NCBI GenBank assembly: GCA_945865625.1
Contig: CAMBFD010000009.1
Location: 1-48,371, forward strand
DNA: 48,371 nucleotides
DNA from: Chitinophaga pinensis
Lineage (GTDB): Bacteria; Bacteroidota; Bacteroidia; NS11-12g; UBA955
Direction of reading: 5' to 3'
Below are positions 1 to 48,371 of the stretch, in pieces. Made by a program: the position numbers and the translations under genes. The notes under the pieces are model-generated. The model searched no databases. It was not told the origin of the DNA and saw nothing but the letters and a program-made list of their open reading frames with translations. Each line of letters starts with the position of its first letter. Within the stretch, counting starts at the first letter, position 1.

Positions 1-859
1 GATCTTCTTTATTTTTATAGGAAATGATAATTTTACCTTTTCCTTTGCTGCCAGATTTTAAATGCACTGCAGCATTTAATTTTTTGTAAAATGCTTCTGT
101 AATTCTATCAATTTCTGGGTCCCAATCGGTACCTGTAATTGAAAAACTATCTGTAGGACTTGCTTTTTTTGCTTTAACCAAACCTTCAACATCACGAACA
201 CTTAAGTTGTTCTCTACAATTTGAGAATACAATTCAAGTTGGTGGTCTAAATTGTCCATGTTAATCATTGCTCGCGCATGGCCCATACTCACTTTGCCCT
301 GTTTTATTCCAAGTTGGATTTCTTCTGGTAAACGCAACAATCTTAAATAGTTATTTACAGTTGTTCTATCTTTTCCAACACGTTCGCCTAAGGCATCTTG
401 ATTTAAGCTGCATTCTTCAATGAGTCTTTTGTAACTCATGGCTACATCAATGGCATTTAAATCGCTACGTTGAATATTTTCAATCAATGCCATTTCGAGC
501 ATATCTTGATCATTTGCCGTTCTAACAAATGCAGGAATTTGAGTTAAACCAGCTAAAATAGCTGCACGGGTTCTTCTTTCTCCAGAAATAAGTTGGTACT
601 TATCATAACCCATTTTACGAACAGTAATGGGTTGGATGACCCCATGAATGTGAATAGATTGCCTCAATTCGTCTAAAGCAATTGCGTCAAACTCTGTTCT
701 TGGCTGAAAAGGGTTTGCATCTATATTGGCAATGGAAATTAGAGCAACAGATCCAATTGCATTGCTTTCATTTGAAAGTTGAGAATTTTGGTCAGCATTT
801 TCTAAAAGCGCACTTAACCCTCTTCCTAATCCTGTTTTTCTTTTTGTAATTTGTGTCAT
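1..859 (-). CDS. parB: ParB chromosome-partitioning protein (3' end cut by window edge)
   Basis: About 286 N-terminal codons of a ParB/Spo0J DNA-clamp protein; the C-terminal dimerisation domain lies outside the window. ParB binds parS sites and loads onto DNA as a CTP-dependent sliding clamp. Visible landmarks are the basic N-terminus KRKTGLGRGLSALL, the NPFQPR segment, the CTP-binding motif GERRTRAA, the ENIQRSDL segment and a helix-turn-helix (QDALGERVGKDRTTVNNYL). The KVSMGHARAM segment is also typical of the family. The ATG at 859 overlaps the parA stop as ATGA, so the two genes are translationally coupled. Family identity is clear. No parS-like palindrome was noticed by eye in the window. 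Confidence 0.95.
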   Translation of the reverse strand, partial: MTQITKRKTGLGRGLSALLENADQNSQLSNESNAIGSVALISIANIDANPFQPRTEFDAIALDELRQSIHIHGVIQPITVRKMGYDKYQLISGERRTRAAILAGLTQIPAFVRTANDQDMLEMALIENIQRSDLNAIDVAMSYKRLIEECSLNQDALGERVGKDRTTVNNYLRLLRLPEEIQLGIKQGKVSMGHARAMINMDNLDHQLELYSQIVENNLSVRDVEGLVKAKKASPTDSFSITGTDWDPEIDRITEAFYKKLNAAVHLKSGSKGKGKIIISYKNKED

Positions 860-1653
860 ACCAATACGCTTTCTTCTGTTGGTTTAATTAGACCATTTTT
901 AATTAAAATTTCTTTTGCTAAATTCAAATAATTAATAGAACCTTTACTATCGGCATCGTGATAAATCACAGGCATTCCGAAGCTCGGAGCTTCACCAAGT
1001 TTGGTGTTTCTTTGCACAATACTATCAAATACAATATCTTGGAAATGTGTTTTTACATCTTCAACAACTTGATTGCAAAGTCGTAAACGGCTATCATACA
1101 TTGTCAGTAAAATTCCCTCAATTTCTAATTGTTTGTTTAAATGGTTTTGAATAATCTTAATTGTATTGAGCAACTTCCCAAGTCCCTCTAATGCAAAATA
1201 CTCGCATTGTACAGGAATCACAATACTATCTGCCGCTACCAAGGCATTTGTGGTAATCAAACCAAGAGATGGGGAACAATCGATAATGATAAAATCATAT
1301 TGATTTTTAATTGATTTCAATACTCCGTCCATCATTCGTTCTCTGTTAGGCATTTCTAACAGTTCAATTTCCGCACCAACTAAGTCAATATTTGATGGCA
1401 TTAGATCCAAATAGGGAGTTTCAGTTGAAACAATTACATCTGCGGGTTTAATATCTTGAACCAAACATTCATATAAACCAAATTTTACATTTTTGGGATT
1501 GAAGCCAACACCAGAGGATGCATTGGCCTGTGGATCTGCATCTACAAGGAGTGTTTTAAACTCTAAGACAGCCAAACTTGCTGCTAGATTAATGGCAGTT
1601 GTTGTTTTACCAACACCACCTTTTTGATTTGCTATTGCGATTATTTTTCCCAT
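856..1653 (-). CDS. parA: ParA/Soj partition ATPase
   Basis: A 265-residue ParA/Soj ATPase that works with ParB in chromosome-origin segregation. The deviant Walker A motif KGGVGKTTT is at residues 11-19 with the signature lysine K11. LLVDADPQAN follows at about 35-45 and the Walker B-like segment FIIIDCSPSLG at about 120. Length is normal for chromosomal Soj, and no N-terminal helix-turn-helix extension of the plasmid type is present. It lies five bases after the upstream hydrolase and overlaps parB by four bases, so the three genes form one operon. Identification is secure. Confidence 0.96.
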   Translation of the reverse strand: MGKIIAIANQKGGVGKTTTAINLAASLAVLEFKTLLVDADPQANASSGVGFNPKNVKFGLYECLVQDIKPADVIVSTETPYLDLMPSNIDLVGAEIELLEMPNRERMMDGVLKSIKNQYDFIIIDCSPSLGLITTNALVAADSIVIPVQCEYFALEGLGKLLNTIKIIQNHLNKQLEIEGILLTMYDSRLRLCNQVVEDVKTHFQDIVFDSIVQRNTKLGEAPSFGMPVIYHDADSKGSINYLNLAKEILIKNGLIKPTEESVLV

Positions 1654-1658
1654 TTGAT

Positions 1659-2342
1659 TTATATAATATATTTTCCGCCAATTGGCATTAAGATTAGTTC
1701 TATTCCTGCTTCTGAAAATGCATCGATTGCATTTTGGTGATTGATCACTATGTATCCAAAAGTATCGTAATGTACGCCAATGACTTTATTTACATTGAGT
1801 AATTTTGCACATTCAATGGCATCTGTAACATCCATGGTGAAATTTCCACCAATCGGTAAAATTGCAAAGTCTAATTGACGTTTTTTGCCAATAAATTGCA
1901 TGTCGCCGAACAACGAAGTATCGCCAGCATAGTAAAAATGACTGTTATCTGTGGAAATTTGAAAACCACCAGCAACGCCGCCATAAGTTCCGTCCTCGAA
2001 ACTACTTGAATGAATGGCTTGTGTCATTTTAATTTCAATTCCGTCAAATACCTTGGACCCACCAATATTCATTGGGTGTATACTGACTGCACCTTTCGAT
2101 TGTAAATAACCACAGACCTCGTAAACCCCAATACAAGTTGCACCACTTTGCTTAGAGATTTCAACCGCATCGGCAGTGTGATCAGAATGAGCATGAGACA
2201 ATAAAATATAATGTGGATTGATTGAGGACAGATCTACATGACTTGCCAATGCATTTCCTCGGATGAATGGATCAAAAAGCATACTTTTGCCATTGCATTC
2301 AATTTCAAAACAAGCGTGTCCATAGTAAGTAATCTGAGTCAT
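1659..2342 (-). CDS. UPF0173-type metal-dependent hydrolase
   Basis: A 227-residue metallo-beta-lactamase-fold protein of the UPF0173/YtkL group. The metal-binding motif HAHSDH is at residues 50-55. A later YAGDTS segment supplies the bridging aspartate, and a GVHYDT histidine near the C-terminus completes the site. The whole length matches this short single-domain family. The substrate is unknown and I do not assign one. It is the first gene of the parA-parB operon; that linkage may be only transcriptional. A TAAATTTG -7 box lies 17 bases upstream, inside the start of the divergent substrate-binding-protein gene. Confidence 0.88.
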   Translation of the reverse strand: MTQITYYGHACFEIECNGKSMLFDPFIRGNALASHVDLSSINPHYILLSHAHSDHTADAVEISKQSGATCIGVYEVCGYLQSKGAVSIHPMNIGGSKVFDGIEIKMTQAIHSSSFEDGTYGGVAGGFQISTDNSHFYYAGDTSLFGDMQFIGKKRQLDFAILPIGGNFTMDVTDAIECAKLLNVNKVIGVHYDTFGYIVINHQNAIDAFSEAGIELILMPIGGKYII

Positions 2343-2351
2343 CGTATTCGT

Positions 2352-4085
2352 GTGAAAAGCAAATTTATCTCTTCTTGGGTGTACATTGCTATTTTTGCCC
2401 TTTTTGTTTTATTCACGTTTTTTGAATTAATATGTTGTAAAAATGTGGATAATATTTACAACCCCTCTGTCTTTCAATACAATGAGGATGTTTCGGTAAA
2501 TACCCTTGATCCGGCATACATTAAATCGCAATCTGAAATATGGATTGGTTCACAGATTTATGAGGGACTTGTGGGCCTTGATTCACAGCAAAATCCAGTT
2601 CCTGCACTCGCAAAAAACTGGGAAATTTCTAAAAATGGGAATGTGTATAAGTTTGTACTAAACTCTAACGCACAATTTATTTCAACCGAATTGTTAAAAT
2701 GGGGTCCTACAAAGGTTCAAACACAAAAGATAACCGTAAAAGATGTTCTATATAGTTTTTACAGAATTTTAAATCCTGAAACAGCATCTCCTGGCGCGTG
2801 GATTTTTTCAGATAAAGTCAATGTCCCCCAAAATTTCGACTATCTCCATTGGGAGAAAGCATCGCTAAATGATTCCGCTCCGTTTAAAAAGCTAAATGAC
2901 TCTACTTTAACTATCACATTGAAGTCGCCATTTCCTGCGTTTCTTTCAATTTTAGCAACAAATTACGCATGGATTGTACCCCAATCAACTGAAAAGTTTG
3001 AAAATGGAAAATTGGGAAGATCGCCAATAGGAACAGGCCCTTTCTATCTCAAAAAATGGGAAGAAGATGTGCGCATGGTTCTACTTAAAAATCCTCATTA
3101 TTATGTATTTGAGGGAAAAAATAGATTGCCTTACTTACAGGCGGTGAATGTAGATTTTGTGAAAAACAAACAAACGGCATTTATGCAATTTATAGCGAAG
3201 AAATACGACTTTTTCAATGGAATAGATGGTTCGTTTAAAGATGACTTATTGAGCAAAGATGGGAAATTGAAGTCGAAATACAAGGGTAAAATCAATGCAC
3301 TCATCACACCATTTTTAAATACTGAATATATAGGATTTTATTTGGGGGATAGTTTAGAAGGAAAACCAAATCCATTTAAAGACAAGAACTTAAGAAAGGC
3401 ATTGCAATGGTCGGTTGATCGCAAATCATTGGTGAAGTATTTGAGAAATGGGTTAGGGGTTGAAGGAAACGGTGGTTTTGTGCCTCCAGTATTAATTCAA
3501 CAGAATATTCATAATAAAGAAATGTACCAATTGGATGTTGCAAAGGCATTTTTGAAAAAATCGGGGTATTTAAATTCTAAAACCAAATATGCGCCTTTGA
3601 AAATAACTGTAACTACAGACTATTTAGATATGGCCGTATTTTTACAGCAAAGTTGGGCTCAAATTGGAATTCCTGTGGCTGTTGATTTGCAAACCGGTGG
3701 AATGCTCCGTCAACTTCGAAATCAAGGTAAACTCGGCATGTTCAGAGGCTCTTGGATTGCAGATTACCCAGATGCCGAAAACTATTTGTCGTGTTTCTAC
3801 ACAAATTATTTTAGTCCCAATGGCCCAAATTATACCCATTTTTCATCGACGGCTTTTGATCAATTATTTTCAAAAATCGCATTTGGAACATATCAAAATC
3901 AACAAGACAGGACATTAGATGTTGCTAAAGCAAATCAACTCATCACCGAAGAAGCACCTGTGTTAATCATGTATTACGATAAAAGTCTCAGGTTAATGCA
4001 TCCTCATGTAAAAGGGTTGCAAAACGATGCAAGTAATCGTTTGGATTTAAAAAGAGTGCAAAAGCAAATTAAAAGCTTGCTTTAA
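2352..4085 (+). CDS. Family-5 (OppA/DppA-type) solute-binding protein, orphan
   Basis: An extracytoplasmic binding protein of the peptide/nickel ABC family, which delivers ligand to a membrane permease. Family landmarks are an early SVNTLDPAY segment, IYEGLVGLD, PIGTGPFYLKKWE, and FKDKNLRKALQWSVDR. An upstream in-frame ATG at 2238 would overlap the divergent hydrolase by over 100 bases. GTG at 2352 instead gives a good export signal: MKSK followed by a long hydrophobic run ending LICC. A twin cysteine at residues 28-29 could be lipidated, though cysteine at -1 is not canonical. The protein is about 577 residues. No permease or ATPase of the Opp type lies nearby. Its last 17 bases overlap the convergent mlaF gene. 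The ligand cannot be predicted. Confidence 0.85.
   Translation: MKSKFISSWVYIAIFALFVLFTFFELICCKNVDNIYNPSVFQYNEDVSVNTLDPAYIKSQSEIWIGSQIYEGLVGLDSQQNPVPALAKNWEISKNGNVYKFVLNSNAQFISTELLKWGPTKVQTQKITVKDVLYSFYRILNPETASPGAWIFSDKVNVPQNFDYLHWEKASLNDSAPFKKLNDSTLTITLKSPFPAFLSILATNYAWIVPQSTEKFENGKLGRSPIGTGPFYLKKWEEDVRMVLLKNPHYYVFEGKNRLPYLQAVNVDFVKNKQTAFMQFIAKKYDFFNGIDGSFKDDLLSKDGKLKSKYKGKINALITPFLNTEYIGFYLGDSLEGKPNPFKDKNLRKALQWSVDRKSLVKYLRNGLGVEGNGGFVPPVLIQQNIHNKEMYQLDVAKAFLKKSGYLNSKTKYAPLKITVTTDYLDMAVFLQQSWAQIGIPVAVDLQTGGMLRQLRNQGKLGMFRGSWIADYPDAENYLSCFYTNYFSPNGPNYTHFSSTAFDQLFSKIAFGTYQNQQDRTLDVAKANQLITEEAPVLIMYYDKSLRLMHPHVKGLQNDASNRLDLKRVQKQIKSLL
2360..2367 (-). promoter_or_regulatory. Bacteroidota -7 box upstream of the hydrolase-parA-parB operon
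   Basis: On the minus strand this reads TAAATTTG, an exact match to TAnnTTTG. It predicts a transcript with a leader of about a dozen bases. No good TTG is seen at the -33 position, so this is a moderate call. The site lies within the first codons of the divergent gene that starts at 2352. Confidence 0.4.
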
Positions 4086-4800
4086 AGAAAGCATCCAGCT
4101 CAGGATTCTCTTTTCGAGCATTTGACAATTCATGATTGCTGCCTTCCCACCATTTTTGTCCTTTGAACATAAAAATAATATGCTCTCCAATGTCAATTAC
4201 GGTTTTCATGTCATGGCTATTAATCACAGTGGTAATGTTGAATTCTTGGGTAATTCCGAGCAGTAATTTATCGATGACACGACTTGTAAGTGGATCGAGA
4301 CCAGAATTTGGTTCATCGCAGAATAAATAATTGATTTCAAGGGCAATGGCTCTTGCAATACCCACGCGCTTTTTCATACCACCACTAATTTCAGCGGGAT
4401 ATTTATTGTTAACATTCACCAATTGGACTTTCTCGAGACAGAAATTAACGCGGTCGAGACGTTCCTCTGGAGTGAATTTTGAAAACATTCTAAGTGGGAA
4501 TTCTATATTCTCTTGAACGGTGAGTGAATCAAATAAGGCAGTGTTTTGAAATAACATTCCAATTTCACGGCGTAAATTTTGTTTTTTGTGATATTCAAGA
4601 CTGATAAAATCTTGATTTCCATAAAGTATTTTACCATTTTCAGGGGTTAATAACCCCACCATGCATTTGATTAAAACACTTTTACCACCCCCCGAAGCAC
4701 CAATGACTAAATTGGCAACCCCTGGTTTGAATTCGGCATTAATATTGTCGAGAACATATTTATCATCGAACAATTTATTCAAGTTTTCAATGGTAATCAT
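4069..4800 (-). CDS. mlaF: MlaF-like ABC transporter ATP-binding protein
   Basis: A 243-residue ABC ATPase of the Mla/Ttg2 class, which powers phospholipid transport between inner and outer membranes. Walker A is GASGGGKS (34-41), the Q-loop region is MLFQNTALFDSLTV (about 82-95), the signature is SGGMKKR (139-145) and Walker B is YLFCDEP followed by the D-loop SGLDP. FQNTALFDSLTV and SGGMKKRVGIARA are typical of MlaF rather than of generic importers. It follows the permease gene by three bases. Its 3' end overlaps the convergent binding-protein gene by 17 bases. No MCE (MlaD) gene is adjacent. Confidence 0.9.
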   Translation of the reverse strand: MITIENLNKLFDDKYVLDNINAEFKPGVANLVIGASGGGKSVLIKCMVGLLTPENGKILYGNQDFISLEYHKKQNLRREIGMLFQNTALFDSLTVQENIEFPLRMFSKFTPEERLDRVNFCLEKVQLVNVNNKYPAEISGGMKKRVGIARAIALEINYLFCDEPNSGLDPLTSRVIDKLLLGITQEFNITTVINSHDMKTVIDIGEHIIFMFKGQKWWEGSNHELSNARKENPELDAFFKASF

Positions 4801-4803
4801 AAA

Positions 4804-5568
4804 TTATGATTTTAAGAATAATTGGGCAATAACAAGATCAAAAAACAAAATAAAGATACAAATTTTGGTTACCGCCTTAGTTCCAGCCTCTCCAACTTCA
4901 AGGGCTCCGCCTGTTGTATAATATCCTTGAAATGCACTTAAACTTGTAATGATAAACGCGAAAATTACAGATTTTGTGAGCATAACTTTTAAATATAGGG
5001 GTTTGAACACCAATCTGGCTCCTTGAATCAAATCAGAAGAAGTAAGTGTGCTTGTCATTTTGCAAGCCAAATATCCCCCAAATAACAATAGAAAATTAGC
5101 CACAATAATAAGACAAGGAATCATAATGATACCTGCAATGATTTTTGGTAAGGTCACAAAATTAGCAGAGTTAATGCCCATAACTTCATAGGCATCAATT
5201 TGTTCAGAAACTTTCATATTGCCAATTTCAGAAGCAATATTTGCGCCAATTTTACCAGCGAGAACCAAGCATGTAACTGTAGGTGCTAACTCTAATAGAG
5301 AACTAGTTCCTACAACGGCACCAATGACAAATTTTGGCATTAATTGAGTTGGAAATAAATCACTTGGCGATAATAATTGGCTGGCAGTTTGAATGGTGGT
5401 TACTGCACCTGTGAAAAAGGCAATTAGAATGACGATCAATAGAGAATCAATTCCAATGAGATACATTTCTCTAAAAGTAGTTGTCCAAAAAACTTTGCTT
5501 TTTTCAGGTTTGCGAAGCACAAACTTCATGAACAAAGTAAACCTGCCTATTTCTGATAATAAATTCAT
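4804..5568 (-). CDS. mlaE: MlaE-like ABC transporter permease
   Basis: A 254-residue inner-membrane permease of the MlaE family. It begins with the amphipathic segment containing FREMYLIGIDSL, followed by about five or six hydrophobic segments. The conserved EQIDAYEVMGIN region, near the middle, is diagnostic of MlaE. It pairs with the ATPase three bases downstream. Family knowledge points to lipid transport across the envelope; the direction and the MCE partner cannot be read from the window. A TAATTTTA near-match to the -7 box ends eight bases before the ATG. Confidence 0.9.
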   Translation of the reverse strand: MNLLSEIGRFTLFMKFVLRKPEKSKVFWTTTFREMYLIGIDSLLIVILIAFFTGAVTTIQTASQLLSPSDLFPTQLMPKFVIGAVVGTSSLLELAPTVTCLVLAGKIGANIASEIGNMKVSEQIDAYEVMGINSANFVTLPKIIAGIIMIPCLIIVANFLLLFGGYLACKMTSTLTSSDLIQGARLVFKPLYLKVMLTKSVIFAFIITSLSAFQGYYTTGGALEVGEAGTKAVTKICIFILFFDLVIAQLFLKS

Positions 5569-5576
5569 TGATTGTG

Positions 5577-5584
5577 TAAAATTA
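5577..5584 (-). promoter_or_regulatory. Possible -7 box of mlaE
   Basis: Minus strand TAATTTTA, one mismatch from TAnnTTTG at the last base. It lies eight bases before the mlaE ATG, the same spacing seen at several other genes here. No clear -33 TTG. Confidence 0.3.
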
Positions 5585-5613
5585 AATCAAAAAAACGGGT
5601 TTCCGTAGATGTG

Positions 5614-7716
5614 TTAACTAATTTTACTCCAAATTGTGCGATTCGGAGTTTTTGATAGTTCATTTCTAATGGGTAAACTTTCCGGTTGCATAAGCATTTC
5701 ATCAAATTCTAACCATAAAATGGCTTCATTTCTAGCCGCTATTAAAATACTTTCATCGGAACGAATATCAGCCAACTTTAAATCTAAAACGCCACTTTGC
5801 TTTGTGCCATCCAATTCACCAGGACCTCTCAATTCTAAATCAACTTTCGCAATTTCAAACCCATCATTGGTTTTAACCATGGTTTTAATTCTTTTTTTGC
5901 CATTTTCCGACAATTTATCACCCGAAATCAAAATACAATAACTCTGTTCAGCGCCTCTGCCAACTCTTCCCCTTAATTGATGCAATTGTGCAAGTCCAAA
6001 CCTTTCTGCATTTTCAATAACCATAACCGAGGCATTGGGCACATTTACACCTACCTCAATTACAGTTGTAGCAACCATTATGTTGGTTTGACCCAATTTA
6101 AATTTCTTCATTTCCGATTCCTTATCGGCAGGTTTCATTTTCCCATGGATAAAACTATATTTATATTTTGGCGGTGATAAATATTCGCATACCATGTCGT
6201 AACCCGACATTAAACTCTTCAAAGCCAACTTTTCAGAATCTTCTATCAATGGAAATACGTAGTAAATTTGTCTTCCTTTGGCAATTTCATCCCTTAAAAA
6301 ATCCATAAATAAAGGACGGGTATTTTCATGCCGGTTTACCGTTACAATGGGTTTTCTGCCAGCGGGCAATTCGTCAATCACACTCACGTCTAAATCTCCA
6401 TAAACTGCCATTGCCAATGTTCTAGGAATGGGGGTGGCTGTCATCACTAAAATATGGGGCACCACTTGTCCTTTTTTCCAAAGCCTAGCCCTTTGGGCAA
6501 CACCAAAACGATGTTGTTCATCAATCACCACAAACCCAAGTTTTTGGAAAGCCACATCTTCTTCAAGAAGGGCATGGGTACCAACAAGAATGTCAATTTC
6601 TCCAGCAGCTAATTTCCTGAGAATTTCAGTCCGATTCTTCTTCGTTGTAGACCCTGTTAATAGCGCCACATTCACATTCATATTTTCCATCCATTCTGTG
6701 ATGGAAATGCCGTGTTGAATGGCCAAGATTTCAGTGGGAGCCATAATGCAAGCCTGATGCCCGTTGTCGAGGCACAACAACATACTCAACATGGCCACCA
6801 TTGTTTTACCTGAACCTACGTCGCCCTGAAGCAATCGATTCATTTGTTTCCCGGTTTTAACATCCATTCGAATTTCTTTTAACACTCTTTTTTGAGCATT
6901 TGTTAATTCAAATGGCATGTAATTGTTGTAATATGTATTGAAATGTTCTCCAACATGTTCAAAAACCAAACCTCTAATGGTTCTATTTCTATTTCCTTTG
7001 AGTTGCAAATGACGAATTTGTAAATAGAACAATTCATCGAATTTTAACCTTCGTTTCGCTTCTTCCAATCTTTGTAAATTCGGAGGGAAATGCAAGTCGG
7101 CCAATGCTTGGGTTCTAGATACAAACTTGAATTTATGAATGACATTAACAGGCAAACATTCAGGTACTTGAAAAAACGGCTGAGTCACCACTTGCTTTGA
7201 GAGTTGATTCAGAAGTTTATTCTCAATTTTCTTTCGTTTAAGTCCCTCCGTTAAAGGATAAACAGGTGTCAAGCCAAGTAACGAAGGATTAAATTCAGAG
7301 GTAAGTGCTTCTAATTCGGGGTGAGCCATATTGATACGGCCTTTAAAATTCGATATTTTTCCATGAATGAGAAATTGAATACCCGGTTTAATATACTTTT
7401 CAATATAGGAAATTGACTTAAACCAAACGAGTTCAATTTCACCTGTGTGATCTCTAAATGTAGCTGTAAACCTTCTGCCAGGACCTTGACCTACAATGCC
7501 TTGCGGAAAAATTTGACCTTTAAGTTGCACATATACATCTTCTTGACGAAGGATTTCTGCAACTGTATAAATTTTAGATCGATCTTCATGCCTAAATGGG
7601 TAGTGACTAATGAGATCACCAACTGTAAAAATACCCAATTCGCTTTTTAAAGCTTCTGCCTTTAAGGGGCCAACTCCCTTTAAAAATTCAATTTTGGTAT
7701 CGAGAAGTTGCGACAT
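5614..7716 (-). CDS. recG: ATP-dependent DNA helicase RecG
   Basis: The RecG branch-migration helicase remodels stalled forks and Holliday junctions. The N-terminal wedge begins LLDTKIEFLKGVGP. An OB-fold region follows, then the helicase domains: Walker A GDVGSGKT, the DEQH box VVIDEQHRFG, motif III MTATPIPRTL and motif VI QLRGRVGRG. The C-terminus has LRGPGELDGTKQSG, diagnostic for RecG. An in-frame upstream start at 7752 is possible. I choose the ATG at 7716 because the predicted promoter lies between them, which leaves 700 residues, a normal length. It is transcribed divergently from fabG. Confidence 0.95.
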   Translation of the reverse strand: MSQLLDTKIEFLKGVGPLKAEALKSELGIFTVGDLISHYPFRHEDRSKIYTVAEILRQEDVYVQLKGQIFPQGIVGQGPGRRFTATFRDHTGEIELVWFKSISYIEKYIKPGIQFLIHGKISNFKGRINMAHPELEALTSEFNPSLLGLTPVYPLTEGLKRKKIENKLLNQLSKQVVTQPFFQVPECLPVNVIHKFKFVSRTQALADLHFPPNLQRLEEAKRRLKFDELFYLQIRHLQLKGNRNRTIRGLVFEHVGEHFNTYYNNYMPFELTNAQKRVLKEIRMDVKTGKQMNRLLQGDVGSGKTMVAMLSMLLCLDNGHQACIMAPTEILAIQHGISITEWMENMNVNVALLTGSTTKKNRTEILRKLAAGEIDILVGTHALLEEDVAFQKLGFVVIDEQHRFGVAQRARLWKKGQVVPHILVMTATPIPRTLAMAVYGDLDVSVIDELPAGRKPIVTVNRHENTRPLFMDFLRDEIAKGRQIYYVFPLIEDSEKLALKSLMSGYDMVCEYLSPPKYKYSFIHGKMKPADKESEMKKFKLGQTNIMVATTVIEVGVNVPNASVMVIENAERFGLAQLHQLRGRVGRGAEQSYCILISGDKLSENGKKRIKTMVKTNDGFEIAKVDLELRGPGELDGTKQSGVLDLKLADIRSDESILIAARNEAILWLEFDEMLMQPESLPIRNELSKTPNRTIWSKIS

Positions 7717-7723
7717 GAATGAA

Positions 7724-7752
7724 TAAAGGTACGAATATAATGAAAAGGCCAA
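7724..7752 (-). promoter_or_regulatory. Promoter of recG
   Basis: Minus strand TTG (7752-7750), an 18-base spacer, then TACCTTTA (7731-7724), one base from TAnnTTTG. It lies seven bases before the ATG at 7716, so it excludes the longer reading frame and gives a near-leaderless transcript. Confidence 0.55.
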
Positions 7753-7761
7753 TAAAATAAA

Positions 7762-7793
7762 TTTGCCAACTCAACACTTCGGGGTTAATTTTG
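7762..7793 (+). promoter_or_regulatory. Promoter of fabG (leaderless)
   Basis: TTTG at 7762-7765 and an exact TAATTTTG at 7786-7793, spaced by 20 bases. Only four bases separate the box from the ATG at 7798, so transcription should begin at or next to the start codon. It sits back to back with the recG promoter. Confidence 0.65.
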
Positions 7794-7797
7794 CCAA

Positions 7798-8541
7798 ATG
7801 CTTTCAGGAAAAACCGCATTGATTACTGGTGCTTCTCGAGGAATCGGGAAAGGCATCGCTGAAGTTTTTGCAAAAAATGGCTGCAATATTGCCTTTACAT
7901 TTGCTTCATCTGTTGAAAAAGCGCGTGCTTTTGAAGCGGAATTGGCTGCTCAATATGGAGTAAAAGTGAAAGGATACCAAAGCAATGCTGGTAATTTTGC
8001 GCAAAGTGAAAGCTTAGCAACAGAAGTGATTGCAGAATTCGGGAAAGTTGATATTTTAATTAATAACGCCGGAATTACAAGAGATACGTTGATGCTGAGA
8101 ATGACAGAAAGTCAATGGGATGAGGTTATGGAAACCAATTTGAAAAGTGCTTTTAACTTAACGAAAGCATTTTTGAAACATTTCTTAGGAAATAGAGCTG
8201 GTTCAATTATCAACATGTCGAGCGTTGTGGGTGTCACTGGAAATGCAGGTCAAGCAAATTATGCGGCTTCAAAAGCGGGTTTGATTGGCTTCACCAAAAG
8301 TATTGCCAAAGAATTAGGGTCCAGAAATATCCGTTGCAATGCAATTGCTCCTGGTTTTATTGAAACTGAGATGACAGAAACCCTTGATGAAAACGTGAAA
8401 AAAGGTTGGTTGGAAACCATTCCATTGAAACGTGGAGGTACAACAGAAGACGTTGCAAACGCTTGTGTTTTCCTCGCTTCAGACATGAGCACATACATTA
8501 CGGGGCAAACTTTATCGGTTTGCGGTGGAATGTTGATGTAA
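7798..8541 (+). CDS. fabG: 3-oxoacyl-[ACP] reductase
   Basis: FabG reduces 3-oxoacyl-ACP with NADPH in the fatty-acid elongation cycle. The 247-residue protein has the classical SDR pattern: TGASRGIG at 10-17, NNAG at 89-92, N114, S142, Y155 and K159. IAPGFIETEMT and the C-terminal GQTLSVCGGMLM are typical of FabG rather than of unspecific SDRs. A strong promoter box lies directly before the ATG. It is a single gene, divergent from recG, and no other fab genes are nearby. Confidence 0.92.
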   Translation: MLSGKTALITGASRGIGKGIAEVFAKNGCNIAFTFASSVEKARAFEAELAAQYGVKVKGYQSNAGNFAQSESLATEVIAEFGKVDILINNAGITRDTLMLRMTESQWDEVMETNLKSAFNLTKAFLKHFLGNRAGSIINMSSVVGVTGNAGQANYAASKAGLIGFTKSIAKELGSRNIRCNAIAPGFIETEMTETLDENVKKGWLETIPLKRGGTTEDVANACVFLASDMSTYITGQTLSVCGGMLM

Positions 8542-8579
8542 TGTCGATGATTCTTATCTCTTTATCCATCATTCTTGCT

Positions 8580-8587
8580 TAACTTTG
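8580..8587 (+). promoter_or_regulatory. -7 box of the tatC-rpiB-miaE operon (leaderless)
   Basis: Exact TAACTTTG, four bases before the tatC ATG. The -33 region is weak. The spacing matches that of the fabG and ZIP-transporter boxes. Confidence 0.5.
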
Positions 8588-8591
8588 TAGC

Positions 8592-9440
8592 ATGGCATTA
8601 GATCAAGTAGATGTAGACGAAATTTATCCCGAAGAAAAAAATATGGGGTTTTTCGATCACATCGATGAACTGCGTAAACATTTGGTAAGAATTGCTTATG
8701 CCGTTTTAATCTCTACGTGTATCGCATTTTATTATGTAGAGAAAATATTTGATGCAGTAATTTTAGCCCCATTTAAAAATGATTTTTGGGGATATAAGTT
8801 CTTCTGCAAGGCAGGACACGCCTTATTGGGAAATAATTCACTTTGTTGGCAAGCACCCGAACTTTCAATGCAAAGCCAACTCATACAAGGTCAGTTTGTC
8901 AGCGCATTTAAAATTGCCTTTGTATTAGGATTTGTGCTTGCTTTTCCTTATATTATCTATCAATTGTGGTCGTTTGTTCGACCTGCATTAAATGTAAAAG
9001 AAGTAAAACGTACCCGAAGAAGTCTTTTTGTGGTTTCTTTGTTATTTTTTACAGGTGTTTTATTCGCATACTTCTTTTTAGTACCCGTAGCAACAAATTT
9101 TTTATTGGGGTATAAATTGAATGTGAATATTCAAAATATCATTACTATTTCAAGTGTTACAGGGTTTGTAACTTTTATGAGCTTGGCAACTGGATTGGTT
9201 TTTGAACTTCCGGTGCTCATTTATATATTGGCAACAATTGGCTTGGTAAATTCGGCATTCTTGAAAAAATATTGGCGCTATGCAGCAGTCATTATTTTCA
9301 TTATTGCTGGTATTGCCACCCCTTCTCCCGATATATTTAGTCAATTGCTCTTAGGAATGCCTTTGATGTTTTTATACGTGGTGGGAATATACATTGCCAA
9401 AAGAGTTGAAAAACGGAAATTAAAAGAAGAAAATGAATAA
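8592..9440 (+). CDS. tatC: Sec-independent protein translocase subunit TatC
   Basis: TatC is the polytopic receptor of twin-arginine translocation, exporting folded proteins. The 282-residue protein has the cytosolic signature GFFDHIDELRKHL at 19-31, six hydrophobic segments, the FVRPALNVKEVKRTRR loop, and ATPSPDIFSQ before the last helices. A long loop containing two or three cysteines (FFCKAGHALL, NSLCW) between helices 1 and 2 is a Bacteroidota-type insertion. No tatA/B lies nearby. It overlaps rpiB by eight bases, so the two genes are translationally coupled. Confidence 0.94.
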   Translation: MALDQVDVDEIYPEEKNMGFFDHIDELRKHLVRIAYAVLISTCIAFYYVEKIFDAVILAPFKNDFWGYKFFCKAGHALLGNNSLCWQAPELSMQSQLIQGQFVSAFKIAFVLGFVLAFPYIIYQLWSFVRPALNVKEVKRTRRSLFVVSLLFFTGVLFAYFFLVPVATNFLLGYKLNVNIQNIITISSVTGFVTFMSLATGLVFELPVLIYILATIGLVNSAFLKKYWRYAAVIIFIIAGIATPSPDIFSQLLLGMPLMFLYVVGIYIAKRVEKRKLKEENE

Positions 9441-9873
9441 TATTAAGATAGCTGTAGGTTCTGACCATGCTGGATTTGACCTAAAAAAAGATTTATTGGT
9501 TTATTTATCTGAAAAAGGATATTCGTTGGAGGACATGGGGCCAAACTCTGCAGACAGTGTTGATTATCCCGATTTTGCTCATAAAGTTGCTTCGAGTGTA
9601 GAAACAAAAACATGTGATTTGGGCATTCTTATCTGCGGAAGTGGCAATGGTGTTTGCATCACTGCAAATAAACATCACGGTGTTCGTGCAGCTTTGGCTT
9701 GGGAACCAGAATTGGCTTCTTTGGCGCGTCAACACAACAATGCCAATGTTATTTGTATCCCTGCGCGATTTGTGAGCCAAGAAAAGGCCTTTCAAATTGT
9801 TGATGCATACCTTGAAAGTGCTTTTGAAGGTGGTCGTCACGAGAATCGTGTTAATAAAATCGAAACTGCTTAA
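9433..9873 (+). CDS. rpiB: Ribose-5-phosphate isomerase B
   Basis: RpiB interconverts ribose 5-phosphate and ribulose 5-phosphate in the pentose phosphate pathway. The 146-residue protein has SDHAG at 10-14, the catalytic CGSGNG at 68-73 with C68, ITANK at 76-80, and NNANVICIPAR. The length is standard. The start overlaps the tatC stop by eight bases, and miaE begins six bases after its stop, so the three form one operon. Confidence 0.95.
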   Translation: MNNIKIAVGSDHAGFDLKKDLLVYLSEKGYSLEDMGPNSADSVDYPDFAHKVASSVETKTCDLGILICGSGNGVCITANKHHGVRAALAWEPELASLARQHNNANVICIPARFVSQEKAFQIVDAYLESAFEGGRHENRVNKIETA

Positions 9874-9879
9874 TTTTCA

Positions 9880-10488
9880 ATGGAAGCCGATGAACTAAGC
9901 AGCGTGAAAATGCTTGGTCTGAAACTGCCAACAGATCCACGCTGGGTAAATATTGCCGAAAAATCAATTCGCGAAATTCTCATTGACCACGCTTTTTGTG
10001 AGCAAAAAGCCGCCACGAATGGAATTTCCCTCATTGTGCGTTATCCCGATAAAGAAAAACTTGTTCAGGAAGTAACACCCCTAGTTGCTGAAGAATGGGG
10101 ACATTTTCGCCGCGTACTCAAAGAACTCGATAAAAGAGGTTTTAAATTGGGGCGTACCCGAAAAGATCAATACGTCATTCAGTTAATGTTGAAGCAGAAA
10201 AAAGGTGATTTTGGCATGCAATTACTCGAACAATTGCTCATTTGTGCCTTAATTGAGGCCAGAAGTTGTGAGCGTTTTAGATTGCTGAGTTTGTATTGCG
10301 CCGAAGAAGAATTGAGAAAGTTCTATCACGAATTTATGGTGTCGGAAGCCGGACATTATCGAATGTTTATTGATCTTGCTAAAACATATTATCCCGAAGA
10401 TGTTGTTAAAAATCGTTGGGAAGAATGGTTGGAAATGGAAGCCGAAATTCTTCAAGGATTAGAACTTCGAGGCGATAGAGTACATTAA
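9880..10488 (+). CDS. miaE: tRNA 2-methylthio-N6-isopentenyladenosine hydroxylase
   Basis: MiaE is a ferritin-like diiron mono-oxygenase that hydroxylates the isoprenoid side chain of ms2i6A37 in tRNAs reading UNN codons, using O2. In this 202-residue protein the expected ligands are visible: E41 in DHAFCEQKAA, E72 and H75 in EEWGHF, E126 in LIEARSCERF, and E156 and H159 in SEAGHY. This E, ExxH, E, ExxH pattern is diagnostic. It requires products of miaA and miaB, neither of which is in the window. It is the last gene of the tatC-rpiB-miaE operon. Confidence 0.92.
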   Translation: MEADELSSVKMLGLKLPTDPRWVNIAEKSIREILIDHAFCEQKAATNGISLIVRYPDKEKLVQEVTPLVAEEWGHFRRVLKELDKRGFKLGRTRKDQYVIQLMLKQKKGDFGMQLLEQLLICALIEARSCERFRLLSLYCAEEELRKFYHEFMVSEAGHYRMFIDLAKTYYPEDVVKNRWEEWLEMEAEILQGLELRGDRVH

Positions 10489-10489
10489 A

Positions 10490-10518
10490 TTGCTTTTCCG
10501 TTTTTTGTCCTATCTTTG
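10490..10518 (+). promoter_or_regulatory. Promoter of the ZIP transporter gene (leaderless)
   Basis: TTG at 10490-10492, an 18-base spacer, then exact TATCTTTG at 10511-10518. Four bases separate it from the ATG at 10523. It starts two bases after the miaE stop. Confidence 0.65.
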
Positions 10519-10522
10519 ACGT

Positions 10523-11350
10523 ATGGATCAAATTATCGCTTATTTTAGTGGTTTATCGCCAATGATGCAAGGACTTTTGGGTTCTACATTCACATGGTTT
10601 GTAACCGCCCTTGGAGCTGCGGTGGTATTTTTCATAAAGGATGTTAAAAAAGGATTCATGGACACCCTTTTGGGCTTCACCGCTGGGGTTATGTTGGCGG
10701 CAAGTTTTTGGAGCCTTTTAAATCCAGCGATTGAAATGGCGCACGCCACTTGGAGCCATCAATGGGCTTGGGTGCCTGTTGCAATTGGATTTTTAGGCGG
10801 TGCCGTATTTTTATTTTCATTAGATCAATTGTTGCCACATTTGCATTTAAATGAGCCTATTGAAAAGTCCGAAGGCGTAAAAACAAATTGGAATCGAACG
10901 GTTTTATTGGTCTTGGCAATTACTTTACACAATATTCCTGAGGGACTTGCCGTAGGGGTGGCATTTGGTGCAGTTGCCGAAGGCATTCCAGGTGCTGATT
11001 TGGCAGGGGCCATTGCTTTAACAATTGGCATTGGAATTCAAGATTTCCCTGAAGGATTGGCAGTTTCTTTGCCACTTCGTAGATTTGGTATGTCTAGAAC
11101 CAAATCGTTTTTATATGGTCAACTTAGTGGTATCGTAGAACCAATTGCAGCCGTTGCCGGTGTTGCATTGGTCATGATTGCTCAAAGCGTTTTACCCTAT
11201 GCTTTGGCTTTTGCCGCAGGTGCCATGATTTATGTTGTTGTAGAAGAAGTAATCCCTGAATCACAAAGCAATGGGCACAATGATAGAGCCACTTTAGGAC
11301 TCATGTTTGGCTTTGTAATTATGATGGCCTTAGATGTGGGACTTGGCTAA
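10523..11350 (+). CDS. ZIP-family divalent metal transporter
   Basis: A 275-residue inner-membrane ZIP transporter for zinc, iron or related divalent cations. Two metal-site helices carry HNIPEG (136-141) and QDFPEG (173-178). In the second motif aspartate replaces the more common asparagine. [13 protein letters not shown] is the histidine-bearing loop, and [12 protein letters not shown] and VVEEVIPES are conserved near the C-terminus. About eight hydrophobic segments are present. It resembles ZupT/GufA-type ZIPs; the metal cannot be told from the sequence. It has its own promoter and no partner gene. Confidence 0.9.
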
Positions 11351-11497
11351 GAATTTGCATTTATCATTGCAATTTCGTATCTTATAGTGCCTTTTTTGAA
11401 TGTCGAATCACAAAGTTTTTAAAGCAAATTTGACGAATATGGGGGTGGTGCCTACCTCAGAAGAGATAGTCATTAAATGATTTATAAGAGTTTAATT

Positions 11498-12214
11498 TTA
11501 AAAGAAATACTCTTCAGTTTTCTGGAAATTACCCATGTTGAAATAATATGTAAATCCAAGTTGTAGATTTCCACCACGGAAATTCAATGGGAAAGATTTG
11601 GAATAAAATTCACCTGTTTGAACTTGCATTTCGTGCGAAACGGCGAATGACTGTTGGTAGGTTAAGTTAAATTCGTATCGATTTCCGCTCTCTGTACTTC
11701 CACCCATCGCAAATCCTAAATAGAACATCGGATAAATTTTATTAATTTGTTTTTGGACAATTCTATAATTCGTGTTTTTGTCAACATTATTAAACGTATC
11801 AATTGTGGTCGATGGGAACATATTGTAGTTCACACACACACCAAATTTTTCCATAATGAAATTACTCGTGCTAAATTGTTGTTTGAACGAAAGCCCCAAG
11901 TTTCCGGTTAAGGCCGAAAATCCATTGTTAATTGAAGTATTGTATGCAAGAGTATCATTGTTGATTTTATATCCCTTATTAATAATTCCAACACCAAAAT
12001 GGATGCCTGCAGCTTTATTTAAATCAAAATTACCCACGATGTTAAAATAACCACCAACACGGTTTCTTGTGGTGAAGTTATTTGCAAGTGTATCATTGGT
12101 TGCTGTTTTTGAAATACACACACCGGCAGAAGGGCCAATACTCCAACGACTTTGGGCGCTTACAATTGTGCACAGGCACATGCTAATGAAAAATAAAAAG
12201 GATTTGTTTTGCAT
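11498..12214 (-). CDS. Predicted outer-membrane beta-barrel protein, unknown function
   Basis: A 238-residue secreted protein. A signal peptide (MQNKSFLFFISMCLCTIVSAQ) ends in the SAQ site common in Bacteroidota. The rest is alternating aromatic/polar beta-strand sequence: WSIGPSAGVCISK, GYFNIVGNFDLNK, LGLSFKQQF, and a last strand LQLGFTYYFNM. This is typical of PorT-like or OmpA-type barrels. Function and ligand are not recognisable. An exact -7 box lies just upstream, divergent from the acyl-CoA reductase gene. Confidence 0.7.
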   Translation of the reverse strand: MQNKSFLFFISMCLCTIVSAQSRWSIGPSAGVCISKTATNDTLANNFTTRNRVGGYFNIVGNFDLNKAAGIHFGVGIINKGYKINNDTLAYNTSINNGFSALTGNLGLSFKQQFSTSNFIMEKFGVCVNYNMFPSTTIDTFNNVDKNTNYRIVQKQINKIYPMFYLGFAMGGSTESGNRYEFNLTYQQSFAVSHEMQVQTGEFYSKSFPLNFRGGNLQLGFTYYFNMGNFQKTEEYFF

Positions 12215-12220
12215 TTTCTA

Positions 12221-12228
12221 CAAAATTA
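12221..12228 (-). promoter_or_regulatory. -7 box of the outer-membrane protein gene
   Basis: Minus strand TAATTTTG, an exact TAnnTTTG match, six bases before the ATG at 12214. The -33 element is not clear. Confidence 0.45.
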
Positions 12229-12283
12229 ACGCTAAAGTGAGCAAAATGTTACATAGTTCAAAAATGAAAATCAAAATAACCCG

Positions 12284-12291
12284 TATTTTTG
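12284..12291 (+). promoter_or_regulatory. -7 box of the acyl-CoA reductase gene
   Basis: Exact TATTTTTG, seven bases before the ATG at 12299. No clear TTG at -33. Confidence 0.45.
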
Positions 12292-12298
12292 TAAAATA

Positions 12299-13318
12299 AT
12301 GGGATTTCAAAAAACAGCATTGGTGGCATTGCGAGAATCGTTAATTGGTTTTTCTACGAATGAAGAATGGTTGTCGCACATTTATAAGGCACAGATTCAC
12401 AACCAATGGTTTGAAGAAAAACAAATCCATTTGGCTTTGAACAATTGGTTGGATGCTTTAAGCGATGCAAACATAAATCAATGGCTTGGTGCTTATGAAT
12501 TGCCCACCGTAGTTCACAATCTCAGGCTTGGTGTTATTATGGCAGGGAATATTCCTTTGGTTGGTTTGCACGACCTCATCATTGGTGTGCTTACGGGATA
12601 TAAATTGGTTGCTAAAATGTCATCTGTTGATGAAGTTTTACCTAAATTCTGGTTGAAAAAAGCAGGTGAAATTGATCCAATTTGGAACAATCAAATTGAA
12701 TATTCCGAGAATTTCAAGAATCTAGATGCGGCCATTGCCACAGGGAGCAACAATTCTGCTCGTTATTTTGAATATTATTTCAGAAATATTCCACATATCC
12801 TTAGAAAAAACAGAAACAGTGTTGCGGTTTTAACTGGAACAGAATCGGAAGAGGAACTCATTGCGTTTGGGCATGATGTTTTTGATTTTTATGGGCTTGG
12901 CTGCAGAAATGTAACAAAAGTATATTTGCCTGCCGGATATGCTTTTAAAACGCTTTTCGATGTTTGGGAAAAGCACCATTCTGAAGTTGCGTTCCACAAT
13001 AAATACGTTAACAATTATAATTATCATAAAGCTTTGTTGCTTATGAACTTGGATCCACACATTGACGCTGGGTATATTCTCATGAAAGAAAGGACTCAAT
13101 TGTATTCTCCTGTTGGAATGTTGAACTATGAATTTTATTCAGACATTGAAAATTTGGGTGTTGAAATTGATTTAATGAAAGATCATATTCAGTGCGTGGT
13201 GAGTATAGATCAACGGATTTCAGATTTAACGCTCGGTCAAACCCAATGCCCTAAGCTGAACGACTATGCAGATGGCATCGACACAATGCAATGGGCTTTA
13301 GATTCAATCAAAATTTAA
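12299..13318 (+). CDS. LuxC-like acyl-CoA reductase
   Basis: A 339-residue member of the LuxC acyl-CoA reductase family (aldehyde-dehydrogenase-like fold), which reduces acyl-CoA or acyl-protein thioesters to aldehydes with NAD(P)H. Characteristic parts are VIMAGNIPLVGLHDL (79-93), AIATGSNNSARYFEYYF and NRNSVAVLTG. The probable catalytic cysteine is C202 in YGLGCRNVTKVY. No luxE/luxD-like acyl-transferase or luciferase gene is adjacent, so bioluminescence is not implied. It converges on the arginase gene with a single base between their stops. The substrate is unknown. Confidence 0.8.
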   Translation: MGFQKTALVALRESLIGFSTNEEWLSHIYKAQIHNQWFEEKQIHLALNNWLDALSDANINQWLGAYELPTVVHNLRLGVIMAGNIPLVGLHDLIIGVLTGYKLVAKMSSVDEVLPKFWLKKAGEIDPIWNNQIEYSENFKNLDAAIATGSNNSARYFEYYFRNIPHILRKNRNSVAVLTGTESEEELIAFGHDVFDFYGLGCRNVTKVYLPAGYAFKTLFDVWEKHHSEVAFHNKYVNNYNYHKALLLMNLDPHIDAGYILMKERTQLYSPVGMLNYEFYSDIENLGVEIDLMKDHIQCVVSIDQRISDLTLGQTQCPKLNDYADGIDTMQWALDSIKI

Positions 13319-13319
13319 C

Positions 13320-14267
13320 CTAGTCAACAAAAGAATCTTGAATTAACTTACAAATGGCGGTTGCCATTTCATTGTTTGATTCTAAAGTTGGATTTATTTC
13401 TGTGAATTCCAATGTTTTAACCTTTGGATTGTTCCATACATAATGCAGTAACTCTTGAGCTTGATCAAGTTTAAGTCCATTTTTCACAGGGGTGCCCGTT
13501 CCTTCTGAAATTTCAGGGTCAAGGCTATCAACATCAAAACTTAAATAAATCTGATTTACCGATTGAATGGTTGTAAATGCGTTTTCAATTGCCCAAGAGA
13601 TTCCTTTTTCGTGAACTTCATTTGCAGTAATTACGTGGATTCCTAAATCTTGTGTTAATTTTATTTCAGCATCTTCAAAACTTCTAATTCCAATAAATAC
13701 AATATTTTGAGATTTGAAATTTTGAATTTGATCGTTGTTTTTGAGCGCTTTAATTCTCTCCCACAATTCAATTGTAGTGGCATCTAAATCGTTCACTTGA
13801 TTTTGTAAATTATCGCAGTTCAACGCGGTATTCAAGGCCATCCCATGGATATTTCCAGAGGGTGTTGTATATGGTGAATGCAAATCTAAATGTGCATCAA
13901 TCCAAATAATGCCTGAATTTTCTGTGCCAAAATATCTCGAAAAACCCGCAAGTCCTCCAACTGCATTGCTATGATCACCACTTAGAATAATTGGGGTTTT
14001 ATTTAATTCCAATTGATTGTAAACCAATTCGGCATGTTTTTCTTGATGGCGAATGAATGGAATTGCCCTTTTTAAATATTTAGGCATTGGAGTTTTTTCA
14101 TTTTCATCAATTTCTTGGGGAACAGAGAAAACACTAAATTGATTAAATGGATGACTTTTGGAATTCTTACAAACGTTTAAAAGAGATGACGGTCCTTCTG
14201 AAGTTCCTTGTATTCCTGCTCCGTATTCCCACGCTGTTATTATAATACACTGATTTGAATCCTTCAT
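13320..14267 (-). CDS. Arginase-family ureohydrolase
   Basis: A 315-residue binuclear-manganese ureohydrolase. Metal-ligand motifs are SGDHS (H99), WIDAHLDLH (D124, H126, D128) and SFDVDSLDPE near residue 225. The SGNIHG segment matches arginase better than agmatinase or formimidoylglutamase, but related hydrolases cannot be excluded. A longer frame starts with a TTG codon at 14291. I prefer the ATG at 14267, because a TTG, 18 bases and AAATTTCG (a poor but well-spaced promoter) overlap that TTG start. It would release urea and ornithine from arginine. Confidence 0.82.
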   Translation of the reverse strand: MKDSNQCIIITAWEYGAGIQGTSEGPSSLLNVCKNSKSHPFNQFSVFSVPQEIDENEKTPMPKYLKRAIPFIRHQEKHAELVYNQLELNKTPIILSGDHSNAVGGLAGFSRYFGTENSGIIWIDAHLDLHSPYTTPSGNIHGMALNTALNCDNLQNQVNDLDATTIELWERIKALKNNDQIQNFKSQNIVFIGIRSFEDAEIKLTQDLGIHVITANEVHEKGISWAIENAFTTIQSVNQIYLSFDVDSLDPEISEGTGTPVKNGLKLDQAQELLHYVWNNPKVKTLEFTEINPTLESNNEMATAICKLIQDSFVD

Positions 14268-14420
14268 ATACCGAAATTTGGTTTTAGGCAATTATAACAA
14301 TTGTTTGCTGAAAATCCTATTTTGATTTTCCATTTTTAGTAAATGGGAGTGTTTTTTTAGCGAAAATGAGAATCAATAATAAATTGAAAATGAATGGATT
14401 GGGTGGCGTTTTTGAGCGAC

Positions 14421-16100
14421 TTACTTTCGTGCCCAAATAACATATCCACTTACATGTTGAAAATCTTTAAATTTTTGATAAAACGACTCATCTCCCTTGA
14501 AATTATTCTTAGTGATCACATACATTTCTTGTTTATTGTTGGGATTATGAGCATGGAGTCTTCTTGATTCCTGCTTTGGATAAATAACCGATTCATCTAA
14601 TGAATTCTCTGGTATTAGTCCTTCAAAATCTTTAGGCTTTAATTCAGCATAATAATACAATGCATAGGTTTTATAGCCCCAAGTTTCGATAAACTTTCCA
14701 TTCTTTCGGTATACTTTAATGGTGTTTGTGATTTGTCCTTGAAGAGCATTTGCAACAGCGGGTAGCAAAGTGAAATACGTAACCAATGCAACTGTTCCCG
14801 ATAACACATAAAGATAAATGGGGTTTGGTTTTTTACCAAAGAACGACATGCCAATCCATGGAACAAACCAAAAAGTAAATAGGGTAGCCGGAATGAGGGT
14901 TAGCCAATTCCATTTTTCAGAAGACAAGAGAATTGCGCTTGAAAATGCATCCATTTTACTTAAAAGCGCCATCGGAACTGGTCTGATAATAGCGATTAAT
15001 GGAATTGCCCATAGTGCTATCATTAAAGCTGATCCAACAAAAAACAGGGGAATATTTAACCAATAATGGAATTTACCACGGTTTGTATAAATCAGATAAA
15101 CTTGGTAAGCACCAAAATAGGTGAGTGGCCACCAACAAAGGCTGCTGTAATGAATGATTTTGGTTGTTGCAATACTAAAAATGATGAGCACTATCCAAAA
15201 CAATGATCTCATAAATAGATGCCAAATATCTACGTTTCTATCTTGCACAATGTTACCAACCAAATGTGGCATCGCCAATATTGCAGATGGAAAACACAAC
15301 ACAAGTAGCACAATAATATGGTAAAACCAAGGTTGATTATGGTCAGGAATTTGTCCTTTAAACAAAGTGACTTGATATTCTAAAAAATGCTTAAAAAATT
15401 CTTGTCCATTGGCTTGTATTAATGGCACAATCCAAAAGGCCAAAACTGCAAAGAAACCTATGAAAAAGAGGAATATCTTCCCATTGAAAATTTCATACCA
15501 TTTAGACCTGAAGATTGTAGTTGCTAAAACCACCAATCCCATAATTAATAAAGCCACTGGTCCTTTTGTTAGAACAGCCAACCCTAAAAATATCCCAGAC
15601 ATTAAATAATAAATGTGGGCCCTTTCTTCGTTGATTCCGGCCTGAGAAATTTGATACCATTTGTAAATAGAAAGGAAAATAAATAAATTGAAAACTGGGT
15701 CGATGATGCCAGATTTCCAATAAATAAATGGAGCGAAGGAAAACAAAATGGCAATGGCCCAAAATGTTCCGAGCATTCTCTTACCGGCTTGAGATCCTAT
15801 ATGGTAAACCAAGTTTACAGAAATAATTCCAGCCAAAACATTTGGCAGTTTTAAAATCCATGCATGGTTTCCTCCAATCTGAATTCCAATAGATTGCAAC
15901 CAAATAAAAAGTGGTGGTTTTTCCCAGAACGGTTCAAATCCTACTTGTGTATAAAGCCAATTGTTTGTGAGAACCATCTCTCGCGCACTTTCGGCAAAAT
16001 TTAGCTCATCCCAATCGAACAAAGGGATGTAATTTAAACCAAGCATCAACAAAAAAGCAGCAATGATTGTAAAAACGAGGTGAACTTGAAATTTATGCAT
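14421..16100 (-). CDS. ArnT-like membrane glycosyltransferase (GT39/GT83 type)
   Basis: A 559-residue polytopic glycosyltransferase that uses a polyprenyl-phosphate sugar donor. The first periplasmic loop has FDWDELNFAESAREM with the acidic catalytic D31-E32, followed by FEPFWEKPPLFIWL, classic for ArnT/PMT-like enzymes. Roughly twelve hydrophobic segments follow, then a soluble C-terminal region of about 120 residues. Its start overlaps the PAP2 gene by eight bases. A lipid-A or surface-glycan modification is a reasonable inference; the sugar and acceptor are unknown. Confidence 0.85.
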   Translation of the reverse strand: MHKFQVHLVFTIIAAFLLMLGLNYIPLFDWDELNFAESAREMVLTNNWLYTQVGFEPFWEKPPLFIWLQSIGIQIGGNHAWILKLPNVLAGIISVNLVYHIGSQAGKRMLGTFWAIAILFSFAPFIYWKSGIIDPVFNLFIFLSIYKWYQISQAGINEERAHIYYLMSGIFLGLAVLTKGPVALLIMGLVVLATTIFRSKWYEIFNGKIFLFFIGFFAVLAFWIVPLIQANGQEFFKHFLEYQVTLFKGQIPDHNQPWFYHIIVLLVLCFPSAILAMPHLVGNIVQDRNVDIWHLFMRSLFWIVLIIFSIATTKIIHYSSLCWWPLTYFGAYQVYLIYTNRGKFHYWLNIPLFFVGSALMIALWAIPLIAIIRPVPMALLSKMDAFSSAILLSSEKWNWLTLIPATLFTFWFVPWIGMSFFGKKPNPIYLYVLSGTVALVTYFTLLPAVANALQGQITNTIKVYRKNGKFIETWGYKTYALYYYAELKPKDFEGLIPENSLDESVIYPKQESRRLHAHNPNNKQEMYVITKNNFKGDESFYQKFKDFQHVSGYVIWARK

Positions 16101-16713
16101 GTTGATAATTTGATTTTAGCTGCTTATTGAACCAAGGGTAAGAATATCCCGCAAAATAAAAGAAAGCATTTGATATTACGCAACCCGAAATGATATCTTC
16201 TATGCTATGTTGGCCTAAATAGATACGGCTGTAGGCAACCATAAATGCACTAAAAATGCCGATAAATAGGAAAAGGTGTTTTTTTGAGTTTTCAGGGATA
16301 GCCAATAATATCATTCCCGTGGCAAAAAATGCGGCAGAGGTATGTCCACTCGGAAAGGCTTGGAAATGTTTAAGTACTTCTCCGTCGATATTTCTTATTT
16401 CTGTCCCGAATTTTTCAATAGGTCGAGGTAAATTTAACAATACTTTTATACCTTGTACTGTCAATGCCTCCATTCCAAAAACAAGAGAAAACCAAAGGCT
16501 CATGCGCCAATTCTTTATTGTTAAAAGTAAAATACCAATCACAATTGCAGGCCATTCAGCCCAAATGGTATAGTTTTTGAAGTAACTATCTAGAATTCTT
16601 TGATTTAAATGATGAATGGATAATGTAAGCGTATCAAAACCCAGCAAAATGGCAGCAATGCCAATAAGAATAGCTACAATTAGGTTGGTATATACGTACA
16701 ATCGATAATTCAT
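16093..16713 (-). CDS. PAP2-family membrane phosphatase
   Basis: A roughly 206-residue integral-membrane phosphatase with all three PAP2 motifs: K90 to R97-P98 in KVLLNLPRP, PSGHTSAAF at 121-129, and SRIYLGQHSIEDII. Substrates in this family are lipid phosphates such as undecaprenyl diphosphate, lipid A or phosphatidate. A GTG at 16722 opens the frame three codons earlier. I choose the ATG at 16713 because the -7 box TATATTTG ends exactly at 16722. Overlap with the glycosyltransferase suggests joint work on polyprenyl-phosphate or lipid A chemistry. Confidence 0.88.
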   Translation of the reverse strand: MNYRLYVYTNLIVAILIGIAAILLGFDTLTLSIHHLNQRILDSYFKNYTIWAEWPAIVIGILLLTIKNWRMSLWFSLVFGMEALTVQGIKVLLNLPRPIEKFGTEIRNIDGEVLKHFQAFPSGHTSAAFFATGMILLAIPENSKKHLFLFIGIFSAFMVAYSRIYLGQHSIEDIISGCVISNAFFYFAGYSYPWFNKQLKSNYQHA

Positions 16714-16721
16714 TATGTTCA

Positions 16722-16729
16722 CAAATATA
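16722..16729 (-). promoter_or_regulatory. -7 box of the PAP2-glycosyltransferase operon
   Basis: Minus strand TATATTTG, an exact match, eight bases before the ATG at 16713 and overlapping the alternative GTG start at 16722. The -33 region has no clear TTG. Confidence 0.45.
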
Positions 16730-16753
16730 ATTACAACTTAATGTTATAATATT

Positions 16754-16782
16754 TTGATTTTTCAATAGAATTGATTTCTTTG
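16754..16782 (+). promoter_or_regulatory. Possible promoter of the START-like gene
   Basis: TTG at 16754-16756, 18 bases, then TTTCTTTG at 16775-16782 (T instead of A at the second position). This gives a leader of about 36 bases. The spacing is right but the box is imperfect. Confidence 0.35.
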
Positions 16783-16823
16783 CAAAGAATAACATAAAAT
16801 TCATCCAAAATTAAAAATCTCAA

Positions 16824-17222
16824 ATGGCTACAGACGCAAATACACGATCAAAAATAGAATTAGAATATTCTTTGCGATCTTCTCCTCAAATTTTATTTCA
16901 ATATATCTCTAATCCTTCAGGATTGCAAAGTTGGTTTGCCGACCATGTAGACATTATTGGGGGTTCTCGTTACAGATTTAGCTGGAATGATGGCACAGAG
17001 TACTTTGCTAAAATTGTTAAAAATGTTCCCAATAAATATGTTCGTTTTATCATTGAAGATACTTTGGAAAATGAGTTTATGGAATTTCGAATAGAACAAG
17101 ATGCAATTACCGGCGATGTTGAATTGGTAATTACAGAATTTGTGAATTTCGATGAAGCTGAAATGGCTGCCTCTATTTGGGATGTAGCAGTTGAAAACCT
17201 TTGCAGTATTATTGGAGCCTAA
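16824..17222 (+). CDS. START-like (SRPBCC/AHSA1-type) domain protein
   Basis: A 132-residue single-domain protein of the START-like helix-grip fold found across Bacteroidota. The N-terminal KIELEYSLRSSPQILFQYISNPSGLQSWFAD is the typical opening of this group, with GGSRYRFSW and a C-terminal helix containing WDVAVENLCSIIG. It has no signal peptide, so it is probably cytoplasmic. The fold binds small hydrophobic ligands in other families, but no ligand is known here. A repeat array follows the stop codon directly. Confidence 0.8.
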   Translation: MATDANTRSKIELEYSLRSSPQILFQYISNPSGLQSWFADHVDIIGGSRYRFSWNDGTEYFAKIVKNVPNKYVRFIIEDTLENEFMEFRIEQDAITGDVELVITEFVNFDEAEMAASIWDVAVENLCSIIGA

Positions 17223-17421
17223 ACTTTTAGGATTATTGGATTTCTTGAACCCTTATAAACCTCATAAACATATCTAAAATCTTTCTAATCTAATAATCTT
17301 TCTAATCGTTTAATCGTTTAAGGATTTCTTGAACCTTTATAAACCTCATAAACATATCTAATAATCTTTCTAATCTAATAATCTTTCTAATCGTTTAATC
17401 GTTTAAGGGTTTACTTAAACC
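17223..17421. repeat. AT-rich word-repeat array with an 84-85 bp tandem duplication
   Basis: The whole convergent intergenic region is made of short words (taatcgtt, ataatctttcta, cttataaacctcataaac). Two near-identical copies lie at 17238-17321 (84 bases) and 17322-17406 (85 bases), differing by one substitution and a small indel. A degenerate third copy starts at 17407 and runs into the stop codon of the M20 gene. Related words occur in the other arrays described here. No coding sequence is seen. Confidence 0.85.
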
Positions 17422-18609
17422 TTATAAACATTTAACGGCCAAATAAGCCAACAATCCAGCGCCATGTTCGAGCGCATCTTCATCGATATCGAAGTTAGAA
17501 TGGTGAACCCCAAAAGTGATTCCTTTGGCTTCATTTCTGGTTCCAAGTCTGTAAAAACAACTTGGTATTTTCTGAGAATAATAGGAGAAATCTTCAGATG
17601 CCATCCAAATGTCTAAAGCTTCAATTTTATCTTCTCCCATGTAATTCTTTGCGAAAGATTCGCAATTTTGCGTCAAAGCAATGTCATTCTTTAAGAAAGG
17701 ATAACCTTTTCTTATTTCAAAGTCAACCGTTCCTCCCAATCCCTCAACAACACCCTTTGCCGTTGAAACCATTTTTAGATGCGCCTCATTGCGCCATTCT
17801 TCGTTTAGTGTTCTAAATGTACCTTCAATGTTTACTTCATTTGGAATCACATTTGTAGCTCCGTTTGCAATAAATTTCCCGAAGGTTAAAACGCTTGGAA
17901 TGATTGGATTTGCGCTTCTCGAAACCACTTGTTGCAGTGCCACAATCATTTGACTTGCTATGGCAATGGGGTCGATTCCCAAATGTGGCATGGCTCCATG
18001 TCCTCCCTTACCTTTAACAGTAATGTAAATTTCATCGGCACTTGCCATATACAAACCTTGACGGAAACCAATTTTACCCACTTGAAGAAAAGGCATCACA
18101 TGTTGGCCTATCATAAAATCAACTTTGGGGTTTTCTAAAACGCCTTCCTGAATCATAATACTTGCGCCACCAGGAAATTTTTCTTCGCCAGGTTGGAAGA
18201 TTAATTTAATTGTTCCTTCAAATTCGTCTTTTAATTCATTTAATATGGTTGCCGCACCTAAAAGCGAAGTAGAATGCACATCGTGTCCACAAGCGTGCAT
18301 TACGCCTTCTACGTTACTTCTGTATGGCCTACCATCATTTACCTCGGTAATTGGCAACGCATCCATATCAGCCCTTAAACCTATTACGCGTTTTGAGGGA
18401 TTTCTACCCTCAATAAGTGCCACAACACCAGTATTTGCTAAACGCTGAGTTTTGAGTCCCAGAGAATTCTGTAAATAGTGCTCAATGAATTTTTGAGTTT
18501 CAAATTCTTGAAAAGACAATTCAGGATTTGAGTGAATGTGATTTCGAATTGTAATCAATTTTGACTTGATTTCACTGGCTTTTTGTTGAATCTTCTCTTT
18601 TAAACCCAT
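17422..18609 (-). CDS. M20-family amidohydrolase/carboxypeptidase
   Basis: A 395-residue dizinc amidohydrolase of the M20D group (N-acyl-amino-acid amidohydrolase, hippurate hydrolase, IAA-amino-acid hydrolase). Metal-site motifs are GLRADMDALPI (78-88), HACGHDVH (105-112; C107, H109), the catalytic pair in QPGEEKFPGG (E142-E143), and GQHVMP. The C-terminal FGVHHSNFD supplies the last histidine. No signal peptide is present. The amide substrate cannot be told from the sequence. Its last codons and TAA lie in the repeat array. Confidence 0.88.
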   Translation of the reverse strand: MGLKEKIQQKASEIKSKLITIRNHIHSNPELSFQEFETQKFIEHYLQNSLGLKTQRLANTGVVALIEGRNPSKRVIGLRADMDALPITEVNDGRPYRSNVEGVMHACGHDVHSTSLLGAATILNELKDEFEGTIKLIFQPGEEKFPGGASIMIQEGVLENPKVDFMIGQHVMPFLQVGKIGFRQGLYMASADEIYITVKGKGGHGAMPHLGIDPIAIASQMIVALQQVVSRSANPIIPSVLTFGKFIANGATNVIPNEVNIEGTFRTLNEEWRNEAHLKMVSTAKGVVEGLGGTVDFEIRKGYPFLKNDIALTQNCESFAKNYMGEDKIEALDIWMASEDFSYYSQKIPSCFYRLGTRNEAKGITFGVHHSNFDIDEDALEHGAGLLAYLAVKCL

Positions 18610-18645
18610 AATAATTTTGTTTTACTAATTTGCGATGGTAATTTG

Positions 18646-18653
18646 CAAATCTA
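18646..18653 (-). promoter_or_regulatory. -7 box of the M20 amidohydrolase gene
   Basis: Minus strand TAGATTTG, an exact TAnnTTTG match, about 36 bases before the ATG. The -33 element is weak. Confidence 0.4.
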
Positions 18654-18700
18654 AATTTTGTTTGTGCAATCTCCTAAAATAAAATTCATTTAATTTTCAC

Positions 18701-20623
18701 ATGATAAGTCCAAATTCAATTGACCAACTGTTAAATGCCGCTTCTGTTGAAGATGTTGTTGGTGATTATGTGAATTTAAAACGCTCAGGATCTAGATTTA
18801 AAGGCAATTGTCCTTTTCACGACGAAAAAACACCAAGTTTTACGGTAACACCTTCATTGGGAATTTACAAGTGCTTTGGGTGTCAGAAGGGTGGTAACTC
18901 AATCCAGTTCTTGATGGATATTGAGAATTTATCTTTCACAGAATCTGCGAGAATGCTGGCAAAGCGCTATGGCATTGATTTGGTTGAAACAAATGTAGGC
19001 AACAAACAAGAATACGAAGAAACTCAAAAACTAAGAGAAGGGGTACAGGCTGTCAACGATTTTGCCATGGAATTTTTCTCTCAACAGTTGCACCAAGAAA
19101 ATGAAGGTAAGAATATTGCAATTCCATATTTTAGGGAACGCGGTTTTACCATCGAAACCATTAAAAAATGGAATCTTGGTTATAGTCCAGAATCTTGGGA
19201 TGCATTTCACAAAGCAGCAAAAAAAGCAGGGTATAAAGATGATTTACTGAAATCGGCAGGACTCATAAAAACGAGAGAATCGGATGGTTCTCATTACGAT
19301 TTATTTCGAAATCGTGTTATTTTTCCGCTATTTGCAGTGAGTGGTAAAGTGGTTGGTTTTGCGGGCAGAATCATGGGTAAAGTTGAAAATGCTCCCAAAT
19401 ATGTGAATTCTCCAGAAACCGAATTATACAAAAAGAGCGATTTTCTTTTTGCACTGTTTCAAGCCAAAAATGCCATTAAAAAACAAGATAAGGTTCTTTT
19501 AACGGAGGGATATACGGATGTCATTACCTTGCATCAAGCTGGAATTGAAAATGCAGTGGCAAGCAGTGGTACCGCGCTGACATCCGGTCAAATTAAGCTC
19601 ATTAAGCGATTTACTTACAATGTAACTGTCATTTACGATGGTGATTCCGCTGGAATTAAAGCATCTTTAAGGGGTATTGATTTACTTCTTGCCGATGAAA
19701 TTAATGTACGTGTTGTTCCACTTCCAGAAGGAGAGGATCCAGATTCTTATTGCAAAAAATTAGGCCCCGAAGGATTTCAAGCTTATATCCTACAAAATGA
19801 GAAAAACTTCATTTTCTTCAAGGCTGAATTGTTATTAAGTGGAGCACAAGACGATCCAATTTTAAAGTCAGATGCCATTAAAGATATTTTGCAATCTGTT
19901 GCTCATATTGCAGATGCATTAAAAAGAAATGCCCTTATAAAAGAATTAACGCGAATTTGTGATGTTAAAGAGGAAATATTGGCTCAAGAGCTTGGAAAGT
20001 TGCTTCGTCAAAGCATTATACAAGATAAAAAGCAATTTTTAAATCAAGTCGATAATGTTATCAAACTTTCTATCGATGATATTCCGCAAGACCCTTTAAC
20101 TGACATTCACCAAGAGTTTGCGCTGATACGCTTATTGCTAATACATGCCCATAAATCATTCGATGAAACCCAAACTGTTTTCGAATTTGTAATTCAAGAA
20201 TATATGTCCGATGAAAGCATCTTTTTTAAAGATCCATTAGCCATTAAATTTATGAATTCTTTTTTCGAAGAAGAGGGTAGAAAAGTTTGGCCAGGTGCTG
20301 AATTTTATATCAGACATATCGACACCGAATTATCGTCATTTGCAGCTGGTGTTTTTTCAAACGATCATGTTTTAAGTCCTGCATACCTCGACAATATGAT
20401 CTATGTTAAAACTGAAGATGATAGCTACAGAGATGCAGTGATCGCCATTTTTCTGAATATCCGCAGAACTAAAATTGAAGAAATTATCATCGCTGAACAA
20501 CAAAAATTAATGTTGCCGGATACTGAAGAGTCAATTGATGAAACTTTAGAATACTTAGATTATTTAAATACCATCAAAATTGAAATTGCCAACAAATTAG
20601 GCAACGTAGTTTCTCGTTTCTAA
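18701..20623 (+). CDS. dnaG: DNA primase DnaG
   Basis: DnaG makes RNA primers for replication. The 640-residue protein has the N-terminal CHC2 zinc finger (C37, H40, C58, C61), then the primase core. The Toprim domain has LLTEGYTDVITLHQAG and ASSGTALT, with the acidic YDGDSAGIKA. The C-terminal part is a less conserved DnaB-interacting region. The stop overlaps the ATG of the next gene by one base (TAATG). A TAATTTTC element stands two bases before the ATG; it is too close to call a promoter confidently. Confidence 0.95.
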   Translation: MISPNSIDQLLNAASVEDVVGDYVNLKRSGSRFKGNCPFHDEKTPSFTVTPSLGIYKCFGCQKGGNSIQFLMDIENLSFTESARMLAKRYGIDLVETNVGNKQEYEETQKLREGVQAVNDFAMEFFSQQLHQENEGKNIAIPYFRERGFTIETIKKWNLGYSPESWDAFHKAAKKAGYKDDLLKSAGLIKTRESDGSHYDLFRNRVIFPLFAVSGKVVGFAGRIMGKVENAPKYVNSPETELYKKSDFLFALFQAKNAIKKQDKVLLTEGYTDVITLHQAGIENAVASSGTALTSGQIKLIKRFTYNVTVIYDGDSAGIKASLRGIDLLLADEINVRVVPLPEGEDPDSYCKKLGPEGFQAYILQNEKNFIFFKAELLLSGAQDDPILKSDAIKDILQSVAHIADALKRNALIKELTRICDVKEEILAQELGKLLRQSIIQDKKQFLNQVDNVIKLSIDDIPQDPLTDIHQEFALIRLLLIHAHKSFDETQTVFEFVIQEYMSDESIFFKDPLAIKFMNSFFEEEGRKVWPGAEFYIRHIDTELSSFAAGVFSNDHVLSPAYLDNMIYVKTEDDSYRDAVIAIFLNIRRTKIEEIIIAEQQKLMLPDTEESIDETLEYLDYLNTIKIEIANKLGNVVSRF

Positions 20624-21201
20624 TGAATATTTTTAAAAACATATTGATCTTTGCAGTTACGCTAACTTTTTTGTGTATTATGATTTATAGAATACCTGGC
20701 GTTGAAAAAGAGAAGCCTAGGGGAATGCCCAGACATGCGGAGGTAGTGATTCATTCCGACACCTTGTATCTGGATTCTTTAAAATTGCCGCTCAAAAAAA
20801 TACCCAAAGTGGCACAATTACACGAAGTTGCAAAAGTGGCTATTGGTCGTTGGGCGAAGCTATTTACGGTTCTGAAAATTGAAGAGAGTGGTCACGATGG
20901 ACAATATTCAGTCTACGCTCTAAAATATAATAACTTAGTGGGAATGAGATATCCAAACTTTAGAAAAACAACCGCCTTAAGAAGAGGATACAGTAATTAC
21001 TGTGTATTTGATCATTGGTACGATTGCATGATTGATTTTAACTATTACATGGAGCATACCGAAAATGTTTTTGTCAAAAAGTATCAAAGAAAACCAAAAA
21101 CCGACAAAGAAATGATCCTTTTTATGCATGGGTCATATAATATATACTCAGTTTGGTATAGCGATGTTTTCTGGTTATTGGATAATTTCAAGTACGATTA
21201 G
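20623..21201 (+). CDS. Glucosaminidase/muramidase-like envelope protein
   Basis: A 192-residue protein with an N-terminal hydrophobic anchor (residues 4-22) and a cell-wall-hydrolase-like domain. KIEESGHDGQYSVYALKYNN (85-104) followed by LVGMRYP resembles the FlgJ/LytF-type glucosaminidase pattern, in which the Glu of 'ESG' is catalytic and an 'NNLFG' turn follows. Here E88 and NNLVG (103-107) fit. It starts on the last base of dnaG, so it is translationally coupled to it. A peptidoglycan role is inference from the motif, not proven. Confidence 0.6.
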   Translation: MNIFKNILIFAVTLTFLCIMIYRIPGVEKEKPRGMPRHAEVVIHSDTLYLDSLKLPLKKIPKVAQLHEVAKVAIGRWAKLFTVLKIEESGHDGQYSVYALKYNNLVGMRYPNFRKTTALRRGYSNYCVFDHWYDCMIDFNYYMEHTENVFVKKYQRKPKTDKEMILFMHGSYNIYSVWYSDVFWLLDNFKYD

Positions 21202-21202
21202 A

Positions 21203-22366
21203 TCAATTATTTTCTGCAGTTTTCGCGGATTTGATAATTGAATAAACGCTGAAAATAAAGGCTATTACAAAAAAACTTGCATTCATTGTAAATACATCAG
21301 TGGCTTTCATTCCCCACTGCATGGTCATTTTTCCCGCAAAATATCCCCCAAAAATAATTCCGAATTCAAGCATCATAAAAAGAGAAGCCAAGGCCTTTCC
21401 TCTGTTTTCAGCCGTAGCGGTATCGCTGGCCCAAGCAAACAATGACGGTGCATTAAATCCTTGTCCTACTCCATAAAAAAATGCACTGATAAAAAAGGAA
21501 TATTGGAAAGGATTTAAGATAAGTAAAATCAAAGAAATGATTTGAGAAAATGTTCCAATTGCTATAGAGTAAGCTCGGCCCCAAGCGTCGCTAATGCCGC
21601 CACTGAACATTCTAAATATCAAAGAGAAAGAAATATAAATGGTTAAATAGAGTCCTTTGTTTTTATATCCTAGTTCAATCGTGTAATCAGGCATGATGGT
21701 TAAAATTGAACCCAATGATATACAAACAAGAAACATTAAGAATGCGGGTTTCCACGCAGGTAGATAAAATAGACTTTTTAGGTTAAATTGAAATTTTCTT
21801 GCCGCTTCAGAGGGCATAGTTTCTGGCAACATTGAAAATAAAATCAATGCAATGACTGCAAAAATTGCACTCGCAATAAAGAGCGCATTTACATTGATAT
21901 AAATCACGATAAGTGCACCCAAACCATATCCAAAACTTGTGCCTATGTTGTTAAATGTTCCTTGCCAACCCATGGCCCTTCCTCTGAATTCTGGTTTTAT
22001 GGTATCGGCTGTGAATGCTGTAAAGCCGGTTGGAGTAAACCCTGTCGAGAAACCATGAATGGCTCTAACAATAAAAAAAGATGTTACCGTTCCAACCATT
22101 GGGTAAAATACGCCGGCAATGATGCAAAACACGCAACCGCCAATCATAGACCATTTTCGTCCTAAATTATCTGTGATCCAACCACTCAAAGGCCTTGCCA
22201 ATAGAGCACTAATTGAAAAAGCGGGAATGATCCAACCTAAATGTTTTTGTCCACCTAGCGATTTGAGGAAGTTTGATAATTCAGGTAAAATGATGTTAAA
22301 TGATAAAAAGAAAAAGAGTGCACCACCGCACATTATCCAAAATTCCTTCGGATACTTTCTTTCCAT
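21203..22366 (-). CDS. MFS transporter
   Basis: A 387-residue major facilitator protein with about twelve hydrophobic segments. The A-motif-like loop GWITDNLGRKWSMIGG lies after helix 2, with RAIHGFSTGF in helix 4 and a second GGISDAWGRAYSIAIG in the C-terminal half. It resembles drug or sugar exporters, but the substrate is unknown. The start follows the nadE stop by one base, so it is probably the last gene of the beta-barrel-nadE-MFS operon. It converges on the muramidase-like gene with one base between their stops. Confidence 0.88.
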   Translation of the reverse strand: MERKYPKEFWIMCGGALFFFLSFNIILPELSNFLKSLGGQKHLGWIIPAFSISALLARPLSGWITDNLGRKWSMIGGCVFCIIAGVFYPMVGTVTSFFIVRAIHGFSTGFTPTGFTAFTADTIKPEFRGRAMGWQGTFNNIGTSFGYGLGALIVIYINVNALFIASAIFAVIALILFSMLPETMPSEAARKFQFNLKSLFYLPAWKPAFLMFLVCISLGSILTIMPDYTIELGYKNKGLYLTIYISFSLIFRMFSGGISDAWGRAYSIAIGTFSQIISLILLILNPFQYSFFISAFFYGVGQGFNAPSLFAWASDTATAENRGKALASLFMMLEFGIIFGGYFAGKMTMQWGMKATDVFTMNASFFVIAFIFSVYSIIKSAKTAENN

Positions 22367-22367
22367 C

Positions 22368-24008
22368 TTATTGAAATTTAGCCACCAAAGGCATAATTCT
22401 GCCTTTTCCGAAAGCTTTAGAACTCACGCGAATAATTGGTGGCGCTTGGTATCGCTTGTATTCGTTGGCATTTACCATGTTTACAATTCGTTCTACAACT
22501 TGAGAATCATATCCTTCCATGGTAATTTCATCTTTACTTTTGCGTCCCTCAACATACAATTTAAGGATTTCATCTAAAATATCGTAGTCTGGCAATGAGT
22601 CAGAATCTTTCTGCCCAGGGCGTAACTCTGCACTCGGAGCTTTTTCTATAATTTCTTGAGGGATAATGACTTCGTTGCGATTGATATACCTTGCCAATGC
22701 ATAAACTTGGCCTTTGTAAACATCCCCCAAAACCGATAAACTGCCACACATATCGCCATATAGGGTTGAGTAACCCACAGCCATTTCACTTTTATTACTG
22801 GTGTTAATTAAGATATTGCCTAATTTATTGGAAATGGCCATTAAGAGAACGCCGCGTGATCTGGCTTGAATGTTTTCTTCTGCAACATTGAATTCACGTC
22901 CTTCGAAAATTGAAGCAAGCGATGAAGTGTACTGATCGAAAATATCTTTAATTGGAATGATTTCGAAAGTATTTCCGAGGTTTTCAGACAGTTGTTTGGC
23001 ATCTTGGATGGAACCATCTGAACTAAACTGACTTGGCATTAATACTGCCAATACATTATCGGCTCCTATTGCCTCAGAAAGTAAGGCTTGGACAACAGCG
23101 CTATCTATTCCCCCAGAACTTCCTAAAACGGCCTTTTTGAAGCTCATTTTTTTGAAGTAATCTTGAATTCCGAAAATGAGTGCCGAATGAAGCGTTTCAA
23201 TTTCATCGGGTTCAATAGGAACCGTGTTGGAGGATTGGAATTGTTGATCTTTAAATTCTATATATTGGATGGATTCTTTAAAATCAGGCAGTTGCAAGGC
23301 AATTTCACCGTTTGAATTGATCACTCTGCTGGCACCATCGAAAATGAGTTCGGTATGAATTCCAACTTGATTGGCATAAATAACTGGTAGATCGAATCTG
23401 CTGGCTTGTCCACTAAAAACTCGGTTTCTCAAAGATTGCTTACCGAGGTGAAATGGCGATGCGGAAGGGTTGATGATGATTTCTGCACCCAGTTCTTTTA
23501 AAATTGTTCCGGGACTTATTTTATATTCGAAATCGTTATAAATGTCCCAAATATCTTCACAAATGGCAATGCCAATTTTGTGTCCTTTAAATTCTATGAT
23601 TTCAGTTTCTTGGGCAGGCTCAAAATAGCGAGACTCGGAAAATACATCGTAAGTAGGTAAAAGTGTTTTTGCAATGGTTTGTTGAATTCTACCATTTTGC
23701 ATGAAGCAGACAACATTTTGGAGGAGTCGGCCTTTTTTAGGGTTTCTCATGACGCCTCCCACAATGGCTGCAATTCCTTGGCAGGACTGTGCAACGGCTT
23801 CAAGGCTTTGTTCGCATTTTTCTACGAACCATGGGTAATCTAAAAGATCGTCGGGCATATAGCCACAAACCGACATTTCAGAGAAAATGACCAAGTCAGC
23901 ACCTTTTTGTTTGGCGTTGAAAATGGTATCCGCAATTTTGGCTGTGTTTCCTTCGAAATCGCCTATTTTGAAATTGAGTTGAGCAAGGCAGAATTTTATT
24001 GCCGACAT
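22368..24008 (-). CDS. nadE: Glutamine-dependent NAD+ synthetase
   Basis: A 546-residue two-domain enzyme that amidates nicotinic acid adenine dinucleotide to NAD+. The N-terminal nitrilase-type glutaminase domain has the triad E44, K114 and C150 (in AICEDIWD). The C-terminal synthetase domain has the ATP pyrophosphatase loop SSGGIDS at 295-301 and STLYGDMCGSLSVLGD. It carries its own glutaminase, so free ammonia is not required. It lies seven bases after a beta-barrel gene and is near gldB, a neighbourhood also known in gliding Bacteroidota. Confidence 0.95.
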   Translation of the reverse strand: MSAIKFCLAQLNFKIGDFEGNTAKIADTIFNAKQKGADLVIFSEMSVCGYMPDDLLDYPWFVEKCEQSLEAVAQSCQGIAAIVGGVMRNPKKGRLLQNVVCFMQNGRIQQTIAKTLLPTYDVFSESRYFEPAQETEIIEFKGHKIGIAICEDIWDIYNDFEYKISPGTILKELGAEIIINPSASPFHLGKQSLRNRVFSGQASRFDLPVIYANQVGIHTELIFDGASRVINSNGEIALQLPDFKESIQYIEFKDQQFQSSNTVPIEPDEIETLHSALIFGIQDYFKKMSFKKAVLGSSGGIDSAVVQALLSEAIGADNVLAVLMPSQFSSDGSIQDAKQLSENLGNTFEIIPIKDIFDQYTSSLASIFEGREFNVAEENIQARSRGVLLMAISNKLGNILINTSNKSEMAVGYSTLYGDMCGSLSVLGDVYKGQVYALARYINRNEVIIPQEIIEKAPSAELRPGQKDSDSLPDYDILDEILKLYVEGRKSKDEITMEGYDSQVVERIVNMVNANEYKRYQAPPIIRVSSKAFGKGRIMPLVAKFQ

Positions 24009-24015
24009 GTATCGC

Positions 24016-24768
24016 TTAAAATGTTATTCCTACCTGCAAAGAAAGGAAATTATTCCGAGCATTTATCCTATCATCGGCAAAAACATCACTAAAGCCATTG
24101 TCGAACTTCAATCCAGCAACCAAATTCATGTTGCCAGATAAGTTGTATTCAACACCAGCACCAACAATTAAAGAGCTTCTGAATGAGTTGATATCGTCTT
24201 TGAATGATAAATACGTTTCTCCTTTTCCATCAAAATCATATTCAGAGTATCTGGTATCGTTTGGATCATGATTGGTTAAGCCTGAATTGCCATAAATAGA
24301 AGGATTGCTTGTTGTTGTTAATCGGTTACTTACACCAAAAGACATTCCTAATCCAAACTGGAAATAGTATTTTAACTTTTCTATTTGATCTGTTTTTAAT
24401 TTGAAACTGATGGGAATTTGAAAATATTGATTTTTATAATCGAAAGTCACTTCTTTATAAGTTGCATTGTTGTTGCTAGACCCTTTTAAATCGCTGGTGA
24501 ATTTTGTAGAACTTGGAACACTCGAAACCATCAGTTCAGCATTTAACCAGTAATTTGGACTGTTTAAAAGGTTGTAATCTGCAGTTAAACCATAGGAAAA
24601 ACCTAGTCCTAAACCATTATTTTCCATTGGACCATCAACCACTTTGACCCAAGAGAAATTAGGGCTAACTTTGAAGCCGAAAGAAAATTGTTTTGTATCT
24701 TGTGCAGATAGTCTATTTGATACCGAAAGGCAGAGGATGCTCGCAAACAACAAAATGGATTTTTTCAT
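24016..24768 (-). CDS. PorT-like outer-membrane beta-barrel protein, unknown function
   Basis: A 250-residue secreted protein. The signal peptide is MKKSILLFASILCLSVSNRLSAQ. The mature part is strand-rich with FSFGFKVSPNFSWVKV, GLGFSYGLTADYNL, YYFQFGLGMSFGV and a terminal FLSLQVGITF, the pattern of Bacteroidota eight-stranded 'outer membrane beta-barrel' proteins. Its specific role is not recognisable. It is first in an operon with nadE and the MFS gene. Only 23 bases separate it from divergent gldB. Confidence 0.72.
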   Translation of the reverse strand: MKKSILLFASILCLSVSNRLSAQDTKQFSFGFKVSPNFSWVKVVDGPMENNGLGLGFSYGLTADYNLLNSPNYWLNAELMVSSVPSSTKFTSDLKGSSNNNATYKEVTFDYKNQYFQIPISFKLKTDQIEKLKYYFQFGLGMSFGVSNRLTTTSNPSIYGNSGLTNHDPNDTRYSEYDFDGKGETYLSFKDDINSFRSSLIVGAGVEYNLSGNMNLVAGLKFDNGFSDVFADDRINARNNFLSLQVGITF

Positions 24769-24791
24769 AATATTACAATATAAGAAATAAT

Positions 24792-25826
24792 ATGCAAAAA
24801 AACAACATTTTAAACAGATGGTCCCTATTTTTCATCATCGCTGTTTTGGGGTTATCCATAAGTTGTAAACAAAACGCGAAAAAGGCCGACTTGAAATATG
24901 TAGACATGGTTGATGGCCTTGAGAAACTAACGACTAAGCGCTGCATGTCTTCCGATATTTACATGCTCAAAAAACAGTACGGTCGTGTTTTTGATGTTTG
25001 GTTTACCGAAATTATGGATTATCAAAGGTACAAAATGTACCCCGATTCGATTGTTGCCGACTATTTCAATTATTGGATTCAATCCAATAAACCTATGTTT
25101 AAAGCGCTCGATGCACATTATGCCATTCACACGCAATGGAAAGAAGATCTGAACGATGCTTGGGGTAATTTGCAAACTCAACTGCCAAAGACACCAACAC
25201 CCATAGTATATGGCTATTTTTCACAGTTTAGCAATTATAACACGTTTGTGGATACTTCAAAAGGACAGTTAATTCTTGGATTTAGCAAAGAAATGTTTAT
25301 GAATGATACATTTCCCCTTTACGATATGTTAGAAGTTCCAGATTTTTACAACCGATACAATAGTCCCTCACAAATTCCTACAATGCTCATTTGGAACTAT
25401 TTGAAAAGTAAATTCGAACCTGAACATTCTTTGAAAACCATGATTGACCAAGCTGTTTTTGAAGGAAAAATTTGGTCTTTGTTGCAAAATATTCATCCCG
25501 ATTTGGAAATTTATGATCAATTAGGCTACACGAAGCAAGAATGGAATATGATGACCTTAGATCAAGGTCAAATTTGGAGACATTTATTGGAAACAAAAAA
25601 CCTCTTTAGCTCAGATTTTAATGCCTATAAACGTTATTTTATCTACGGAAATAAAACATTTGGCGCGGGCATTCCGCCTGAATGTCCCCCAATGATTGGA
25701 ACCTTCATTGGATATCAAATTGTACAATCGTATTTAAAAGAATCAGGTGCAACGTATGAAGAATTGTTTAACGAGCACGACGCATCAAAAATTTTAAGAG
25801 TTTCGGGATATAACCCAGCAAAATAA
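24792..25826 (+). CDS. gldB: Gliding-motility lipoprotein GldB-like
   Basis: A 344-residue lipoprotein. The signal ends in LSISC (cysteine near residue 25), then a soluble periplasmic domain. The C-terminal GIPPECPPMIGTFIGYQIVQSYL resembles the conserved C-terminal region of GldB. GldB is required for gliding, and so for T9SS-linked surface motility, in Flavobacterium johnsoniae. Proximity to nadE supports the call. A gldC homologue does not follow; a thioesterase does, overlapping by one base. Gliding itself cannot be concluded. Confidence 0.72.
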   Translation: MQKNNILNRWSLFFIIAVLGLSISCKQNAKKADLKYVDMVDGLEKLTTKRCMSSDIYMLKKQYGRVFDVWFTEIMDYQRYKMYPDSIVADYFNYWIQSNKPMFKALDAHYAIHTQWKEDLNDAWGNLQTQLPKTPTPIVYGYFSQFSNYNTFVDTSKGQLILGFSKEMFMNDTFPLYDMLEVPDFYNRYNSPSQIPTMLIWNYLKSKFEPEHSLKTMIDQAVFEGKIWSLLQNIHPDLEIYDQLGYTKQEWNMMTLDQGQIWRHLLETKNLFSSDFNAYKRYFIYGNKTFGAGIPPECPPMIGTFIGYQIVQSYLKESGATYEELFNEHDASKILRVSGYNPAK

Positions 25827-26263
25827 TGGAAGAGTTAAGAGAATATTTGGAAGATCGATTGCGCGAAAATCACTTCATTCAATATATGGGATTGAAATTA
25901 ACGCATTTAGAAATTGGGTATGCAGAAATGACCCTCGATATTGAAAAACATCACTTGCAACAAAACGGATTTACGCATGGTGGTGTGACCGCAACTATTT
26001 TAGATGTTGTAACAGGCATTGGAGCCTATACAACGGCTGCAAAAGGCAAAAATGTAGTAACTGCCGATTTAAAAGTGAGCTATTTAAATCCTTCTACAGC
26101 CTCGAAAATTTTAGCCACAGGAAAAGTGAAAAAATCTGGAAACTTTTTGATGTTCTGTGAAGGCGAATTGTTCGATATATTTGAAGATGGAAGTCGCAAA
26201 CTTGTAGCCACTTGCAGTTCAATCATGTGTGCTGTTGACATTCCAGTTAAAGTTGTTCAGTGA
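25826..26263 (+). CDS. PaaI-type hotdog-fold thioesterase
   Basis: A 145-residue single hotdog-domain acyl-CoA thioesterase. The active-site region is QNGFTHGGVTATILD (46-60; N47, H51-G52-G53, D60), followed by VVTADLKVSYLNPS, as in PaaI/YdiI proteins. It hydrolyses a CoA thioester; the substrate is unknown. Its ATG overlaps the gldB stop (TAATG) and its stop overlaps the methyltransferase ATG (TGATG), so it is translationally coupled on both sides. Confidence 0.88.
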   Translation: MEELREYLEDRLRENHFIQYMGLKLTHLEIGYAEMTLDIEKHHLQQNGFTHGGVTATILDVVTGIGAYTTAAKGKNVVTADLKVSYLNPSTASKILATGKVKKSGNFLMFCEGELFDIFEDGSRKLVATCSSIMCAVDIPVKVVQ

Positions 26264-27000
26264 TGAAATACCGCGAAATTTTATATTCAAATTACCATAC
26301 CACACAAAGTGGAAGAGCCAGTGGCGTTGACGCTGTTGCACTCTTTAATAGAGAAAGATGGAGGTTTTCCATTGAAATCTTACCGTTGGTTTCCAACTTT
26401 AAAAAAGATGCCAAAATTTATGATTTTGGTTGCGGTAGTGGAAGCCTTTTGTCGGTTTTGAAGGACGCTGGATTCAACAATTTACTTGGAATGGACCTCA
26501 GTGGAGAGCAAGTGAAATTGGCACATTCTATGGGCGTAGATTGCGTGAAAGAACAAGATGCTTTGGCTTTTTTAAAAGAATCATCGGAAACTTACGATTT
26601 AATATTTGGAATGGATATTATTGAGCATTTCACAAAAAATGAACTCGTAGAATTACTCACTTTAATTAAAACGAAATTAAATCCCGGTGGGAAAGCCATT
26701 TTTAGAACTCCAAATCTAGATGCACCCTTAACCACAGTTTTTGCAAACGGCGATTTTACGCATGAGAACTATATGAATGCTTCGTCGGCACAACAAGTGT
26801 GCATGGCATGTGGATTTGATTCGGTTCAAGTGAATGAAAGCAGCACCAGGGTTCAAAATCCTTTCAAGGAAATCATCCGTAAATTCTTTTGGGGGATGCT
26901 GAAGTTTCGATTAAAATTGACACTTTTTGCAACGGGAAGAAGCATTCAGAACGTATTGTTTACCCCAAACATGATCATTGTAGCAAACGCATTAAAATAA
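26263..27000 (+). CDS. Class I SAM-dependent methyltransferase
   Basis: A 245-residue methyltransferase with motif I YDFGCGSGSLL (53-63), the acidic end of strand 2 in LLGMDLSGEQ, and FGMDIIEHF as motif II. The C-terminal region has basic and hydrophobic segments that may touch the membrane. The pattern resembles O-methyltransferases of surface glycans or quinones. A GTG one codon earlier is possible; I choose the ATG at 26263 because it forms a TGATG junction with the thioesterase stop. The acceptor is unknown. Confidence 0.82.
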   Translation: MKYREILYSNYHTTQSGRASGVDAVALFNRERWRFSIEILPLVSNFKKDAKIYDFGCGSGSLLSVLKDAGFNNLLGMDLSGEQVKLAHSMGVDCVKEQDALAFLKESSETYDLIFGMDIIEHFTKNELVELLTLIKTKLNPGGKAIFRTPNLDAPLTTVFANGDFTHENYMNASSAQQVCMACGFDSVQVNESSTRVQNPFKEIIRKFFWGMLKFRLKLTLFATGRSIQNVLFTPNMIIVANALK

Positions 27001-27001
27001 G

Positions 27002-27760
27002 ATGAAAAAAATTGCAATTGTCACTGGTGGAACCAGTGGAATCGGAGAGGCTACGGCTAAGTTGTTGTTAGAGAATCACTTTAAAGTGATTGTGACAGGA
27101 CGTAGGGCGGAGCGTCTGTCTGAGTTTCAACAAAAATATGGGACAGACAATGTGCAAACACTTTGTTTTGATATTCAAAATGAAAATGAAGTTTTAAACG
27201 CATTGATTACTTTACCTGAAGAATGGAAAACCATTGATGTATTGGTGAACAATGCAGGTTTGGCATGGGGATTAGGAAAGTTTTTTGAAGGAAATTCAAA
27301 CCATTGGAATGCAATGATTGATACGAATGTGAAAGGACTTTTATATGTTTCTAAAGTGGTTGCGAATTGGATGAAGGACAGAAGATTGGGTCATATCGTG
27401 AATATTGGGTCAATTGCCGGAAAAGAAGTCTACATGAACGGAAACGTTTATTGTGCCACCAAACATGCTGTTGATGCTTTAACAAAGGCTATGAGGATAG
27501 AATTGGCGGAATACAATGTGAAAGTTACAGGGATTCATCCTGGAGCTGTTGAAACAGAATTCAGTGAAGTTCGTTTTGACGGGGACAAGGAGCGAGCGAA
27601 AGCGGTGTATCAGGGTTTCGAAAACTTAATTGCCGACGACATTGCAGATGCCGTGTTTTATTCAGTTTCTAGAAAACCACATGTAAACATTAACGATTTA
27701 GTCATTATGCCAACGGCACAGCCCGCGGCGGGAGTCATCTTTAAACGATTAAACGATTAG
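27002..27760 (+). CDS. Short-chain dehydrogenase/reductase (YdfG-like)
   Basis: A 252-residue classical SDR with TGGTSGIG at 8-15, the NADP-favouring GRR at 33-35, NNAG at 83-86, S137, Y150 and K154. IHPGAVETEFSEVRF resembles YdfG-type 3-hydroxy acid or serine/threonine dehydrogenases. The natural substrate is not certain. It starts two bases after the methyltransferase stop. Oddly, its last residues KRLND and the stop codon are encoded by the first copy of the intergenic repeat word that continues downstream. Confidence 0.87.
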   Translation: MKKIAIVTGGTSGIGEATAKLLLENHFKVIVTGRRAERLSEFQQKYGTDNVQTLCFDIQNENEVLNALITLPEEWKTIDVLVNNAGLAWGLGKFFEGNSNHWNAMIDTNVKGLLYVSKVVANWMKDRRLGHIVNIGSIAGKEVYMNGNVYCATKHAVDALTKAMRIELAEYNVKVTGIHPGAVETEFSEVRFDGDKERAKAVYQGFENLIADDIADAVFYSVSRKPHVNINDLVIMPTAQPAAGVIFKRLND

Positions 27761-27885
27761 AAGGATTAAACGATTAGAAGGTTATAGGATTATAAGATTA
27801 TAAGATTATAGGATTATAAGATAATGGGATTAGAAGTTTATAGGAGTTACCATAAGCCGATAAACTAATAAGCCAATAAACCATT
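27741..27885. repeat. AT-rich word-repeat array after the SDR gene
   Basis: Built from attaaacgattagaagg (two adjacent copies, the first containing the SDR stop) and a run of ggattataagattata-like 8-base words, followed by ccataagccgataaac and aataagccaataaacc. On the strand of the SDR gene it reads aaacgatta and ggattata, the same orientation that the neighbouring arrays show relative to the genes they abut. It fills the gap up to the SUI1 gene. No promoter box is obvious in it. Confidence 0.8.
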
Positions 27886-27889
27886 TAAA

Positions 27890-28216
27890 ATGAGCAATAA
27901 AAATAAAAACAAAGCGGGGATTGTTTATAGCACCAATCCGGATTTTCAGTACGAAACTGACAGCGAGGAGCAAGATACTTTGGAACCTTCTCAACAGAAA
28001 TTGTATGTCCGCCGTGAGGTTAGAAATGGCAAACCTTGTGTGGTGATTAAAGAGTTTGTGGGCAAATCAGATGATTTGAAGCAATTGGAAAAAAGCTTAA
28101 AAAATCATTGTGGCGTTGGCGGCACAAGCAAAGAGGGCGACATTATCATTCAAGGCGATTTTGCCGAGAAAGTAAAGGCTTTGTTAGTTTCCAAAGGGTA
28201 TAAAACCAAGGGATAA
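27890..28216 (+). CDS. SUI1/YciH-family translation factor
   Basis: A 108-residue bacterial homologue of eukaryotic eIF1 (YciH). A charged N-terminal tail precedes the SUI1 domain with VRREVRNGKPCVVIKEF, KQLEKSLKNHCGVGGTSKEG and IIIQGDFAEKVKALLVSKGY, the typical end. YciH influences start-codon fidelity in Escherichia coli; its role in Bacteroidota, which rarely use Shine-Dalgarno sites, is unsettled. It stands between two repeat arrays. Confidence 0.9.
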   Translation: MSNKNKNKAGIVYSTNPDFQYETDSEEQDTLEPSQQKLYVRREVRNGKPCVVIKEFVGKSDDLKQLEKSLKNHCGVGGTSKEGDIIIQGDFAEKVKALLVSKGYKTKG

Positions 28217-28270
28217 ACAATAAACGATTAAACGATTAGAGGGGTTAGAAGGATTATTAGAAATAAATGG
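28213..28270. repeat. AT-rich word-repeat array after the SUI1 gene
   Basis: Starts at the SUI1 stop codon and reads aaacaataaacgattaaacgattagaggggttagaagg, followed by a degenerate tail. The word aaacgattaaacgattag is shared exactly with the end of the SDR gene. It is in the same sense as the SUI1 transcript. Confidence 0.7.
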
Positions 28271-28360
28271 GTGGCTTATCCTCAAAACAATCAATAAAGG
28301 TTGGTTTGTAAAGTAGGTAACAACAAACAATATCTCCAATTAAATGTTAACTTTACCAAT

Positions 28361-29017
28361 ATGCAACAAAGTATGAGATTATTATTTGCAATTTTCGCAA
28401 TTTTGTTGACCAATTGTAGTCAAAGTCAATCCCAACAAAAAAAAGTTATGAATTCAACAGAAACAAATCATGTAAATCCAGCAAAATTAGATTCCATCGT
28501 TTTAGGTGGTGGTTGTTTTTGGTGTTTGGATGCAGTTTACCGCAGATTGCCAGGAGTAACCAATGTTGTAGCAGGTTATAGCAATGGTAAAATTGCAAAC
28601 GTAACGTATCGTGAAGTTTGTAGTGGTTTAACAGGTGCAGTTGAAGTGGTTAAAATCATGTACGATACCACTAAAACGAGCTTAGAAGATATTTTGGAAG
28701 TTTTCTGGAGAGTTCACAATCCTACAACGCTCAATCAGCAAGGAAATGATGTTGGCACCCAATACAGAAGCGGAATTTATTACACCAACGACGAGCACAA
28801 GCGCATTGCATTGGCCAGTGTTCAAGCTGTCAAAGATTCCAAACTTTGGGAAGGTAATATTACTACCGAAATTTTACCCTTGGATAAATATTCTAACGCT
28901 GAAGACTACCACCAAAACTACTTTGAAAACAATCCTAATGAACCATATTGCATTTATGTGGTGGGCGAGAAGGTGAAGAAGTACGAAGAGTTTATCGAAA
29001 AAAGGTTAAAGGATTAG
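28361..29017 (+). CDS. msrA: Peptide methionine (S)-S-oxide reductase, lipoprotein form
   Basis: MsrA reduces methionine-S-sulfoxide in proteins. The active site is GGCFWC (C52 catalytic), followed by GYSNG, TQYRSGIYY and EDYHQNYF, all family hallmarks. The frame opens at a TTG at 28301; the ATG at 28361 gives a lipoprotein signal, MRLLFAIFAILLTNC, with C19 lipidated, so the enzyme is predicted to act in the periplasm. A TAACTTTA near-match to the -7 box lies five bases before this ATG. The last residues KRLKD and the stop codon are again part of the repeat word. Confidence 0.92.
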   Translation: MQQSMRLLFAIFAILLTNCSQSQSQQKKVMNSTETNHVNPAKLDSIVLGGGCFWCLDAVYRRLPGVTNVVAGYSNGKIANVTYREVCSGLTGAVEVVKIMYDTTKTSLEDILEVFWRVHNPTTLNQQGNDVGTQYRSGIYYTNDEHKRIALASVQAVKDSKLWEGNITTEILPLDKYSNAEDYHQNYFENNPNEPYCIYVVGEKVKKYEEFIEKRLKD

Positions 29018-29116
29018 AGGGAAGTTTATAAAGGTTTTTGAAAACTAAGCCTATAAAAACGCATAAGCCCATAATCCTATAATCCTATAATCCCATAATC
29101 TTATAACCCTTTAACC
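29006..29116. repeat. Two-sided AT-rich word-repeat array between msrA and PAP2
   Basis: The left part reads ggttaaaggattagaggg and gtttataaagg in msrA sense. The right part reads cataatcctataatcctata on the plus strand, which is ggattataggattat in the sense of the PAP2 gene ending at 29117. The two halves are thus inverted, each in the orientation of its flanking gene. The msrA stop lies within the left part. Confidence 0.78.
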
Positions 29117-29869
29117 CTAATTGTGCAACTGGGCGTTCAAAATGGATACCCCGGCGCCGAAAAGAATTCCGGTGAGTACATCGGAAGGGTAGTGTTTGCC
29201 AGCTAAAATGCGTAAGGTGGCCGTGGTGATGGCTAAAACGCCTGCTCCAGTAGCCGTATATTTCAATGCAGTGCTGCTATTGTTTCTCAAAGCGTACATG
29301 ACGGCAGTGGTTGCAGCTGATGCTGTCAACGCACTATGACCGCTGAAAAAGGAATAATTGTCGTCTTTGTTGCCGTTAAATTGATATCCAGCAGCGTTTG
29401 TATACGGCCGACTTCTTTGCACCAGTATTTTCACCAATTGTACCGAATTTCCAGTGAGCCATAAATTTTGTGTGAGTTGGTTGAAATATCCCCAACGATC
29501 ATTTTTAGGCATGAACAATGTCATTCCGGCACTCAACATCATTGTAGCGCCTGCGGTTATATCTGAAGTGTGGGCATAATTTAAATTTAATTGGTTCAAA
29601 GCCAATTTGTCGATTGGGTTGATTTCCCAATGATGTGGCACCGCGTTGAGTTTTTGGGTTAAATACAAATCTGTAGCACTAAACACCAACATCCCTCCAT
29701 AAAAAACTTTGTCGTAAGTCGGTTTGTAGCCGTTATTTTGGGCATGTACCACATTTTTGCCCGAAAAAATAATGCACAAAATAACTAGTGTCAATTTTAC
29801 ACTTTTAAATTGTGATGAATTAAATAAGTGTTTGAATTGTATTGTTTTAAGCAATTTTAGGGGCCTCAT
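29117..29869 (-). CDS. PAP2-family phosphatase, exported or membrane-bound
   Basis: A 250-residue phosphatase with KILVQRSRP (motif 1, K-x6-RP), SFFSGHSALTAS (motif 2) and RILAGKHYPSDVL (motif 3). It differs from the PAP2 at 16093-16713 in having a longer N-terminus (hydrophobic stretch near residues 26-40, then VVHAQ), so it may be periplasmic rather than polytopic. Lipid-phosphate or diphosphate substrates are likely. It is a single gene with its own -7 box and converges on msrA. Confidence 0.85.
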   Translation of the reverse strand: MRPLKLLKTIQFKHLFNSSQFKSVKLTLVILCIIFSGKNVVHAQNNGYKPTYDKVFYGGMLVFSATDLYLTQKLNAVPHHWEINPIDKLALNQLNLNYAHTSDITAGATMMLSAGMTLFMPKNDRWGYFNQLTQNLWLTGNSVQLVKILVQRSRPYTNAAGYQFNGNKDDNYSFFSGHSALTASAATTAVMYALRNNSSTALKYTATGAGVLAITTATLRILAGKHYPSDVLTGILFGAGVSILNAQLHN

Positions 29870-29876
29870 AAAGCTT

Positions 29877-29884
29877 CAAATATA
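29877..29884 (-). promoter_or_regulatory. -7 box of the second PAP2 gene
   Basis: Minus strand TATATTTG, an exact match, seven bases before the ATG at 29869. It has the same sequence and nearly the same spacing as the box of the first PAP2 gene at 16722-16729. Confidence 0.45.
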
Positions 29885-29956
29885 GGAAAGTTTGGTGTGC
29901 GTAAATAGGCGCAAATGAAATTTGAAAAAAAATAACCAATGCAATTAACGTTTCGG

Positions 29957-29964
29957 TAACTTTG
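29957..29964 (+). promoter_or_regulatory. -7 box of pckA
   Basis: Exact TAACTTTG, giving a leader of about 24 bases that ends in an A-rich stretch (aaaaaataaagt) before the ATG. This is one of the few genes here with a real leader. Confidence 0.5.
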
Positions 29965-29992
29965 CATCGTCAAATTTACGAAAAAATAAAGT

Positions 29993-31582
29993 ATGAGTAA
30001 CGAAGCGTTGATTGCTGAAATTAAAGCACATGCAAAGCAAGTTTTTGAAAACTTAACCACCGATGAGCTCATTGAAAAAGCTCTCGAAAGAAACGAAGGT
30101 TTAATTACCGATAAAGGGGCATTGGCTGCTGATACTGGTGAATTCACTGGAAGAAGTCCCAAAGATAAATTCTTAGTAAAGGATGAAATAACAGCCGACA
30201 CTGCTTGGTGGGGTGCTGTAAATCAGCCTTTTGAAGCTGAGAAGTTCGATGCTTTATTGAACAAAGTGGTGAAACACCTTGGAGATAGAGAGATTTTTGT
30301 TCGCCACGCTTATGCTTGTGCTGATCCCAAATATCGTTTGAACATTCAAGTGGTAACTGAAAGTGCGTATCAAAATTTGTTCGCTAAGAACTTGTTTTTA
30401 CGTCCTACAGCAACTGAAATTGCTACTCAACCTACAGAATGGTTAATTCTTGCGGCTCCTTCTTTCATGGCTGTGCCAGCTGAAGATGGAACCCGTCAAC
30501 ACAACTTTACCATTGTGAGCTTCTCTAGAAAAATCATTTTGATTGGTGGGAGTGGTTACACTGGTGAAATCAAAAAAGGAATTTTTGGTGTGTTGAATTA
30601 CATCCTTCCTCAAGAAAAAGGGGTGTTGAGCATGCATTGTTCTGCAAACATTGGAGAAAAAGGCGATACTGCTGTTTTCTTTGGTTTGAGTGGTACAGGT
30701 AAAACAACCTTAAGTGCAGATCCCAATCGTAAATTGATTGGTGACGATGAACATGGTTGGTCTGATACAACTGTATTTAACTTTGAAGGTGGGTGTTATG
30801 CTAAATGCGTAAATTTATCCGAAGAAAAAGAACCTCAAATTTGGAATGCCATCAAACGTGGTGCCTTGGTTGAAAATGTTCGTTTTGTTGAAGGAACCAA
30901 CACTCCAGATTACGATAATATTTCAGTGACTGAGAACACCCGTGTTGCTTACCCAATTGAATATATTGATAATATTGCAGTGCCATCAATTGGCGATGCT
31001 CCTAAGAATATTTTCTTCTTAACAGCAGATGCTTTTGGGGTATTGCCTCCAATTTCTAAATTAACTCCAGGTCAAGCAATGTATCAATTCATTAGTGGCT
31101 ACACTGCTAAAGTTGCTGGTACTGAAGCTGGTGTTACTGAACCGCAGGCTACTTTCTCTGCTTGTTTTGGTCAGGTTTTCTTGCCTTTACATCCTGCGAA
31201 ATATGCAAAAATGTTGGGTGAAAAATTATCAGCAAATCCAGATGTTAACGTTTGGTTAATCAATACTGGTTGGACAGGTGGTCCTTACGGTGTTGGTAGC
31301 CGCATGAAATTGTCTTATACAAGAGCTATGATTACAGCTGCTTTGGAGGGACAATTGAATGGAACGTTCACCAATCACCCAGTGTTTGGAATGGCGATGC
31401 CAGATTCTTGCCCGAATGTGCCTGCTGTGTTATTGCACCCACGTAACACTTGGGCTAGTGGAGAAGAATATGATGCACAATGTGCTAAACTTGCAAAATT
31501 GTTCAATGATAATTTTCAGAAGTTTGCAGACGGTTCATCTGATGAAATCAAAGCCGCAGCACCTAAAATGGCGACTGCTTAA
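29993..31582 (+). CDS. pckA: Phosphoenolpyruvate carboxykinase (ATP)
   Basis: A 529-residue ATP-dependent PEP carboxykinase converting oxaloacetate to PEP, for gluconeogenesis. The kinase-1a P-loop GLSGTGKTT is near residue 230. DTGEFTGRSPKDKF lies near residue 47, kinase-2 and metal-site residues are in LIGDDEHGW, and NTGWTGGPYGVGSRMKL is near residue 425. The length is standard for ATP-type enzymes. It stands alone between its own promoter and a strong terminator. Confidence 0.97.
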   Translation: MSNEALIAEIKAHAKQVFENLTTDELIEKALERNEGLITDKGALAADTGEFTGRSPKDKFLVKDEITADTAWWGAVNQPFEAEKFDALLNKVVKHLGDREIFVRHAYACADPKYRLNIQVVTESAYQNLFAKNLFLRPTATEIATQPTEWLILAAPSFMAVPAEDGTRQHNFTIVSFSRKIILIGGSGYTGEIKKGIFGVLNYILPQEKGVLSMHCSANIGEKGDTAVFFGLSGTGKTTLSADPNRKLIGDDEHGWSDTTVFNFEGGCYAKCVNLSEEKEPQIWNAIKRGALVENVRFVEGTNTPDYDNISVTENTRVAYPIEYIDNIAVPSIGDAPKNIFFLTADAFGVLPPISKLTPGQAMYQFISGYTAKVAGTEAGVTEPQATFSACFGQVFLPLHPAKYAKMLGEKLSANPDVNVWLINTGWTGGPYGVGSRMKLSYTRAMITAALEGQLNGTFTNHPVFGMAMPDSCPNVPAVLLHPRNTWASGEEYDAQCAKLAKLFNDNFQKFADGSSDEIKAAAPKMATA

Positions 31583-31613
31583 ATTCGAAACAACAATAAC
31601 AAAAATAAAAATT

Positions 31614-31637
31614 GGACGCCCTCGGGCGTCCTTTTTG
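31614..31637 (+). terminator. Rho-independent terminator of pckA
   Basis: A 7-8 bp GC-rich stem (GGACGCC/GGCGTCC with a CTCG loop) is followed by five Ts. It lies 31 bases after the pckA stop and is the clearest factor-independent terminator in the window. Confidence 0.9.
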
Positions 31638-31675
31638 TTTATAAAACTCATAAACCTTTATAAACCTTTTTTATT
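31638..31675. repeat. Short AT-rich word repeat before alaS
   Basis: Reads ataaaactcataaacctttataaacc, the same words as cttataaacctcataaac in the 17223-17421 array. Unlike the other arrays it follows a terminator, not a stop codon, and it has the opposite polarity to the preceding gene. It abuts the alaS promoter box. Confidence 0.55.
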
Positions 31676-31683
31676 TATCTTTG
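31676..31683 (+). promoter_or_regulatory. -7 box of alaS
   Basis: Exact TATCTTTG, ten bases before the ATG at 31694, giving a very short leader. No clear -33 TTG. Confidence 0.5.
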
Positions 31684-31693
31684 CACCTGTATT

Positions 31694-34321
31694 ATGTCTC
31701 TTACATCTCAAGAAATTAAAGCGAAATTTTTAGCTTTCTTTGAAAGCAAAAATCACAGAATTGTGCCATCAGCTCCAATTGTAGTTAAAGGTGATCCTAC
31801 CTTGATGTTTACAAATGCTGGAATGAATCAGTTCAAAGATTATTTTTTGGGAAATGCAGTGGCCACCCATAAACGCGTTGCCAACAGTCAGAAATGTTTG
31901 CGCGTGAGTGGAAAACACAACGATTTAGATGAAGTAGGGCACGACCATTACCATCATACCATGTTTGAAATGATCGGTAACTGGAGCTTTGGTGATTATT
32001 TCAAAGCAGATGCAATTGCATGGGCTTGGGAATTGTTAACTGAGGTCTATGGTTTACCGAAAGATCGTTTGTATGTCACAGTTTTTGAAGGTGATGAAGC
32101 CGCAAATATCCATTTCGACCAAGAGGCATTCGATATTTGGTCGGCTAGAATAGATGCTTCTAAAATAATTAACGGGAATAAAAAAGATAATTTTTGGGAA
32201 ATGGGCGATACAGGTCCTTGCGGACCTTGTACCGAAATCCATTTCGATATGCGTTCTGATGAAGATCGTGCGAAAGTAGATGGTGCAACATTAGTGAATA
32301 AAGACCATCCAGAGGTCATAGAAATTTGGAACAATGTGTTCATGGAATTCAATCGCATGGCCGATGGTTCATTGGTGAAGTTGCCCGCTCAACACGTTGA
32401 TACCGGAATGGGCTTTGAGCGCTTGGTGAGGGTGATACAAGGTAAATCGTCTAATTACGATACAGATATTTTTCAGTTTATCATACAAAAAACCGCTAGC
32501 CTTTGTGGTAAAATATATGGCGACAACGAAGCTCAAGACATAGCATTCAGAGTGATTGCCGATCATATTAGAGCAGTGGGTTTGTGTATTGCCGACGGAC
32601 AATTGCCAGCAAATAATGGCGCTGGTTATGTAGTTCGTAGAATTTTAAGAAGAGCCGTAAGATATGGTTATAGCTATTTAGGATTTACGGAGCCATTCAT
32701 GCATGAATTGTTGGAAGATTTGGCTGCATATTTTGCGAATTCTTTCTCTGAGTTGCAAAGCCAATTGGCTTTCATACAAAGAGTTGTAAGAGAAGAGGAG
32801 CTGTCGTTCTTTAGAACCTTGAGCACTGGAATGCAAAAAATCAATGCTTATTTTGCCGAAAATCCATCAAAAGGAATTTCAGGTGAAATGGCGTTTGAAT
32901 TGTATGATACTTATGGGTTTCCTATCGATTTAACGGAGGTCATTTCCCGTGAGAAGAATGTTTCGATTGATATTGAAGGATTTGAAAAGGCCTTAAATGA
33001 GCAAAAACAGAGAAGTAAAGCCGATGCTCAAAAAGAAACTGGTGATTGGAATTTTGCACATGAATCTCTTGAGGAGAGCTTCCTTGGATATGATAAATCA
33101 GAATGCAATTCGTTGATTGCGAGACATCGTTCTGTAACAGTTAAAGGTAAAAACCTAACACACATTGTATTGGCTGATTGTCCTTTCTATGCAGAAAGTG
33201 GTGGACAAGTTGGCGATACGGGAATTTTGGTTGGTGAAGATGGAGAAACCATTCAAATTATTGATACCTCAAAAGAAAATAAATTGCATATTTTAGTTTC
33301 TTCCCAAGAAATTAAAAATGCGAAACAGTTGTTTAAGGCTACAGTAAATGAAAAGCGCAGATTGAAAATATCGGCAAATCACAGCGCTACACATTTAATG
33401 CACAGTGCGTTGCAAAGGGTTTTAGGGACTCATGTTGCGCAAAAAGGAAGTTTGGTGAATGATGAAACTTTACGTTTCGACTTTTCACATTTCGGCAAGA
33501 TGACAGAAGAGGAGATTGCTTCTGTTGAGCAAATGGTGAATGCCAAAATTCAAGAGGGCATTGCATTGATTGAGCACAGAAACATTCCGATTCAAAATGC
33601 CATCGATATGGGCGCTACGGCCTTGTTTGGTGAGAAATATGGAGATTTTGTGAGGGTCATTGAGTTCGATCGTGAGTATTCTATGGAACTTTGCGGTGGA
33701 ACCCATGTTGCAAACACCTCTCAAATTGGATTCTTTAAATTGATTTCTGAGGGAAGTGTGAGTGCTGGGGTGAGAAGAATTGAGGCAATTACAAATGAAA
33801 GGGCGTTGTTGTATATTGGTGAGAAATTGACGTTGTTGAATCAAATCTCTGAGAATTTGAATAACCCTAAAGATATCTTAACCGCAATTCAAAAACTTTA
33901 TGCAGACAATGATGTCTTAGCTAAGAAATTAGAAGCATTTGAAAATGAGAAGATAAACCAAGTAAAATCTCAATTAATACAGAGTGTAAATAAAATTGGT
34001 GACATTCATTTTATCAGTGCGAATTTAAATTTGCCAAGTGCCGATGCTGCAAAACAATTGTGTTTCCAACTGAAGCAAGAATTTGCGAATTTAGTTTGTG
34101 TGTTGGGATATGTGGCAGATGAAAAGCCAGGATTGGCAATTTACATTGAAGAGAATTTAGTGGCTGAAAAAGGCTTAGATGCTTCAAGCATGGTGAGAGA
34201 ATGCGGTAAGTTCATTCAAGGTGGTGGCGGAGGACAAAAGTTCTTTGCAACAGCCGGAGGAAAAGACGCTTCAGGATTGGATCAAGCCATCGCAAAAGCA
34301 AAAGAAATATTGGGATTCTAA
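31694..34321 (+). CDS. alaS: Alanyl-tRNA synthetase
   Basis: An 875-residue class II synthetase that charges tRNA-Ala. The catalytic domain has the expected MFTNAGMNQFKDYFLG near residue 35 and NVFMEFNR. The editing domain carries the zinc ligands HSATH (about 561) and CGGTH (about 667). The C-terminal C-Ala domain ends with a GGGGGQKFFATAGG glycine-rich segment. Complete and of normal length. It is followed by a bidirectional terminator. Confidence 0.98.
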   Translation: MSLTSQEIKAKFLAFFESKNHRIVPSAPIVVKGDPTLMFTNAGMNQFKDYFLGNAVATHKRVANSQKCLRVSGKHNDLDEVGHDHYHHTMFEMIGNWSFGDYFKADAIAWAWELLTEVYGLPKDRLYVTVFEGDEAANIHFDQEAFDIWSARIDASKIINGNKKDNFWEMGDTGPCGPCTEIHFDMRSDEDRAKVDGATLVNKDHPEVIEIWNNVFMEFNRMADGSLVKLPAQHVDTGMGFERLVRVIQGKSSNYDTDIFQFIIQKTASLCGKIYGDNEAQDIAFRVIADHIRAVGLCIADGQLPANNGAGYVVRRILRRAVRYGYSYLGFTEPFMHELLEDLAAYFANSFSELQSQLAFIQRVVREEELSFFRTLSTGMQKINAYFAENPSKGISGEMAFELYDTYGFPIDLTEVISREKNVSIDIEGFEKALNEQKQRSKADAQKETGDWNFAHESLEESFLGYDKSECNSLIARHRSVTVKGKNLTHIVLADCPFYAESGGQVGDTGILVGEDGETIQIIDTSKENKLHILVSSQEIKNAKQLFKATVNEKRRLKISANHSATHLMHSALQRVLGTHVAQKGSLVNDETLRFDFSHFGKMTEEEIASVEQMVNAKIQEGIALIEHRNIPIQNAIDMGATALFGEKYGDFVRVIEFDREYSMELCGGTHVANTSQIGFFKLISEGSVSAGVRRIEAITNERALLYIGEKLTLLNQISENLNNPKDILTAIQKLYADNDVLAKKLEAFENEKINQVKSQLIQSVNKIGDIHFISANLNLPSADAAKQLCFQLKQEFANLVCVLGYVADEKPGLAIYIEENLVAEKGLDASSMVRECGKFIQGGGGGQKFFATAGGKDASGLDQAIAKAKEILGF

Positions 34322-34346
34322 CAGGAAATGTCCCTCAAAATAAAAA

Positions 34347-34376
34347 GGTGATTACTCAATTGTAATCACCTTTTTT
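34347..34376. terminator. Bidirectional terminator shared by alaS and rsmG
   Basis: A 9 bp perfect stem GGTGATTAC/GTAATCACC with a six-base loop, flanked by A5 on the left and T6 on the right, so it can act on both strands. The rsmG stop codon (34352-34354) and its last codons (VITIE) lie within the stem and loop. Confidence 0.85.
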
Positions 34377-34978
34377 GTTTCGAAAAAGTCTTCTTTGAAA
34401 ACTTTGGAAATATTGTTTGATTTAATTTTAAGCCTCGGATTTAATTGAAGGAGTTCATTTAACTCTTCGGAAAGGTCGCCACCTTTTAAAAGGTAGAATT
34501 TGGGTTTCTCCATCCAATTGTCTTTCATCCAGTCATATAGCTTAATGGCTGGAGCCACGGCTCTTGCAACGGCTAAATCATATCCATATTCAGAACTTTC
34601 GGTGCGTTGGTGCTCTCCTAGAACATTTTTAAGTTCTATAGATTGAGCCACTTCATTCACAACATTGATTTTTTTACCGATTGAATCTACGAGGTGAAAT
34701 TTGATTTCAGGAAACATGATGGCAAGGGGAATACCTGGAAATCCACCACCGGTTCCAATGTCGATAATGCTTTTAATTCCTGTAAAATCACAAAATTTAA
34801 CGAGGGCTAAAGAGTGTAATACATGGTGTATATAGAAGTTTTCCATGTCTTTTCTTGAAATCACATTCACTCTCTCGTTATGGTAAACATAAAGATCGTA
34901 AAGTGCTTCAAATTGCGTTTTCTGAGTCTCGTTGAGTTCAGGGAAATAGCGTTCAATTAAACTAGAGGTGATTACCAT
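34352..34978 (-). CDS. rsmG: 16S rRNA (guanine-527-N7)-methyltransferase
   Basis: A 208-residue RsmG (GidB) that methylates G527 of 16S rRNA. The SAM-binding motif GTGGGFPGIPLA is at 75-86. LVDSIGKKINVV and DLAVARAVAP are family-specific. The length is typical. Its start overlaps the glycosyltransferase stop by seven bases, so the genes are translationally coupled. Its 3' end is embedded in the terminator hairpin. Confidence 0.95.
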   Translation of the reverse strand: MVITSSLIERYFPELNETQKTQFEALYDLYVYHNERVNVISRKDMENFYIHHVLHSLALVKFCDFTGIKSIIDIGTGGGFPGIPLAIMFPEIKFHLVDSIGKKINVVNEVAQSIELKNVLGEHQRTESSEYGYDLAVARAVAPAIKLYDWMKDNWMEKPKFYLLKGGDLSEELNELLQLNPRLKIKSNNISKVFKEDFFETKKVITIE

Positions 34979-36111
34979 ACAATTTTGCGTTTAAAAAATG
35001 CGTTGATGGAAATAAATAAGTACCAGAAGCTATAGAAAAAATTAAAGAATGGATAATAAGGATTTGCGAGTGGCATGTTGAGGAGTTTTCCTTTTTTGGT
35101 AAAAATGACCCATTCAGGAATGATTTTTACCAAAATTGGAATGATTGGCCAAAACCAACTGCTTCCAAAAGCAAACCAAAATATGATTGTTGACCAGAAT
35201 AGCAATTGAGAAATTGGCAACCAAGCGAGTTGATTTTTAACATCGGAACGGTATTGTTTACCAATCCATAAATGACGCATTTTTTGTTTCCAATATTCTT
35301 TCCAATTTGCTGGTCCATTTGTGTTTACAAAGCTATTAGGGTCAATGCAAATCGTAGTATTTGTGGCATTTGAAGCTTCTTGAACAAACAAATCATCGTC
35401 GCCGGCTGGCAAGTGGTGGTGCTTAGAAAAACCACCCACTGAATCGTAAATACTTCTGGTGTAGGCTAAATTTCGTCCAACACCCATGTAAGGTTTCCCT
35501 TTGATTGTCATCCCTAAGAATTGCAAGGCAGTGAGCATGTTTTCGTATTGCACCAATCTGCCTAAGAATGTTTTTTTAGTTTTAACGGGTGAAACTCCAA
35601 GAATAATGTCTTTTTTAGACGTAAAACCTGCAGCCATACTTTTAAGCCATTGGTCAGAGTTTGGCACACAATCGGCGTCAGTAAGCAAGAAATGGTTGTA
35701 TTTGGCTTTTTTAAATCCTAAGGTTAGGGCAAGTTTTTTACCTCCATTTTTAATCACTTCTGGATCGAGGAGAACGTATTTTAGTAGGGGTTCTTTTTCA
35801 GCGGTTTTAACAAGAAAATATGCTGTTTGATCACCGGAACGATCATCAATGATAACCACTTCAAATTGAGGGTAATCTTGGTTGAGCCAATGTGGTAAAT
35901 TTTCTTCGAGTTTCAATACAGAATTTCGTGCGGCAATGATAATAGACACTGGAGGTAGCTGAGATGTTGGTGCCTGATTTGTGAGATTGACGACAGAAAA
36001 ATATTGAAAGAAGTAAATCCATCCAACAGAAAAAAAGATAACTGCGCAGATGCATAGAATGAGATCAATTTGATCAAAATGTAGAGACTGGAAGAAATTT
36101 TGGATGTTCAC
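34972..36111 (-). CDS. Membrane-anchored family-2 glycosyltransferase
   Basis: A 379-residue GT2 enzyme. An N-terminal helix (about 16-40) precedes the GT-A domain: VSIIIAARN (55-63), VVIIDDRSGD (85-94), LLTDADC (142-148, the DxD motif) and GDDDLFVQE. A relaxed QxxR-x2-W motif (QKMRHLW) follows, then two or three C-terminal membrane segments. This is the architecture of processive or polyprenyl-linked transferases; the product is unknown. The start is GTG at 36111; no in-frame ATG precedes the first helix. It forms an operon with rsmG. Confidence 0.83.
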   Translation of the reverse strand: MNIQNFFQSLHFDQIDLILCICAVIFFSVGWIYFFQYFSVVNLTNQAPTSQLPPVSIIIAARNSVLKLEENLPHWLNQDYPQFEVVIIDDRSGDQTAYFLVKTAEKEPLLKYVLLDPEVIKNGGKKLALTLGFKKAKYNHFLLTDADCVPNSDQWLKSMAAGFTSKKDIILGVSPVKTKKTFLGRLVQYENMLTALQFLGMTIKGKPYMGVGRNLAYTRSIYDSVGGFSKHHHLPAGDDDLFVQEASNATNTTICIDPNSFVNTNGPANWKEYWKQKMRHLWIGKQYRSDVKNQLAWLPISQLLFWSTIIFWFAFGSSWFWPIIPILVKIIPEWVIFTKKGKLLNMPLANPYYPFFNFFYSFWYLFISINAFFKRKIVW

Positions 36112-36125
36112 AATAAATTAATATT

Positions 36126-36133
36126 CAAATTTA
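36126..36133 (-). promoter_or_regulatory. -7 box of the glycosyltransferase-rsmG operon
   Basis: Minus strand TAAATTTG, an exact match, 14 bases before the GTG start at 36111. The -33 position lacks TTG. Confidence 0.4.
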
Positions 36134-36271
36134 TATTCAAACATTTGATTGTTGGCATGACGTTAAATTTTTGGGGATAAGTATTCGGAATGTCAGTTTT
36201 GTGGCATTTCATATAAATTCTCTGTAAAAACCCAAATATAGAATTAAATTGTGCGTTTTATAATCAAACAC

Positions 36272-37057
36272 ATGAGAAAATTCATATTTGCATTCGCATT
36301 TTCAGTAGGGACATTGTCTGCTCAATCAAAAATAGATTCAACAAAAGAGAACCATATTTTACCCATAACACCTTCAATACCCAAGGAACCTAGAAATGAA
36401 ATTGCAATAGCAAATTTTTTTCCACTGATATTTCAGCAAACTTGGGGCGGAAATATGGGTGCAATTTATAAGAGGTATCTTAAAAATGATTTGGCACTTC
36501 GTTTTCATTTAAATGGAAGTGTATATCAAACGTATAAAACGGCTTTCGATAACAATGCTTTGGCAACGAAAATTGGTGATGAATATAATAATTTGGTCCT
36601 TGGGAATGTGAATTTTAACGTTGGGGTTGGCATTCAAAAAGGATTTTTTAAAGATAACAGACTCAGTGTTTATCAGTTTTTGGATTTGTTTAAAGGGGGT
36701 TATTCGTACAATCAAATTACCGTGAATTCACTTGCTGAGGTGAATGGTCCAATGGGTAGAACAATTGTTCAGTTTTATCGGTATGAAACAGGACAATCAA
36801 ACATTTCATATAGTTTAAATTACGGAATAGGGTTAAATTATAATCTTACCAAATATTTGAGGGCTCAAGTTGAAACAAATATTCAAGGATCATTTAATAC
36901 CATTACTGTATTGAATCAGCGAAAAACAATTGATTTGAACATTTCAGACAATACTTATTATGTTTCAAAATTGGAAGATACAAAGACACCTGATTTTACA
37001 ACATCAAACTTTAATTTAACACCAACAACTACCTTGTACTTTTCATATATCTTTTAA
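36272..37057 (+). CDS. Predicted outer-membrane beta-barrel protein, unknown function
   Basis: A 261-residue secreted protein. An in-frame GTG lies at 36251, but the ATG at 36272 gives a clean signal peptide (MRKFIFAFAFSVGTLSAQ). The mature protein alternates aromatic and polar residues: FFPLIFQQTWGGNMGAIYKR, LALRFHLNGSVYQ, GVGIQKGFF, and a C-terminal TTTLYFSYIF ending in phenylalanine, as outer-membrane barrels do. The specific role is unknown. No clear promoter box was found in the 160 bases upstream. Confidence 0.65.
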   Translation: MRKFIFAFAFSVGTLSAQSKIDSTKENHILPITPSIPKEPRNEIAIANFFPLIFQQTWGGNMGAIYKRYLKNDLALRFHLNGSVYQTYKTAFDNNALATKIGDEYNNLVLGNVNFNVGVGIQKGFFKDNRLSVYQFLDLFKGGYSYNQITVNSLAEVNGPMGRTIVQFYRYETGQSNISYSLNYGIGLNYNLTKYLRAQVETNIQGSFNTITVLNQRKTIDLNISDNTYYVSKLEDTKTPDFTTSNFNLTPTTTLYFSYIF

Positions 37058-37255
37058 TGTTCTTGGGTTTGAATTTACAAAATGTTAATTTCAATCTAAA
37101 TAATCTAATCTTTTATAATAACATGATACGGATTTCTATTTTTCGAGCATTGATATTTATTTGCTATTTTTATTAGAATTATAATTTCTGTAAAATTTAC
37201 TGATTTAATCTTGTTATAACTTTGGCTATCATTAGTTTGTTTGACTTTTATTGGT

Positions 37256-37263
37256 TAATTTTG
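37256..37263 (+). promoter_or_regulatory. -7 box before the small membrane-protein gene
   Basis: Exact TAATTTTG, 15 bases before the ATG at 37279. A second exact box, TAACTTTG, lies at 37217-37224, so two start points are possible. The 220-base gap before the gene holds nothing else recognisable. Confidence 0.4.
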
Positions 37264-37278
37264 ATATGAAGTTAAACA

Positions 37279-37863
37279 ATGGAAATTTCTGAACGTCAAT
37301 TTACAGTAGAAGAACTTTCAGTGTTTGAAAATGCCAAACAAAACAGTAAATTACTTATTTTAGGTGCGAGTCTTTCGCCATTTTTCTTAGCCGTTCTTTT
37401 ACAGCTATTCGCCTTAAAATATTCAAATATTTTGTTTATCGAATTTTCGAAAACTACGGTTTTTAGTTTTGTAGCTTTTAATGCTTGGTGTTTTGGTTAT
37501 TGGTACTATAAAAAGAAATTAAATCAAGTACATGACTTCAAATTGGAAAATCAACACTTAAAAGTGTATGACTTTACGATTACCAAATGTTATTATAAAC
37601 CAGTATTTCAGTCCTCTGATTTTAATTTTGTACTTAAAACAATCGACAATAATTTTGTTTTTTTGACAACAGATGCTATAAATTGTGAAACTTTAAAAAA
37701 TCAATTTAGAGTCTCCGTATTTAATGGTACCATTGTGGAAATTGTAAACACGGAAGGAGTGGATATTCAAGAAATAGAAGAATTACCTTCAACTATTTTC
37801 CATAAGAATCATTTACAATTCGAGATTTTAGATCAATTTCATTTTGATAGTCCTAAAAATTAG
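37279..37863 (+). CDS. Small membrane protein of unknown function
   Basis: A 194-residue protein not recognised. After a charged N-terminus (EISERQFTVEELSVFENAKQ) come two hydrophobic segments at about residues 28-47 and 52-75, then a roughly 115-residue soluble domain with strand-like sequence. The domain could be cytoplasmic with a PH-like fold, but this is a guess. It is particularly AT-rich. It stands alone between an outer-membrane protein gene and the tRNA pair. Confidence 0.6.
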   Translation: MEISERQFTVEELSVFENAKQNSKLLILGASLSPFFLAVLLQLFALKYSNILFIEFSKTTVFSFVAFNAWCFGYWYYKKKLNQVHDFKLENQHLKVYDFTITKCYYKPVFQSSDFNFVLKTIDNNFVFLTTDAINCETLKNQFRVSVFNGTIVEIVNTEGVDIQEIEELPSTIFHKNHLQFEILDQFHFDSPKN

Positions 37864-37973
37864 TCGAATTATTAGACTAAAGTACCTATAATTAGCCTGA
37901 CTTCATTCATTAATTTCTTTACTTCTTAAGATTCTCTTTTTGGATGAAATTTAATGATTGCTCAAAATTGGGC

Positions 37974-37999
37974 AAAAAAAAAGCCTCATAAATGAGACT
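37974..37999 (-). terminator. Terminator of the tRNA-Arg/tRNA-Pro transcript
   Basis: On the minus strand, AGTCTCAT and ATGAGGCT form an eight-pair stem (one G-U) with a very short loop, followed by a run of nine Ts. It ends the tRNA operon seven bases after the tRNA-Pro CCA. Confidence 0.75.
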
Positions 38000-38006
38000 T
38001 TTGAGT

Positions 38007-38083
<77 letters not shown>

Positions 38084-38106
38084 TACTAGTTGCCGACTTA
38101 ACGGTG

Positions 38107-38180
38107 TGACCCCGACAGGATTCGAACCTGTGACCTACTGCTTAGAAGGCAGTTGCTCTATCCAGCTGAGCTACGAGGTC
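38107..38180 (-). tRNA. tRNA-Arg (anticodon TCT)
   Basis: A 74-base cloverleaf on the minus strand. The acceptor GACCTCG pairs with CGGGGTC (one G-U), the D arm contains AGCTCAGCTGGATAGAGC, the anticodon stem ACTGC/GCAGT encloses loop CTTCTAA with TCT, and the T arm contains GGTTCGAATCC. The 3' CCA is not encoded and must be added. It reads AGA/AGG and is transcribed ahead of tRNA-Pro, 23 bases away. Confidence 0.96.
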
Positions 38181-38196
38181 ATCGTAAAACGGAATG

Positions 38197-38226
38197 CAAA
38201 GGTAGTATTTTTATTCAAGATTGCAA
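38197..38226 (-). promoter_or_regulatory. Promoter of the tRNA-Arg/tRNA-Pro operon
   Basis: Minus strand TTG (38226-38224), a 19-base spacer, then exact TACCTTTG (38204-38197). The start point would be about ten bases before tRNA-Arg. This is one of the best promoter matches in the window and a useful internal calibration for the others. Confidence 0.75.
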
Positions 38227-38323
38227 GTGAACATGAATAAAAAATTAAGTGTAAACAACTAATTTGCTTATATACATCAATTTATTATGTAAAAAATATT
38301 TCTTTTTTAGTCGATTTGCAATT

Positions 38324-38331
38324 TACCTTTG
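38324..38331 (+). promoter_or_regulatory. -7 box of the SIMPL-domain gene
   Basis: Exact TACCTTTG. It gives a leader of about 35 bases before the ATG at 38371 and overlaps the TTG that opens the longer frame at 38329, which it therefore rules out. Confidence 0.45.
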
Positions 38332-38370
38332 AACAGTCATTCGTATATAGAATTATATAATTGTGAACAG

Positions 38371-39099
38371 ATGAAAAATAGTTTAAAAATTTACATTGCA
38401 ATTGGAAGTTTTGCATTGTTTCAACCCTTAATCTCACAGCAGCAAGCTCTAGTATCCCCAATAAAAACCATCGATATCTCTGAATCTTCAGAAATTCAGG
38501 TTAATCCCAATAAAATTACCGTTAAAATTGTTTTAAAGGAAAGAACAGAAGATAAAAATCAACAACCAATATCCATTAAAATTCAAGAGGATAGCCTGAG
38601 GTTAATGTTGAAAAAAATGAAAATTGATGCATCTAAGTTAACTGTTGTAAATATGAGTACAACATTTGAATCGGTTCGTAAACGCAAAGATGCCGTATCT
38701 ATAAAAGTTCTGAATCTTGAATTATCGAAGTATTCGGATCAAAATTTGATTTTTCAAAAGCTCGACAAGTGGAAAGTTTTCAATGCGTATGTCGAAAAAT
38801 ATGAGCATACTCAATACGATAGTCTCGTTTTAGAAATGAAGAAATTGGCACTTATGATGGCTAAAAATAACGCTAAATTGCTATTGAAAGGCATTGGTGA
38901 GGAGCTTTTATGTCCTTTAGAAATCCGATATGAACAAGTTTATGCATCAGATAACATTTCACCAATGTTGTCAATGATGAGGGGCAGTAAAGATAAAATC
39001 GAGATGATTGGAGATGGTGATAATGAAGAGAGCCAATCTTTGGAACTCACTAAAATTAAAATCAAATCTAATGTTTTTGTAAAATTCCAAATAAAATAA
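38371..39099 (+). CDS. SIMPL-domain (DUF541-type) secreted protein
   Basis: About 242 residues. The ATG at 38371 gives a signal peptide (MKNSLKIYIAIGSFALFQPLISQQ). The mature part follows the SIMPL pattern: IDISESSEIQVNPNKITVKIVL near the start, then a central region of paired strands with SLRLMLKKMKIDASKLTVVNM, an alpha-helical KKLALMMAKNNAKLLLKGIG, and a final strand. The family is periplasmic or outer-membrane linked, with no defined biochemical activity. I am fairly sure of the fold assignment, not of function. Confidence 0.7.
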   Translation: MKNSLKIYIAIGSFALFQPLISQQQALVSPIKTIDISESSEIQVNPNKITVKIVLKERTEDKNQQPISIKIQEDSLRLMLKKMKIDASKLTVVNMSTTFESVRKRKDAVSIKVLNLELSKYSDQNLIFQKLDKWKVFNAYVEKYEHTQYDSLVLEMKKLALMMAKNNAKLLLKGIGEELLCPLEIRYEQVYASDNISPMLSMMRGSKDKIEMIGDGDNEESQSLELTKIKIKSNVFVKFQIK

Positions 39100-39143
39100 G
39101 CGTTGTGTTTTACAATATCCAAAGATTAAATTAATTTGCGCTG

Positions 39144-39866
39144 ATGAACTTGAAATTAATTGCAGTTGCTGCATTTTTGAACCTTTCTGGTCTTTTTGCT
39201 AAAACTTTATCTTACGACTTGGGCTTGTTTGCCGACTCAATCCCTGTAAAAAATATAGATGTACAAATTATACCGAAGGCCAATTTGCATCCTCAAGGGG
39301 CATTGACATTCTTTTGGGGGACAGGCTCATCGGTATTGTTAGAGCAAGTTGCAAAAACATTGAAAGATAACTTGAAGTTTAATTTTCCTGATATTGACAT
39401 GGAAATTAATGGCCCCAACGTAATTGGATATCAATTTCATGCAAAAGAAAAGGTTTCATTGGGTATGGTTTTTAGCAATTCATCAATTAAAACCAATAAT
39501 TTGGTGATGCCAGATTTTCAAAATCCTTCAGATTCAACAGTCTATTACTACAACGTAGGTATGAATTCTCTATTAATGCAAGTTGATTGGTTTTGGGGTA
39601 AAATTAGAAGGCCGAAATCTACATTTTCATTTCACAGTGGAATTGGTTTGGGAATGTTTAGTTTTAATTTAACCACCGAAAAAGTAAGAGGCTCGGGTCA
39701 AAGTGTTGACTTCATCGATAAAAGCGTTTCTACCTCTGGATTTCAACTAACCTTAATTGGTGTAAAGCACACCATGAATGCATTGCATGGCTTGGGTTGG
39801 TTTGCGAATTTGGGTGTTGGAGTGAATTCGATGGGCTTTACGTCGGGAATCAACTATACTTTATAG
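39144..39866 (+). CDS. Predicted outer-membrane beta-barrel protein, unknown function
   Basis: A 240-residue secreted protein. The signal peptide is MNLKLIAVAAFLNLSGLFA. Strand-rich segments include NLHPQGALTFFWGTG, YYNVGMNSLLMQVDWFWG, TFSFHSGIGLGMFSFNL and a terminal MGFTSGINYTL. This fits a small outer-membrane barrel. No family was recognised. A TTAATTTG element (imperfect -7 box) lies about six bases before the ATG. It precedes the AAA+ gene by 84 bases on the same strand; co-transcription is possible but not shown. Confidence 0.62.
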   Translation: MNLKLIAVAAFLNLSGLFAKTLSYDLGLFADSIPVKNIDVQIIPKANLHPQGALTFFWGTGSSVLLEQVAKTLKDNLKFNFPDIDMEINGPNVIGYQFHAKEKVSLGMVFSNSSIKTNNLVMPDFQNPSDSTVYYYNVGMNSLLMQVDWFWGKIRRPKSTFSFHSGIGLGMFSFNLTTEKVRGSGQSVDFIDKSVSTSGFQLTLIGVKHTMNALHGLGWFANLGVGVNSMGFTSGINYTL

Positions 39867-39917
39867 ATTTTTTTGGGTTTTTTAGGGACATCCCCTACAA
39901 TCTTTGCCATTTTTAAT

Positions 39918-39925
39918 TAAGTTTG
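39918..39925 (+). promoter_or_regulatory. -7 box of the AAA+ gene
   Basis: Exact TAAGTTTG, 25 bases before the ATG at 39951. The -33 element is not obvious. Confidence 0.4.
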
Positions 39926-39950
39926 TTTCATATGGTTTTAATGACTACTT

Positions 39951-42578
39951 ATGGACAATAACTTTTTTAAATTTAAGGATATCAAAATCTACTCGTCTAC
40001 AGAGTGGTTGGCCAATAATACCAAGAAATATCGTTGTGTTTTTGAGCAAAAAGAACTCGCATATGTTTATTGCGAGGTGAGTGTGTTCAACAAAAAATTT
40101 GATGAAGAAGATTGGACATTAAGAATGCAGCTCAAATGTTTCGATGAAAAAAATAACGAAGTATGCGATTTAAATTGTGATAGACTCATTTCAATGTCCG
40201 ACAATGTTGCATTTATTCGCGAGGGTTGGGGAGTTAAAACCACGGGGGCTTATTGGAAACCAGGCGTTTACAAATGGGAAGCTTGGATTGGAACAGAATT
40301 GTTAACCACTAAAACCTTTTATGTTGAAAGCGTTGGGCAAGTTAAGCCTGGATTTAATCCTTATTTTAAAATTGAAACGGTTAAACTTTATGAGGGACCT
40401 GATGACAATACCACCATCGATTTAAGAAAATATTACACCGTTTTCAATGTACTGAGCACAAAATATGTTTATGTAGAATTGAATGCGAAAAATTTAACCC
40501 GTAGATCAGCTGATTTACCAATTGAATTGATGTTCAACTTTCGAACATTGAGCGGTTATTTAAAAGGTAGGGTTCAAAAACTATATTTTGTAAAACCAAC
40601 TGAAGATGAATTTTCGGCAACCATTGGTTGGGGTTCCGACATTATTGGAACTTGGTCTAGGGGTGATTATTATGTTGAAATCGTTTTCATGGGCGAGTTG
40701 CTTGCGAATATTCCTTTTGAAATAGGGGAAGATTTTGTGGCTGCAAACGACAGCGATTTCTTGCCAATGACACAAATTGAATTTTATGATGAAGATGGCG
40801 AAGAAATTGAACAACCAGAACCACAATTAGAACATCACGACGAAGAATCGATAGGCTTTGAAGGTGTGATGAAGGAATTGGATGAGCTCATTGGTTTAGA
40901 TCCAATTAAAGTTAAAATTCGTGAATATTCAGACTACTTGAGGTTTGTTGCCCTTAGAAAAGAAAAAGGTTTTGATGAAACCGATAAAATTAACTTACAT
41001 GCCGTATTCAAAGGCAATCCTGGAACTGGTAAAACTACGGTGGCTAGATTGCTAGGTAAAATATATAAAGAACTTGGACTTTTGAAAAAAGGTCATGTGC
41101 ATGAAGTTGATCGTGCCGATTTGGTTGCTGAATATATTGGTCAAACTGCGCCAAAAACAAAAGAAGCCATTAAAAAAGCTAAAGACGGCGTTTTATTTAT
41201 TGATGAAGCCTATTCTTTAGCTCGAAAAGACGAAGACAATAAAGATTTTGGTAAAGAAGCCATTGAGGTATTGCTGAAAGAATTAAGCGATTCAACTGAT
41301 ATTGCAATTGTTGTTGCTGGTTACCCTGAGGAAATGGAAGTCTTCTTGGAGTCTAATCCAGGACTAAAGAGTCGTTTTGTTCTTCAATACGATTTTCCAG
41401 ATTATACACCACAAGAATTGGTGCAAATTGCAGATTTTGCTGCCAAAAAGAGAGGGGTTGTTTTAAATGAAAAAGCCCAGATTACGCTTCATAAGTTTTT
41501 GGTTGATAAATACCGAGATCGTGATAAATTTTTTGGAAATGCCCGTTTGGTAAATTCTATGTTGGATGAAGCTAAAATTAATTTAGGTCTGAGAATTATG
41601 AAAACTGAGCATCCTGAATTACTCGATAAAGATGGACTATCGGCGATTGATGAATCAGATTTAACAAAAATATTTGCGCAAAAAAATAGAATCTTACCCG
41701 ATATTCCAATTGATGAAGAATTGTTGAAAGATTCAATGGGTCGATTGAAAAATATGATTGGCTTGGAGCAAGTGAAACAAGAAATTGAAGAACTTGTGAA
41801 ATTAGTCAGATTTTATAAAAGTCAGGGTAAAGACATCCGTAAAACATTCTCATTACACAGTGTATTTAGTGGAAATCCTGGAACTGGTAAAACAACGGTT
41901 GCACGTATTTTAGCTCAAATTTATAAAGCCTTGGGTATTCTTGAGAGGGGACATTTGGTTGAATGTGACCGACAAAGTTTGGTAGGCGGATATGTGGGTC
42001 AAACTGCAATTAAAACTTCTGAATTGATCAATAAATCTATGGGCGGGGTTTTGTTTATAGATGAAGCTTATAGTTTGTCTGACGGTGGCTCAAATGACTT
42101 TGGTAGAGAAGCCATTGAAACATTGTTGAAACGTATGGAAGATAAACGTGGAGAGTTTATAGTGATTGCTGCAGGTTATACCCAAAATATGGATAAATTC
42201 ATGGAATCAAATCCAGGTTTAAAATCGCGTTTCGATAGGGTCTTTAATTTTAAAGATTTCAATGCTGAAGATTTGTATACGATTGCGTTGAATCAATTAA
42301 TAGATAATAATATATCTCCTGAACCGAAAGCCGCTGACCACTTGATGAAATACATAGAATTTATGTATAAAACACGTGATAAGTATTTTGGAAATGGTAG
42401 AAGTGTTCGTAAAGTTTGTGAAGAAGCTATTCGCAATCAACATTTACGTTTAAGTGAATTAACGCCGAGTAAACGGACAGAAAAAGCAGTAAAAACCCTC
42501 ACCTTTGAAGACGTTGAAGAATTCTCAACTGAGGTTAGGCCAAACATCGCATCAGGTGGCATCGGATTTAAGGTTTAG
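39951..42578 (+). CDS. Tandem CbbX/SpoVK-type AAA+ protein with duplicated N-terminal module
   Basis: An 875-residue cytoplasmic protein. The N-terminal 260 residues contain two copies of a beta-rich module: YVY at 38-40 and 172-174, GWG at 92-94 and 226-228, W-x2-G-x-Y near 102-107 and 235-240, and ELL at 116-118 and 249-251. An acidic linker follows (about 265-305). Two AAA+ domains of the CbbX/SpoVK class come next: Walker A GNPGTGKTT at 355-363 and again from about 641, Walker B VLFIDEAYSL in both, and SNPGLKSRF in both, likely bearing the arginine finger. Related ATPases remodel protein complexes (rubisco activase CbbX, EccA of type VII secretion). No rubisco or type VII genes are present. 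The target is unknown. Confidence 0.85.
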   Translation: MDNNFFKFKDIKIYSSTEWLANNTKKYRCVFEQKELAYVYCEVSVFNKKFDEEDWTLRMQLKCFDEKNNEVCDLNCDRLISMSDNVAFIREGWGVKTTGAYWKPGVYKWEAWIGTELLTTKTFYVESVGQVKPGFNPYFKIETVKLYEGPDDNTTIDLRKYYTVFNVLSTKYVYVELNAKNLTRRSADLPIELMFNFRTLSGYLKGRVQKLYFVKPTEDEFSATIGWGSDIIGTWSRGDYYVEIVFMGELLANIPFEIGEDFVAANDSDFLPMTQIEFYDEDGEEIEQPEPQLEHHDEESIGFEGVMKELDELIGLDPIKVKIREYSDYLRFVALRKEKGFDETDKINLHAVFKGNPGTGKTTVARLLGKIYKELGLLKKGHVHEVDRADLVAEYIGQTAPKTKEAIKKAKDGVLFIDEAYSLARKDEDNKDFGKEAIEVLLKELSDSTDIAIVVAGYPEEMEVFLESNPGLKSRFVLQYDFPDYTPQELVQIADFAAKKRGVVLNEKAQITLHKFLVDKYRDRDKFFGNARLVNSMLDEAKINLGLRIMKTEHPELLDKDGLSAIDESDLTKIFAQKNRILPDIPIDEELLKDSMGRLKNMIGLEQVKQEIEELVKLVRFYKSQGKDIRKTFSLHSVFSGNPGTGKTTVARILAQIYKALGILERGHLVECDRQSLVGGYVGQTAIKTSELINKSMGGVLFIDEAYSLSDGGSNDFGREAIETLLKRMEDKRGEFIVIAAGYTQNMDKFMESNPGLKSRFDRVFNFKDFNAEDLYTIALNQLIDNNISPEPKAADHLMKYIEFMYKTRDKYFGNGRSVRKVCEEAIRNQHLRLSELTPSKRTEKAVKTLTFEDVEEFSTEVRPNIASGGIGFKV

Positions 42579-42712
42579 TGTTTAAAGTTGAGTGTTTATT
42601 GATCTGGAATCAACGAAAACATTACACTGTTTTACGTTTAAAGTTTAGCGGTTATCTCGTCGTTAAACACTAAACACTAAACGCTAAACACTAAACACTA
42701 AACACTAAATCC
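42573..42712. repeat. Two-sided AT-rich array with a 7-bp tandem repeat
   Basis: Fills the convergent gap between the AAA+ gene and the giant T9SS gene. The left arm reads gtttagtgtttaaagttgag in AAA+ sense and includes its stop. The right arm, 42664-42705, is six tandem TAAACAC-type heptamers (one is TAAACGC) plus a degenerate seventh. The arms are complementary, so the RNA from either strand could fold into a long imperfect hairpin. Confidence 0.82.
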
Positions 42713-42773
42713 CAGTCCTTGTCCCTCAAAAAAATGAAAAGGAATACCTAACCAATATTCCATAGCCTTTTCA

Positions 42774-45700
42774 TTAACGTAAGTAAATAATTTTGGCCCA
42801 AACAACGATAGATCCGCATTCAATTTGAATAGGGTATGTGCCTGCAGAAAGGTGTAGGTTATCAAAATTGATTGTCTCAAAATACTGTCCATCTTCCTTT
42901 ATTTCCCAGTTTCTTGAATACAATTCCTGTTGCCCAATAATAGTTGTAAGTTTCACTTTTACCCGATCACCTTTTTTTGCCCTAAAAGAATAAGCCGATA
43001 TGTTTGTAGTTGGATTGGGGAAAAGACTGAAATTAAGTTCATTGTTTTGTTTCAAAAGAAATGGATTTTCAATTTTGAGAATTTGAGAGGATGTATCTGT
43101 GCAACCAATGGTATTTTCAACCTTTAACAGTATACGATAAACATTGTTTATATTGATTTTTTTAAGTGTCTTTTTACCAGAAAATTGTTCATCCCCAAAT
43201 TGCCATTGATAGGTGTAATTAGGTTGCATGGTATCGTCGGCAATTAATTCTAATTGAAGTTGATTTGGTGAATTGTAGGTTTGTGATAAATTATATTTAA
43301 ATGATGCAGAAACTGGATCAACAACAGTTAAACTATTTTCATTGAATGTATCCGTACACCCATTGTTATCGGCAATTAGGCTAACCACGTAATTTCCTTT
43401 ATTCAGAAAAGTATGTTTTAAATTTCTGCTGGTGTCGGATTTAATGCCCACAATTTCCCAAGTGTATTTCAATGTTCTATTGTCGCGATTCGTACTGCTG
43501 TTTTGTCCCAATAATTCTTGTTGAACTGCGCACAAAGGATTTGGAGATAAGGTAAATTGTGCCCTTGGGATTGATTTGATTTCAATCAATCGGCTCGATG
43601 AGTCAATGCATCCCTCAGGAAGATGATTTACCAACAGCGATAATGATTTTTGTCCATAATTAAGAAATGCAAGTTGTGTGCTTTTTGAATTGAACGGTTT
43701 GCCATTTAAGGTATAAGTATATGTGCCTTTGTCGGTTGGATTTGAAGTATTGGAAATTTTCATAAACTCATTCTCGCAAAAAGAAGATTGAGCAATTTGT
43801 GTGATTGAATTTAAGACCTCAAAACTTGGTTTATAGGTTTCATAAACAATGGCAATTTTTGCAAAAGTATCGGCACAATTGTTTATGGTTTTTGCGATTA
43901 ATACATTGTTAAAACTTCCCACATTGTTGAATTGATGGGGCTTTGGTGTTACTCCCGCTTCTGAAGTGGCATCGGCCCATTTCCATGTGTAGAATATGGT
44001 TTCATTGCTACCTATTGTGGTTGAATTGATTGCCGTAAACAAATTGTTCTTGTCGCATTGAGCACTATCTTTAAAACTCCAATTTGCTTTAGGATTGGCC
44101 CAAACTTGAATGGGTTGCAATAAACTATCAAAACATGATTTATTTGAGCCTACAATCAACTTAACACTGTAACTACCATAGCTTGGAATCTTTACAGCAT
44201 AATCTTTTGTGCTGCTTTTTAATGCAGTTGTGAGAATTGACCAACGATAAGAACTGAGTACATCGAAATCAATGGTAGACGTATTCGTAAACTTAAATTC
44301 GTTTCCTTTTACACATTGATTGAGTGTATTCGTTAAAAATGAAACTTTTGGCTTTGCAAAAATGCCAATTTTAATATTGAATGAAGTATCTGAACAACCT
44401 TTGTATTGGGCAATGGAATAATAATTTCCAGTGTCTGAATACGATAAATTATTGAGCAACAATGTTGTGTCTGTTCCTTTTAAAAGCAGAGGTGCCTTAT
44501 ACCACTTATTACTCAACGGTAGGTTGAAAGAATCTTTTACCGCTATTGTAATTGCATTGCCTTGACAAACCTCTAATTCGCCTGATTTACTTCTCACTTT
44601 GAGTGTAGGCTTTTGAATGACAGCGATAAAATCTTTCTTTAAAATGGTATCTGAAGTTGATCCATTTACGCTGAGTTTAATGGATTTTAATCCCGCAGAA
44701 TGGTACGTAACAGTATGTGGACCTTTGCCGGTGGCTGTTTGGGGAAATGCGCCAGCGCCAAAATTCCAATCCCATTGATTGATCAATCCCTCAGAAGAAT
44801 CTGAAAACACAAAAGTCTGTTTTGTACATGCGCTTTTCCTATCTGCATTTAAATTAGGAGAAACTTTTTCGTAAACAAGGGAATAATCTTCACTTTGCCC
44901 ATACCCAATATTTGTACATGCGTTGGTATCCATAGGGTAGTAATCACTTATCACCCTCATTAAAATCGGTTGGTTTTTCACCAAATTGGCAGGCGGTGTA
45001 AAGTTGAAAACCGCATCGTTTACAGAATTTGCAACCACCGATGCAAGCACTTCGCCTTTGTAATTTTCGAATTTTCCATTGTTATTATAATCAATGTAAA
45101 CCCTTGCATATTCTGCATAACCAAGTCCAGCTGTTACTTTTAATGATTGACTTACACTTGGTTTAATCTTGAAAATCTTTTGTTTTGTAAAATTGATATT
45201 TTGTCCATCATCAAAAAACAAACCTGTTTCATTAGAATTGTCGTTTAACGAAACTTTAACAATGCCCATTCCATAATTGACAGATGATGGGGTGGTTGTT
45301 GAAATACACGTTGGATTGGTAGGGGCATTAAAAACTTTAATCCAATGTTTTTTTGTGAAACTCCCAGATGTTCCACAGCTGTTTGCAGTGAGTGTAACCG
45401 TGTAAATTCCTGCTGTATTAAATTTTGCTTCAATGATTTTACCGGTACTATCATTATTGACCCAAGAAAAAGTGCTAGGGGTTATTTGCCATTTGAGGGA
45501 TGTTACAGAGCCTTCAACTTGCTCATACAATCGTACTTTACCACCAACGGCGAAAACTGAATCGAAGGCATAAAAGGATGTTTTAAATCTAGGACTTGTA
45601 AAAGCGCCATAATCTGTAAGGTTACTTCTCCAAACACCTCTTCCGTAAGTAGATGCGAAGATTGTGCTCTTTAATCGATTTTTTGGGGCATAATAAATGT

Positions 45701-48050
45701 CTAAATCCGTTACATCAGCCCACATTGGAAATCCTGAAATAAATTCTGTGATTCCTGCAGATGTTCCTGCACTAGAATTCAGATAAACATAGACACCGCG
45801 GTCGGTGCCGATGTAAATGTCTTCATAACTTCCCGTTGAATCGTATTTTAACGTTGTGATGTTACCATAACTGAAGCCTGCAACGGGACTTGCATTTCCC
45901 AAATTGCCAATTTGTGTCCAACTGCTTCCTTTGTTGGTGCTTTTGTAGAGAATTGAATTGCCAGCTATGTAAATGACATTGCTATCTTTTGCATGCGGCT
46001 CAATGGCTCTAAGTGTAATTCCTGAAGGCATTGTTCCACTTAAATCAGTCCAAGTAGGATTTATTGCCGTTCCTGCATTGTCGGATCTGTATAGTTTACC
46101 GTCACCACGAACCACATATAAAATATTTTTATTGGCAGCACTGTTTTTAATGTTTCGAATGTTGCCAGGGAATCCAGTAGAAATTCTTTTGAAATTGATT
46201 GTCCCATTTGACTTTACACTGTCACAACGCCATACATTCACGTAACCTGCAAACATTCGATTGGGATTTCCTTCTTGAAGTACAAACGGGGTAAGCCAAG
46301 CACCACCTTCATTGATACTATTGACTCCATTTGCCGCAATATCTTTGCTTAAGCGTCTATCGTATTGACGATAAATAGATCCCATAATGTAAGAACCAAA
46401 AACATATTTGTCATCGGTTGGGTCAACGGCACAATCCATTCCATCTCCGCCCCAGTAGGTGAAAAAATTGTCGTTCTGGTGCATTGCCGAGCCGTTATCT
46501 TGATATCCTTGAGCCGACATATTGTCGATATTTTTTGCAACAGAAAGTCTGTAGATCTGAGAATTTTGAATTCCAGATGAAATGTTATTCCAAGTTTCCC
46601 CACCGTTTTTAGAGAAATAGATTCCGCCGTCGTTTCCAGAAAAGATGGTTCTTCCTGAATTGTTGAATTCACCGGCATGTTGGTCGGCGTGCACATCATC
46701 GGCACCACCGGCACCAACCCAATGACCGCAAACAGTAAATGTGGAACCAGAATTTGTTGACTTCCAAATATTTACACCAAAAGCATAAATGGTGTTTTTG
46801 TTAAGAGGATCAGCTGCCAAATCTAAATCATACCATCCTTGTCCGCTGTTATCATTTCCAAGCTCAGAATAGCCTAAGATATTTGCAGGTGTGGCGCTAG
46901 AATTTGTAAATGAGTTTGCGCTATCTCTGGATACATAGAGTCCTTGAAACCTCGAACTGACACAAGTTAAGAAAAACACAGTTCCTCTATCGGCTTTAGT
47001 CACAGCAATTTCTCCTCTTTGAACTCCAGAAGTTGGAAGACCTGTGGTTACTTGAGAAAAACTACTCCCTGTATTGTTGCTCTTATATAAAAATCCGTTA
47101 GAAGCGGCATACACTATATTGGGATTGTAAGGATGAAACTCAACATCGGTATAATTTGAGGCTGTGCTGGTTCTTGTCCAGTTTAAACCAGAATTTGTTG
47201 ATTTAAAAACACCTGAGTTTGTGGCAGCAATGAGAATGGCAGAATTTTTTGGGTGCATTCTCATTTTTCCAACGGTCACATTTCCCATCCCTGTATTTCT
47301 CAAAGAAAATGTAGCACCACCATTTGAAGAAAATACAACCCCATAGCCTGGTGCATCTCCAGCGTCTCTATCGCCTGTTCCAATGTAAAGGGTATCTGGA
47401 TTGTTGTAACTCAACACCATGCTGCTTGCGCCAAGCGTAACAAAGTTGTTATTTGTTCCAGCTGTCCATAAATGACTCCAAGAATTTCCATAATCTTTGG
47501 TTTTCCAGACACCGCCCTGTGGGGCTAAAGCAAAAAATGTATTTGTATCGGTAGGGTGAAAAGCAATGCCATTGATTCTCCCAATTCCTGTAGGTTGGGT
47601 TGATTGATTGTAAGGATGTAAAACAGGACCCACAGGCAACCAACGGCCCCAATCAGCGCAATACGTTGCTGGGGTGACATTCCCATTCGGCGCCAATCCC
47701 GGATTAGTTGTTGAATTTGGCAAAGGGCTGCTATGAGCAATGAGGAAATCATTGATTTGTTGATTGTTCCATACAACATAGCCTGAATCATCGAGATGGT
47801 TGATTACGCGCTGTTCCCAACGTTTGAACGATTTAAAACCGGTTCCTTTTTTAGGGAAATTATTTTGATATTGAGCGTCAAATGCACGCTTTACTTCATA
47901 ATAATTCGGCTTTGGTTGTAACATGAGTTGCACCCAACTATACTCTGGAATGCTATCGGCATTTAGGGTTTGCGCGCCAATATCCCCCAAAATAAAAGAA
48001 AAAAGACTCAAACTGAGTATTTTAAGAAATGGTTTGTAAAAATGAATCAT
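42774..48050 (-). CDS. Giant T9SS-secreted beta-propeller protein with GEVED and PKD-like domains
   Basis: A 1758-residue exported surface protein. The signal peptide ends near GDIGAQ (about residue 27). Residues about 130-830 form a sortilin/VPS10-like beta-propeller region with many Asp-box repeats such as KSTNSGLNW, KSNNTGSSF, SRDSANSF and SKNGGETW. A GEVED domain covers about 915-1057 (VYIDYNNNGKFE ... GQSEDYSLV). Several PKD/Ig-like domains follow to about 1650, with many cysteines. The last 93 residues form a type A T9SS sorting domain containing FSLFPNPTTN and LSAGTYPI. It is probably an adhesin or glycan-binding protein, and no catalytic residue set was recognised. It converges on the AAA+ gene. 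Confidence 0.88.
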   Translation of the reverse strand: MIHFYKPFLKILSLSLFSFILGDIGAQTLNADSIPEYSWVQLMLQPKPNYYEVKRAFDAQYQNNFPKKGTGFKSFKRWEQRVINHLDDSGYVVWNNQQINDFLIAHSSPLPNSTTNPGLAPNGNVTPATYCADWGRWLPVGPVLHPYNQSTQPTGIGRINGIAFHPTDTNTFFALAPQGGVWKTKDYGNSWSHLWTAGTNNNFVTLGASSMVLSYNNPDTLYIGTGDRDAGDAPGYGVVFSSNGGATFSLRNTGMGNVTVGKMRMHPKNSAILIAATNSGVFKSTNSGLNWTRTSTASNYTDVEFHPYNPNIVYAASNGFLYKSNNTGSSFSQVTTGLPTSGVQRGEIAVTKADRGTVFFLTCVSSRFQGLYVSRDSANSFTNSSATPANILGYSELGNDNSGQGWYDLDLAADPLNKNTIYAFGVNIWKSTNSGSTFTVCGHWVGAGGADDVHADQHAGEFNNSGRTIFSGNDGGIYFSKNGGETWNNISSGIQNSQIYRLSVAKNIDNMSAQGYQDNGSAMHQNDNFFTYWGGDGMDCAVDPTDDKYVFGSYIMGSIYRQYDRRLSKDIAANGVNSINEGGAWLTPFVLQEGNPNRMFAGYVNVWRCDSVKSNGTINFKRISTGFPGNIRNIKNSAANKNILYVVRGDGKLYRSDNAGTAINPTWTDLSGTMPSGITLRAIEPHAKDSNVIYIAGNSILYKSTNKGSSWTQIGNLGNASPVAGFSYGNITTLKYDSTGSYEDIYIGTDRGVYVYLNSSAGTSAGITEFISGFPMWADVTDLDIYYAPKNRLKSTIFASTYGRGVWRSNLTDYGAFTSPRFKTSFYAFDSVFAVGGKVRLYEQVEGSVTSLKWQITPSTFSWVNNDSTGKIIEAKFNTAGIYTVTLTANSCGTSGSFTKKHWIKVFNAPTNPTCISTTTPSSVNYGMGIVKVSLNDNSNETGLFFDDGQNINFTKQKIFKIKPSVSQSLKVTAGLGYAEYARVYIDYNNNGKFENYKGEVLASVVANSVNDAVFNFTPPANLVKNQPILMRVISDYYPMDTNACTNIGYGQSEDYSLVYEKVSPNLNADRKSACTKQTFVFSDSSEGLINQWDWNFGAGAFPQTATGKGPHTVTYHSAGLKSIKLSVNGSTSDTILKKDFIAVIQKPTLKVRSKSGELEVCQGNAITIAVKDSFNLPLSNKWYKAPLLLKGTDTTLLLNNLSYSDTGNYYSIAQYKGCSDTSFNIKIGIFAKPKVSFLTNTLNQCVKGNEFKFTNTSTIDFDVLSSYRWSILTTALKSSTKDYAVKIPSYGSYSVKLIVGSNKSCFDSLLQPIQVWANPKANWSFKDSAQCDKNNLFTAINSTTIGSNETIFYTWKWADATSEAGVTPKPHQFNNVGSFNNVLIAKTINNCADTFAKIAIVYETYKPSFEVLNSITQIAQSSFCENEFMKISNTSNPTDKGTYTYTLNGKPFNSKSTQLAFLNYGQKSLSLLVNHLPEGCIDSSSRLIEIKSIPRAQFTLSPNPLCAVQQELLGQNSSTNRDNRTLKYTWEIVGIKSDTSRNLKHTFLNKGNYVVSLIADNNGCTDTFNENSLTVVDPVSASFKYNLSQTYNSPNQLQLELIADDTMQPNYTYQWQFGDEQFSGKKTLKKININNVYRILLKVENTIGCTDTSSQILKIENPFLLKQNNELNFSLFPNPTTNISAYSFRAKKGDRVKVKLTTIIGQQELYSRNWEIKEDGQYFETINFDNLHLSAGTYPIQIECGSIVVWAKIIYLR

Positions 48051-48115
48051 TTAATTAGAATGTAAATCATTGATGTATGCATGAATAGATAGTTTCCTTG
48101 AAAAGCGTTAAATAC

Positions 48116-48144
48116 AAATTTAGGGAAAACGCAATAGGAAACAA
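48116..48144 (-). promoter_or_regulatory. Promoter of the giant T9SS protein gene
   Basis: Minus strand TTG (48144-48142), an 18-base spacer, then exact TAAATTTG (48123-48116). This predicts a leader of about 60 bases, the longest inferred here. Confidence 0.6.
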
Positions 48145-48212
48145 CGCGCAAAATGTGCATTTATTTTTTGCAAATCTGCAAATCTTTCTCAAACTATTTT
48201 TAGCGAACGAAG

Positions 48213-48220
48213 TATCTTTG
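48213..48220 (+). promoter_or_regulatory. -7 box of the truncated helicase gene
   Basis: Exact TATCTTTG, six bases before the TTG codon proposed as start at 48227. Confidence 0.45.
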
Positions 48221-48226
48221 TGAATA

Positions 48227-48371
48227 TTGGATTCTGAATTAGACATAGCGGATGTTGCCTTCGACATTGTAGAAAACACAAGACGGAACGTGTTTTTGAC
48301 AGGTGAAGCGGGTACTGGTAAAACCACTTTCTTAAAGAGAGTATTGAGGGATAGCGACAAGCGCTGTATTG
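48227..48371 (+). CDS. Pif1-like helicase/AAA ATPase, 5' end only
   Basis: About 48 codons up to the window edge. The translation after a TTG start reads LDSELDIADVAFDIVENT, then RRNVFLTGEAGTGKTTFLKR, with a Walker A GEAGTGKTT at about residues 27-35. This opening is typical of the Bacteroidota Pif1-like helicases. There is no in-frame ATG before the P-loop, and the promoter box six bases upstream supports the TTG start. Domains beyond motif I are outside the window, so the family call is provisional. Confidence 0.7.
   Translation, partial: MDSELDIADVAFDIVENTRRNVFLTGEAGTGKTTFLKRVLRDSDKRCI

Follow-up and report, generated by a model that had tools for sequence, protein, structure and literature searches.

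A protein of 875 aa encoded in the window (the whole analysed stretch of DNA, 48,371 nucleotides in length) is probably a cytoplasmic, dedicated ATP-driven remodelling or assembly chaperone of the SpoVK–CbbX–EccA clade of AAA+ proteins. It begins with two Ig-like modules, followed by a linker, two AAA+ domains and a short conserved tail (Table 1), and no signal peptide is visible in it. The closest named genome is that of an uncultured Bacteroidetes MAG, in which the N-terminus is 98% identical. A full-length model with a pTM of 0.41 did not fix the domain arrangement, and its linker and tail had pLDDT values below 50.

Table 1. Coordinates of the gene for the AAA+ protein, its predicted parts and nearby genes in the window.
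Feature	Residues	Position	Strand	Remarks
CDS of the AAA+ protein		39951..42578	+	875 aa; module A, module B, linker, AAA+ 1, AAA+ 2, C-terminal tail
Ig-like module A	3–128	39957..40334	+	
Ig-like module B	135–262	40353..40736	+	
Linker	275–299	40773..40847	+	acidic, poorly conserved, disordered, pLDDT <50
AAA+ domain 1 with AAA_lid_6	301–580	40851..41690	+	
Pore-loop motif Y-I-G of AAA+ 1	395–397	41133..41141	+	motif class: PMC5385338
AAA+ domain 2 with AAA_lid_6	588–860	41712..42530	+	Walker A at 641–648
Pore-loop motif Y-V-G of AAA+ 2	681–683	41991..41999	+	
C-terminal tail motif IGFKV	871–875	42561..42575	+	conserved, in a predicted disordered segment
rsmG		34352..34978	-	third gene of the AAA+–GT2–rsmG arrangement in relatives
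Membrane GT2 glycosyltransferase		34972..36111	-	3.8 kb from the AAA+ gene, opposite strand
SIMPL/DUF541 protein		38329..39099		upstream of the AAA+ gene
Gene preceding the AAA+ gene		39144..39866		protein of no known family
1758-aa protein		42774..48050	other strand	downstream; PKD-like repeats, probable T9SS C-terminal domain

The N-terminal part of the protein is a duplication, as a preliminary description of this DNA had proposed from recurring landmarks. YVY is present at residues 38–40 and 172–174 and GWG at 92–94 and 226–228, which gives an offset of 134 and a YVY-to-GWG spacing of 54 in both copies; W-G-Y recurs at 102/105/107 and 235/238/240 (offset 133), and the copies of ELL lie approximately 133–134 residues apart. 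When the two halves of an N-terminal alignment of 28 homologous sequences were compared by hhalign, a probability of 96.5 was obtained (E 7e-10, score 60.1); the highest score among 100 column shuffles was 27.0. Single-sequence halves scored 65 by Smith–Waterman versus 27.9 ± 4.5 after shuffling, with none of 1000 shuffles reaching 65, and the diagonal at 134 scored best among all offsets from 60 to 179. The boundaries first given to the copies (10–130 and 145–262) are better placed at approximately 3–128 and 135–262. The 127-position profile built from a single-module alignment of 22 rows matches both copies in nearly all carrier genomes of the window's class. Residues Y25, F29, E40, N45, G92, G97, W100 and F121 (module A numbering in that alignment) constitute the core common to the module copies.

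Modelling of the N-terminal pair by AlphaFold2 with 23 diverse sequences yielded two beta-sandwiches (pLDDT 87, pTM 0.80), in agreement with the "sandwich-like" character assigned earlier. Each module is a two-sheet sandwich similar to solved Ig/FnIII-like domains, with Z values of approximately 10 and rmsd of 2.5–3.7 over approximately 100–114 residues. The structural matches listed, including GH2 Ig-like domains, the Wzt carbohydrate-binding domain, the AlkC Ig domain and PA1606, are Ig-like sandwiches. Certain CbbX-like proteins have a beta-prism (PMC10659427). PDB sequences gave no significant match to the N-terminus or to the profile of the module. Pfam and NCBIfam models recognized only the two AAA+ domains with AAA_lid_6 in the whole protein: zero families matched residues 1–293, and none exceeded its curated cut-off within residues 1–262. 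Among 23 relatives the best Pfam match was DUF6941 (E 0.011), and one distant member of the module family matched DUF3859 under its gathering threshold (E 0.0024). Both remained below gathering in every module protein scanned and had no match in the window protein; as possible parent families they were set aside, their members in the sampled genomes being too scarce for profiles to be compared. The module therefore has a common Ig/FnIII-like fold but is an unnamed sequence family. The term "undescribed" used previously thus holds for the sequence family and fails for the fold, and the search by profile and structure for a characterised family covering residues 1–260 yielded a common fold and no family above its cut-off.

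The tandem SpoVK/CbbX-type AAA+ domains noted behind the module pair were confirmed, with PF00004 and PF17866 each matching twice over gathering in the order of AAA core and AAA_lid_6. Other markers of the SpoVK–CbbX–EccA clade, taken from PMC10659427, are present in both domains: the GY of sensor-1 (G457-Y458 and G742-Y743) is at least 97% conserved in 44 homologues, and the second arginine finger of sensor-2 (R532 in GNAR and R817 in GNGR) is conserved. Also conserved are N469 and N754 of the NPGLKSR motif, in which the +4 residue of the window protein is Lys and Arg stands at +6. AAA+ 1 contains Walker A GNPGTGKT at 355–362, Walker B LFIDEAY, sensor-1 AGY at 456–458, NPGLKSR at 469–475 and GNAR at 529–532, and AAA+ 2 is 47% identical to it; with these motifs intact, both domains look active. 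The nearest AAA+ model by score is SpoVK TIGR02881, whose equivalog cut-off of 422.95 is not reached by either domain (278.7 and 273.5). Nor do the domains reach the cut-offs of CbbX TIGR02880 (245.2 and 212.9 vs 459.25) or EccA TIGR03922 (217.7 and 216.7 vs 466.65). The whole protein passes the TIGR02881 cut-off because its score of 539.6 is the sum of two domains that each fail alone, and such summing is a likely source of wrong annotation of tandem-AAA+ proteins as SpoVK. Judged by the sequence markers tested, the protein belongs to the SpoVK–CbbX–EccA clade, yet to none of the three named families.

Mean pairwise identity over 44 full-length homologues is 0.63 and 0.62 in the AAA+ domains, 0.50 in module A, 0.43 in module B and 0.15 in the linker, and the catalytic and pore motifs are near-invariant. 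All 44 end, after a variable stretch, in an [IVL]GF tail. The motif [IVLM]GF occurs in the last 12 residues of 51 of 55 homologues longer than 555 aa, compared with 5 of 618 neighbouring proteins, and [IVL]GF[KR] tails are found in two-AAA+ as well as one-AAA+ homologues. Four three-AAA+ proteins read for the tail and a 459-aa paralogue do not have it. The GF tail looks like a candidate docking motif. The paralogue is a second SpoVK/CbbX-like protein of the same genome (L143:7870-9249, contig C7), with an unrelated N-terminus devoid of Ig modules.

Fifty-one of 57 close relatives carry the N-terminal pair, and the gene is single-copy. Within the window's class, presumably Bacteroidia, 75 of 296 genomes have the module, which is nearly always paired on an AAA+ protein; this protein nearly always occurs once per genome. 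It is mostly a two-AAA+ form of approximately 880 aa; a variant of approximately 600 aa has two modules and one AAA+ domain. Other classes mostly have one module, carried by proteins of approximately 1300 aa with up to three AAA+ domains; those in the loci read start with TPRs according to Pfam where scanned, and most have three exact Walker A motifs, some fewer. When the AAA+ domains were placed in a tree, the D1 domains of the two-AAA+ and three-AAA+ forms clustered together (support 0.957; one D2/D3 label was shifted owing to a variant Walker A). The single-AAA+ forms fall inside D2, and D1 has therefore been lost in them. A profile search for modules without AAA+ domains, as had been suggested, showed that such proteins exist and are rare, namely a paralogue of 367 aa, a protein of 661 aa and, in a single genus, 278-aa proteins in which a signal-peptide-like start precedes two modules. 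A signal-peptide-like start with two Ig-like modules and no AAA+ domain was observed at L077:8526-9362, L078:37-873 and L081:7113-9098. The scan for close relatives gave one match in genome contigs and none in viral contigs, and the N-terminus was not found in phage and plasmid collections. A protein of Ligilactobacillus salivarius plasmid pMP118 (L032:7218-9995) has two AAA+ domains of the clade behind a repetitive, beta-helix-like N-terminus; it was rejected as a full relative, the alignment starting at residue 170 and the repetitive N-terminus being different.

No operon stands out in the window. In its order, 20 of 49 genomes, from 11 of 19 genera and two families, have a membrane GT2 gene immediately after the AAA+ gene. 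rsmG follows GT2 in those loci of the order that were read, with starts and stops sometimes overlapping. The AAA+–GT2–rsmG arrangement was seen in L096, L103, L104, L106, L107, L110 and L112 and is rearranged in the window (34352-36111). A further 11 genomes of the order, the window's included, have the AAA+ and GT2 genes on one contig 1.8–29 kb apart, and five have GT2 with no AAA+ gene detected. Beyond this order, the best-matching GT2 genes do not adjoin the AAA+ gene. In the one-module lineage, an ABC ATPase and an ABC_tran_2 (PF16949) permease are directly downstream on the same strand in 20 of 37 loci (16 of 25 in one family and 4 of 11 in another; L206, L208-L212, L217-L220, L223-L225, L227, L229-L231, L233, L234 and L236), and the linked permeases are down to 37% identical. 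Five one-module loci from four genera have groES-groEL ahead of the AAA+ gene and in the same orientation (L083, L211, L212, L213 and L214, with one gene between in L212). Neither link was seen in two-module loci, and the fetched loci of two-module genes showed no conserved partner gene beyond order-level synteny. A conserved neighbour may reflect synteny rather than a client. The neighbourhood analysis of homologues proposed earlier narrowed the candidate targets to the recurrent neighbours GroESL, ABC exporter and GT2, and established no target.

Those clade members that have been characterised are narrow chaperones dedicated to their targets; their N-terminal recruiters vary, and they have no peptidase link. 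SpoVK activates MurG, a glycosyltransferase, and requires its own N-terminus to bind it (PMC10659427). CbbX attaches to RuBisCO and draws the tail of RbcL into its pore, which Tyr/Ile/Gly loops line (PMC5385338). By analogy, the Ig-like pair would act as a substrate recognition device for a complex, the role already suggested for it. The protein would form a two-tier hexameric ring, as assumed from the clade, with the pair held on the disordered linker above the first ring to pick the client or the client's adaptor. Pore loops would then tug an exposed client segment, leading to activation, assembly or release and not to degradation, and the GF tail might dock a partner or another subunit. Clients could belong to cell-envelope biogenesis, as would an ABC-2-type exporter or a membrane glycosyltransferase, and GroEL would act at an earlier step of folding, because these genes neighbour the AAA+ gene in relatives, a guilt-by-association argument that is lineage-specific. 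We tentatively suggest a wider scheme, which is possible but less likely than not, of an unrecognised dedicated assembly chaperone in much of the phylum Bacteroidota. It would combine a new Ig-like recruiter family with one to three SpoVK-type motors, take over after GroESL in the folding or activation of envelope machines (an ABC_tran_2 exporter in some classes and a GT2 glycosyltransferase in others), swap its client between lineages and dock by its GF tail. The literature searched, which covered few subscription journals, contained no description of this recruiter, of motors in tandem or triplicate, or of the operon links.

Other readings of the protein were weighed against that of a dedicated chaperone. 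It could be a general proteostasis unfoldase or disaggregase of the p97/ClpB type that serves broad clients together with GroESL, given the tandem AAA+ domains as in p97-type proteins, the groES-groEL genes upstream in five loci of four genera and the lack of a client gene linked consistently across the phylum. We regard this as unlikely, since clade members studied so far are dedicated and not generic (PMC10659427), the recruiter domain is strongly conserved, and the patchy presence in the class (75 of 296 genomes) is unusual for a core unfoldase. It is quite improbable that the modules sense carbohydrate, binding a polysaccharide or lipid-linked sugar and thereby gating the motor. Although the closest solved single-domain folds include Wzt carbohydrate-binding and GH2 Ig-like domains, Z values near 10 are typical for any Ig-like sandwich; a GT2 gene and an exporter adjoin the gene in relatives and module pairs with signal-peptide-like starts exist, but the residues common to all copies are mostly aromatic or glycine and look structural, and no carbohydrate-binding family is related to the module in sequence.

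Models of IetA/IteA from PADLOC and NCBIfam match the protein, which would make it an anti-phage defence ATPase related to IetA. These matches are confined to the AAA+ part and lie far under the NF042959 cut-off (49.7 vs 510 bits), which disfavours this reading; moreover, 51 of 57 relatives have the gene in single copy, no effector genes recur beside it, and the searched collections of phages, plasmids and viruses lack its N-terminus, so that a defence role appears very improbable. A function as RuBisCO activase can practically be dismissed: in sequence, AAA+ 1 has its closest PDB relative in CbbX, but both AAA+ domains fall far short of the cut-off for CbbX and no RuBisCO large chain was found in the 96%-complete genome.

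Few members of the SpoVK–CbbX–EccA clade have known clients. For the dedicated chaperone preferred here, a widespread Bacteroidota branch offers a defined, unnamed recruiter domain and candidate partners (GroESL, ABC_tran_2 exporter and GT2), which makes its client directly testable. Among known systems, Vibrio cholerae RbmA provides, with its tandem FnIII, the top Foldseek match to the two-module model; RbmA, however, is a secreted biofilm scaffold without AAA+ domains, is only approximately 10% identical and arranges its modules differently (rmsd of approximately 14 over the pair). The red-type RuBisCO activase CbbX shares the AAA+ fold, the pore-loop Y-I-G and AAA_lid_6, but has one AAA+ domain and no Ig-like modules, and no RuBisCO was found in the window's genome. 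EccA of type VII secretion likewise joins an AAA+ domain to a substrate-facing N-terminal part, and the relatives of approximately 1300 aa also begin with TPRs; in EccA this part is a TPR/beta-helix region in place of the Ig-like pair, there is one AAA+ domain, and the gene lies in a T7SS operon. SpoVK of Bacillus subtilis has one AAA+ domain and a short N-terminus of three strands and one helix and is limited to sporulating Firmicutes, but it resembles the window protein as a dedicated chaperone with an N-terminal recruiter, and its client MurG is a glycosyltransferase.
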